38,503 bases of DNA from Actinomycetota bacterium (GTDB taxonomy: Bacteria > Actinomycetota > Acidimicrobiia > Acidimicrobiales > Acidimicrobilacustridaceae). The position numbers and the translations under genes are program-made. Below, one piece after another: positions 1-38,503 of this stretch. The notes beneath the pieces are model-generated. The model did not search any database and was not told the origin of the DNA. It saw nothing but the letters and a program-made list of their open reading frames with translations. The DNA is taken from the NCBI GenBank assembly GCA_009699125.1, contig WLOT01000004.1:1-38503 (forward strand). The letters are read 5' to 3'. Numbering within the stretch: position 1 is the first letter of the stretch; every line of letters starts with the position of its first letter.

Positions 1-2
1 AT

Positions 3-122
3 TCCGTCGCTGAACAACTCTCAGCCGATGGATTCGATGTGCGGGTTGTAGGCGATGCGGGTTCCGTTGGCTACATCGAAGGTGCCGTGCGTACTGGCTA
101 CCTGGCCGGCCGGTCGCTCTGA
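3..122 (+). CDS. C-terminal fragment of a FAD-dependent oxidoreductase (5' end outside window)
   Basis: Open frame from the window edge to TGA at 120-122: SVAEQLSADGFDVRVVGDAGSVGYIEGAVRTGYLAGRSL; the GDAGSVGYIEGAVRTGYLAGR tail resembles the FAD-binding C-terminus of 2,4-dienoyl-CoA reductase-like enzymes. Confidence 0.5.
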   Translation, partial: SVAEQLSADGFDVRVVGDAGSVGYIEGAVRTGYLAGRSL

Positions 123-134
123 GCGAAAACGAAA

Positions 135-163
135 CTCAGGCCTGGGCGGAACCCAGACCTGAG
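135..163. terminator. Hairpin between convergent genes, likely bidirectional terminator
   Basis: CTCAGG-C-CTGGG-CGGAA-CCCAG-A-CCTGAG: 11 paired bases with one internal mismatch and a 5-nt loop, in the gap between the + oxidoreductase stop and the - peroxiredoxin stop. Confidence 0.7.
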
Positions 164-199
164 CGAGTACTGCATCGTTTGAGATTGGCAGGACAGGTT

Positions 200-682
200 T
201 TACAGACGACCGATCACTGCTGAGCAAGAACTGACTTCGACGCCACCGTTTTCATCGACGTCAAGATTTGTGATGACTCCGTCTTCGATGATCGCGGCAT
301 AGCGCTTTGACCGAATACCAAGTCCGAAGCCACTGCCATCCATGACGAGGCCCATGGCTTGGGTGAAGTCACCGTTGCCATCGGCGAGCATGGTGATTGA
401 GTCGCCAACCTGCTGGTCGTCGCCCCACGCTCCCATGACGAACGCGTCATTGACGGAGATGCAAGCGATGCGGTCGACGCCTTTGCCTGTGAGTTCATTC
501 GCCTGCTGGACGAAGCCAGGAAGGTGAACCTTTGAGCAGCCCGGTGTGAATGCTCCGGGGACGGCGAATAGAACAACTTTTCCTGATCCGAGGACATCGG
601 CGGTGTTGACCTTTTCGGGTCCGGCTTCGCCCATGACAAAGAGATCGATGGAAGGGATGGTGTCTCCAACATTGAGTGTCAT
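200..682 (-). CDS. Peroxiredoxin (Prx5/AhpC-TSA-like)
   Basis: MTLNVGDTIPSIDLF...VVLFAVPGAFTPGCSKVHLPGFV...; PGAFTPxCS catalytic motif. The longer ORF to 1060 is probably over-extended. Confidence 0.85.
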   Translation of the reverse strand: MTLNVGDTIPSIDLFVMGEAGPEKVNTADVLGSGKVVLFAVPGAFTPGCSKVHLPGFVQQANELTGKGVDRIACISVNDAFVMGAWGDDQQVGDSITMLADGNGDFTQAMGLVMDGSGFGLGIRSKRYAAIIEDGVITNLDVDENGGVEVSSCSAVIGRL

Positions 683-768
683 GGCCACACGATAGGCGTT
701 GGCAACCATTTTGCGCCCGGTCAGAACGCGGAATTGCTGACTCGTGGAGAGGCAATCGCCACGAGCGC

Positions 769-1266
769 TCAGGCGAAGAGGACGGAACTGCCGTCGATCG
801 TCGCAAGGGCTGCAACGTACAGAAGGACAATTGTCTGGGCGAGACACAGAAGACCGATGATCTGGGTGGATTCGGAACTTTCGGCGCTCCCAGAGCCCCC
901 GAGGGAACGGAAGGCGATGACGGCAAGGAAGGCTGCACTGGCGATCGTGATGATGACGAGCCAGCCGAGAGGAGCGTTCGTGCGCCACGCAATGAGCGCA
1001 GCGGCGCTCATTGCTCCGGGAATGATTCCAGACCATCGACCACGAGTAGTTGTGGAACACAGCGTTCGGCGCAGAAACTCGAAAAATCCGGCGCCGCCAA
1101 CGGCGAACACGATGACTTGGAGAATCGCATCGGTCGCTGACTGTGTCGCGAGTTGATTAAACGCGAGAACATCCGCAAGCAACAGAAGGAGTAGAGAAAT
1201 CGTCAGTAGTACTGCGTGTATGCGGTTTCGCAACGCTGTCTGAGAACCCACGAGATCGGGTTTCAT
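769..1266 (-). CDS. Hypothetical multi-pass membrane protein
   Basis: MKPDLVGSQTALRNRIHAVLLTISLLLLLLADVLAF...; about four hydrophobic segments; start overlaps the gatD stop. Confidence 0.6.
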   Translation of the reverse strand: MKPDLVGSQTALRNRIHAVLLTISLLLLLLADVLAFNQLATQSATDAILQVIVFAVGGAGFFEFLRRTLCSTTTRGRWSGIIPGAMSAAALIAWRTNAPLGWLVIITIASAAFLAVIAFRSLGGSGSAESSESTQIIGLLCLAQTIVLLYVAALATIDGSSVLFA

Positions 1267-2069
1267 GATCGCTTTAAAACGTCGCGCCACGATCGACGCG
1301 GCGCGAGCTCGTGGTCGCGGGCTGCATGAATGCGTTCTGATCGAAGTTCGTTGACGTCGGTGTCGTTGAGCGGTGTCATCGCGTTCGGACCCACGATCCA
1401 CTCAAGGAGTGCATCGGCGAGACGCGGGTTGCGTGCGAGTGCTGGCCCGTGCAGGTAGGTGCCGACGACAGTTCCGGTGATAACGCCTTCAGAGCCATCA
1501 CCGTTTCCCTCGCCGACTTCGACCGAAGCGAGGGAGAGTGATGTCGGTCCTGGAACCGTTCGTCCCGCATGGTTTTCGAAGCCCGTTAGCGGCCCAAGTT
1601 CGACGAGGCCGTGGCGCGTCGTGAGTTTGGCGTCTGTTGTGAGGAGTTCGCCGACAGCTCGAGGGCGATCGACTCGTACGGTTTCACAGTCAAGGAGACC
1701 GAGGCCATCTCGGGTGGCGCCTGTCGCATCGGGGAATCGGTGGCCAAGGATCTGCATGCCCGCACAAATGGCGAGCACGACTGCGCCCTTGTCGACAGCA
1801 CGATGAAGTCCTTGGCTGCGGTCGAGTTCGCGTGTGGCTTGGACCTGTGGTCCGTCTTCGCCGCCGCCCACGAGGTAGAGATCGGCAGAATCAGGAATAG
1901 GTGCACCAGCATCAACAGTGATGTGCTCAACGGCGATTCCGCGCCACTCGAGACGGCGTGAAAGAACCAGTGCATTGCCCCCGTCTCCGTAAGTGCCGAG
2001 AAGGTCGGGGTACAGCGAAACGATTCGAACGGCAGAGTCGGTTCGGGTGAAGTTAGGAGTCTGCGTCAC
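1263..2069 (-). CDS. gatD: Lipid II isoglutaminyl synthase, glutamine amidotransferase subunit GatD
   Basis: CobQ-like amidotransferase: YPDLLGTYGDGGNALVL...LYLVGGGEDGPQ...VLAICAGMQILG; overlaps the murT stop. Confidence 0.88.
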   Translation of the reverse strand: MTQTPNFTRTDSAVRIVSLYPDLLGTYGDGGNALVLSRRLEWRGIAVEHITVDAGAPIPDSADLYLVGGGEDGPQVQATRELDRSQGLHRAVDKGAVVLAICAGMQILGHRFPDATGATRDGLGLLDCETVRVDRPRAVGELLTTDAKLTTRHGLVELGPLTGFENHAGRTVPGPTSLSLASVEVGEGNGDGSEGVITGTVVGTYLHGPALARNPRLADALLEWIVGPNAMTPLNDTDVNELRSERIHAARDHELAPRRSWRDVLKRS

Positions 2070-3358
2070 AGCACGCCACCAACCTTTTCGAGGTGGTCCT
2101 GGAATGCGGTGTAGTTCGATGCGACATCAACGGGAACATTTGTGTCGAAATCCGGCGACTGGCGAACAAACTCGATGGCTTCTTCGATGCTGTCGGCGAC
2201 AACATGAGAAATGTTTCCGTAGCGGAAACGAACTGCGAGGTCGTGACGTCGCTCACCGATTGCGATGACAAATCGATCGCCAACGCGTTCATACGCGACA
2301 TCCCAAAGCCAAGAAGGGTCGTGGCCGTCGGCGATACGGGCATTAATGGCAATGATCAGCGGCGTTGATGGCCCCTCAAGTAACTCAAGGGCTTCATGCC
2401 ACCCGGCGGGGTTCTTGGCGAGAAGCAGACGGATCTTGGTGCCATTGAGATCAGCAACGCGATATCGGCCGGCAACCTCAGTGACATCGTCGAGTGCGTC
2501 GAATGCTGCATCAAGGTCGGCACCCATCGCTGTCGATGCGGCAAGTGCAAAGGCAGCGTTCACTCGGTTTACGCGGCCGGGGAGCGCCAATGGCGAACGA
2601 AAACTGCGACCGGCGATGGAAATGTCGTTGTCGTCGACGATGACATCGACGGACGGACGTTTGAGGTCGCATGAGGTGCACGCCCATTGCGTTCCGACGA
2701 AGTCGATTCGACCAGAACACGCTGGACAACCTGCAGCATCGGCGGTCCATTCCTGCCCCGTTGCAATCCAGGTGACGCGTGGTGCGGCGAGTGCCGCCCA
2801 TGTCACGAGGGGATCATCGGCATTTGCAATGACGGTGCGTGGGGGTGTGGCGGCAAGAGCCTTCCGCCATTGTTCGGCCAGTTTGCGCACTTCCTGCGTT
2901 CGGTCGAGTTGGTCTCGGCTCAAATTCAGAAGAAGAACGGTGTTCGCGTTTGTCGCGCGAAGGACGGAATCAACCCAACGTTCGTCGACCTCGAGCACGG
3001 CGGTGTCTGTCGAATTGGTTGCGGCGAGGGCGGCGACGATGCCAGGAGTCATATTGGCGCCCAGCCAGTTCGAGACGATTGGTTCCTGAGAACCGAGTGC
3101 AGTCGACAGAAGTTTTGTCGTGGTCGTTTTGCCATTTGTCGCGCTGACGATGGCGACCTCGCGAGACACAGTGAGTTCTGCCAAAAGATTTCGGTCGATG
3201 AGAAGCGAGACGCGACCGCCAATGACCGAACCAGTTCCGAAATGCACCACACGAGATGCCCAAGCAACGGTGCGTCCGGCGAGAACCGCGAGTCGAGCTC
3301 GGGGTCGGAGCCTCTTGGCTTGGCCAGACGCAGGAGTGGAGGCAGGAGCAGCGGTCAC
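2066..3358 (-). CDS. murT: Lipid II isoglutaminyl synthase, MurT subunit (Mur ligase family)
   Basis: ATNGKTTTTKLLSTAL P-loop; CPACSGRIDFVGTQWACTSCDL zinc-ribbon-like insert; paired with GatD. Confidence 0.9.
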   Translation of the reverse strand: MTAAPASTPASGQAKRLRPRARLAVLAGRTVAWASRVVHFGTGSVIGGRVSLLIDRNLLAELTVSREVAIVSATNGKTTTTKLLSTALGSQEPIVSNWLGANMTPGIVAALAATNSTDTAVLEVDERWVDSVLRATNANTVLLLNLSRDQLDRTQEVRKLAEQWRKALAATPPRTVIANADDPLVTWAALAAPRVTWIATGQEWTADAAGCPACSGRIDFVGTQWACTSCDLKRPSVDVIVDDNDISIAGRSFRSPLALPGRVNRVNAAFALAASTAMGADLDAAFDALDDVTEVAGRYRVADLNGTKIRLLLAKNPAGWHEALELLEGPSTPLIIAINARIADGHDPSWLWDVAYERVGDRFVIAIGERRHDLAVRFRYGNISHVVADSIEEAIEFVRQSPDFDTNVPVDVASNYTAFQDHLEKVGGVL

Positions 3359-3417
3359 GACGAGGTGATGCTAGTTCCGCAGGGCAAGAGTGCCTTGGCG
3401 TTGGAAGCCGTACTGCT

Positions 3418-5244
3418 TCAGCGAGGTGGGCCGTTCGAGACGAAGATCGAAACGACCGGGCCGTCAAGCAACAATTTCAGGTATCGCTTGAAATCTGCGC
3501 TCGGAGATTTCGCTGCGAGTTCGGTTTGCACCCATTTCTCAAGGAGTTGTTCTTGACCACGGGCGATAGCTGCGGGCGACAATCCCGCGGGGTGATCGAA
3601 GCCTGCGTGCTTTGCAACGAGCGCATCGAACTCCGCGCGCTGATCTGGTGAGAGTGGGTCGTAGGTGAAGATCTCTCGGTAATAAGGATCAGATTGGGTT
3701 TCGAGGCGTGCTGATTCGGTGAGGAACAACACTTCCGATGCCGCTTGCGAACGCTCGATGGTTCGGTTGTCGCCGTAGATGTAGGCCCAGCTTGGGCCGC
3801 GGCGCACATCGATTCCGACTTCTTCTGCTCTTGCCAAAAGGTCGAGGCCCGCTGATCCATCGAGCCCGTAACCATCGCCCAAATAGATCGGTCCGGGGAG
3901 TTCCTTGATCGCATCGAGGGCCGGCGGTGTTAGTGCTGCGATAGCGCGGGTCCAGCTGTTCGAAAGTCGAAGTGGTGTGAGGTTGACGCCGCGAACAAGC
4001 ATTGTCACCAGTACCAAAATTGTGGCAACAACGACAAGATTGTTCGCGTGGCGGCGTCCGAACCTTGAGAGTGCAATCTGTCGCAACGCGACAGCGGCGA
4101 CCGCGAGCCATGTGACTGCGGCGATCGACCACATCCACCGGAGCAAGTACGGCGATGGTGTGCCAACAATTCGGGATGCTGCTATCGCTCCGGTAAAAAC
4201 CAGCGCCCCAGCGATGCCGCAAAGTGCAAGTTCATTGCGCCAGCGCTTGCGCCACGCCCACCAAGCAGCGACACACAATGCAAGAAGTGCCCATGGAATT
4301 GCCCAGCCCGATGTGTTGATAGCGGAGTTAATGAGCGTGGGTTCCGTGCCTCGAACCCAGTTGCCCGGGATCGAAAGGAACCGAAACATGATGCGAACCC
4401 CCGTCGCAAATCCTGTTGTTGCGAGGGGAGGGTTACGCAGGAATCCATAGATCAATCGGAGATTGCCTGGCGAGTGAATGAACTGCTCAATGATCGGAGG
4501 GATCCAGCAGACGACTGCGACGACCGCGGCGATGAGTGCAGTTCGCCGATCGTGTGAGCGGTTCGTTCCCCGAACTGATCGCACGACAAGAGCGAGTGCG
4601 GCAATGGCAATAAGGAGTGCGACGGGCAATGCGCTGCCGACATGGCATTGCACGGCGAAAGACCCAATGAGAACGAGCGGTACGGCAGCAACACGATCGC
4701 CAAAGATCACGCGCCAGCTCGCGATCGCTGTCGCAAACACTGCGAGGATGACAAATTCCGGATTCCAAGGGTCGGCAAGACCGGCGGGGTTCATTCCGAA
4801 GCAGAGCAGCGCGAGAAAGAAGCCGACGAGCACGAAAGTTCGTCGTCCGGCGCGTGCTGCGATCCAGAGCGTTGAAGCGATGACTCCAAGATTGATGGCA
4901 AGTGCGCCAAGAAGCAGTCCAACAGGCGACGACCCGCTCAAACGATAGGGAAGCGCGAGTGCATAGAGCAGCATCGGGCCCGGATGGTTCCATTGATACC
5001 GCGAGTAAATGCCAACAATCGGTGTTTCGGAGCCACCGACATCGGCTACGCGAAGTTGGAGCGTTCGATAGTCGCCAATAGGCAACCAATCAGACGTCAC
5101 GAGCCGGTACAGCAACCATCCAAGACTGATGATGAGTAGAGCAACGACGAGGTAGACCAGACGGCGATCAACTGGTGGCTGAGGGTCGTTTTCGGAGACG
5201 CTCGGCGAAGAACTACTCGCAGTCTCTGTAGCCGATGCCGTCAC
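3418..5244 (-). CDS. Large polytopic membrane protein, possibly GT-C glycosyltransferase-like
   Basis: 608 aa, many hydrophobic segments, YQWNHPGPMLLYALALPYRLSG in the N-terminal part and a soluble C-terminal region. Confidence 0.55.
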   Translation of the reverse strand: MTASATETASSSSPSVSENDPQPPVDRRLVYLVVALLIISLGWLLYRLVTSDWLPIGDYRTLQLRVADVGGSETPIVGIYSRYQWNHPGPMLLYALALPYRLSGSSPVGLLLGALAINLGVIASTLWIAARAGRRTFVLVGFFLALLCFGMNPAGLADPWNPEFVILAVFATAIASWRVIFGDRVAAVPLVLIGSFAVQCHVGSALPVALLIAIAALALVVRSVRGTNRSHDRRTALIAAVVAVVCWIPPIIEQFIHSPGNLRLIYGFLRNPPLATTGFATGVRIMFRFLSIPGNWVRGTEPTLINSAINTSGWAIPWALLALCVAAWWAWRKRWRNELALCGIAGALVFTGAIAASRIVGTPSPYLLRWMWSIAAVTWLAVAAVALRQIALSRFGRRHANNLVVVATILVLVTMLVRGVNLTPLRLSNSWTRAIAALTPPALDAIKELPGPIYLGDGYGLDGSAGLDLLARAEEVGIDVRRGPSWAYIYGDNRTIERSQAASEVLFLTESARLETQSDPYYREIFTYDPLSPDQRAEFDALVAKHAGFDHPAGLSPAAIARGQEQLLEKWVQTELAAKSPSADFKRYLKLLLDGPVVSIFVSNGPPR

Positions 5245-5289
5245 ACGTCCGATACTACGGCCGAGGTTCTGTGGATTGAGGGCGACCGC

Positions 5290-5799
5290 TTAGACGAGTT
5301 GATTCTCTTGAATGTGAACGAGCAGTCCACGACAGGCTGCGTCGATGAGGTCATAGACCTCAATGAAGCCGTCCTCACGGCCCGTCCAAGGGTCGGGCAC
5401 GTCGCCATCCCAAGGGTCGGTTGGTGCAAGAGCAGGGTCAAATGTGCGGAGGCGGGCAATTCGTTCATGCAACGTGGGATCGGTTCGGTCACGTAGGTCG
5501 CGTTCGTTTGCTCGGTCCATGGCCAAAACGAGGTCGTAAAACGACGCATCGCCTGGATGGAAGGTGCTGGCTCTTGATGTCAGGTCGATTCCGCGACGTC
5601 GCGCCTCAGCGCGTGCTCGGTCGTCGGGGAGTTCGCCGCGGTGCCATCCGGCCGTGCCCGCGCTGTGGACCTCTATGGACGCGGAGAGGCCAGCGTCATC
5701 GACAAGCGAACGCATGATGCCTTCGGCGGTAGGGGAGCGGCAGATGTTTCCGAGACAGACGAAACAAATTCGGAGCGGCTCGCCCCCTGGTCGGTTCAT
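5290..5799 (-). CDS. Low-molecular-weight protein-tyrosine phosphatase
   Basis: ICFVCLGNICRSPTAEGIM (CX5R loop) and FDPALAPTDPWDGDVPDPW; start ATG at 5799 or upstream. Confidence 0.9.
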   Translation of the reverse strand: MNRPGGEPLRICFVCLGNICRSPTAEGIMRSLVDDAGLSASIEVHSAGTAGWHRGELPDDRARAEARRRGIDLTSRASTFHPGDASFYDLVLAMDRANERDLRDRTDPTLHERIARLRTFDPALAPTDPWDGDVPDPWTGREDGFIEVYDLIDAACRGLLVHIQENQLV

Positions 5800-5891
5800 C
5801 CCGTGAGTTTGTCGCATGGGATTGTCCGACGCACAGAGCGACGGGTGTCGACAGGTACGGTGTTCTCTCACGTCTCAACTGGGGAGTACTC

Positions 5892-6662
5892 GTGAACGAT
5901 TTCGCAGGCCGCACTGGTGCAGCGTTGGTGACAGGTGGAAGCGGCGGCATTGGTGCCGCAATCGTGCGCATGTTGGCTGAACGTGGCAGCGACGTGCTTT
6001 TCACGTACCGATCGAACCGTGACGCTGCTGATGCGATTATCGCTGAACTTTCCAATCTCGACGTTCGCGTCATGGCGATGCCGGCCGACCTCGTCGACGA
6101 GTCCATCGCTGCATCGGTTGTTTCAACTGCAGTCGCGGAGTTCGGTGGAATCCACACGCTTGTTCACGCTGCCGGGCCGCACGTCACTCAAGTTCATCTC
6201 AGTCGGGTGGAACCTTCCGCCTACCGAGCGCAGATTGAAGGTGAAGCGGTTGCGTTCTTCAATGTCGTTCAACCAGCGCTTGAGCATCTTCGAAAGGTCG
6301 GCGGAAGCATCGTTGCGGTAACCACAGCAGCAACGCGTCGTTATCCAGTTCGCGACGGATTGTCCTCAGGGACCAAGGGTGCAGTTGAAGCCGTCGTGCG
6401 CGCACTTGCTGCAGAAGAAGGGCGTTTCGGAGTTCGTGCGAACTGCGTTGGGCCGGGAATGCTCACAGATGGAATGGCGGCGCGACTCATGGCCTCGGGC
6501 GATCTTGATGACGCGGCACTTGAAGTCACCATGCGCAACATTCCCCTTCGCAAGTTCGGTGACGCAGTCGATATTGCCGAAGCCGTGTGTTTCCTCGCTT
6601 CGGACCGAGCCGATTTCATCACTGGCCAGATGCTCGACATCGATGGTGGCTACGGCGTCTGA
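5892..6662 (+). CDS. SDR family oxidoreductase
   Basis: ALVTGGSGGIGAAIVRMLAERG; C-terminal FLASDRADFITGQMLDIDGGYGV. Confidence 0.9.
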   Translation: MNDFAGRTGAALVTGGSGGIGAAIVRMLAERGSDVLFTYRSNRDAADAIIAELSNLDVRVMAMPADLVDESIAASVVSTAVAEFGGIHTLVHAAGPHVTQVHLSRVEPSAYRAQIEGEAVAFFNVVQPALEHLRKVGGSIVAVTTAATRRYPVRDGLSSGTKGAVEAVVRALAAEEGRFGVRANCVGPGMLTDGMAARLMASGDLDDAALEVTMRNIPLRKFGDAVDIAEAVCFLASDRADFITGQMLDIDGGYGV

Positions 6663-6691
6663 ACCGACAGACGCATCGCCGCTCTTCGTGC

Positions 6692-7609
6692 TTACGCTGC
6701 GTCAACCTCGAATGAGCCTTCAATTGCCCACGTGAGCGTGCGAATAAGCGCACGAGCGGCAGGTTGAACGACAAGCGGATCAAGCGCCGGAACGAGTGGC
6801 AATTTGAGTTCTTCGCGCATCCACGTTGGAAGCAAGCCGACTGCGGCGGGTGCGATCACGGCGTAGGCGGGTCGGGCGGAAAGTGGAAGCGGAGCAAGCA
6901 TGAGCCAGCGGGCTGCGTCACGCGCTTGTTGACCGGCTTCGAGTTCGGGGCGAATCTCATGCATCCACTCGTCGAGTTCGGCAACCGAACGTGCGGCGTA
7001 CTCGCCACCGAGTCCGTCGTTGATGACGGCCATTTCGTTGACATAGCGGTCGGCTTCAACCGAGCTCAGCTTCGTTGCCCCGTAACGCTGGTAGGTGCGC
7101 AGGAAGGAATCGACCTCGGCGTGGTGCACCCACGAAAGTAAGTGGGGATCGTTCGCCGAGTACTCGCGACCATCGGGGGCCGTACCGACAACGCGTTGAT
7201 GGACGCGGGTCACGAGTGCGAACGCGGCTTCGGCTTGTTCGGTTGTGCCGAAGGTGGTGGCAGCAACGAATTGGCTGGTGTTGGCAAGGCGATCAAGGGG
7301 ATGACGTCGGTAATCGGAATGGTCGGCAACGCCCGCCATCGCGAGTGGGTGCATCGTCTGCACGAGAATCGCACGAACGCCTGCGATGAGCATCGAGCCA
7401 TCGGAATGGACTCGCCAGGTGACGCTGTCGGGGCCGAAAAGACCGAGATCACCCTCGATGGGCTTGGTGAGATCTCGGACCGGAGGATTGTCTCCAGCGA
7501 TCAGTGTGCGGAGTTCTCGGCCGACTCGGACGCGCAAGTCGCCCAGCGCAGAACCGAGTGCTTCGGCGACGGCTGTCAGCCCGGGGGGCAGAGTCGGCTC
7601 GGGGGTCAT
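6692..7609 (-). CDS. Oxygenase MpaB-like / DUF2236 family protein
   Basis: GDLGLFGPDSVTWRVHSDGSMLIAGVRAILVQTMHPLAMAGVADHSDYRRHPLDRLANT...; start set at MTPEPTLPP. Confidence 0.8.
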   Translation of the reverse strand: MTPEPTLPPGLTAVAEALGSALGDLRVRVGRELRTLIAGDNPPVRDLTKPIEGDLGLFGPDSVTWRVHSDGSMLIAGVRAILVQTMHPLAMAGVADHSDYRRHPLDRLANTSQFVAATTFGTTEQAEAAFALVTRVHQRVVGTAPDGREYSANDPHLLSWVHHAEVDSFLRTYQRYGATKLSSVEADRYVNEMAVINDGLGGEYAARSVAELDEWMHEIRPELEAGQQARDAARWLMLAPLPLSARPAYAVIAPAAVGLLPTWMREELKLPLVPALDPLVVQPAARALIRTLTWAIEGSFEVDAA

Positions 7610-7649
7610 GGTCTGAGGATAGGGGTGGACGCCGCGAAACCGCCTGTCG

Positions 7650-7840
7650 GGGGAGTGGTGTGCAGGGTGATTGACGGCGGGCCACCTGTGTGGTGGGGTG
7701 GGGGCACAACTTGACCCACCGCAGTAGGGGAAGCCGGTCTGATTCCGGCGCTGACCCGCAACCGTAGGTGGCCTCCGAAGAGATTCTTTGGGCGGCCACG
7801 AGCCGGACTGCCTGCTCGGGGGGAAATGCTCCATCACAAG
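7650..7840 (+). promoter_or_regulatory. Cobalamin riboswitch (boundaries approximate)
   Basis: B12-box core GGGGAAGCCGGTCTGATTCCGGCGCTGACCCGCAACCGT at about 7727-7764; closed stem GTGGCC..GGCCAC with inner hairpin CCGAAGAgatTCTTTGG; 3' element GAGCCGGACTGCCTGC at about 7800-7815. Confidence 0.9.
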
Positions 7841-7954
7841 ACCGTCGTCGGATTACGGAAGGTGGGGCTCGGTTCGGTCGGCGGCCTTGGTCCGTGGTCC
7901 GGTCGGGTCTCGCACCCTTTTCCGGCACCAACACACCCCGAGTGGCCCCGCACC

Positions 7955-8851
7955 GTGAACCATCAGCTTCCATCGATTGCAACCAAGCGCTTGCATCAGA
8001 TGCGCGCGTCTCGGGCGATGGCTGCTGCGCTTGTGGGTGTCGTGGCCCTTGCTGGCATGCTCATGAGTTCTGCTGGCAACGCGAGCGCGTCGTCGTGTTC
8101 TGGTCCGTTAACCAATGGCGAGATTCGCGTCGTGCTTGTCGTTGATTCATCTGATCTTGGTGGAGGCGCCTCCGCAACGTGTTTGGTCGTGCCCGCAGGA
8201 ACGACTGGATCTCAGTTGCTGGCCCGAAGGGGCAGCGAACTCGGAACTGGTTCTCCCCGATACGGATCGAGTGGTTTGTTGTGCGCGATCGATGGTCGTC
8301 CTGCGACTGGCTGCGGCGATAAGAGTTCGAGCGGTTTTGGCTACTGGGCCTATTTCTTCGAAGCCGGTGGCAATTGGAATTACGGAAACAGCAATCCGTT
8401 TACGAAGCGTCTTGCTGACGGGGCGATTGAGGGCTGGAGATTTGTTGTAGGCGGATGCGGTTGCGGACAAGATCCGACGCCACGTATTGGTCCCTCGCTG
8501 TCGTTGTTTCCAGCACTCTCACCTGCACTCGCGCCTGCTCCTGAACTTCCGTCCCTGCCCGCATCGGGTTCGGCAACCGGAACGCCGTCTGGCGCAAGCA
8601 CCGGAGGAACGACTGCATCGACTGCGCTTTCTGGTGGCGACGTAACTATCGATCCGATCACTGGTGCAACCTCTGGCGTCTTAACGTCTGCGACGTCTGC
8701 TGTTGAACCCGTTGTCGTTGGAGACGTCGCTCTTGCAGCATCGAGCTCAACGCATTCGACGGCCGGTCGCTGGATCGGCATCGCTGCGGTGTTTGGCCTG
8801 ATTGCGGTCATGGCGGGTGGAGCGTGGGTGCAGACGCGCAGGTCTCGATGA
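7955..8851 (+). CDS. Exported, C-terminally anchored protein with DUF4430 / transcobalamin beta-like domain
   Basis: Signal-like hydrophobic N-terminus ending GNASASSCSG; YWAYFFEAGGNWNYGNSNPFTKRLADGAIEGWRFV motif; Ser/Thr/Gly/Pro linker; C-terminal TM (WIGIAAVFGLIAVMAGGAWV) plus RRSR. Start uncertain (GTG 7955 or ATG 8000). Confidence 0.75.
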   Translation: MNHQLPSIATKRLHQMRASRAMAAALVGVVALAGMLMSSAGNASASSCSGPLTNGEIRVVLVVDSSDLGGGASATCLVVPAGTTGSQLLARRGSELGTGSPRYGSSGLLCAIDGRPATGCGDKSSSGFGYWAYFFEAGGNWNYGNSNPFTKRLADGAIEGWRFVVGGCGCGQDPTPRIGPSLSLFPALSPALAPAPELPSLPASGSATGTPSGASTGGTTASTALSGGDVTIDPITGATSGVLTSATSAVEPVVVGDVALAASSSTHSTAGRWIGIAAVFGLIAVMAGGAWVQTRRSR

Positions 8852-9948
8852 CGGCGCCTCGACTCCTTCATCCGGGTGCGTGGTGGTTGTGGGCCGTGGC
8901 ATTGGCCGCGTGTGCGTTGCGCACGACCAATCCCGTTCTTCTTTGTCTCATCGTTGCGGTCGCTGGCTGGGTTGTGGTGTCCCGCCGTGCCGATGTTCCG
9001 TGGTCGCGATCATTTGCCAGCTTTTTACGGCTCGGAATGATCGTGATCATTGTTCGCCTTGTGTTCCAAATCCTGTTTGGCGTGCGCGTTCCGGGCACCA
9101 CGTTGTTCACCATTCCAGAAGTCACGCTTCCCGGATGGGCTGCTGGTGTAAGCCTCGGCGGGCCTGTCACGGTTGAATCGTTGATGGCTGCCCTTTACCA
9201 AGGTCTTCGACTTGCCGCTGTGTTGGCGTGCTTTGGTGCGGCAACTTCGTTGTGCAGTCCCTATCGCATGCTCCGCGCCCTTCCGACTGTCCTCTACGAA
9301 GCAGGTGTTGCAGTTACGATCGCATTTACGTTTGCGCCGCAGGCGATTGTTTCGTCCCGCCAAGTTCGTGAAGCGCGTCGATTACGTGGTCGATCTGATC
9401 GTGGCGTACGAGCGTGGACCGCCTCTGCCCTCCCGGTGCTTGAAGGCGCTCTCGACCGAGCGGTTGCCCTCGCCGCATCAATGGACAGTCGTGGGTACGG
9501 ACGACGTGGTTCAAGTTCTGCTTCGGTCCGTCGCCGTTCAATCGGTCTCGTGTTACTTGGCCTTGTCGCGATTGCTGTTGGTTCCTACGGGCTCCTTGAT
9601 CCCGGCGCTCCGGCGCTGTTTCGTATCCCCGCACTTGCGTTGGGCGCCGTTGCACTTCTCGGCGCGCTCGTTGCTGGCGGCAAATCGTCTACGCGAACTC
9701 GCTATCGACCAGACCCGTGGGTGGCACCCGAGTGGATCGTTTCGCTCGCTGGATTCGTTGCGTTTGGATCGTTCGTCATTGTCGGACGTCTGGGCGATGC
9801 GCTGAGTCCATCCACCAATCCGCTTGAGGTCCCTGCCGTTCCGTTCGTTGCTGTGGTCGGTCTGCTCGTTGGAACCCTGCCGGCCTGGTTTGCTCCGCAT
9901 CCACCCACGCTCGCCTCAACGGCTGCACCTTTGGTGGTCGCGGCATGA
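8848..9948 (+). CDS. ECF transporter T component (CbiQ/EcfT-like)
   Basis: Multi-TM; EARRLRGRSDRGVRAW and ASMDSRGYGRRG coupling-helix motifs; ATGA overlap with the upstream gene. Confidence 0.85.
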   Translation: MTAPRLLHPGAWWLWAVALAACALRTTNPVLLCLIVAVAGWVVVSRRADVPWSRSFASFLRLGMIVIIVRLVFQILFGVRVPGTTLFTIPEVTLPGWAAGVSLGGPVTVESLMAALYQGLRLAAVLACFGAATSLCSPYRMLRALPTVLYEAGVAVTIAFTFAPQAIVSSRQVREARRLRGRSDRGVRAWTASALPVLEGALDRAVALAASMDSRGYGRRGSSSASVRRRSIGLVLLGLVAIAVGSYGLLDPGAPALFRIPALALGAVALLGALVAGGKSSTRTRYRPDPWVAPEWIVSLAGFVAFGSFVIVGRLGDALSPSTNPLEVPAVPFVAVVGLLVGTLPAWFAPHPPTLASTAAPLVVAA

Positions 9949-11579
9949 TCAGGTTTGAGCACGTCACCATCACCTATCCCGAAGCGACCTCGCCCACATT
10001 GTTCGATGTTTCGTTTGAAGTACCCGAAGGCGAGCTTTGTCTCGTCGTCGGTGTGACTGGTTCGGGTAAGTCGACGCTTCTTCGAGCGGTCAATGGTTTG
10101 GTGCCGCGGTTCTCAGGTGGAGTTCTCTCAGGTTCGGTCGTGATCGATGGTCGAACAACTTCGGATGTCGCTCCGCGCGATCTTGCCGATGTCGTTGGTG
10201 TCGTTGGCCAAGATCCCGCGGCCGGTTTTGTGACTGACTACGTTGAAGATGAATTGGCCTACGCGATGGAGAACCTTGGCGTTGCTCCTGACGTCATGCG
10301 ACGACGCGTCGAAGACATTCTTGATCTCCTTGGTTTGCATGAACTCCGCAATCGCCCTCTTGCGTCGCTTTCTGGTGGTCAGCAGCAACGAGTTGCGATT
10401 GGCTCGGTGCTTACCGCCGGTCCACGAGTTCTTGTGCTTGATGAACCGACGTCGGCACTTGACCCAGCTGCGGCGGAAGAAGTTCTTGCCGCTCTGACGC
10501 GTTTGGTACATGACCTTGGCATCACCGTGTTGATTGCTGAACATCGGCTCGAACGAGTTGTGCAATATGCCGATCGCATTGTGATGGTGCCTGGCGATGG
10601 GCGCCCGGTCGTGGTTGGAACGCCGGCCGAAGTGTTTGGCGAATCAGTTGTGGCACCTCCGGTAGTTGAGTTGGGGCGCCTCGCGGGTTGGTCTCCGCTT
10701 CCCCTTTCGGTTCGAGATGCACGTCGTGTTGCTGGTCCACTTCGCGATCAACTTGCTTCCGTCGGTACCGAGGTCTTCAGTCGTGCCGTCCGGTCACTCG
10801 GCGATGTCGTTGCGACGACTGATTCGCTGCAGGCCTCGTATGGGCCCATCACTGCGCTTCGTGGTGTTGATCTTGAGTTTCGTGCTGGTGAAGTCGTTGC
10901 ACTCATGGGTCGAAACGGTGCGGGCAAGTCAACGCTGCTCAACCATCTTGTGGGACTGCGTGAGCCTGCTGCGGGAGCGGTGCAGGTAATGGGGTCGGTT
11001 CCTCACCGCCTTTCGGCTCGCGATGTGGTCCGCGTTGCCGGTTTGGTGCCGCAAGACAGTGGTGTGTTGCTCTACCACGACACCGTGGCGGCGGAATGCA
11101 GCGCCTCCGATCGAGACGCCGGTTTGGTGCATGGAACGACTCGAACCGTTCTCGATCGCATCGTCCCTGGCGTTGATGCGTCGATGCACCCTCGTGATCT
11201 GTCAGAGGGACAGCGTCTTGGCCTTGCCCTCTCGATCGTGTTGGCCTCTGAACCGCCGCTGCTTTTGCTTGACGAGCCCACTCGCGGCCTTGATTACGGA
11301 GCAAAGCAGCGACTGGTTGAAGTTCTTGCGCAACTTGCGGCCGATGGCCATGCCGTCGTTATCGCGACTCACGATGTTGAAGTTGTTGCCGCTGTTGCCG
11401 ATCGATGCATCGTGCTCGCTGAAGGAGAAGTGGTTGCCGACGGCCCGGCTCGCGACGTCGTGGTTCATTCGCCTGTGTTCGCGCCGCAGGTAGCGAAAGT
11501 TCTCGCCCCGTTGGCACTTCTGACAGTTCACGAGGTTGAATTGGCGCTTGCTGCGGCAAGCGATAGTTCCTACTCATGA
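9945..11579 (+). CDS. ECF transporter ATPase, fused EcfA-EcfA' (two ABC domains)
   Basis: Two Walker A motifs (GVTGSGKST, GRNGAGKST); signatures LSGGQQQRVAI and LSEGQRLGLAL; Walker B LVLDEPTSALD and LLLDEPTRGLD. Confidence 0.92.
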   Translation: MIRFEHVTITYPEATSPTLFDVSFEVPEGELCLVVGVTGSGKSTLLRAVNGLVPRFSGGVLSGSVVIDGRTTSDVAPRDLADVVGVVGQDPAAGFVTDYVEDELAYAMENLGVAPDVMRRRVEDILDLLGLHELRNRPLASLSGGQQQRVAIGSVLTAGPRVLVLDEPTSALDPAAAEEVLAALTRLVHDLGITVLIAEHRLERVVQYADRIVMVPGDGRPVVVGTPAEVFGESVVAPPVVELGRLAGWSPLPLSVRDARRVAGPLRDQLASVGTEVFSRAVRSLGDVVATTDSLQASYGPITALRGVDLEFRAGEVVALMGRNGAGKSTLLNHLVGLREPAAGAVQVMGSVPHRLSARDVVRVAGLVPQDSGVLLYHDTVAAECSASDRDAGLVHGTTRTVLDRIVPGVDASMHPRDLSEGQRLGLALSIVLASEPPLLLLDEPTRGLDYGAKQRLVEVLAQLAADGHAVVIATHDVEVVAAVADRCIVLAEGEVVADGPARDVVVHSPVFAPQVAKVLAPLALLTVHEVELALAAASDSSYS

Positions 11580-12415
11580 CCATCGCAACACCGCGCCGCG
11601 TCGATGCGGTTCGTCTTGGCCTCACGTCGTGGGTGTTACTGATAGCGGCATTCGCTCTCGGGATTGTGGCGTTTGCGTGGCCGTTGTTTGCGTCGGCGAG
11701 TTCGTCTCTTGATTCATCTCACAGCAGTGATGCGCCCTGGATCTTCGTCATCCTTATTCCGCTCTTGATTGGTGTGATCCTCGCGGAATTGGCTGATGGT
11801 TCGCTCGATGCGAAATCGGTTGCACTTTTGGGCGTCCTCGCTGCCAGCGGAGCGGTTCTTCGATTGCCGAGCGGGGGTGTTGCCGGATTCGAGCCGGTCT
11901 TCTTCTTGTTGGTGCCCGCTGGTCGGGTCTTCGGTCGTGGCTTTGGGTTTGTGCTTGGGGCGCTCACGCTCTTTGTGAGCGCATTGATCACTGGTGGCGT
12001 TGGTCCATGGCTGCCGTTTCAGATGTTCGGCGCTGCGTGGATTGGTTTCTTTGCTGGGTGCCTTCCGCCTGCACGCGGTCGGGTTGAGATCGCGATGTTG
12101 GCGACGTACGCAGCGATTTCTGCGTTGGCCTTCGGCCTCGTCATGAATCTTTGGTTCTGGCCGTTTGTGAGCTCCGGTGACACCACGGTGTCCTATGTGG
12201 CAGGCGATTCACTCACCGAAAATCTGCGTCGATTCTGGGGATTTCACATCACGACCTCGTTCGGATTCGACATCCCCCGTGCCATCTTCAGCGCGCTTTT
12301 TATTGTGATTGCCGGCCGTCCCGTTCTTGGGGCTCTTCGTAGGGTCGCGAGACGCGCCGCATTCGAAGCCCCTGTCACTTTTGTTGATGCTCCTGTGATT
12401 GGCGCTATCGACTGA
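11576..12415 (+). CDS. ECF transporter substrate-binding S component, predicted cobalamin/corrinoid specificity
   Basis: 279 aa multi-TM; GGVGPWLPFQMFGAAWIGFFAGCLPP; ATGA overlap with the ATPase; riboswitch context. Confidence 0.75.
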   Translation: MTIATPRRVDAVRLGLTSWVLLIAAFALGIVAFAWPLFASASSSLDSSHSSDAPWIFVILIPLLIGVILAELADGSLDAKSVALLGVLAASGAVLRLPSGGVAGFEPVFFLLVPAGRVFGRGFGFVLGALTLFVSALITGGVGPWLPFQMFGAAWIGFFAGCLPPARGRVEIAMLATYAAISALAFGLVMNLWFWPFVSSGDTTVSYVAGDSLTENLRRFWGFHITTSFGFDIPRAIFSALFIVIAGRPVLGALRRVARRAAFEAPVTFVDAPVIGAID

Positions 12416-12437
12416 CGCACTTGTGCCACGGTTTGGT

Positions 12438-13403
12438 ATGGCTCCTGTTGTCTTTGTCACCCGCCCATTGCCCGATCCCGGCATCAACGTGCTCATCGAA
12501 TCTGGTTTCGAGGTTCGAGCGAACAATGAGGATCGCCCACTTTTGCGCGAAGAACTCATGGCCGGCGTCCAAGGAGCCGACGCGCTCTTGTGCATGTTGA
12601 GCGATCGGATCGATACGGAGCTCCTTGAAGCGGCTCCCGCGTTGCGGGTCGTCTCGAATTACGCAGTCGGATTCGACAACATCGATGTCGCTGCTGCTCG
12701 TCAGCGAGGAATCGAAGTCACCACGACACCAGGTGTCCTGACTGACGCGACCGCCGATCTTGCATGGGCACTTCTGCTCGCCGCAGCAAGAAACCTCGGG
12801 GCCGGCGAGCGCTTAGTTCGAGCAGGGGAGTGGACGGGTTGGTCACCAACGCAACTGCTCGGTGAGCCGCTTCGCAATCAAACCCTTGGCATCGTGGGTA
12901 TGGGTGCAATCGGGCAAGCAGTTGCTCGTCGAGCACAGGGTTTCGGTATGCACGTTGTGTATTGCAACCGCAACCGTGTCGAATCGGAGATTGAAGATTC
13001 CCTTGATGCTGAGTTCGTTGCGCTGGACGATCTTCTTCGGCGCAGCGATTTCATTTCGTTGCACGCGCCTCTCAACGATCAGAGTCGGCACATGTTCAAT
13101 TCCCGTGCGTTCGGTCTCATGAAGCCGACGGCAGTGCTCGTTAACACTGGTCGTGGCGCAGTGATCGACGAGGCGGAATTGGTGAATGTTCTCCGAGATC
13201 GCCGAATCGCCGCTGCTGGTCTCGACGTTTACGAATTCGAACCGAAGATCACCGAGGGTTTGCTGACACTCGACAATGTTGTTCTTGCTCCGCACCTCGG
13301 CTCGGCGTCAACCCTGGCTCGAGGTGACATGGTTCGGCTGTGTTGCGAGAACATTGTCGAAGTTCTTGCAGGAAGACCAGCAGTAACTCCGGCTCCTGGT
13401 TGA
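12438..13403 (+). CDS. D-2-hydroxyacid dehydrogenase (glyoxylate/hydroxypyruvate reductase-like)
   Basis: LGIVGMGAIGQAVARRAQGFGMHVVYCNR; VLVNTGRGAVIDEAELV; APHLGSAS. Confidence 0.9.
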   Translation: MAPVVFVTRPLPDPGINVLIESGFEVRANNEDRPLLREELMAGVQGADALLCMLSDRIDTELLEAAPALRVVSNYAVGFDNIDVAAARQRGIEVTTTPGVLTDATADLAWALLLAAARNLGAGERLVRAGEWTGWSPTQLLGEPLRNQTLGIVGMGAIGQAVARRAQGFGMHVVYCNRNRVESEIEDSLDAEFVALDDLLRRSDFISLHAPLNDQSRHMFNSRAFGLMKPTAVLVNTGRGAVIDEAELVNVLRDRRIAAAGLDVYEFEPKITEGLLTLDNVVLAPHLGSASTLARGDMVRLCCENIVEVLAGRPAVTPAPG

Positions 13404-13410
13404 CCAACCG

Positions 13411-14259
13411 TTAGTTCTCGGCTGCGTCCCGGGCAATGCGATCGAATGCCTCGAGCATGTCGTTGGCTGATGTCGTGATCGCATCGGCATGAGCTCGGCG
13501 AGCATCTGCTTCGATCCCATGTCCGCCGATCACGATGGGGCAGCCGATCTGATCTCGAAGCGCGTCGGCGGTGGCGATCACGTTGTCATCAACTCCGGCA
13601 GTGCTTGAGCTGATTCCAACTGCCACAAGTCGATCCGCGCTGGTGGCGGCATCGATGAAGGATTCGATCGGGCTGTCGGCGCCCAGATCAATGACTGTGA
13701 ATCCACGTCCGCGAAGAAGGTCGGCGGCCATTGCGATCGGCACTGCGTGTTGGTCGCCGGCTACTGCTCCAATCACGATGGTGCCGCGAGTTTGTCCCGG
13801 GCGATTGAACTGCGGACCTAAGCGACCGATGAGACGATTTGTTACTGCTGTCGCACGGTGTTCCTCGGCGATTGAAACTTCTCCGACCGCCCAACCCGCG
13901 CCAATCGCGGCGAGAGAGGGGGCGAGGACGTCCAGGTAGACCGAGATTGGGGTGAGACCAGAAGCCATCGATGCTTCGATCACATTCCAAGCGCCTGCTT
14001 CGTCGCCTGCAGTCAAACGGTCGCCAAGCCGAGCCGACCAATCAACGCGCTCGCCTGATGCGCGCGGCGATGGTGAAGAGCGAAACTCGTCGAGCGCGTC
14101 CTTCGAGATTCGCCACCCTCCGCCAAGCTTTGTGGCGGCGAGTCGCCCGGTGCGGACGTACTTGTACGCAGTCATGTAATGAACGCCGAGAGTCTCGGCT
14201 GCTTCGGCGAGGGTGAGGTCTGTTGGTGCGGAGGCCGGCCGTTCTGTTGCTTTAATCAT
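13411..14259 (-). CDS. CarH-like cobalamin-binding transcriptional regulator with excisionase-type HTH
   Basis: N-terminal TLAEAAETLGVHYMTAYKYVRTGRLAATKLGGGWRISKDALDEF; W-x9-EH motif (WAVGEVSIAEEH); B12-fold AGDQHAVPIAMAADLLRGRGFTVIDLG with candidate His ligand. Confidence 0.85.
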   Translation of the reverse strand: MIKATERPASAPTDLTLAEAAETLGVHYMTAYKYVRTGRLAATKLGGGWRISKDALDEFRSSPSPRASGERVDWSARLGDRLTAGDEAGAWNVIEASMASGLTPISVYLDVLAPSLAAIGAGWAVGEVSIAEEHRATAVTNRLIGRLGPQFNRPGQTRGTIVIGAVAGDQHAVPIAMAADLLRGRGFTVIDLGADSPIESFIDAATSADRLVAVGISSSTAGVDDNVIATADALRDQIGCPIVIGGHGIEADARRAHADAITTSANDMLEAFDRIARDAAEN

Positions 14260-14323
14260 CGCCCCGCCCCCTCGCTCAATCTCATCGATGTTCGCCCGGG
14301 ATGACCGTACCGGTGACCGACTG

Positions 14324-14359
14324 AATTCGCCTGATCGGGAGCAGAACCTGTGGCGAATT
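14324..14359. promoter_or_regulatory. Inverted repeat AATTCGCC-N20-GGCGAATT, candidate operator
   Basis: Perfect 8-bp arms in the 116-bp gap between the bioD stop and the B12-binding regulator start. Confidence 0.4.
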
Positions 14360-14375
14360 GCTGAAAATCTCAGTG

Positions 14376-15038
14376 CTAGCGGGGGGAGATTCTGGCGAGA
14401 ACCGTTGGAACGCTCGAGAGAACATCAACTTCAAGATGTTCGGTGAGCCAATCGCGATTGCGCTTGTGGAGGTCATCGGCAGGATCGAATCGATTGAGAA
14501 CGACGATCGGGGTGGCGACATGAGCACCGCTATTGATGGCTTCAAGGCTGAGGATGATCTGATTAATTGTTCCGAGTCCAGCATCGGCGACAAGCAACAC
14601 GATGTCGGGTTGAAGAATTTCGATGAGGCTGATCGAATCGCCGTTCGATGCGAGTGGTGAACGAACTCCTCCAGCCGATTCAACAAACGCGACACTTGGA
14701 GCGGGAAGTGGCCACTGAATTTCTGAGGCGAGATCTTCGACCGAAAACTGCGGACGGGCGAGCGCATCGGCAGCCATGGGAGGTGCCATAGGGATGGGAT
14801 ACCAGCGGTGACGGGGACACACGTCGTTTGGGGATTCGCCCGAAGCGTCGGCGAGCAAGTGAGCGTCGGTGAGCGCGTCATCGGAATCGAACGACTGCGC
14901 TGGTTTGCGCGCTGCGACATCGACACCTTTGGAGCGAAGGTCGCGCAACAGGCGTGCAGTGACGTAGGTCTTACCGACCTCAGTGCCAGTGCCGACAACG
15001 ACGACAAGGTTCTGTGGTCGTAATCCGTCGAATGTCAT
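14376..15038 (-). CDS. bioD: Dethiobiotin synthase
   Basis: VVVVGTGTEVGKTYVTARLLRDL P-loop; KPAQSFD; VESAGGVRSPL. Confidence 0.9.
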   Translation of the reverse strand: MTFDGLRPQNLVVVVGTGTEVGKTYVTARLLRDLRSKGVDVAARKPAQSFDSDDALTDAHLLADASGESPNDVCPRHRWYPIPMAPPMAADALARPQFSVEDLASEIQWPLPAPSVAFVESAGGVRSPLASNGDSISLIEILQPDIVLLVADAGLGTINQIILSLEAINSGAHVATPIVVLNRFDPADDLHKRNRDWLTEHLEVDVLSSVPTVLARISPR

Positions 15039-16192
15039 TGTCCACCGTCCGTTTCCAGTACCCGTAGAGCATCAACAAGTGCAGTGATCTGCTCATCAGT
15101 ATGGGCCGCGGAAAGGGCAATTCGGAGTCGGCTTGATCCCACCGCAACGGTGGGAGGTCGAATGGCGGGAACAAGCAAGCCAAGTTCGAGAAGTTGCTGT
15201 GAGGCGGCAAGCGCCGCAGCCTCGTCGCCAAGAATCACCGGAATAATCGGGGATGGATGGCCGGGAAGCACTCGGTTGATGTGCTGATGCAATCGTTCTC
15301 GAAGAGCGTCACCTTCCGCTGACTGCAGGATTCTGATCGCGGCGAGTGCAGCGGCTGAGTCGGCGGGGCTGGGGGCGGTGGTGAAGATGTAGGTGCGAGC
15401 TCGGTTGACGAGAAGATCGACGAGTGAACGGGGGCCGGCGACGAATCCGCCGAGCGCGCCGAGAGTCTTCGACAGGGTTCCAACCTGAATGACGAGTGCG
15501 CCGTTGACGACCGGGGCGGGCGAGTGCTCAAGCACTGCATGGGCTTCGTCGACGATGAGGAGTGCTCCATGCTGCGCGCAGAGCGAGGCAAGATCATCGA
15601 TAGGGGCGACATCGCCGTCCATCGAGAACACGGTGTCGGTGACGACAACTTGGCGTGCACTCGAGTTCGAAGCAAGGTTGGACTGGAGTTGATCGAGGTC
15701 AAGGTGACGGTACGGATGCACGACGGCGCCATTCGCTCTAGCCATGCGGCAACCATCGATGATTGACGCGTGGTTGAGTTCATCGGAATGAATGACGACA
15801 CCTGCAGTGCCCAGCGTCGCGAGCAAACCAAGATTGGCCGCGAACCCGGTCGGGAACAGAACTGCGGCTTGGGTTCCTCGCCACTGTGCGATTGCGTCTT
15901 CGAGTTCGTGGTGGATTGGGCGGGATCCAACAACAAGGCGCGATGCCCCTGAACCGGCGCCCCAACGAGTGGTTGCTTCTATTGCGGCTGCTTGCACGAG
16001 TGGGTGTGCCGTGAGCCCGAGGTAATCATTTGAAGCGAAGGAGACCACTGTTCGACCTTCGAGCTCGCCCACTGCTCCGTGAGCATCAAAGGACCTCGGT
16101 GCGCGCCATCGACCGCTGTTTCGAATCTCGGTCTCTTGGGAATCGAACCACTCTGACCAATCGGCGGAATGACTGTCGCTCACTGAGCGCAA
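15035..16192 (-). CDS. bioF: 8-amino-7-oxononanoate synthase
   Basis: FASNDYLGLTAHP; VTDTVFSMDGDVAPI; IVDEAHAV; GTLSKTLGALGGFVAG (PLP Lys). Confidence 0.92.
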   Translation of the reverse strand: MRSVSDSHSADWSEWFDSQETEIRNSGRWRAPRSFDAHGAVGELEGRTVVSFASNDYLGLTAHPLVQAAAIEATTRWGAGSGASRLVVGSRPIHHELEDAIAQWRGTQAAVLFPTGFAANLGLLATLGTAGVVIHSDELNHASIIDGCRMARANGAVVHPYRHLDLDQLQSNLASNSSARQVVVTDTVFSMDGDVAPIDDLASLCAQHGALLIVDEAHAVLEHSPAPVVNGALVIQVGTLSKTLGALGGFVAGPRSLVDLLVNRARTYIFTTAPSPADSAAALAAIRILQSAEGDALRERLHQHINRVLPGHPSPIIPVILGDEAAALAASQQLLELGLLVPAIRPPTVAVGSSRLRIALSAAHTDEQITALVDALRVLETDGGQ

Positions 16193-17502
16193 ACCTCGTT
16201 GATCGATGCTTCCAGTGAGTCGACGATGCGGTCGATCTCTTCAGCGGTTGACGTGAGGATGGGCATGAGGACGACGACGTCGCCGAGAGGTCGCAAAAGT
16301 ACGCCACGGTTCACCGATGCGGCGCACACCAGGCGGCCCCAACGAAGACCGTCTTCGGGCGGAGCAAGTTCCACGCCGACCATGAGTCCATGTTGGCGAA
16401 TCTCTTTAATCGCAGAGTTTCCACTCGCGAGTACTTCGAGTCGAGCGCGAAGTTGCGATGAGCGCTCGCGGACATTGGCAAGCACGTCGAGTTCTTCGAA
16501 CAATTGAAGGTGACGAAGTGCGACAGCGGCCGCTAGTGCGTTTCCAGAGAATGAGTGCCCGTGGTAGAGGGTCATCTCGCTGAGATCTGGCCCGAGGAAG
16601 GCTTCGTAGACGCGCCGAGATGCGACGGTTGCTGCCATGGCGAGGTAACCGCCAGTCAGGCCTTTTCCGATGCACATGATGTCGGGGCGAACTCGGCACT
16701 GTTCTGTGGCAAACAGCGTTCCGGTTCGGCCAAATCCAGTTGCGACTTCATCGGCAATAAGCAGAACATCATGTTCTCTGCAGGCGTCGCCAACTCGTTC
16801 GACAGATTCCGGATCGGTGATCCACATGCCAGCAGCGCCCTGCACCAAAGGTTCGATGACGACAGCAGCAAGTTCATGAGCGTGAGCGCGAATCATGGCG
16901 ACTGCGGTATCTGCCCAACCCAGATCGTCGTAACCAGGAGCGCGCAGTACGTCAAAGCGGAGAGGATCGAAGACATCGGTGCCGAATCCACCAGCTCCGA
17001 TGGAGATCGCTCCGATGGTGTCGCCGTGATAGGCGCCACCGAGCGTGAGGTAGCGAGTGCGGTCGTTGATTCCTTGATTCGTCCAGTACTGAAAAGCAAT
17101 CTTGATTGCCTGTTCAACTGCAGCCGCACCATCGGACGCAAAGAGGAAGTGCGGCTCGCTTACGGGTACCCGAGGCGCAAGCGCTTCTGCGAGTTCGATC
17201 GTGATTCGGTTTCCGTTGCCGAGCATCGTGGTGTGCGCGACCCGATCGAGTTGTTCTCGCGCTGCTGCATCAAGTTCGGGAACGCGATGGCCGAGCGTTG
17301 TCACCCAAAGTGAAGAGATGGCGTCGAGGTAGCGAGTGCCGTCGACATCGATGAGTTCTCGCCCTTCGGCGTAGTCGACGATGATCGGCCGATTCTGCGC
17401 GTAGGTCGACATTTGGGTGAAGCCGTGCCATACGACGGCAGCATCTCGGTCCACCCAACGATCGTGTGCGCTGGTGAGAGACCCTTGGTCGGCATTTGTC
17501 AC
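16180..17502 (-). CDS. bioA: Adenosylmethionine-8-amino-7-oxononanoate aminotransferase
   Basis: DAISSLWVTTLGHRVPELD; GGAYHGDTIGAISIG; LLIADEVATGFGRTGTLFA; GKGLTGGYLAM; YHGHSFSGNALA. GTG start at 17502 overlaps the upstream stop. Confidence 0.92.
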   Translation of the reverse strand: MTNADQGSLTSAHDRWVDRDAAVVWHGFTQMSTYAQNRPIIVDYAEGRELIDVDGTRYLDAISSLWVTTLGHRVPELDAAAREQLDRVAHTTMLGNGNRITIELAEALAPRVPVSEPHFLFASDGAAAVEQAIKIAFQYWTNQGINDRTRYLTLGGAYHGDTIGAISIGAGGFGTDVFDPLRFDVLRAPGYDDLGWADTAVAMIRAHAHELAAVVIEPLVQGAAGMWITDPESVERVGDACREHDVLLIADEVATGFGRTGTLFATEQCRVRPDIMCIGKGLTGGYLAMAATVASRRVYEAFLGPDLSEMTLYHGHSFSGNALAAAVALRHLQLFEELDVLANVRERSSQLRARLEVLASGNSAIKEIRQHGLMVGVELAPPEDGLRWGRLVCAASVNRGVLLRPLGDVVVLMPILTSTAEEIDRIVDSLEASINEVCAQ

Positions 17503-19007
17503 CGGGACAGCATCGCACCCTTGGCATCGGGGTGGCGAAGGCATCGCCATTCTTCAATCCGGTGGGCCATGGGGGTTGACGGAGGCCCGTCCACAAAGGG
17601 CCAAAGCTCCTCGGCAATCTTGCGCCAGTCGCCCGTCGCGTGGAGTTCGCCGAGGATCGCGTAGAGCCCCAAGCTGATTCGTTGAATGATGACGAAACTT
17701 CCTGGAAGGTTCGCCGCCTTTTGCATGATGGCGTAGGGGCCACTGGTGTCGAAGAATCGACGCACGGTTTCTGAGGCGTACTCGGGCGTGATGGTGAAGT
17801 CGCCTTCGACGGCAACGAATTCGTAGAAATGTCCGAGGTAGTCGATGACATCGGCGTCGGTGACATCAAGTCCTGCGGGAAGAAGTCCGAGTCGTTCGAC
17901 GGTTGCGCGAAATGCAGGGGCGTCATGTTCGATCACCATGTGCTGGATCATTTCGCCAAACTCGTCGAGTTCCGCAGCGGTGAAGTACTTCACGAGACCG
18001 AAGTCAAGAAACGTGACGCGTCCACCCGGATGAAACAAATAGTTGCCGGGATGGGGATCGCCGTTGAATGCTGCAAGTCGATAGAGGCCACCGAAGGCGA
18101 AGCGATAGAGGGTTTCAGCAGCGAGATCTTTTTCTTCCTGACTCCACGTGAGGAGTTCGTCCCATCGGACACCGTCAGAAAGTTCCGTCGTGAGAACGCG
18201 GCGACTTGAGTAGTCATCAAGAACATGCGGAATATGGATTGTCGGATGGCCTTCGTAGTAGCCAGCAAACGCACGTTGGTTGGCTGCTTCAATTTCGTAA
18301 TCAAGTTCTTCGACGACGCGCTCGCGAAGTTCAGCGACGAGCGCTTTATGGTCGAGCCCAGGGAATAGGACTCCGAGGCCAGCGAAGATAAATCCGGCAT
18401 TGTTGAGATCTGACGCAACTGCTTCCGCGACCCCGGGGTACTGCACCTTGACTGCGACGGCTTGGCCGTCATGAGTAAGCGCTCGGTGCACTTGACCAAT
18501 TGACGCCGATGCAATCGGAGTCGGATCCCACGTTTCAAAAAGATCGTTCGGATGTTTGCCGAACTCTTCGCGGATGACTTCCGCCGCGAGTTCTGCGCTC
18601 ATCGGCGGCGCGTTCTGTTGGAGGTCGGCAAGAGCGCCACGCACGTGTTCGGGAAGGCCTTGGTCGATGTAGCTGGCCATTTGGCCAACCTTCATGAGCG
18701 CACCCTTCATTTGTCCGAGTGCTTCGGTGACTTGTTGCGTGGTTTGCATCTCAAACGCAAGGTCAAGTTCGCGACGCTTTCCGGCGTCGGCAAAAACCCG
18801 ACGGGCGCGATGTCGGGCATAGGCCCCACCGGTCTTTGCGCCGAGCAGGGCAAGGCGGAGGTTTCGGGCGCTTCGGCGACCGTTTTGGACGGGCCCAGTG
18901 GAGCCGCGTTGCAGACGTCCGTTTCTCAGGACCACCACAAAGGCGGCAATGAGGCCAAGGGGGAGGAGAAATCGAAGGGCTCGGCGTAGCGGTGTCACGG
19001 TGACCAA
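17499..19007 (-). CDS. ABC1/AarF/UbiB-family atypical kinase
   Basis: LGQMKGALMKVGQMASYID (KxGQ); PIASASIGQVHRA; AVKVQYPG; NGDPHPGNYLFHPGGRVTFLDFG. Confidence 0.92.
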   Translation of the reverse strand: MVTVTPLRRALRFLLPLGLIAAFVVVLRNGRLQRGSTGPVQNGRRSARNLRLALLGAKTGGAYARHRARRVFADAGKRRELDLAFEMQTTQQVTEALGQMKGALMKVGQMASYIDQGLPEHVRGALADLQQNAPPMSAELAAEVIREEFGKHPNDLFETWDPTPIASASIGQVHRALTHDGQAVAVKVQYPGVAEAVASDLNNAGFIFAGLGVLFPGLDHKALVAELRERVVEELDYEIEAANQRAFAGYYEGHPTIHIPHVLDDYSSRRVLTTELSDGVRWDELLTWSQEEKDLAAETLYRFAFGGLYRLAAFNGDPHPGNYLFHPGGRVTFLDFGLVKYFTAAELDEFGEMIQHMVIEHDAPAFRATVERLGLLPAGLDVTDADVIDYLGHFYEFVAVEGDFTITPEYASETVRRFFDTSGPYAIMQKAANLPGSFVIIQRISLGLYAILGELHATGDWRKIAEELWPFVDGPPSTPMAHRIEEWRCLRHPDAKGAMLSR

Positions 19008-19104
19008 CGTTAGGTGTCGGTCGTCGAATTTCCCTCACCGGACGCTGACCGTGGAACGGGAGTCGCCGGTAGCGTTGCGCCGTTCACCTGGACAGGGAGT
19101 CCCC

Positions 19105-20613
19105 ATGAGTTCCACGACAGTCACCATCGCCCAAGGAGGCCTTCAGGGCCTTGAGAAGGACGGCATCGTCCAGTTTCGGGGGATTCCCTATGCGGCGCCG
19201 CCGATAGGGGAACGCCGCTTTCTTGCCCCCGCCCCACCTGAGTCGTGGGACGGCGTTCGTGATGCGACAACGTTTGGAGCGATGTCGGTGCAGGAGTCGG
19301 GCGGCATCACTGCATTCCTTGGTGATGCTGCAGATTCGTCGAGCGAAGACTGTTTGTTCCTCAACGTCTTTACACCTGGGTGTGATGACCGAGCCCGTCC
19401 GGTGATGGTCTGGATCCATGGTGGCGGTTTCATCAACGGTTCGTCGTCAACTCCTTGGTACGACGGAACAACGCTGGCAACTCGTGGCGACGTTGTCGTT
19501 GTTACGTTGAATTATCGACTTGGCGCGCTTGGCTTTCTCTGGCTCGGAGACCTTGATGAGCGCTATCGCTCGAGTGGCGTGAACGGTTTGCTTGACCAAG
19601 CTGCTGCGCTCGCGTGGGTGCGTGACAACATTTCGGCGTTTGGCGGAGACCCCAACAACGTGACGATTTTCGGTGAGTCTGCCGGCGCCATGAGCATCTC
19701 AACGCTTCTCGCCGTTCCTGCTGCTCGTGGGCTGTTCCACAAAGCAATCGCACAAAGCGGTGCTGCGCACAACACATTCACGCCAGCAATGGGCGCTGCT
19801 ATGACCGAACAGTTCATGGAGAAAATTGGCGTTTCCGATCTCGATGGTCTGTTGAGTGCATCGGCCGACGACATCGCGAAAGCGGCGACAAAAGTCGAAG
19901 CAAAGCTTTACGACGATCCGTCGGGGCTTGGTGGTCCCACGGGGATTGCATTGGCGATGGCCTTTCAGCCTGTTGTCGACGGCGAGTTCTTGCCTGCTGA
20001 TCCGCTTGTTGCTGTCTCGAACGGCGATGCGGCGGATGTTCCGTTCATGACTGGCACAAATCTCGACGAGTGGAATCTGTTTGCGCTCATGAGCCCCGGT
20101 GGCCTTGACGACCCCAAGTTGCTTGAACGTCTCGAACGCATCTTCGGTGCTGGCCACCGGGTCCGCGACGCCTACGCGGCCGATCGCCCCGACGCATCGC
20201 CGGATGATCTTTGGAATGCCGTGCTCACCGATGCGACGTTCCGGATTCCCGCGATTCGGCTTGTCGAAGCGCGAGCGAAATCGACGACGCCAACCTGGCA
20301 GTACCTCTTCACGTGGGCGACGCCAGCGTTCGGGGGAGTGGTGAAGTCCTGTCACGCGCTTGAGATCCCCTTTGTGTTCGGCGTGCTTGGTAATCAAGGT
20401 GCGGAACTTTTCCTCGGTGGCCCGGTTGGCGACGAACTCCATGCACTTTCAACTGCGATGCAAGACGCGTGGTTGTCGTTCGCTCGCGATGGTGATCCTG
20501 GTTGGCCAGCGTGGGACGAAAAGACGAGGCCAACCCAGCGATTCGATGTTGAGCGCGAACTTCTTTCCGACCCGATGTCTGTTGAACGCTTGGTGTGGGA
20601 CGGCGTTCTGTGA
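19105..20613 (+). CDS. Carboxylesterase, type B family
   Basis: [46 protein letters not shown]. Confidence 0.95.
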
Positions 20614-21320
20614 GTCAACCGATCGCCATTGTGTTGCTCTCAGGAGGGCTTGATTCCACAACGTGTTTGGCCATTGCGAAATCCGAAGGTTTCACCCCGA
20701 TTGCGTTGAGCTTTCGGTACGGCCAGCGTCATACGGACGAACTCGCGTGCGCGGCAGCGGCTGCGAGTGCTGCGGGCGTTGAACATCTCATCGCCGACAT
20801 CGATCTCGCTGCCTTCGGAGGGTCCGCGCTTGTCGATTCGTCAATCGAAGTTCCCAAACATGAATCGGTTGACGATCTCACCGCCGATTCGGTTCCGGTC
20901 ACCTACGTGCCCGCCCGCAATACGATCTTTCTGAGTTTCGCAACCGCGGTTGCCGAAACTCGCGGAGCGCACGATGTGTTCATCGGTGTGAACGCGATTG
21001 ATTACTCGGGCTATCCCGATTGCCGCCCTGAATTCATCACGGCGTTCGAAGAAATGGCCAACCTCGCCACTCGCGAAGGGGTTGAGGGAGGAAGACTTCG
21101 GATTCGTACCCCGCTGATTGATCTGACCAAAGCGCAGATCATCCAGCGGGGTCTGGAATTGGGCGTCGACTACGGAACCACGATGTCGTGTTACGACCCT
21201 GGCTCTGATGGCGGCGCCTGTGGCCACTGTGACGCGTGCTTGCTCCGTGCTCGCGGATTTTCCGATGCAGGCGTGATCGATCCGACGCGGTATTCAACGT
21301 CGTCGACTTTTGAACCCTGA
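20610..21320 (+). CDS. queC: 7-cyano-7-deazaguanine synthase
   Basis: [24 protein letters not shown]-loop; [12 protein letters not shown]; zinc site [27 protein letters not shown] start overlaps the esterase stop. Confidence 0.95.
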
Positions 21321-21331
21321 ATCGTCGCGAC

Positions 21332-21781
21332 TTACGACTTTCCGATCACCGCGAGCGCTTCATCGATGTGTTTCTTCGGCTTGAACTGCGACGAGAACAC
21401 CTTGCGAACGATGCCATTGGGGTCGATCACATACGTGACTCGCCCCGGCAACAAGCCAAGGGTCTTGCTGACTCCGAACTGCTTGCGCACGGCGCTGTCT
21501 GTGTCGGCCAGCAGCGTGAAGGGCAAGTTGTGCTTCTGAGCGAATGCCTTGTGTGATTCCACTGAATCGGAACTGATTCCGATCACCTTTGCGCCGGCAT
21601 CGGTAAAGGCTTCGAAGTTGTCGCGGAACGAACACGATTCTGCGGTGCAGCCCGGTGTGTCGTCCTTTGGGTAGAAGTAGACGACGGCCCAACCTCCACG
21701 GAGTTGTGCCGAGGTGACGGTGGTGCCGTCCTGATCGGGGAGTGAGAACTCGGGGACGGTTTGGCCTTCAGTGATGGTCAT
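21332..21781 (-). CDS. bcp: Thioredoxin-dependent thiol peroxidase (BCP/PrxQ-like)
   Basis: MTITEGQTVPEFSLPDQDG; YFYPKDDTPGCTAESCSFRDN; GRVTYVIDPNGIVRKVF. Confidence 0.93.
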   Translation of the reverse strand: MTITEGQTVPEFSLPDQDGTTVTSAQLRGGWAVVYFYPKDDTPGCTAESCSFRDNFEAFTDAGAKVIGISSDSVESHKAFAQKHNLPFTLLADTDSAVRKQFGVSKTLGLLPGRVTYVIDPNGIVRKVFSSQFKPKKHIDEALAVIGKS

Positions 21782-21883
21782 GCACCCTCTCAGCACCGAT
21801 TCGACCGTTGTTATTCCGTCGCAACCAGCCTTTTTGCTGCCGGTATCGCCCGAAACCAGGGCCTCGCCGCGTAGCGTTGCGGC

Positions 21884-22732
21884 ATGCCGATCGTCGCCGT
21901 TGTGAACCAAAAGGGTGGAGTGGGCAAGACCACGGTCACCTTGGGCCTTGCTTCTGCTGCCGCCAACCGTGGCAAAAACGTTCTCGTGGTCGACCTCGAT
22001 CCACAGGCCAATGCCACGTCTGGCCTCGGTGTCTGGGATCCAGCCACCACAGTCGATATCGCTCTTGAAGCTGATCGACCGGGTTCTGCGGGTTCTCTCG
22101 CAGTCCCTACAGCATGGGTCCTCGAAGGCGGTCGTGCCCCCGATGTCTTGGCCAGCACCCCAGCACTTTCTTCTCGTGAGCCGCAACTGGCAAACGACCC
22201 GGTAGGCGCACAAGACCGTCTCCAACTCGCGCTCGAGGGCAACGACTACGACCTCGTGGTGATCGACTGCCCGCCCTCATTGGGTCTCCTGACCATCAAC
22301 GGGCTCTTTGCTGCTGATCGCGCGCTCATCGTGACCGAACCTGGCGCATGGGCATCAGATGGCGTTGCGAATGTGCAACTCACCATCTCGCGTATCGCTG
22401 CACGTCGCGGTGGTCGTCCTGAAGTTGCAGGCGTTGCCGTCAACCGTCTCGGCCGAACTCGCGATGCGCATTACTGGCACACGATGTTGCTCGAGCAATA
22501 TGGCGATCAGGTATTTGCTCCGGTTCACATGCGTGCCGCTGTCGCTGAGGCGTCGGCGCAGTCGCTGCCCATCCACGGACTCGGCACCCGCCAAGGTGCG
22601 AGCGATGCTGCGCAGGAATTCGACACCCTGCTTGATGCGGTGGTCCCTGAGATGGCACGGTCTGGTGTGCCGGTGTCCGCTCCTGCGGAGACTGCAGCTA
22701 TCGAAACCTCCGGAGGAACCAATGGCGTATGA
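21884..22732 (+). CDS. ParA/MinD-family ATPase
   Basis: VAVVNQKGGVGKTTVTLGLASAAANRGKNVLVVDLDPQANATSGLG; VIDCPPSLGLLTING. Confidence 0.92.
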   Translation: MPIVAVVNQKGGVGKTTVTLGLASAAANRGKNVLVVDLDPQANATSGLGVWDPATTVDIALEADRPGSAGSLAVPTAWVLEGGRAPDVLASTPALSSREPQLANDPVGAQDRLQLALEGNDYDLVVIDCPPSLGLLTINGLFAADRALIVTEPGAWASDGVANVQLTISRIAARRGGRPEVAGVAVNRLGRTRDAHYWHTMLLEQYGDQVFAPVHMRAAVAEASAQSLPIHGLGTRQGASDAAQEFDTLLDAVVPEMARSGVPVSAPAETAAIETSGGTNGV

Positions 22733-23162
22733 CCCGCAAAAGACTCGGAACCGGCCAACTCCCGCCGCAGATCGTCCAGCACCAGTCGACGCGTTCCTCG
22801 ATGCGATGGCAGAAGTAACCGTTCTTCCCGAGGGCATTGATATCGACGTCACGCCTGGTGGCGACACCATCGTGCACACCGCCGACGCCGATATCTCCAT
22901 CACTCCGGCAGGAGACGATGTGATTGTTTCCACCCGCGATGCACTTGTTGAGGTTCGTGCCGAACTCGACGAAGTCATTGTCGAAGCTGCTGGCGAAGAA
23001 ATCTTCATCGACACTGCACCGCGTGCGCCGTCAGATCTCGCTGACTGGAGCAATGCGCCAGTCGTTCATTCCGACAGCGGCCGGTCAAAGATGACGATCG
23101 CAATCGTCGCAGCGGTCGCCGCACTCATCGCAGTGCTTGTTGTGACTCGTAAGCGCCGCTAA
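22722..23162 (+). CDS. Hypothetical acidic protein with a single C-terminal TM segment (tail-anchor-like)
   Basis: MAYDPQKTRNRPTPAADRP...; acidic beta-rich middle; C-terminal MTIAIVAAVAALIAVLVVTRKRR; 11-bp overlap with the ParA-like gene. Confidence 0.7.
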   Translation: MAYDPQKTRNRPTPAADRPAPVDAFLDAMAEVTVLPEGIDIDVTPGGDTIVHTADADISITPAGDDVIVSTRDALVEVRAELDEVIVEAAGEEIFIDTAPRAPSDLADWSNAPVVHSDSGRSKMTIAIVAAVAALIAVLVVTRKRR

Positions 23163-23182
23163 CGACGAACACGAAAACTTCG

Positions 23183-23989
23183 TCAGTCGAGAAGGCTTGA
23201 CGCAAGTGCATCAATGACATCGGAATCGATACCGATGCTGTTCACGTACCCCGTCATTGATCCGTATTCCGCGTTCACGTGTTCAAGAAGTCGAGCCATC
23301 GCTTCGGGTGGTGCTGCGAGATACGCCGAAGGCTGGTCGTTCATCGCAGTCAGAGCTTCGGGGCGATCGCGCTTGAGTCGTTCAATGAGTTCGGCCATAT
23401 TTGCGCCAGAAATCGCATAATCGGCGACGATCACATGGTCGGCGACACCGATCGCAGAAAGCACCATCGCGGCAAGAACGCCGGTGCGGTCCTTGCCTGC
23501 TGCGCAATGGAAGACAGCCGGGAGATTGTCGGAATTCGCGAGGGTTCGAAATGCGTCCGATAGGGCCGGTGCTCCGATGTCAAGCATGTGCACGTACAGG
23601 TCACTGAGCACAACTCGGGCATCGGCGTCTTCAGCGAGATCAAGAGGTTTCCAGACCTGTCCAAGTACGTCGAGATGGACATGAGTGATTCCGCGATGTG
23701 GGTCGTGAAGACGACCTTCCTCAACTTCAGAACCAGTGCGCAGGTCGATCACCGTACGAAGGCCGATTTCGGCGAGCTGGTCGAGTTCTGCATCGGGGAG
23801 TCGATGAACTGCGTCGGCACGGAAAAGCGTGCGCCACTTCACCATACGGCCATCGACGGTTGCGTAACCCCCGAGGTCGCGAAAGTTGAACGCGCCTTCA
23901 AAGCTGAGGTGGCGGTCGGGGTGGATGGTCGCGAGTGCGAGATCTGTTTCGTTCACGAGAGTGAGGCTACGTGCAATGGGTGGGTTCAC
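23183..23989 (-). CDS. Tyrosine-protein phosphatase (DSP/lipid-phosphatase-like)
   Basis: EGAFNFRDLGGYATVDGRMVKWRTLFRAD; FHCAAGKDRTGVLAAMVL (CX5R). Confidence 0.9.
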   Translation of the reverse strand: MNPPIARSLTLVNETDLALATIHPDRHLSFEGAFNFRDLGGYATVDGRMVKWRTLFRADAVHRLPDAELDQLAEIGLRTVIDLRTGSEVEEGRLHDPHRGITHVHLDVLGQVWKPLDLAEDADARVVLSDLYVHMLDIGAPALSDAFRTLANSDNLPAVFHCAAGKDRTGVLAAMVLSAIGVADHVIVADYAISGANMAELIERLKRDRPEALTAMNDQPSAYLAAPPEAMARLLEHVNAEYGSMTGYVNSIGIDSDVIDALASSLLD

Positions 23990-24111
23990 GTTGACTCCTA
24001 GCGGCTTGCGTCGCTCAAACACTTTTGATCTGCAAAGTGTTGTGGGCGCGAAAGCGAACCCGAGGTGAACCCGGTGAGCGGAACGTGAACCTTTGGGAAA
24101 GTGTTCGGGCT

Positions 24112-24909
24112 CTAGCCGACAGGCTTCTGTACGAGTACGGGGCAATGACAGCTGTGCACTGTGCGCATCGTGGTGCTTCCAAGTGCGGTCCGAGCGAGCC
24201 CGCCGCGACCATGCGTGGCCATGGCGACCATTGCGACGCCGTTCGCATTGGCCCATCCGGCAACAGCATCAGCGGCGTCTGCACCGATCACTGTTTCCGA
24301 GCGTGCCTGAATTCCTTCGCGAGTGAAGAATGCGACCGCTGATTCGACGGCGTTTGCGAGCGCGTCAGGTTCGGCGCCGCCGAGCGGAGAACCTCCAGCC
24401 GCAGTTGCAGAGAGCACGACAATCGTCATCGACAATGCCTTTGCCCAGCGGGCGGCGCGGGGAAGGATCATCGCTGAGATGGGCGAGCCATCGGTGGTGA
24501 CAACCATCGTGGTGTTGTTGAACGTCGTAAACGTCTTCGCACCTGGTCCGACCAGAAGCACCGGATGGTCAGAGCGCTTGAGGACGTCCTCCGAAACGGA
24601 ACCAAGGAGTGCTTTCCCGAATCCGGTGCGGCCGTGGGTTGCCATGACGATGGCGTCTTCGGTTCCCTTCACGGCATCGGCGATCGCGGTAGCGGGGAAT
24701 GTGTCAGGAACAACTGAGGTATCGAATGGAACTGAGAGAGAGTTGGCTTTGTCGTCGAGGTACGACTGCAATTCCTCGACGGTGCTTCCCCAACCTGAAG
24801 CAAGAAGCAGCACCGAGGATTCCAGTGCAGCAGCGAGTTCATTCGCAATTGGTAACGCGGCGTGCGAAAGGTCGGATCCATCAAGTGGAACGACGATGGT
24901 GGTGATCAT
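24112..24909 (-). CDS. Universal stress protein, two tandem UspA domains
   Basis: IVVPLDGSDLS...ATHGRTGFGKALLGSVSEDVLKRSDHPVLLV and MVAMATHGRGGLARTALGSTTMRTVHSCHCPVLVQ. Confidence 0.92.
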   Translation of the reverse strand: MITTIVVPLDGSDLSHAALPIANELAAALESSVLLLASGWGSTVEELQSYLDDKANSLSVPFDTSVVPDTFPATAIADAVKGTEDAIVMATHGRTGFGKALLGSVSEDVLKRSDHPVLLVGPGAKTFTTFNNTTMVVTTDGSPISAMILPRAARWAKALSMTIVVLSATAAGGSPLGGAEPDALANAVESAVAFFTREGIQARSETVIGADAADAVAGWANANGVAMVAMATHGRGGLARTALGSTTMRTVHSCHCPVLVQKPVG

Positions 24910-24993
24910 GGGCTTCCCTCCGGGGGAGTGGATCTACCCGCCATGCTCGCACGCGGATCATGGAACGGCTCCATCGCCGGGTTCAAAGTGGGT

Positions 24994-26376
24994 TTAGTTG
25001 CCGAGGAGGACCACAGCGTCGAGGCCGCCACCGGGTGCAGCTCGGAGTTCCGCTCTACCCCCTTCGGACTCCACCAGTTTCTGGACGATGGCAAGGCCAA
25101 GCCCACTGCCGCCGAGCTCACCACGTTCGTTGGTTGCTCGCCAGAATCGATCGAAGGCTCGTTCTCGTTGCTCATCAGGAAGACCCGGGCCTTCGTCGAT
25201 GACGTGAACTGCGACGCTCGATCCCGATGGTGAATCTTCGGCAGCGGCTCTGATTGTGAGAGTGGAACCTTCGGGAGACACCTCGAGGGCATTCGCGATC
25301 AAGTTGTCGAGAACTTGGCTCAGCATGTCGGCCGAACATCGTGCTTTGAGGCCGCAGTCCTCGGCGAGGATTCCCACACCGCGCTCGTTGGCAAGTGGCT
25401 GCCATGCCGCGGCACGTTCGCGCAGCAGGTCATCGAGATCGAGCCGACCTGGACGGGCGCCTTGTGTTCGCTCGGCACGTGCGAGTGCAAGAAGGCCATC
25501 GACCATTCGCGACATTCGTTGAACCTCGTTGCGGGCCCCTTCGATGTCGTCATTCGCAGCATCGTCGGCATCAAATTCAAGCATCTCAAGTCGGAGTCGC
25601 AACGCAGTGAGGGGTGTGCGTAATTGATGAGAGGCATCGGCAACAAATTGCTCTTGCGCTGTCACCAGTTCTTCGAGGCGAACGGCGGTGGAATTGAAGG
25701 CCAGCGCAAGATCTTTGATTTCAGGCGGACCGCGATCGACATCGGCACGAGCAGAAAGATCACCTTCGCCAATTTGTGTCGCAGCATCTCGAAGAGCTGC
25801 GATTGGCCGGGTTACCCAACGCGCCAGCAATACTCCGAGGGCTGCAGCGAGGAGCAGCGTGATCAGGCCGGCGCCAAACAGAAGTAACCAGTACCTGCGA
25901 ACTTCCGCATCGACTTGTGCGGTAGAGAAACTGACGCGAATCGCGCCAAGAACTTTGTCACCCACAGAAATGGGAACGGCGACGTACATCAATCCGGTTC
26001 CGAGGGTCGTTGAGAACCTCGTTCCAGTAGCGATCTGTCGATTCAGGGCGTCGGCAATTTCGGGACGCGAAAGAAAGTTCCGCTGTCCAGCAACTGCTGG
26101 TTCGGAATCGGCGAGAACGTCTCCGATGGCATTGACGATGACGACTCTTCCGTCGGTTGAAGCGGTGTAATTCGTGACGACAGTGTTGAGGTCAACGGGA
26201 GTGCCGCCGCCGAGTGAATCGGAAACGTAAGAAGAAAGCACAAATGCGTCGCGTTCAATACCCGATTTCAACTGGTCCATCTGGTGATCTCGATAGCCGA
26301 GAGCCAGGGGTAACTCGAGGGCGATGAGAACAACGAGTGTGAGTAGCAAATAGGTGGCGAGTAGGCGCCGAGTCAC
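24994..26376 (-). CDS. HAMP-domain sensor histidine kinase
   Basis: HAMP RWVTRPIAALRDAATQIGEGDLSAR; DHp FVADASHQLRTPLTALRLRLEML; ATPase GLGLAIVQKLVESEGG. Confidence 0.93.
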   Translation of the reverse strand: MTRRLLATYLLLTLVVLIALELPLALGYRDHQMDQLKSGIERDAFVLSSYVSDSLGGGTPVDLNTVVTNYTASTDGRVVIVNAIGDVLADSEPAVAGQRNFLSRPEIADALNRQIATGTRFSTTLGTGLMYVAVPISVGDKVLGAIRVSFSTAQVDAEVRRYWLLLFGAGLITLLLAAALGVLLARWVTRPIAALRDAATQIGEGDLSARADVDRGPPEIKDLALAFNSTAVRLEELVTAQEQFVADASHQLRTPLTALRLRLEMLEFDADDAANDDIEGARNEVQRMSRMVDGLLALARAERTQGARPGRLDLDDLLRERAAAWQPLANERGVGILAEDCGLKARCSADMLSQVLDNLIANALEVSPEGSTLTIRAAAEDSPSGSSVAVHVIDEGPGLPDEQRERAFDRFWRATNERGELGGSGLGLAIVQKLVESEGGRAELRAAPGGGLDAVVLLGN

Positions 26377-27089
26377 GAGTTGGGGTCACTCTCAAGTGAT
26401 GAACGAAGACGGAACCCAACACCTCGAACTGTCTCAATGATCGTCGGGTCGCCAAGCTTTTTGCGTAACGATGCGATGTGAACATCGAGAGTCTTTGTTG
26501 GCCCGTACCAATGTGCATCCCAAACTTGTTCAAGAATTGTTTCGCGAGTTTGTGTTGCGCCTGGATCGCTGGCAAGAAGGGAAAGAAGATCAAACTCCTT
26601 GCGGGTGAGTTGAACTTCCGCACCTTCTACGGTCACCCGTCGGGTGCGGTTGTCGATGACGACGTTTCCGGCGAGTTGCGTACTGTCTTCGGTAGGAGCA
26701 CCCGTCGCTTGGCTTCGGCGAGTGACGGCGTTAATTCGAGCAATAAGTTCGCGAAAACCAAATGGTTTGACCATGTAATCGTCGGCACCGAGTTCAAGTC
26801 CGAGCACTCGATCGATCTCGTCGCCGCGTGCAGTAAGGATGATGATCGGCACGGGCGACTCTGAACGCACACGTCGACACACTTCGTAACCGTCGATATC
26901 GGGGAGTCCGAGGTCGAGGAGGATGATGTCGACAGGACTGCCCGAACGAAAGGCGTCGACGCCACCCAGTCCCGTCGACTCGCGGTGGACGGCGTAGCCC
27001 TGACGCTCGAGACCTTTGACGAGCGGCTCGGCGATGGCGTCATCATCCTCGACCAAAAGAACATTCACAGACCTAAGGGTGGCACGCAT
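26373..27089 (-). CDS. OmpR/PhoB-family response regulator
   Basis: VNVLLVEDDDAIAEPL; IILLDLGLPDIDGYEVCRRVR; winged helix LTRKEFDLLSLLASDPG..VHIASLRKKLGD; overlaps the kinase start. Confidence 0.93.
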   Translation of the reverse strand: MRATLRSVNVLLVEDDDAIAEPLVKGLERQGYAVHRESTGLGGVDAFRSGSPVDIILLDLGLPDIDGYEVCRRVRSESPVPIIILTARGDEIDRVLGLELGADDYMVKPFGFRELIARINAVTRRSQATGAPTEDSTQLAGNVVIDNRTRRVTVEGAEVQLTRKEFDLLSLLASDPGATQTRETILEQVWDAHWYGPTKTLDVHIASLRKKLGDPTIIETVRGVGFRLRSSLESDPNS

Positions 27090-27214
27090 GTGTGGGCCCG
27101 ACACGCGCCCCATGGGCGGAATTGTTGGTTTTGGGGCGATTGGCGGCATGACTTTGCCAGTTCTTAACCATTCGCGAGGGTTGCGTTGGCAGAGCGGTCC
27201 CTACGGTGGGAGCC

Positions 27215-27736
27215 ATGAACAGGCATCTCGCACTCACCTTCGCAGGGGCCACGGCCATCTTTGTGACTGCCGCCAGTGGCGCGGTTGCTGCCAACGTCGG
27301 ACTCCTCAATGTCGGAGCTTCGAAGCCAGTGGGACAGCTCAATGCTGCCAACGTTTCTCAGCTCGCGACGCCGAACGTCGCTCGCACCGCATCGGCATCT
27401 TCATCTGCTGGAACCGTTGACCCGTCCGATCCCTTGGTGCAGGCAGGGTCCACGAACGCTGCCGCGACGCCGCCATCAGGATCGGGTGCGACGGCATCTC
27501 CTCCAGCGGCGTCGTCCAACGGTTCGTCGTCGCTCAATGCGTCGAGCGCCCCAAGCGGTTTGTCTTCGGGTGGGGCCTCAACGTCTGGGGGTTCGACGTC
27601 TCCGACGACCCGGGTCGTTGCCTCTCCCGCGACATCGGTTCCTGCCGTAACGAGCCCACCCACGACCTCACGTTCACAACGTGAACGTGAACGTGAACGC
27701 GACGATGACCACGAAGAGGAGGGTGACGATGACTGA
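27215..27736 (+). CDS. Exported Ser/Ala/Thr-rich low-complexity protein with charged C-terminal tail
   Basis: MNRHLALTFAGATAIFVTAASGAVAANVG signal; Ser/Gly/Ala/Pro-rich body; tail RSQRERERERDDDHEEEGDDD. Confidence 0.65.
   Translation: MNRHLALTFAGATAIFVTAASGAVAANVGLLNVGASKPVGQLNAANVSQLATPNVARTASASSSAGTVDPSDPLVQAGSTNAAATPPSGSGATASPPAASSNGSSSLNASSAPSGLSSGGASTSGGSTSPTTRVVASPATSVPAVTSPPTTSRSQRERERERDDDHEEEGDDD
27680..27699 (+). repeat. In-frame (CGTGAA)3 hexanucleotide microsatellite preceded by a hairpin
   Basis: cgtgaacgtgaacgtgaacg encodes RERERER; CGTTCAC-aac-GTGAACG inverted repeat at 27671-27687. Confidence 0.8.
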
Positions 27737-28313
27737 TCGCATTCCAGCCGCAGCTCGCGCCGCATCTGCATCGAGTGGTACGCAAGCGCATTCTCCGAAG
27801 TCGCCGGCCAGGAAGAAGGGCACAAACGCTCCGGCATCACGCGCCCTCACGGCGGGGCTCAGTTTGGCGGCAACGACTGCGATTGTCGCTGCGCTTGCCT
27901 TAAGCGGACAACAGAGTGGTTCTGCGGCACCAGCAACTGTGGAATTGAACGTCGCAGGAGCATCTGGCGCTACCGGAGCGCCGAACTCGTTAGATTCCAG
28001 CACTGCGGTTGATCCTGCGGCCGTGCCGGTTGCGGGTGCACCGCCGGCCGCTGCGTCGCCAGCAACAGTTAGAACCAATTCGTCGACGGGCTCTGCGCCA
28101 TCGACGACCGCTGCGGGGTTTGCTCCGGCTTCGTCGGGAACTGCTTCGAATGGCTCGAACGGGGGGTCAGCATCGGCTCCGGTTTCTGCAGCTCCAGCAG
28201 CTCCAGCAGCTCCATCAACTCCCGTTGCGTCGCCTCCTGCAACCTCGGCTCCCGCCCCGACAGCACCTGCGCCGGTTGTCACGACGCCGGCACCCCGCAC
28301 ACGCGCTTCCTGA
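27729..28313 (+). CDS. Single-TM N-in membrane protein with Ala/Pro/Ser-rich extracytoplasmic region
   Basis: MTDRIPAAARAAS...RALTAGLSLAATTAIVAALALSGQQSG, then a low-complexity A/P/S/T tail; 8-bp overlap with the preceding CDS. Confidence 0.65.
   Translation: MTDRIPAAARAASASSGTQAHSPKSPARKKGTNAPASRALTAGLSLAATTAIVAALALSGQQSGSAAPATVELNVAGASGATGAPNSLDSSTAVDPAAVPVAGAPPAAASPATVRTNSSTGSAPSTTAAGFAPASSGTASNGSNGGSASAPVSAAPAAPAAPSTPVASPPATSAPAPTAPAPVVTTPAPRTRAS
28188..28214 (+). repeat. 9-nt in-frame tandem repeat (GCAGCTCCA)x3
   Basis: gcagctccagcagctccagcagctcca, encoding APAAPAAP-type repeats. Confidence 0.75.
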
Positions 28314-28322
28314 TCGGTAAGC

Positions 28323-29279
28323 ATGGGCGAGATGCAAGAACACTCGCGCGCGTTTCGAGCAATGGGCAGCGACTGTTTCGTTCGTGTCGTCGTCGATGAC
28401 GATCGTGCCGGACCAATTCTCGAACGCGTTGTCGAAAAGATGGCGGAACTTGAACAGCGTTGGTCTCGGTTCATCCCCGATAGTGAATTATCGCAATTGA
28501 ATGATCACGCGGGTGCGCCGGTATTTGTCAGTCCCGAGACGTTCGCGATCATTTCGTTGGCGATCGACGCGTGGCGAGCCACAGACGGACATTTCGATCC
28601 CACACTTCTCGATGCGTTACGCGGCAGTGGGTACGACAAGACGTTCGACGATATTGCAGCGCGCGCTCCATTTGAGGCGGTCGAAGCGACGTCTCTTCAG
28701 GGGGGCCTGAATGACGTCGATCTTGATGCTCGTTCGTTTGTGATCCAGACCCCGCCTGGGCTTCATTTCGATCTAGGGGGAATCGGCAAGGGTTACGCCG
28801 CCGACTGTCTCTTCACGCAAGTCACGGAAGACGGCGTGAGCGGAGCGTGTCTCGACTTTGGCGGCGACGTTCGGGTTGGAGGTGCGACTGCCGAAGGCGG
28901 AGGCTGGCCAATTGTCATTGACGATCCATTTCATCCTGGCGAAGATCTCGCAGTTCTCGGTCTTGGCGATGGATCGGTGACGACAAGTTCGAGATTGAGG
29001 CGTACATGGTCGACGACGAGCGGCAAAGCACATCACCTCCTTGACCCCGCAACATCTCAACCATCGCAAAGTGGTCTCGCATCGGTCACCGTTATCGCAG
29101 CGCATGCGGCATGGGGAGAGGTTCATGCGAAGGCAGCACTCATTGCCGGCGCACAAGAAGGTGCCGCTCTTATCGAGCGCGCTGGACTTTCCGCGATGTT
29201 CGTCGCCGATGGTGGCGAAACAATTCCCGTTGGGCACTTCGAAGCGTTTCTCATCGAGCGACCTACGCTTGAGGGATGA
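28323..29279 (+). CDS. apbE: FAD:protein FMN transferase (ApbE family)
   Basis: FRAMGSDCFVRV; WSRFIPDSELSQLN; FDLGGIGKGYAADCL; CLDFGGDVRVGG; HHLLDPATSQPSQSGLASVTVIA. Confidence 0.92.
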   Translation: MGEMQEHSRAFRAMGSDCFVRVVVDDDRAGPILERVVEKMAELEQRWSRFIPDSELSQLNDHAGAPVFVSPETFAIISLAIDAWRATDGHFDPTLLDALRGSGYDKTFDDIAARAPFEAVEATSLQGGLNDVDLDARSFVIQTPPGLHFDLGGIGKGYAADCLFTQVTEDGVSGACLDFGGDVRVGGATAEGGGWPIVIDDPFHPGEDLAVLGLGDGSVTTSSRLRRTWSTTSGKAHHLLDPATSQPSQSGLASVTVIAAHAAWGEVHAKAALIAGAQEGAALIERAGLSAMFVADGGETIPVGHFEAFLIERPTLEG

Positions 29280-29297
29280 CACAGCGGCAGGTCTGAA

Positions 29298-29903
29298 ATG
29301 ACTGAACTGATCTTTGGTGCTTCGAAAGTCTGGTGGTACGTCTCACGGTCTACCGGAATCGTCGCTTGGGGACTTCTTGCGCTCGCTGTTCTCTGGGGAC
29401 TTGCCCTTTCGACTCGAGCCCTCGGACGGCGCACCCCAGCCCCGTGGCTGCTCGATGTCCATCGCTTTCTCGGCGGACTCGCAGTGATCTTCACGATCGT
29501 GCATTTCGTGACGTTGTCGTTCGACCCGTGGATGAAATCTGAATACGGCTACAAGCTCACGCAAGCATTCATCCCGTTCGCCTCGACGTGGAAGCCCGGT
29601 CCGATGGCATGGGGAATCGTGGCGTTCTACCTGCTGCTCGCGGTTGAATTCACTTCGCTCATCAAGAATCGCCTGCCACAAAAATTCTGGCGCGGCGTGC
29701 ATTTGGCGAGTTACCCGCTCTACGCCATGGCGACGATTCACCTTCTCACAGCAGGTTCCGACAATCAGAACCCGTTACTGCGGTGGAGTGTCCTGGCCAC
29801 AGTGGGCGCGGTTGTGTTTTTTACCGTGTATCGCATCGTTGGTCCTGGACGCGCCGAGAGCGTCAAGCAGTCTGCGCTGAAAAAGCGCACCGACGCCGAT
29901 TGA
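29298..29903 (+). CDS. Ferric-reductase-like (cytochrome b) transmembrane protein
   Basis: Multi-TM with spaced His residues: LLDVHRFLGGLAVIFTIVHFVTL..WRGVHLASYPLYAMATIHLLTAG. Confidence 0.82.
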   Translation: MTELIFGASKVWWYVSRSTGIVAWGLLALAVLWGLALSTRALGRRTPAPWLLDVHRFLGGLAVIFTIVHFVTLSFDPWMKSEYGYKLTQAFIPFASTWKPGPMAWGIVAFYLLLAVEFTSLIKNRLPQKFWRGVHLASYPLYAMATIHLLTAGSDNQNPLLRWSVLATVGAVVFFTVYRIVGPGRAESVKQSALKKRTDAD

Positions 29904-30617
29904 TCAGGCTTCAGGAACCTTCACGACAAACGTTGCGATATCGGCGGCGAGTCCGCTCCGAATGAGTTCGAGCGATGCGCTGCGACAGTTTCTACGTGTG
30001 AGAGCAAACGCATCGGAGTCGAGGCGTTCGGCAAGCTCGGCAGCGTGGGCGAGCGCGCTAGCTAGAACTGCGTCGTCGGCAACAACTTGGTCGAGGTAGC
30101 CGGCGATGACGGCTCCGGCAGGGTCGTAGACCGTTGCGTGATTTACCGCAGCGGTGAACGCAGCGTTCGAAAGCGATGTGCGAGCGAGTTCAACGGCGAA
30201 CTTGGGGACCGGCATTCCGATAGCGACCTCGTTGAGGCCGATCTTGAAATTGCCCTCGGCTCCGATGCGAACGTCGGCAGACATGAGCAGGATTGCGCCC
30301 ATCGCAAGTGCATGACCCGTTGATGCGATGACAACTGGCATCGGGAACTCGTGGATTTCGATGGCGAGATCGGCGCCAGCTTGGAGGAGATTGCGGGCGG
30401 CCTCGGGGCTTGAGGTCATCACGGAAAGATCGAAGCCGGCGGAGAAACGGCCGGGGCGCCCCGCAAGTACGACTGCTCCCGCTTCAGATTTGGCCCGTGC
30501 GAGCGCATCTTGAACGTCGGCAGCGATGTCATGGCTGATCGCGTTCGCTTTGCCATCGTCGATCGTGATGAGGGCGACGCGGTCGTGGAGTTCATAAGTC
30601 ACGGCAGATTCGGTCAT
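29904..30617 (-). CDS. Enoyl-CoA hydratase/isomerase family protein
   Basis: VALITIDDGKANAISHDIAADVQDAL; AGRPGRFSAGFDLSVM; GHALAMGAILLMSADVRIG. Confidence 0.9.
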   Translation of the reverse strand: MTESAVTYELHDRVALITIDDGKANAISHDIAADVQDALARAKSEAGAVVLAGRPGRFSAGFDLSVMTSSPEAARNLLQAGADLAIEIHEFPMPVVIASTGHALAMGAILLMSADVRIGAEGNFKIGLNEVAIGMPVPKFAVELARTSLSNAAFTAAVNHATVYDPAGAVIAGYLDQVVADDAVLASALAHAAELAERLDSDAFALTRRNCRSASLELIRSGLAADIATFVVKVPEA

Positions 30618-30649
30618 GAGGGGAACGCTACCCGTGCTGTGGTGGCTGA

Positions 30650-31483
30650 CTAGGAAGGTTCGGTTACGAAGTCGATGAGTTGCTCAACCGCACCGACGAG
30701 TGGCGGTTGAAGATCGGCATACGACGACACGGAATTGAGAATCTTCTTCCAGAAAAGCCGAGGATCATCGACGCCGAGCGCTGCGCAGATGCCGTCCTTC
30801 CACGGCTGACCTTTGGGGATGTCGGGCCATGCGTCGATGCCAACGACAGAAGGTTTCACCGCTGCCCAAATGTCGACATATGGGTGGCCAGTGACAAGGA
30901 CATCGGGATGGTCGATGCCTGCAGCGATTCGTGATTCCTTGGAATCGTCGACGAGGTGGTCGAGCAGAACGCCGAGGCGACGGCCACTTCGCGGTCCGAA
31001 TGATCGAACGATTTCGTGCAAGTTGTCAGCGCCATCAAGAAGTTCAACAACGACGCCTTCGACGCGAAGATCGTCTCCCCATACCTTTTCGACCAACTCC
31101 GCATCGTGCACGCCTTCCACAAGCAGGCGACTTGCGCGTGCCATGCGAGCGGGAGCTGAAGGCATCGCAACGGAACCCGAAGCGGTGCGCGTTGCCGCAG
31201 CGGTGCTTGACGCCTTAGGGCGAGTCAGGGTGACTTGGCGCCCTTTTACGTCGAATGCGCCGTCGCGCAATCGGATCTTGTGGTCGCGCCCTTGGCGATC
31301 GCGGAGAGTGACGAACGATGAATCGCATTCAACGACCACGCCCCAAAGGTGTGTGCCACGAACTTCAACTTCAAGCCCTGGCGTCGCGGCGATGACCGGT
31401 GGTTTTTGCCGAGAACGAGGTGTGTCCCCGTCGAGATCAAGAGGCTCAGAGAGAATGCCTTTTCGATAGGGCGTCTCGGCCAC
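30650..31483 (-). CDS. DUF3097-family actinobacterial protein
   Basis: ASRLLVEGVHDAELVEKVWGDDLRVEGVVVELLDGADNL; GVLLDHLVDDSKESRIA; LVTGHPYVDIW. Confidence 0.75.
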   Translation of the reverse strand: MAETPYRKGILSEPLDLDGDTPRSRQKPPVIAATPGLEVEVRGTHLWGVVVECDSSFVTLRDRQGRDHKIRLRDGAFDVKGRQVTLTRPKASSTAAATRTASGSVAMPSAPARMARASRLLVEGVHDAELVEKVWGDDLRVEGVVVELLDGADNLHEIVRSFGPRSGRRLGVLLDHLVDDSKESRIAAGIDHPDVLVTGHPYVDIWAAVKPSVVGIDAWPDIPKGQPWKDGICAALGVDDPRLFWKKILNSVSSYADLQPPLVGAVEQLIDFVTEPS

Positions 31484-31486
31484 GTT

Positions 31487-32233
31487 CTATTCGCCGCCGA
31501 CGAGTTCGCGAATCTTTGCTGCAGTCGCTGGGCCGTCGTAGGCGAGTTCTCCGTCGCGCAATCCGACACAACGCGTTGCACTGGGCACGAGATCGAGCTG
31601 ATGCGTCGAACAAATAATGGTTGCGCCCTGGGCAACGACATCGCTCATGATTTCCACCAAGGTTTCTTGGCCAGGAGTGTCGAGGCCAACGAAGGGTTCG
31701 TCAACGAGCATCACTGTGAACGGACGGATGAGACCGAGAATGAGGCCTGTCTTCTGTTTGAGACCGCGACTAAATCGAGAGGGAAGGTCGTCGATGCGGT
31801 CACCCAGCCCGAACATATCGACCAGATCGTCGGCATAGTCCTGCCAATCGACGGTCTTATGAAGTCGAGCGATGTATTCGATGTGTTCGCCGAGGCTGAG
31901 GTCGTCGTACAGCACCGGATTATCGGGGAGGTAGGAGAGCGCAGCGCGCGCATGAACTGTGCCGGCGGGGCTACCTGCGATAAACGCCCAACCGTTTGTT
32001 GGTTCGAGCATGCCGGCGGCAAGACCGAGGAAGGTTGATTTACCGGCACCATTGGGCCCAACCAACATGACAAGTTCGCCCTTGCCGATGACGAGATCGA
32101 GTTCGGTGGTGAGGCCCATGCCGTCGCCGTAGTCCTTCGACAGGTCGAGGGTCTGCAGGGCCGCGTCGGGTTTGAGACGTGGCTCAGTGGCGGGAGTGGG
32201 TGGTTGTTTTGGTAGTGCGAATGCTGAGGTCAC
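31487..32233 (-). CDS. ABC transporter ATP-binding protein
   Basis: LVGPNGAGKSTFLGLAAGML; FSRGLKQKTGLILGLIRPFTVMLVDEPFVGLD. Confidence 0.92.
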   Translation of the reverse strand: MTSAFALPKQPPTPATEPRLKPDAALQTLDLSKDYGDGMGLTTELDLVIGKGELVMLVGPNGAGKSTFLGLAAGMLEPTNGWAFIAGSPAGTVHARAALSYLPDNPVLYDDLSLGEHIEYIARLHKTVDWQDYADDLVDMFGLGDRIDDLPSRFSRGLKQKTGLILGLIRPFTVMLVDEPFVGLDTPGQETLVEIMSDVVAQGATIICSTHQLDLVPSATRCVGLRDGELAYDGPATAAKIRELVGGE

Positions 32234-33795
32234 AGGTGCTTCGGCTTCCGTGTGCGCAAGTAAAGGATGGCACCGCCGACGGCGAACAGTGAATACACCG
32301 TTGCATTGCCGACTTTGGTGGTGTTGATGGCGTTGGGATCAGACCCAGCGCTGAGCAATGGGAGAAGGGCGATGATGGTGATCGCCGGAGGAATGACGAG
32401 TCGGGCGATCATGAGCCAACCCATGACATCGGGGCCGAGTCCGGCGAGACCGGCCATATCGGGTGCACCCTGAGCGGTACTGATCATCGCCGAGACAGCA
32501 GCAGCGAGAGCAACCGGCACAAACATGATGAGCGCGAGTTTCCACACCACAGCAAATGGGACGAGGATCAACGCAGACGCAGCAGCAATCGCACAGACGA
32601 ATGTCATGACGACAAATGCCGCAGCGACGTGTTGCAAAATCAGGACCCCAGGGGCTTCGGGAAAGCTTTCCCACCGGGTGGGGTGATCGACCTCTTGGGC
32701 CGTTGGTTCCGATGCGTCGTAAGCGACGAGGTAGAGCGCAAGGCCAGCAACGATGAGCATCGGAATTGTTCCGCGCCACAAAGCGCCGAGTGAAAGTCCG
32801 GCGACGGCACCGAGCATGGCCATGCGGATGAGGCGGGGGAGAGGGAAGCGCAGGTAACTCTGCCAATCGCGTTTCCACGTTGGCGGAATGAAGCTCTTCT
32901 TCTTTGAGCGACCGATTCGAATCCATGGACGCAGCCGAGCGTTCTCTTGAGAAAGCTGTCGACGAAGAAGCACAACGGTTCGAACGTCTTGAAGTGTGAC
33001 GGCGAAACGCAACTGGGCAACGAGTCCGGCGCGTCGCAACGCGTGCTCAATCGAGAGATCTCCGATTCGAGAAAGTCCTAGCCAGACGACGACGGCCACA
33101 AGCACGATGCTGATGAGCGCAAGCGCCCGGAAGGTGATTGGCCAGAACGCAATGTCGGCCATCAGCGTGAATGGCGAGGTGGTCCGCTTACCAAGTACGT
33201 CGAGCACCGACCAGGCAATGAGGAGTGCTGCAAGGAAGTTTGCCGGCCACCAGCGAAGCCGGCGACCTGAGGTCGCAAGTGCAGTTGCAGAAGCGAGCAT
33301 GCCGGCGAGCGCAAATGCAAGCGCGCCACACGCAATCGCTGCAGCAGGGTTCACTGGAAGTCGATGTGCGGCAACTTCGCCGATGATTGCGCCGATCACT
33401 GCGCCTGCGAACGCCATGAATCGAAGCTGCTTGATTGCCGGACCACGAACAACGGATTCGCGCGGAACCGGCGCGTTGAGTTCGTGCATCACGACCGGTG
33501 CTTCTAAAACAAGCGGGCCGCCGCGGCCGCCTGATCGCAAACCGATGCCGATGGCAATCGCAAAGCCGAGTCCGAGCCACATCGGCGCTTCGTTGGCAAA
33601 GCGCAGTGCTTCTTCATTTGTGAGGCGATCGTTTGGAAGTCGACTGACCGCAAACATGATGAAGATCACCGCTGCGAGGCCCACCATGTAGACGCGGTAG
33701 AGGGCGTCGATCCAGTGGACTTCGGAAAGTCGGTTATGGCGTCGAGTGCGCCGCAGGTCCTGCAGCGCTTCGGTGGGAGTCTCGACGTCAGTCAC
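32230..33795 (-). CDS. Multi-pass membrane protein, probable ABC permease partner
   Basis: 521 aa with many TM segments; stop overlaps the start of the adjacent ATPase. Confidence 0.7.
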   Translation of the reverse strand: MTDVETPTEALQDLRRTRRHNRLSEVHWIDALYRVYMVGLAAVIFIMFAVSRLPNDRLTNEEALRFANEAPMWLGLGFAIAIGIGLRSGGRGGPLVLEAPVVMHELNAPVPRESVVRGPAIKQLRFMAFAGAVIGAIIGEVAAHRLPVNPAAAIACGALAFALAGMLASATALATSGRRLRWWPANFLAALLIAWSVLDVLGKRTTSPFTLMADIAFWPITFRALALISIVLVAVVVWLGLSRIGDLSIEHALRRAGLVAQLRFAVTLQDVRTVVLLRRQLSQENARLRPWIRIGRSKKKSFIPPTWKRDWQSYLRFPLPRLIRMAMLGAVAGLSLGALWRGTIPMLIVAGLALYLVAYDASEPTAQEVDHPTRWESFPEAPGVLILQHVAAAFVVMTFVCAIAAASALILVPFAVVWKLALIMFVPVALAAAVSAMISTAQGAPDMAGLAGLGPDVMGWLMIARLVIPPAITIIALLPLLSAGSDPNAINTTKVGNATVYSLFAVGGAILYLRTRKPKHL

Positions 33796-33827
33796 GGTCT
33801 AGGAATCTACCGGTGATAGGTGAGTGG

Positions 33828-35630
33828 TCAGTTCGAGGCCCGCTCGGCTTCATCGGTGAGTTCTAACCATTGCTCTTCGGCGGCATTGAGTTCAGCGAGA
33901 ACTGCGGTCAATTCCCCTCCCAGACGGGTGAGTTCGACGTGATCGCCAGAAACCGCGAGGTCGGCAACTTTCAGTTCAAGGCGGTCCTTTGCCTTGGCCA
34001 GCCGCTTGATTTCCTTCTCGAGGTCCTTGATGAGGAAACGCAAGGTGCTTGGCGACCTCGTCGCCGGTTTCTCAGCAGATCTGGCTTTTGAGGCCTTTGT
34101 CGAGGAAGAACCAGACGAACCGCTCGGAGCTTTGCGTGGGTCGGCAATTCGTCCCCGGACCATGGAAGCACGGCGTTGTTCTTCCCAGGCTGCGTAGCCG
34201 CCAGGGCGACGAGAGGGGTTGGCATGGCCATCCATGACGATGACATCGGCAACGGTTCGTTCGAGGAAGGCACGATCGTGACTTACGACAATGAGTGCAC
34301 CGGGCCAGTCGTCGAGGAATTCCTCGAGAACGCGCAGTGTGTCGAGATCAAGGTCGTTGGTTGGTTCGTCAAGTAGCAAAACGTTTGGCTTCTGCGCGAG
34401 CACGAGCAGAAGTTGAAGACGTCGACGTTCGCCGCCCGAAAGAAGTTCGATTGGAGCCCATTGCGCATCGCCGTCGAACCAGAACGATTCGAGAAGTGCG
34501 GCGTCTTGCCAATCGGGTTCTCGACGGCCACCGGTAATTGCTTCTCGAACGCGTTGACGTGGATCGAGTTCGACACCAATTTGGTCGTAGTACCCGATTC
34601 GAACAGTTGAACCGACGTCGATCGTTCCGGTCGATGGCGAGCGGCGTCCAGCGATGAGGTCTAGGAGCGTTGACTTGCCTGCACCGTTGGGGCCAACGAG
34701 CCCGAGTCGCTCGCGATTATCGAGCATGAGTTCGATGTCGCTGAACAGAGGCGGTGCGCCGTCATGGTGAAATGACACGTCAGTGAGCTCAACGACTTTG
34801 TCGCCAAGTCGCGGTGTTCCGAACCAAAGATCGGGGATTCCAGACCGGGCAGCAGGTTCTGCGCGCGTTTCAACCAACGTTGTTGCTGCGTCGATCCGTG
34901 CTTTCGGTTTACTGGTTCGTGCCGGGGCGCCGCGCCGAAGCCAAGCCAATTCTTTGCGAGCGAGATTCTTGCGAGTTGCCTCTTGCGTAACTGCTTGTTC
35001 TTCGCGCAAGGCGCGACCTTCGAGGTAGCCGGCGTAGCCACCGTCATGAAGATAGGAGCGTCCACGATCAAGTTCGAGTACTCGGTTTGTGACGCGATCA
35101 AGAACGTGACGATCGTGCGTCACGAGTACGAGACCGCCGCGGTAACTATCGAGTCGATCTTCGAGCCATGCAATCGCATCGATGTCGAGATGGTTTGTGG
35201 GTTCGTCAAGGACAAGGAGGTCGCTGGGAGCGACGAGGGCACGCGCAAGCGCGACGCGCTTGGCCTGACCGCCCGACAAGCGACTGGTGTCAGCGTCGGT
35301 GAGAGAGGCCATGCCGAGATGGTCAAGAACGGCAGCTGCTTCCCAGTCGCGCTCGGCAACGGCCTCGACCGCGGCGAGGACCGTGCCTGTCGGCAACACC
35401 GGGCGCTGGGGGAGCGTGGCGATTCGAACATCACGACCTCGGCGAACGGCGCCCGATTCGGGCTCGACCTCGCCCGTAAGTACAGAAAGCAGAGTGGACT
35501 TTCCTGTTCCGTTCAGTCCGACGATCCCGAGTCGGTCTCCCGTCGAAAGGGTCAGTGACACATCGGTAAAGAGTGGGCGACCGGGGCGGGTCATAGTTGC
35601 TCGGTCGACGTCCACACAGATCATTGGCAT
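33828..35630 (-). CDS. ABC-F family ATP-binding protein
   Basis: GLNGTGKSTLLSVL and GPNGAGKSTLLDLI; LSGGQAKRVALARAL and LSGGERRRLQLLLVL; no TM; C-terminal coiled coil LIKDLEKEIKRLAKAKDRLELK. Confidence 0.93.
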   Translation of the reverse strand: MPMICVDVDRATMTRPGRPLFTDVSLTLSTGDRLGIVGLNGTGKSTLLSVLTGEVEPESGAVRRGRDVRIATLPQRPVLPTGTVLAAVEAVAERDWEAAAVLDHLGMASLTDADTSRLSGGQAKRVALARALVAPSDLLVLDEPTNHLDIDAIAWLEDRLDSYRGGLVLVTHDRHVLDRVTNRVLELDRGRSYLHDGGYAGYLEGRALREEQAVTQEATRKNLARKELAWLRRGAPARTSKPKARIDAATTLVETRAEPAARSGIPDLWFGTPRLGDKVVELTDVSFHHDGAPPLFSDIELMLDNRERLGLVGPNGAGKSTLLDLIAGRRSPSTGTIDVGSTVRIGYYDQIGVELDPRQRVREAITGGRREPDWQDAALLESFWFDGDAQWAPIELLSGGERRRLQLLLVLAQKPNVLLLDEPTNDLDLDTLRVLEEFLDDWPGALIVVSHDRAFLERTVADVIVMDGHANPSRRPGGYAAWEEQRRASMVRGRIADPRKAPSGSSGSSSTKASKARSAEKPATRSPSTLRFLIKDLEKEIKRLAKAKDRLELKVADLAVSGDHVELTRLGGELTAVLAELNAAEEQWLELTDEAERASN

Positions 35631-35732
35631 GAGGCTACGACCAGTCGGCGACCTCGCTGTCCCCCTGTTGTTGTCCGGCTCGGTGCGAGTAGCGTTTCGC
35701 AAGTTCCATCGGGGGGATGGACCGCAAACAAC

Positions 35733-37001
35733 ATGACTGATTCCTCTTCGACCACTCTTGCTCCGACAGAGCCAGCGAAAGCACGGGCCCTAACGCGCCT
35801 GCGCGATCGGAAGAGCGATCCGTCACGTGAACGTCAACCCTGGACCGACCACTGGTGGTCGCCACTCGTGATCTTTGTATCGATCGGGGTCCTTGTTTGG
35901 ATCGCAATTTGGTACGGCAATAACCATCTCGCGCACGATCCGTTTTTCCCGTATCGCGAATCGGTCGGGGACACCTGGTTCGGCGGCTTCGCTCGTTGGG
36001 ATGCCGAGTGGTACCGGACGATCGTGCGCGAGGGCTACGTCTATTACCCGGGCGTTCAGTCGTCGGTTGCCTTTTGGCCGACCTACCCAATCGTCGTAAG
36101 TCTCTTTAGCTGGGCATTTCCAAGCATCTACATCACTGGAACTTTTGTGACTGTGTGTGGTGGAGCAACTGCAGTTGTTCTTCTGCGCAAATGGGCAAGG
36201 GTCTTTGTGCCGAGCAGCGTTGCCATTACAGCTGTTGTGTTGCTGTGTGTCTTTCCCTACAGCTGGTATCTCTACGGCGTTGTGTATTCCGACGCGTTGT
36301 TTGTTGCAACGGCAATCGGCGCGTTCTATCTCGTCGAACGTGATCGATATTTCTGGGCGGGCATGGTTGGAATTATGGCGACAGCAGGTCGTCCCGCCGG
36401 TTTGGTGGTCGCGTTCGCACTCGTCCTGCGCGTGATCGAGCGCAGGAATCTTGCAAAGGGAGCGAAGGGCCTCCGTGAACTTTTCAACCCGCGAACTCTC
36501 ACGAGATCGGATGCACCGATCTTCCTTTCGTGGCTGGGTGTTGGTGGATGGTGTGTGTTCCTTTGGGTGAAGTTCGGCGATCCGCTGTTATTCGCTTCCA
36601 TTGAGGCGAGTAAGGGTTGGGATCAAGGGGCTGGTCCTTCAACATGGTTGAAGTTCCGCCTCATTGAGGAACTTCAACACCGGCCGTTCGAATGGTCGAC
36701 CATCGGACACGTGGCACACGGACTCGTTGTTCTTGGTGCGCTCTTTCTCCTTCCTCTTGTGAAGAAGCGATTCGGCTGGGCCTACACCGTCTATGCGTTG
36801 GGTCTCATCGCATTGCCGTTGCTCGGGACAAAAGATTTCTTTGGAGCCGGGCGGTATCTACTCGGCACGTTCCCCTGCATCGTCGTCGCTGCCGAACTTC
36901 TCGTTGCTCGTCCAAAAGCCCGTGCGGTGATCTTGCCGCTCTCGCTCATTGTGATGTTGTCGATGGCGGTCGCGTTCGGGCGTGGGTCCTACATTTCCTG
37001 A
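35733..37001 (+). CDS. Membrane mannosyltransferase-like protein (PIG-V/GT-C-like)
   Basis: WFGGFARWDAEWYRTIVREGYVYYPGVQSSVAFWPTYPIVV; multiple TM segments. Confidence 0.75.
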   Translation: MTDSSSTTLAPTEPAKARALTRLRDRKSDPSRERQPWTDHWWSPLVIFVSIGVLVWIAIWYGNNHLAHDPFFPYRESVGDTWFGGFARWDAEWYRTIVREGYVYYPGVQSSVAFWPTYPIVVSLFSWAFPSIYITGTFVTVCGGATAVVLLRKWARVFVPSSVAITAVVLLCVFPYSWYLYGVVYSDALFVATAIGAFYLVERDRYFWAGMVGIMATAGRPAGLVVAFALVLRVIERRNLAKGAKGLRELFNPRTLTRSDAPIFLSWLGVGGWCVFLWVKFGDPLLFASIEASKGWDQGAGPSTWLKFRLIEELQHRPFEWSTIGHVAHGLVVLGALFLLPLVKKRFGWAYTVYALGLIALPLLGTKDFFGAGRYLLGTFPCIVVAAELLVARPKARAVILPLSLIVMLSMAVAFGRGSYIS

Positions 37002-37104
37002 CTCCAAAGCGATCTCCTCGCCGAAGCGAGGTGTCCGGGGTGCGGACCGGTAGCGTTCTGCTCCGGTGCCGGGACAACCCGGCAGTTCTCCCGTAGAGGT
37101 TTCA

Positions 37105-37761
37105 ATGTCCGATCTCACTTCCGCCGTGACCGACGAGGTTTCGTCAACCAGCGAGTACGTGCTCACTGTTGCCCCCGAGGCGCTTGAACAGGTCTTGGGT
37201 ATTCGTGACACCGAAGAAGATCCAGGAGCGATTGGTCTGCGCGTCGAGATCAACGGCGTCAAGGGCACCGACTTCGACTACGACCTTGGCTGGGCGACGA
37301 TTGCCGACCTCGACGCAGAAGACGACCTGTCGTTGCAGGGCGGACTCAGCGTCGTTGTTGCGGCGAACAGCATCGAAAACATGCGCGGCGCGGTCCTCGA
37401 CCTTCCACGATCGTCTGGACAGGGCGGATTTGTCATTAAGAACCCGAACCGGCCCGCACCGGTGAATCCTCTTGATGGTCGCGACATCGTGCTCACCGGC
37501 GAAATCCCCGACAAGGTGACACAACTTCTTGAAGAAGTGATCAATCCTGGCCTTGCCCAGCATGGCGGTTTCGCTGCCCTTGTCGGTGTCGAAGACACCA
37601 CGGTTTTTCTCACGATGGGTGGCGGTTGCCAAGGGTGCGCAATGAGCGCAGCAACTTTGCGTGACGGAATCACGACCTCGATTCACGACGCGATTCCTGA
37701 GGTCACCGAGGTCATCGACGTCACCGATCACAACGCCGGTGACAACCCCTTCTACACCTGA
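37105..37761 (+). CDS. NfuA-like Fe-S carrier: degenerate A-type N-domain plus NifU C-domain
   Basis: LLEEVINPGLAQHGGFAALVGVEDTTVFLTMGGGCQGCAMSAATLRDGI; CxxC retained in the NifU domain. Confidence 0.9.
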   Translation: MSDLTSAVTDEVSSTSEYVLTVAPEALEQVLGIRDTEEDPGAIGLRVEINGVKGTDFDYDLGWATIADLDAEDDLSLQGGLSVVVAANSIENMRGAVLDLPRSSGQGGFVIKNPNRPAPVNPLDGRDIVLTGEIPDKVTQLLEEVINPGLAQHGGFAALVGVEDTTVFLTMGGGCQGCAMSAATLRDGITTSIHDAIPEVTEVIDVTDHNAGDNPFYT

Positions 37762-37888
37762 GGCTGACTCATCAGATTCGGTGGCGGCACCGGTGTCGAG
37801 AAATTTCCCGAAGTGGTTGCTCAGCAGTGTTAAGTACCTCTAGGGTCACGGCACCGATCGGAGGGGGATCGTTCGTCTCCCTTTGTCG

Positions 37889-37905
37889 GCAGATCACTGA
37901 TCTGC
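37889..37905. promoter_or_regulatory. 17-bp palindrome GCAGATCA-C-TGATCTGC, candidate operator
   Basis: Perfect 8-bp arms around one base, 28 bp upstream of the ATG at 37934 and downstream of a possible promoter (TTGCTC / TAGGGT). Confidence 0.5.
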
Positions 37906-37933
37906 ACAAGACCTGAAAAAGGAAAGGGAGAAG

Positions 37934-38503
37934 ATGGCTGACACTGTCCAAGAGTTCGTCTTCAATCTGACGTTCCCGTTTTCGAGGACGTTGGGTTCGA
38001 CACTCAGCACGTTTGCCTCAGCGCTGGCACAGGGCCAGATCATCGGTGTTCGCACCGGTGGTCGAGTCATTGCACCGCCGCTTGAGTACGACCCTGATAC
38101 CGCTGCCGATTCCGGCACGGATTGGGTGTGCGTTGGTCCGAAGGGAACCGTGTCCTCGTGGACATGGGTGCCGGAACCGACCAACTTGCATCCTCTTGAC
38201 CATGCGTTCGGTTTCGCGTTCATCACCCTCGATGGTGCTGACACGCCAATGATTCACGTCGTCGACGCTGGCTCGGAAAGCGCAATGTCTGCGGGCATGC
38301 GCGTCGAAGCCAAGTTCAAGGATCCGGCCGACTGTGTCGGTCGCATCGACGACATCATCGCTTTCGTTCCCGCCTCTGATCCTTCGCCGAGCGAAGGTGC
38401 GGGCGAACCGTTCGAAGCTCCGGCAGAGAACGAGATCACGGAGATGGATGCGTTTTGCGATCTCCAATATGTCGACAACGCGTCTCCCACCACGCTCATG
38501 TGG
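37934..38503 (+). CDS. OB-fold / DUF35-like protein, 3' end outside window
   Basis: Open to the window end; MADTVQEFVFNLTFPFSRTLGSTLSTFASALAQGQIIGVRTGGRVIAPPLEYDP...GTVSSWTWVPEPT..FGFAFITLDGADTPMIHVV; GGGAAAG-like RBS aaagggag upstream. Confidence 0.7.
   Translation, partial: MADTVQEFVFNLTFPFSRTLGSTLSTFASALAQGQIIGVRTGGRVIAPPLEYDPDTAADSGTDWVCVGPKGTVSSWTWVPEPTNLHPLDHAFGFAFITLDGADTPMIHVVDAGSESAMSAGMRVEAKFKDPADCVGRIDDIIAFVPASDPSPSEGAGEPFEAPAENEITEMDAFCDLQYVDNASPTTLMW

Follow-up and report, generated by a model that had tools for sequence, protein, structure and literature searches.

ECF importers are described as taking up their substrate directly through the S component, normally without an extracellular partner. 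The general idea that extracellular domains scavenge vitamin B12 is not original; Burroughs et al. predicted it in 2007 for transcobalamin-like domains whose genes accompany those of CbiO and CbiQ (PMC1796856). Their account of the SLBB transcobalamin-like clade covers low-GC Gram-positives, planctomycetes and euryarchaea; the clade comprises exported, often anchored beta-grasp domains encoded beside genes for CbiO-like ATPases and CbiQ-like proteins, some members are fused to an alpha/alpha toroid, and the hosts are usually without B12 synthesis (PMC1796856). The animal carriers transcobalamin, intrinsic factor and haptocorrin are each one soluble chain that is delivered to receptors. For hosts that lack BtuCDF, ECF-CbrT has been put forward as a corrinoid transporter of the ECF type, and the available part of its description presents CbrT as a solitary S component on a common ECF module and describes no extracellular partner (PMC5997447). 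Similarly, in acI freshwater actinobacteria a riboswitch-controlled ECF module is the proposed cobalamin transporter of B12 auxotrophs, with no extracellular binding partner mentioned in the available part of that source (PMC5301498). Finally, the SCO2321 (NF053823) and SCO2322 (NF040672) families, adjacent in Streptomyces-type genomes, have been named without a function. In the open-access literature, as distinct from subscription papers and preprints, searches on DUF4430, SCO2321, SCO2322 and transcobalamin-like proteins found no experimental study of the system analysed below.

The window analysed here is a stretch of 38,503 nucleotides (contig WLOT01000004.1) from a freshwater-type actinobacterium. 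On its forward strand, a cobalamin riboswitch is followed by genes for an exported, anchored protein (the beta component, 7955–8851), EcfT (8848–9948), a fused EcfAA′ (9945–11579) and an EcfS substrate component (11576–12415). The sequence-only reading of this locus had claimed an ATGA-type overlap at each of the three gene junctions, and these can be read directly at 8848–8851, 9945–9948 and 11576–11579. The transporter identities that it assigned are likewise borne out: EcfT is a CbiQ-like transmembrane subunit (PF02361, E 3.9e-7), EcfAA′ contains two fused ABC ATPase domains (PF00005, ABC_tran, matched twice, E 3.5e-52; ECF ATPase NCBIfam models), and the S component is recognised weakly, by TIGR04518 (ECF S; 16.8 bits where the cut-off is 60, with E 4.4e-6 as the best value in homologues) and by a conserved family alignment. 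The S component had no match in Pfam and was not assignable to a known B12 S family (CbrT or BtuM), and a profile of 16 homologues found no relevant PDB chain. Our survey of neighbourhoods upheld the arrangement; the gene order is kept in nearly every family relative with a long enough contig, and is thus not due to chance. Like the SLBB–CbiO/CbiQ operons of Burroughs et al., this operon joins a CbiO-like ATPase and a CbiQ-like protein to an extracellular domain, in a host without B12 synthesis (as judged by CbiC). In contrast to CbrT and to the acI module, as far as the available parts of those sources describe them, it is a dedicated module of four genes, in which EcfT, two ATPase domains and an S component are accompanied by an extracellular beta partner.

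The riboswitch aptamer at the head of the operon (7671–7834, forward strand) had been identified from the letters alone, and covariance models agree with that identification. The Rfam model RF00174 matches at 7671–7833 with 31.7 bits, just above the gathering score of 31.5 (E 1.8e-4 within the window, 2.1e-6 over the genome). Taken alone this score is marginal; orthologous leaders reach 42.5 bits. A family covariance model (R1) gives 150.6 bits at 7681–7834, with the window itself among the training sequences, and a model built from relatives finds the riboswitch 5′ of the beta gene in all 32 other family loci searched (one partial). The training set consisted of 14 beta and 10 alpha leaders, so only the remaining loci count as independent. 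RF00174 matches the genome at only one further place, the leader of a second gene, which we call alpha; this leader scores 30.7 bits, just below the gathering score, and 84.0 bits with the family model, in whose training set it was included.

The beta gene has a GTG start at 7955 and an alternative ATG start at 8000. Its product carries an N-terminal signal sequence and a C-terminal membrane anchor (8765–8848), a hydrophobic stretch followed by an RRSR tail, evident from sequence and hydropathy and conserved among relatives, as expected from the claim that the protein is exported, anchored by its C-terminus and at the surface. That it contains the DUF4430/transcobalamin beta domain stood at the level of fold and failed at the level of sequence profiles. 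At E ≤ 1 the window's beta protein had no Pfam match of any kind, none of 40 family members matched DUF4430 (PF14478) at E ≤ 0.1, and PDB sequence searches with beta, alpha and S returned nothing relevant. The AlphaFold2 model of the domain at 8120–8455 (pLDDT 91, pTM 0.87; structure models here are single-chain predictions), in contrast, has as its best 18 PDB matches in Foldseek the beta domains of transcobalamin, haptocorrin and intrinsic factor, and 3u7z. The match to 2bb6 has an E of 1.6e-4 and a probability of 1.00, and, with normalisation to the human beta domain on its own (5np4, 5no0), TM-scores are 0.69–0.72. Thus, the predicted fold is that of a transcobalamin-type beta-grasp domain, as in the SLBB transcobalamin clade, while the single-chain architecture of transcobalamin is lacking since the window protein is the beta domain only. 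Orthologues were found in 34 of 61 genomes searched. NF040672 (SCO2322_fam) matches the protein at E 8.5e-16 (58.6 bits, below the curated cut-off of 85) in two stretches that lie in permuted order, which on sequence grounds makes the window's beta protein a SCO2322 homologue on a distinct, unpermuted branch.

The sequence-only reading had described this protein as a carrier domain ‘without its alpha/alpha barrel’, and this part of it has to be given up, because the toroid gene lies on another contig of the same genome (G000:C137:33827–35002, minus strand). It encodes an exported alpha/alpha-toroid protein behind the genome's second cobalamin riboswitch. NF053823 (SCO2321_fam) matches it at E 5.2e-28 (98.1 bits, below the curated cut-off of 300), and it is the equivalent of SCO2321 in the window's family; compared with that family, both SCO families are circularly permuted. 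The family alpha is without a membrane anchor. A frameshift truncation with the anchor left in another frame was considered and rejected, since none of the frames downstream of the stop encodes a hydrophobic segment.

We consider it probable that the system takes up corrinoids (vitamin B12) by means of a two-part extracellular capture device and an ECF transporter. The beta domain, with its C-terminal tether in the membrane, would be joined by the exported toroid from the separate locus; in the manner of the two transcobalamin domains, the pair would enclose the corrinoid and would hand it to the S component, which EcfT and EcfAA′ would then reset. High intracellular cobalamin is expected to act through both riboswitches to shut off both loci. 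In its strictest form, a trans-encoded two-protein transcobalamin with each half separately riboswitched that assembles around a corrinoid at the surface and loads a partner-dependent ECF transporter, the proposal has in our view an even chance of being right. The module might instead import a precursor or relative of B12 (cobinamide or another cobamide) and not cobalamin itself. Riboswitch control is silent on which corrinoid enters, and ECF-CbrT, which has been studied by experiment, transports cobinamide as well as cobalamin, according to the available part of its report (PMC5997447); we regard this as possible, though rather unlikely.

Somewhat less likely still, the beta protein alone could be the surface cobalamin receptor, and the alpha toroid would then be a distinct secreted protein that is regulated by cobalamin. 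The two genes are unlinked in the window's family (in the relative G027 they lie 0.86 Mb apart), no alpha turned up in 6 of the 34 beta-positive genomes, most of those 6 being incomplete, and PDB 5np4 is the human transcobalamin beta domain by itself with cyanocobalamin. Across Actinomycetota, however, alpha usually lies immediately 5′ of beta, in the recurring order alpha–beta–EcfT–EcfAA′–EcfS. In a draw of 247 genomes from the phylum, an alpha match was present in 30 of 31 beta-positive genomes and the two genes were neighbours in 25 (genome-wide checks were done as family searches). Moreover, natural alpha–beta fusions occur at two loci (L181 and L201), with the single-chain architecture and domain order of transcobalamin, and circular permutation affects both proteins (20 cases) or neither (31), with no discordant case. 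Adjacency, fusion and joint permutation together argue that alpha and beta act as a pair. A single origin of the permuted form was unsupported on a tree of EcfT and EcfS, in which deep nodes are weak. The beta domain is also tightly coupled genomically to one ECF transporter, as supported by a search with the S component only, in which 56 of 58 loci with enough upstream DNA carry a beta gene.

The toroid fold is common to alpha and terpene cyclases, and alpha could in principle be an enzyme resembling terpene cyclases that acts outside the cell and has no part in B12 binding. Its homologues match the SQHop_cyclase_C and Prenyltrans models (SQHop_cyclase_C in 10 of the 20 members of the alpha alignment), cyclases appear among the PDB fold matches, and they superpose on the model of the L201 fusion (pLDDT 87.8, pTM 0.77) with higher TM-scores than does transcobalamin. 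This function is nonetheless very unlikely, since alpha is exported, has its own cobalamin riboswitch, and is fused to or adjoins a beta domain, and since the fold search of the fusion ranks full-length transcobalamin first: the 13 best PDB matches are full-length transcobalamin, haptocorrin or intrinsic factor (E 5e-9 to 3e-7). In the predicted structure of this fused relative, the toroid precedes the beta domain, as in the animal carriers, and domain placement differs from that of transcobalamin (rmsd about 20 Å).

Each of the 21 genomes searched in this genus encodes B12-binding proteins, while CbiC and BtuC/FecCD were each found in 0 of the 21. Given these presences and absences, with BtuC/FecCD as the other importer type searched for, the beta–ECF system is the best candidate B12 importer of the genus, which appears to depend on B12 from other organisms. 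The CbiQ-like EcfT (PF02361) and the control of cobalt transporters by cobalamin riboswitches (PMC3766115) might suggest a riboswitch-controlled ECF importer of cobalt or nickel, similar to CbiMNQO. This reading is highly improbable and was rejected, because the S component has no match to a metal family, the beta domain folds like those of B12 carriers, and without CbiC in any of the 21 genomes the genus has no apparent demand for cobalt in de novo synthesis.

The two-part capture system proposed here differs from the SLBB clade in its occurrence in Actinomycetota, in having its halves on separate genes, in its permuted forms and in a sequence beyond the reach of a Pfam match; in the window's family, the alpha and beta loci are moreover separate and each has a cobalamin riboswitch. 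Compared to the animal carriers, whose beta fold it is predicted to share, it is split, surface-associated and ECF-coupled, with putative corrinoid binding. What is new is the trans-encoded, separately riboswitched alpha half, and an Actinomycetota-wide system in which alpha and beta are jointly circularly permuted in part of the phylum. If the proposal is correct, ECF importers can come with extracellular capture proteins dedicated to them, and bacteria possess counterparts of the animal B12 carrier architecture in which the two parts are still separate, co-regulated proteins. It also provides a functional hypothesis for SCO2321 and SCO2322, two uncharacterised families of Streptomyces and relatives.

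A conserved neighbour of the operon at 13411–14259, on the reverse strand, encodes a B12-binding helix-turn-helix regulator (HTH_17, B12-binding_2 and B12-binding), an association that does not imply membership in the system. Matches to B12-binding domains lie near the operon in many congeners.

The four-gene operon of the window belongs to a real, conserved system that probably functions in corrinoid uptake. We find all of the elements named in the sequence-only reading, which described a riboswitch-controlled B12 uptake operon: a cobalamin riboswitch (7671-7833; Rfam RF00174, 31.7 bits, 0.2 over the gathering score), followed by four genes with ATGA at every junction. The first gene (7955-8851) encodes the beta protein, which scores 58.6 bits against SCO2322_fam (NCBIfam; cut-off 85) and carries a signal for export as well as a hydrophobic stretch at the C-terminus with RRSR behind it; both features are conserved. 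The remaining genes encode EcfT (8848-9948; Pfam PF02361), EcfAA' (9945-11579; a two-domain ABC ATPase by Pfam) and the S component EcfS (11576-12415; a sub-threshold match to an NCBIfam ECF S-component family); no Pfam family matched the beta or EcfS proteins. A D-2-hydroxyacid dehydrogenase gene (12441-13403, plus strand) starts just downstream of ecfS. Convergent to the operon is a regulator with HTH_17, B12-binding_2 and B12-binding domains (13411-14259, minus strand), and many members of the genus have B12-binding matches close to the operon. The other neighbors encode a BioD/CbiA-type P-loop protein (14376-15038, minus strand) and, divergent from the operon, an MPAB/Lcp oxygenase-type protein (6692-7837, minus strand).

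The beta protein is present in 34 of the 61 genomes searched, the window's genome counted, and the order beta-EcfT-EcfAA'-EcfS is kept in nearly all relatives with contigs long enough. When the S component alone was the query in GTDB genomes, EcfT and EcfAA' were found at all 58 loci with enough upstream sequence and beta at 56. This query carries no information on beta, so the link between the two belongs to the system itself.

Sequence profiles of beta did not reach DUF4430, the family to which it had been assigned, so that the suggested HMM check fails, and they found no relevant chain in the PDB. The proposed transcobalamin-beta-type fold is nevertheless right, based on an AlphaFold2 model (40 natural sequences as input; pLDDT 91, pTM 0.87) and its Foldseek ranking: over the entire PDB, ranks 1-18 are transcobalamin, haptocorrin, intrinsic factor and 3u7z, a Ruminococcus gnavus protein. 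Among the matches is the human transcobalamin beta domain by itself, both with cyanocobalamin (5np4, TM 0.69) and without it (5no0, TM 0.72; both target-normalized).

The system had been thought to lack an alpha/alpha barrel, but the same genome encodes one in trans. The genome-wide RF00174 search gave a single match besides that of the window, on contig C137 (35103-35239; 30.7 bits, slightly below the gathering score), and the gene behind it encodes alpha, an exported protein some 392 residues long with a match to SCO2321_fam (E 5.2e-28); in Streptomyces, the locus numbers SCO2321 and SCO2322 directly follow each other. Relatives of this alpha protein are present in 29 of the 37 family genomes. 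Across the 61 genomes, 28 have both proteins, 6 beta only, 4 alpha only and 23 neither, an association with a Fisher p of 1.2e-7 if shared ancestry is ignored. In one relative (G027), alpha and beta lie about 857 kb apart on a single 2.0 Mb contig, which makes the separation genuine rather than the product of a gap in the assembly.

Both halves are preceded by cobalamin riboswitches. Among the beta leaders of relatives, roughly every second one reaches the Rfam gathering score. A leader-based covariance model finds one upstream of beta in 32/32 other family loci (one partial) and, with Rfam, in 26 of the 28 alpha leaders tested, but the model was trained on 24 leaders (14 beta and 10 alpha), so only the remaining matches are independent support. 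Divergent to the alpha gene at L066 is a tandem glycine riboswitch (8187-8437), conserved beside alpha in many family members. A 20 kb locus of Actinophytocola oryzae (L220) has three cobalamin riboswitch matches (2665-2805, 12021-12159 and 16638-16778), the last just upstream of an alpha gene that lies past the ECF operon.

B12-binding-domain proteins are found in 21/21 genomes of the genus, while CbiC and the BtuC/FecCD permease are each found in 0/21. The window's genome is 80.75% complete, and these absences hold over the 21 genomes, several of which are >90% complete. From this, the genus seems to rely on corrinoid from outside and to have no BtuCDF-type route. Most likely, alpha and beta would act as a clamp that catches corrinoid outside the membrane, and beta, tethered beside the ECF complex, would hand it to the S component, with import powered by EcfT and EcfAA'; abundant cobalamin would most likely turn both loci off through their riboswitches.

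This kind of system is already known, largely as a prediction, and that of the window is a variant of it: Burroughs et al. 2007 (PMC1796856) described a transcobalamin-like clade with CbiO and CbiQ operons and toroid fusions, from which B12 scavenging was inferred. ECF-CbrT demonstrates that cobalamin and cobinamide can be moved by an ECF transporter (PMC5997447), and for acI actinobacteria a riboswitch-controlled ECF module was put forward as the means of cobalamin uptake (PMC5301498). In the open-access literature, we found no prior description of an Actinomycetota-wide five-gene system, of an alpha half encoded in trans under a riboswitch of its own, or of joint alpha-beta permutation.

In a draw of 247 genomes from the phylum, 31 have beta, of which 30 have an alpha match and 25 have the two as neighbors, usually in the order alpha-beta-EcfT-EcfAA'-EcfS. 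Two metagenome-assembled genomes (loci L181 and L201) encode a single protein with alpha then beta, the domain order of transcobalamin; alpha-beta-beta and beta-alpha-alpha chains also occur. The 13 best PDB matches of the L201 fusion model (pLDDT 87.8, pTM 0.77) are full-length transcobalamin, haptocorrin and intrinsic factor (470-489 columns aligned), and terpene cyclases come next. The rmsd to the animal proteins is about 20 A, which shows either that domain placement is unlike theirs or that the model leaves it unfixed. Alpha homologs also match squalene-cyclase toroid models, so a toroid alone is no proof of a B12 carrier. Relative to the window's family, alpha and beta are both circularly permuted at 20 loci (L139-L143, L175, L176, L184, L186, L195, L202, L205, L208, L216, L221-L223, L225, L228 and L235) and neither is at 31, with no mixed locus, which supports their co-function; on the EcfT+EcfS tree, the permuted loci do not form a single clade. 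At L145, one protein (4397-7279) consists of alpha, beta, beta and then a region that resembles a cell-wall-binding repeat domain; its tandem beta copies are of the kind expected of an intermediate of circular permutation.

In 26 of the 29 alpha proteins from the family (L067-L095), [FY][TA]G stands right before the stop, usually with P-x ahead (...VPSFTG in the window's own genome), and a membrane segment is absent. Alpha proteins of other Actinomycetota often carry either an LPxTG/LAxTG-like motif together with a hydrophobic stretch and a basic tail, or a membrane segment. Most relatives have sortase genes. The alpha gene at L069 (G019, contig C13) has an in-frame TGA near its end, beyond which the frame runs on to the conserved FTG tail.
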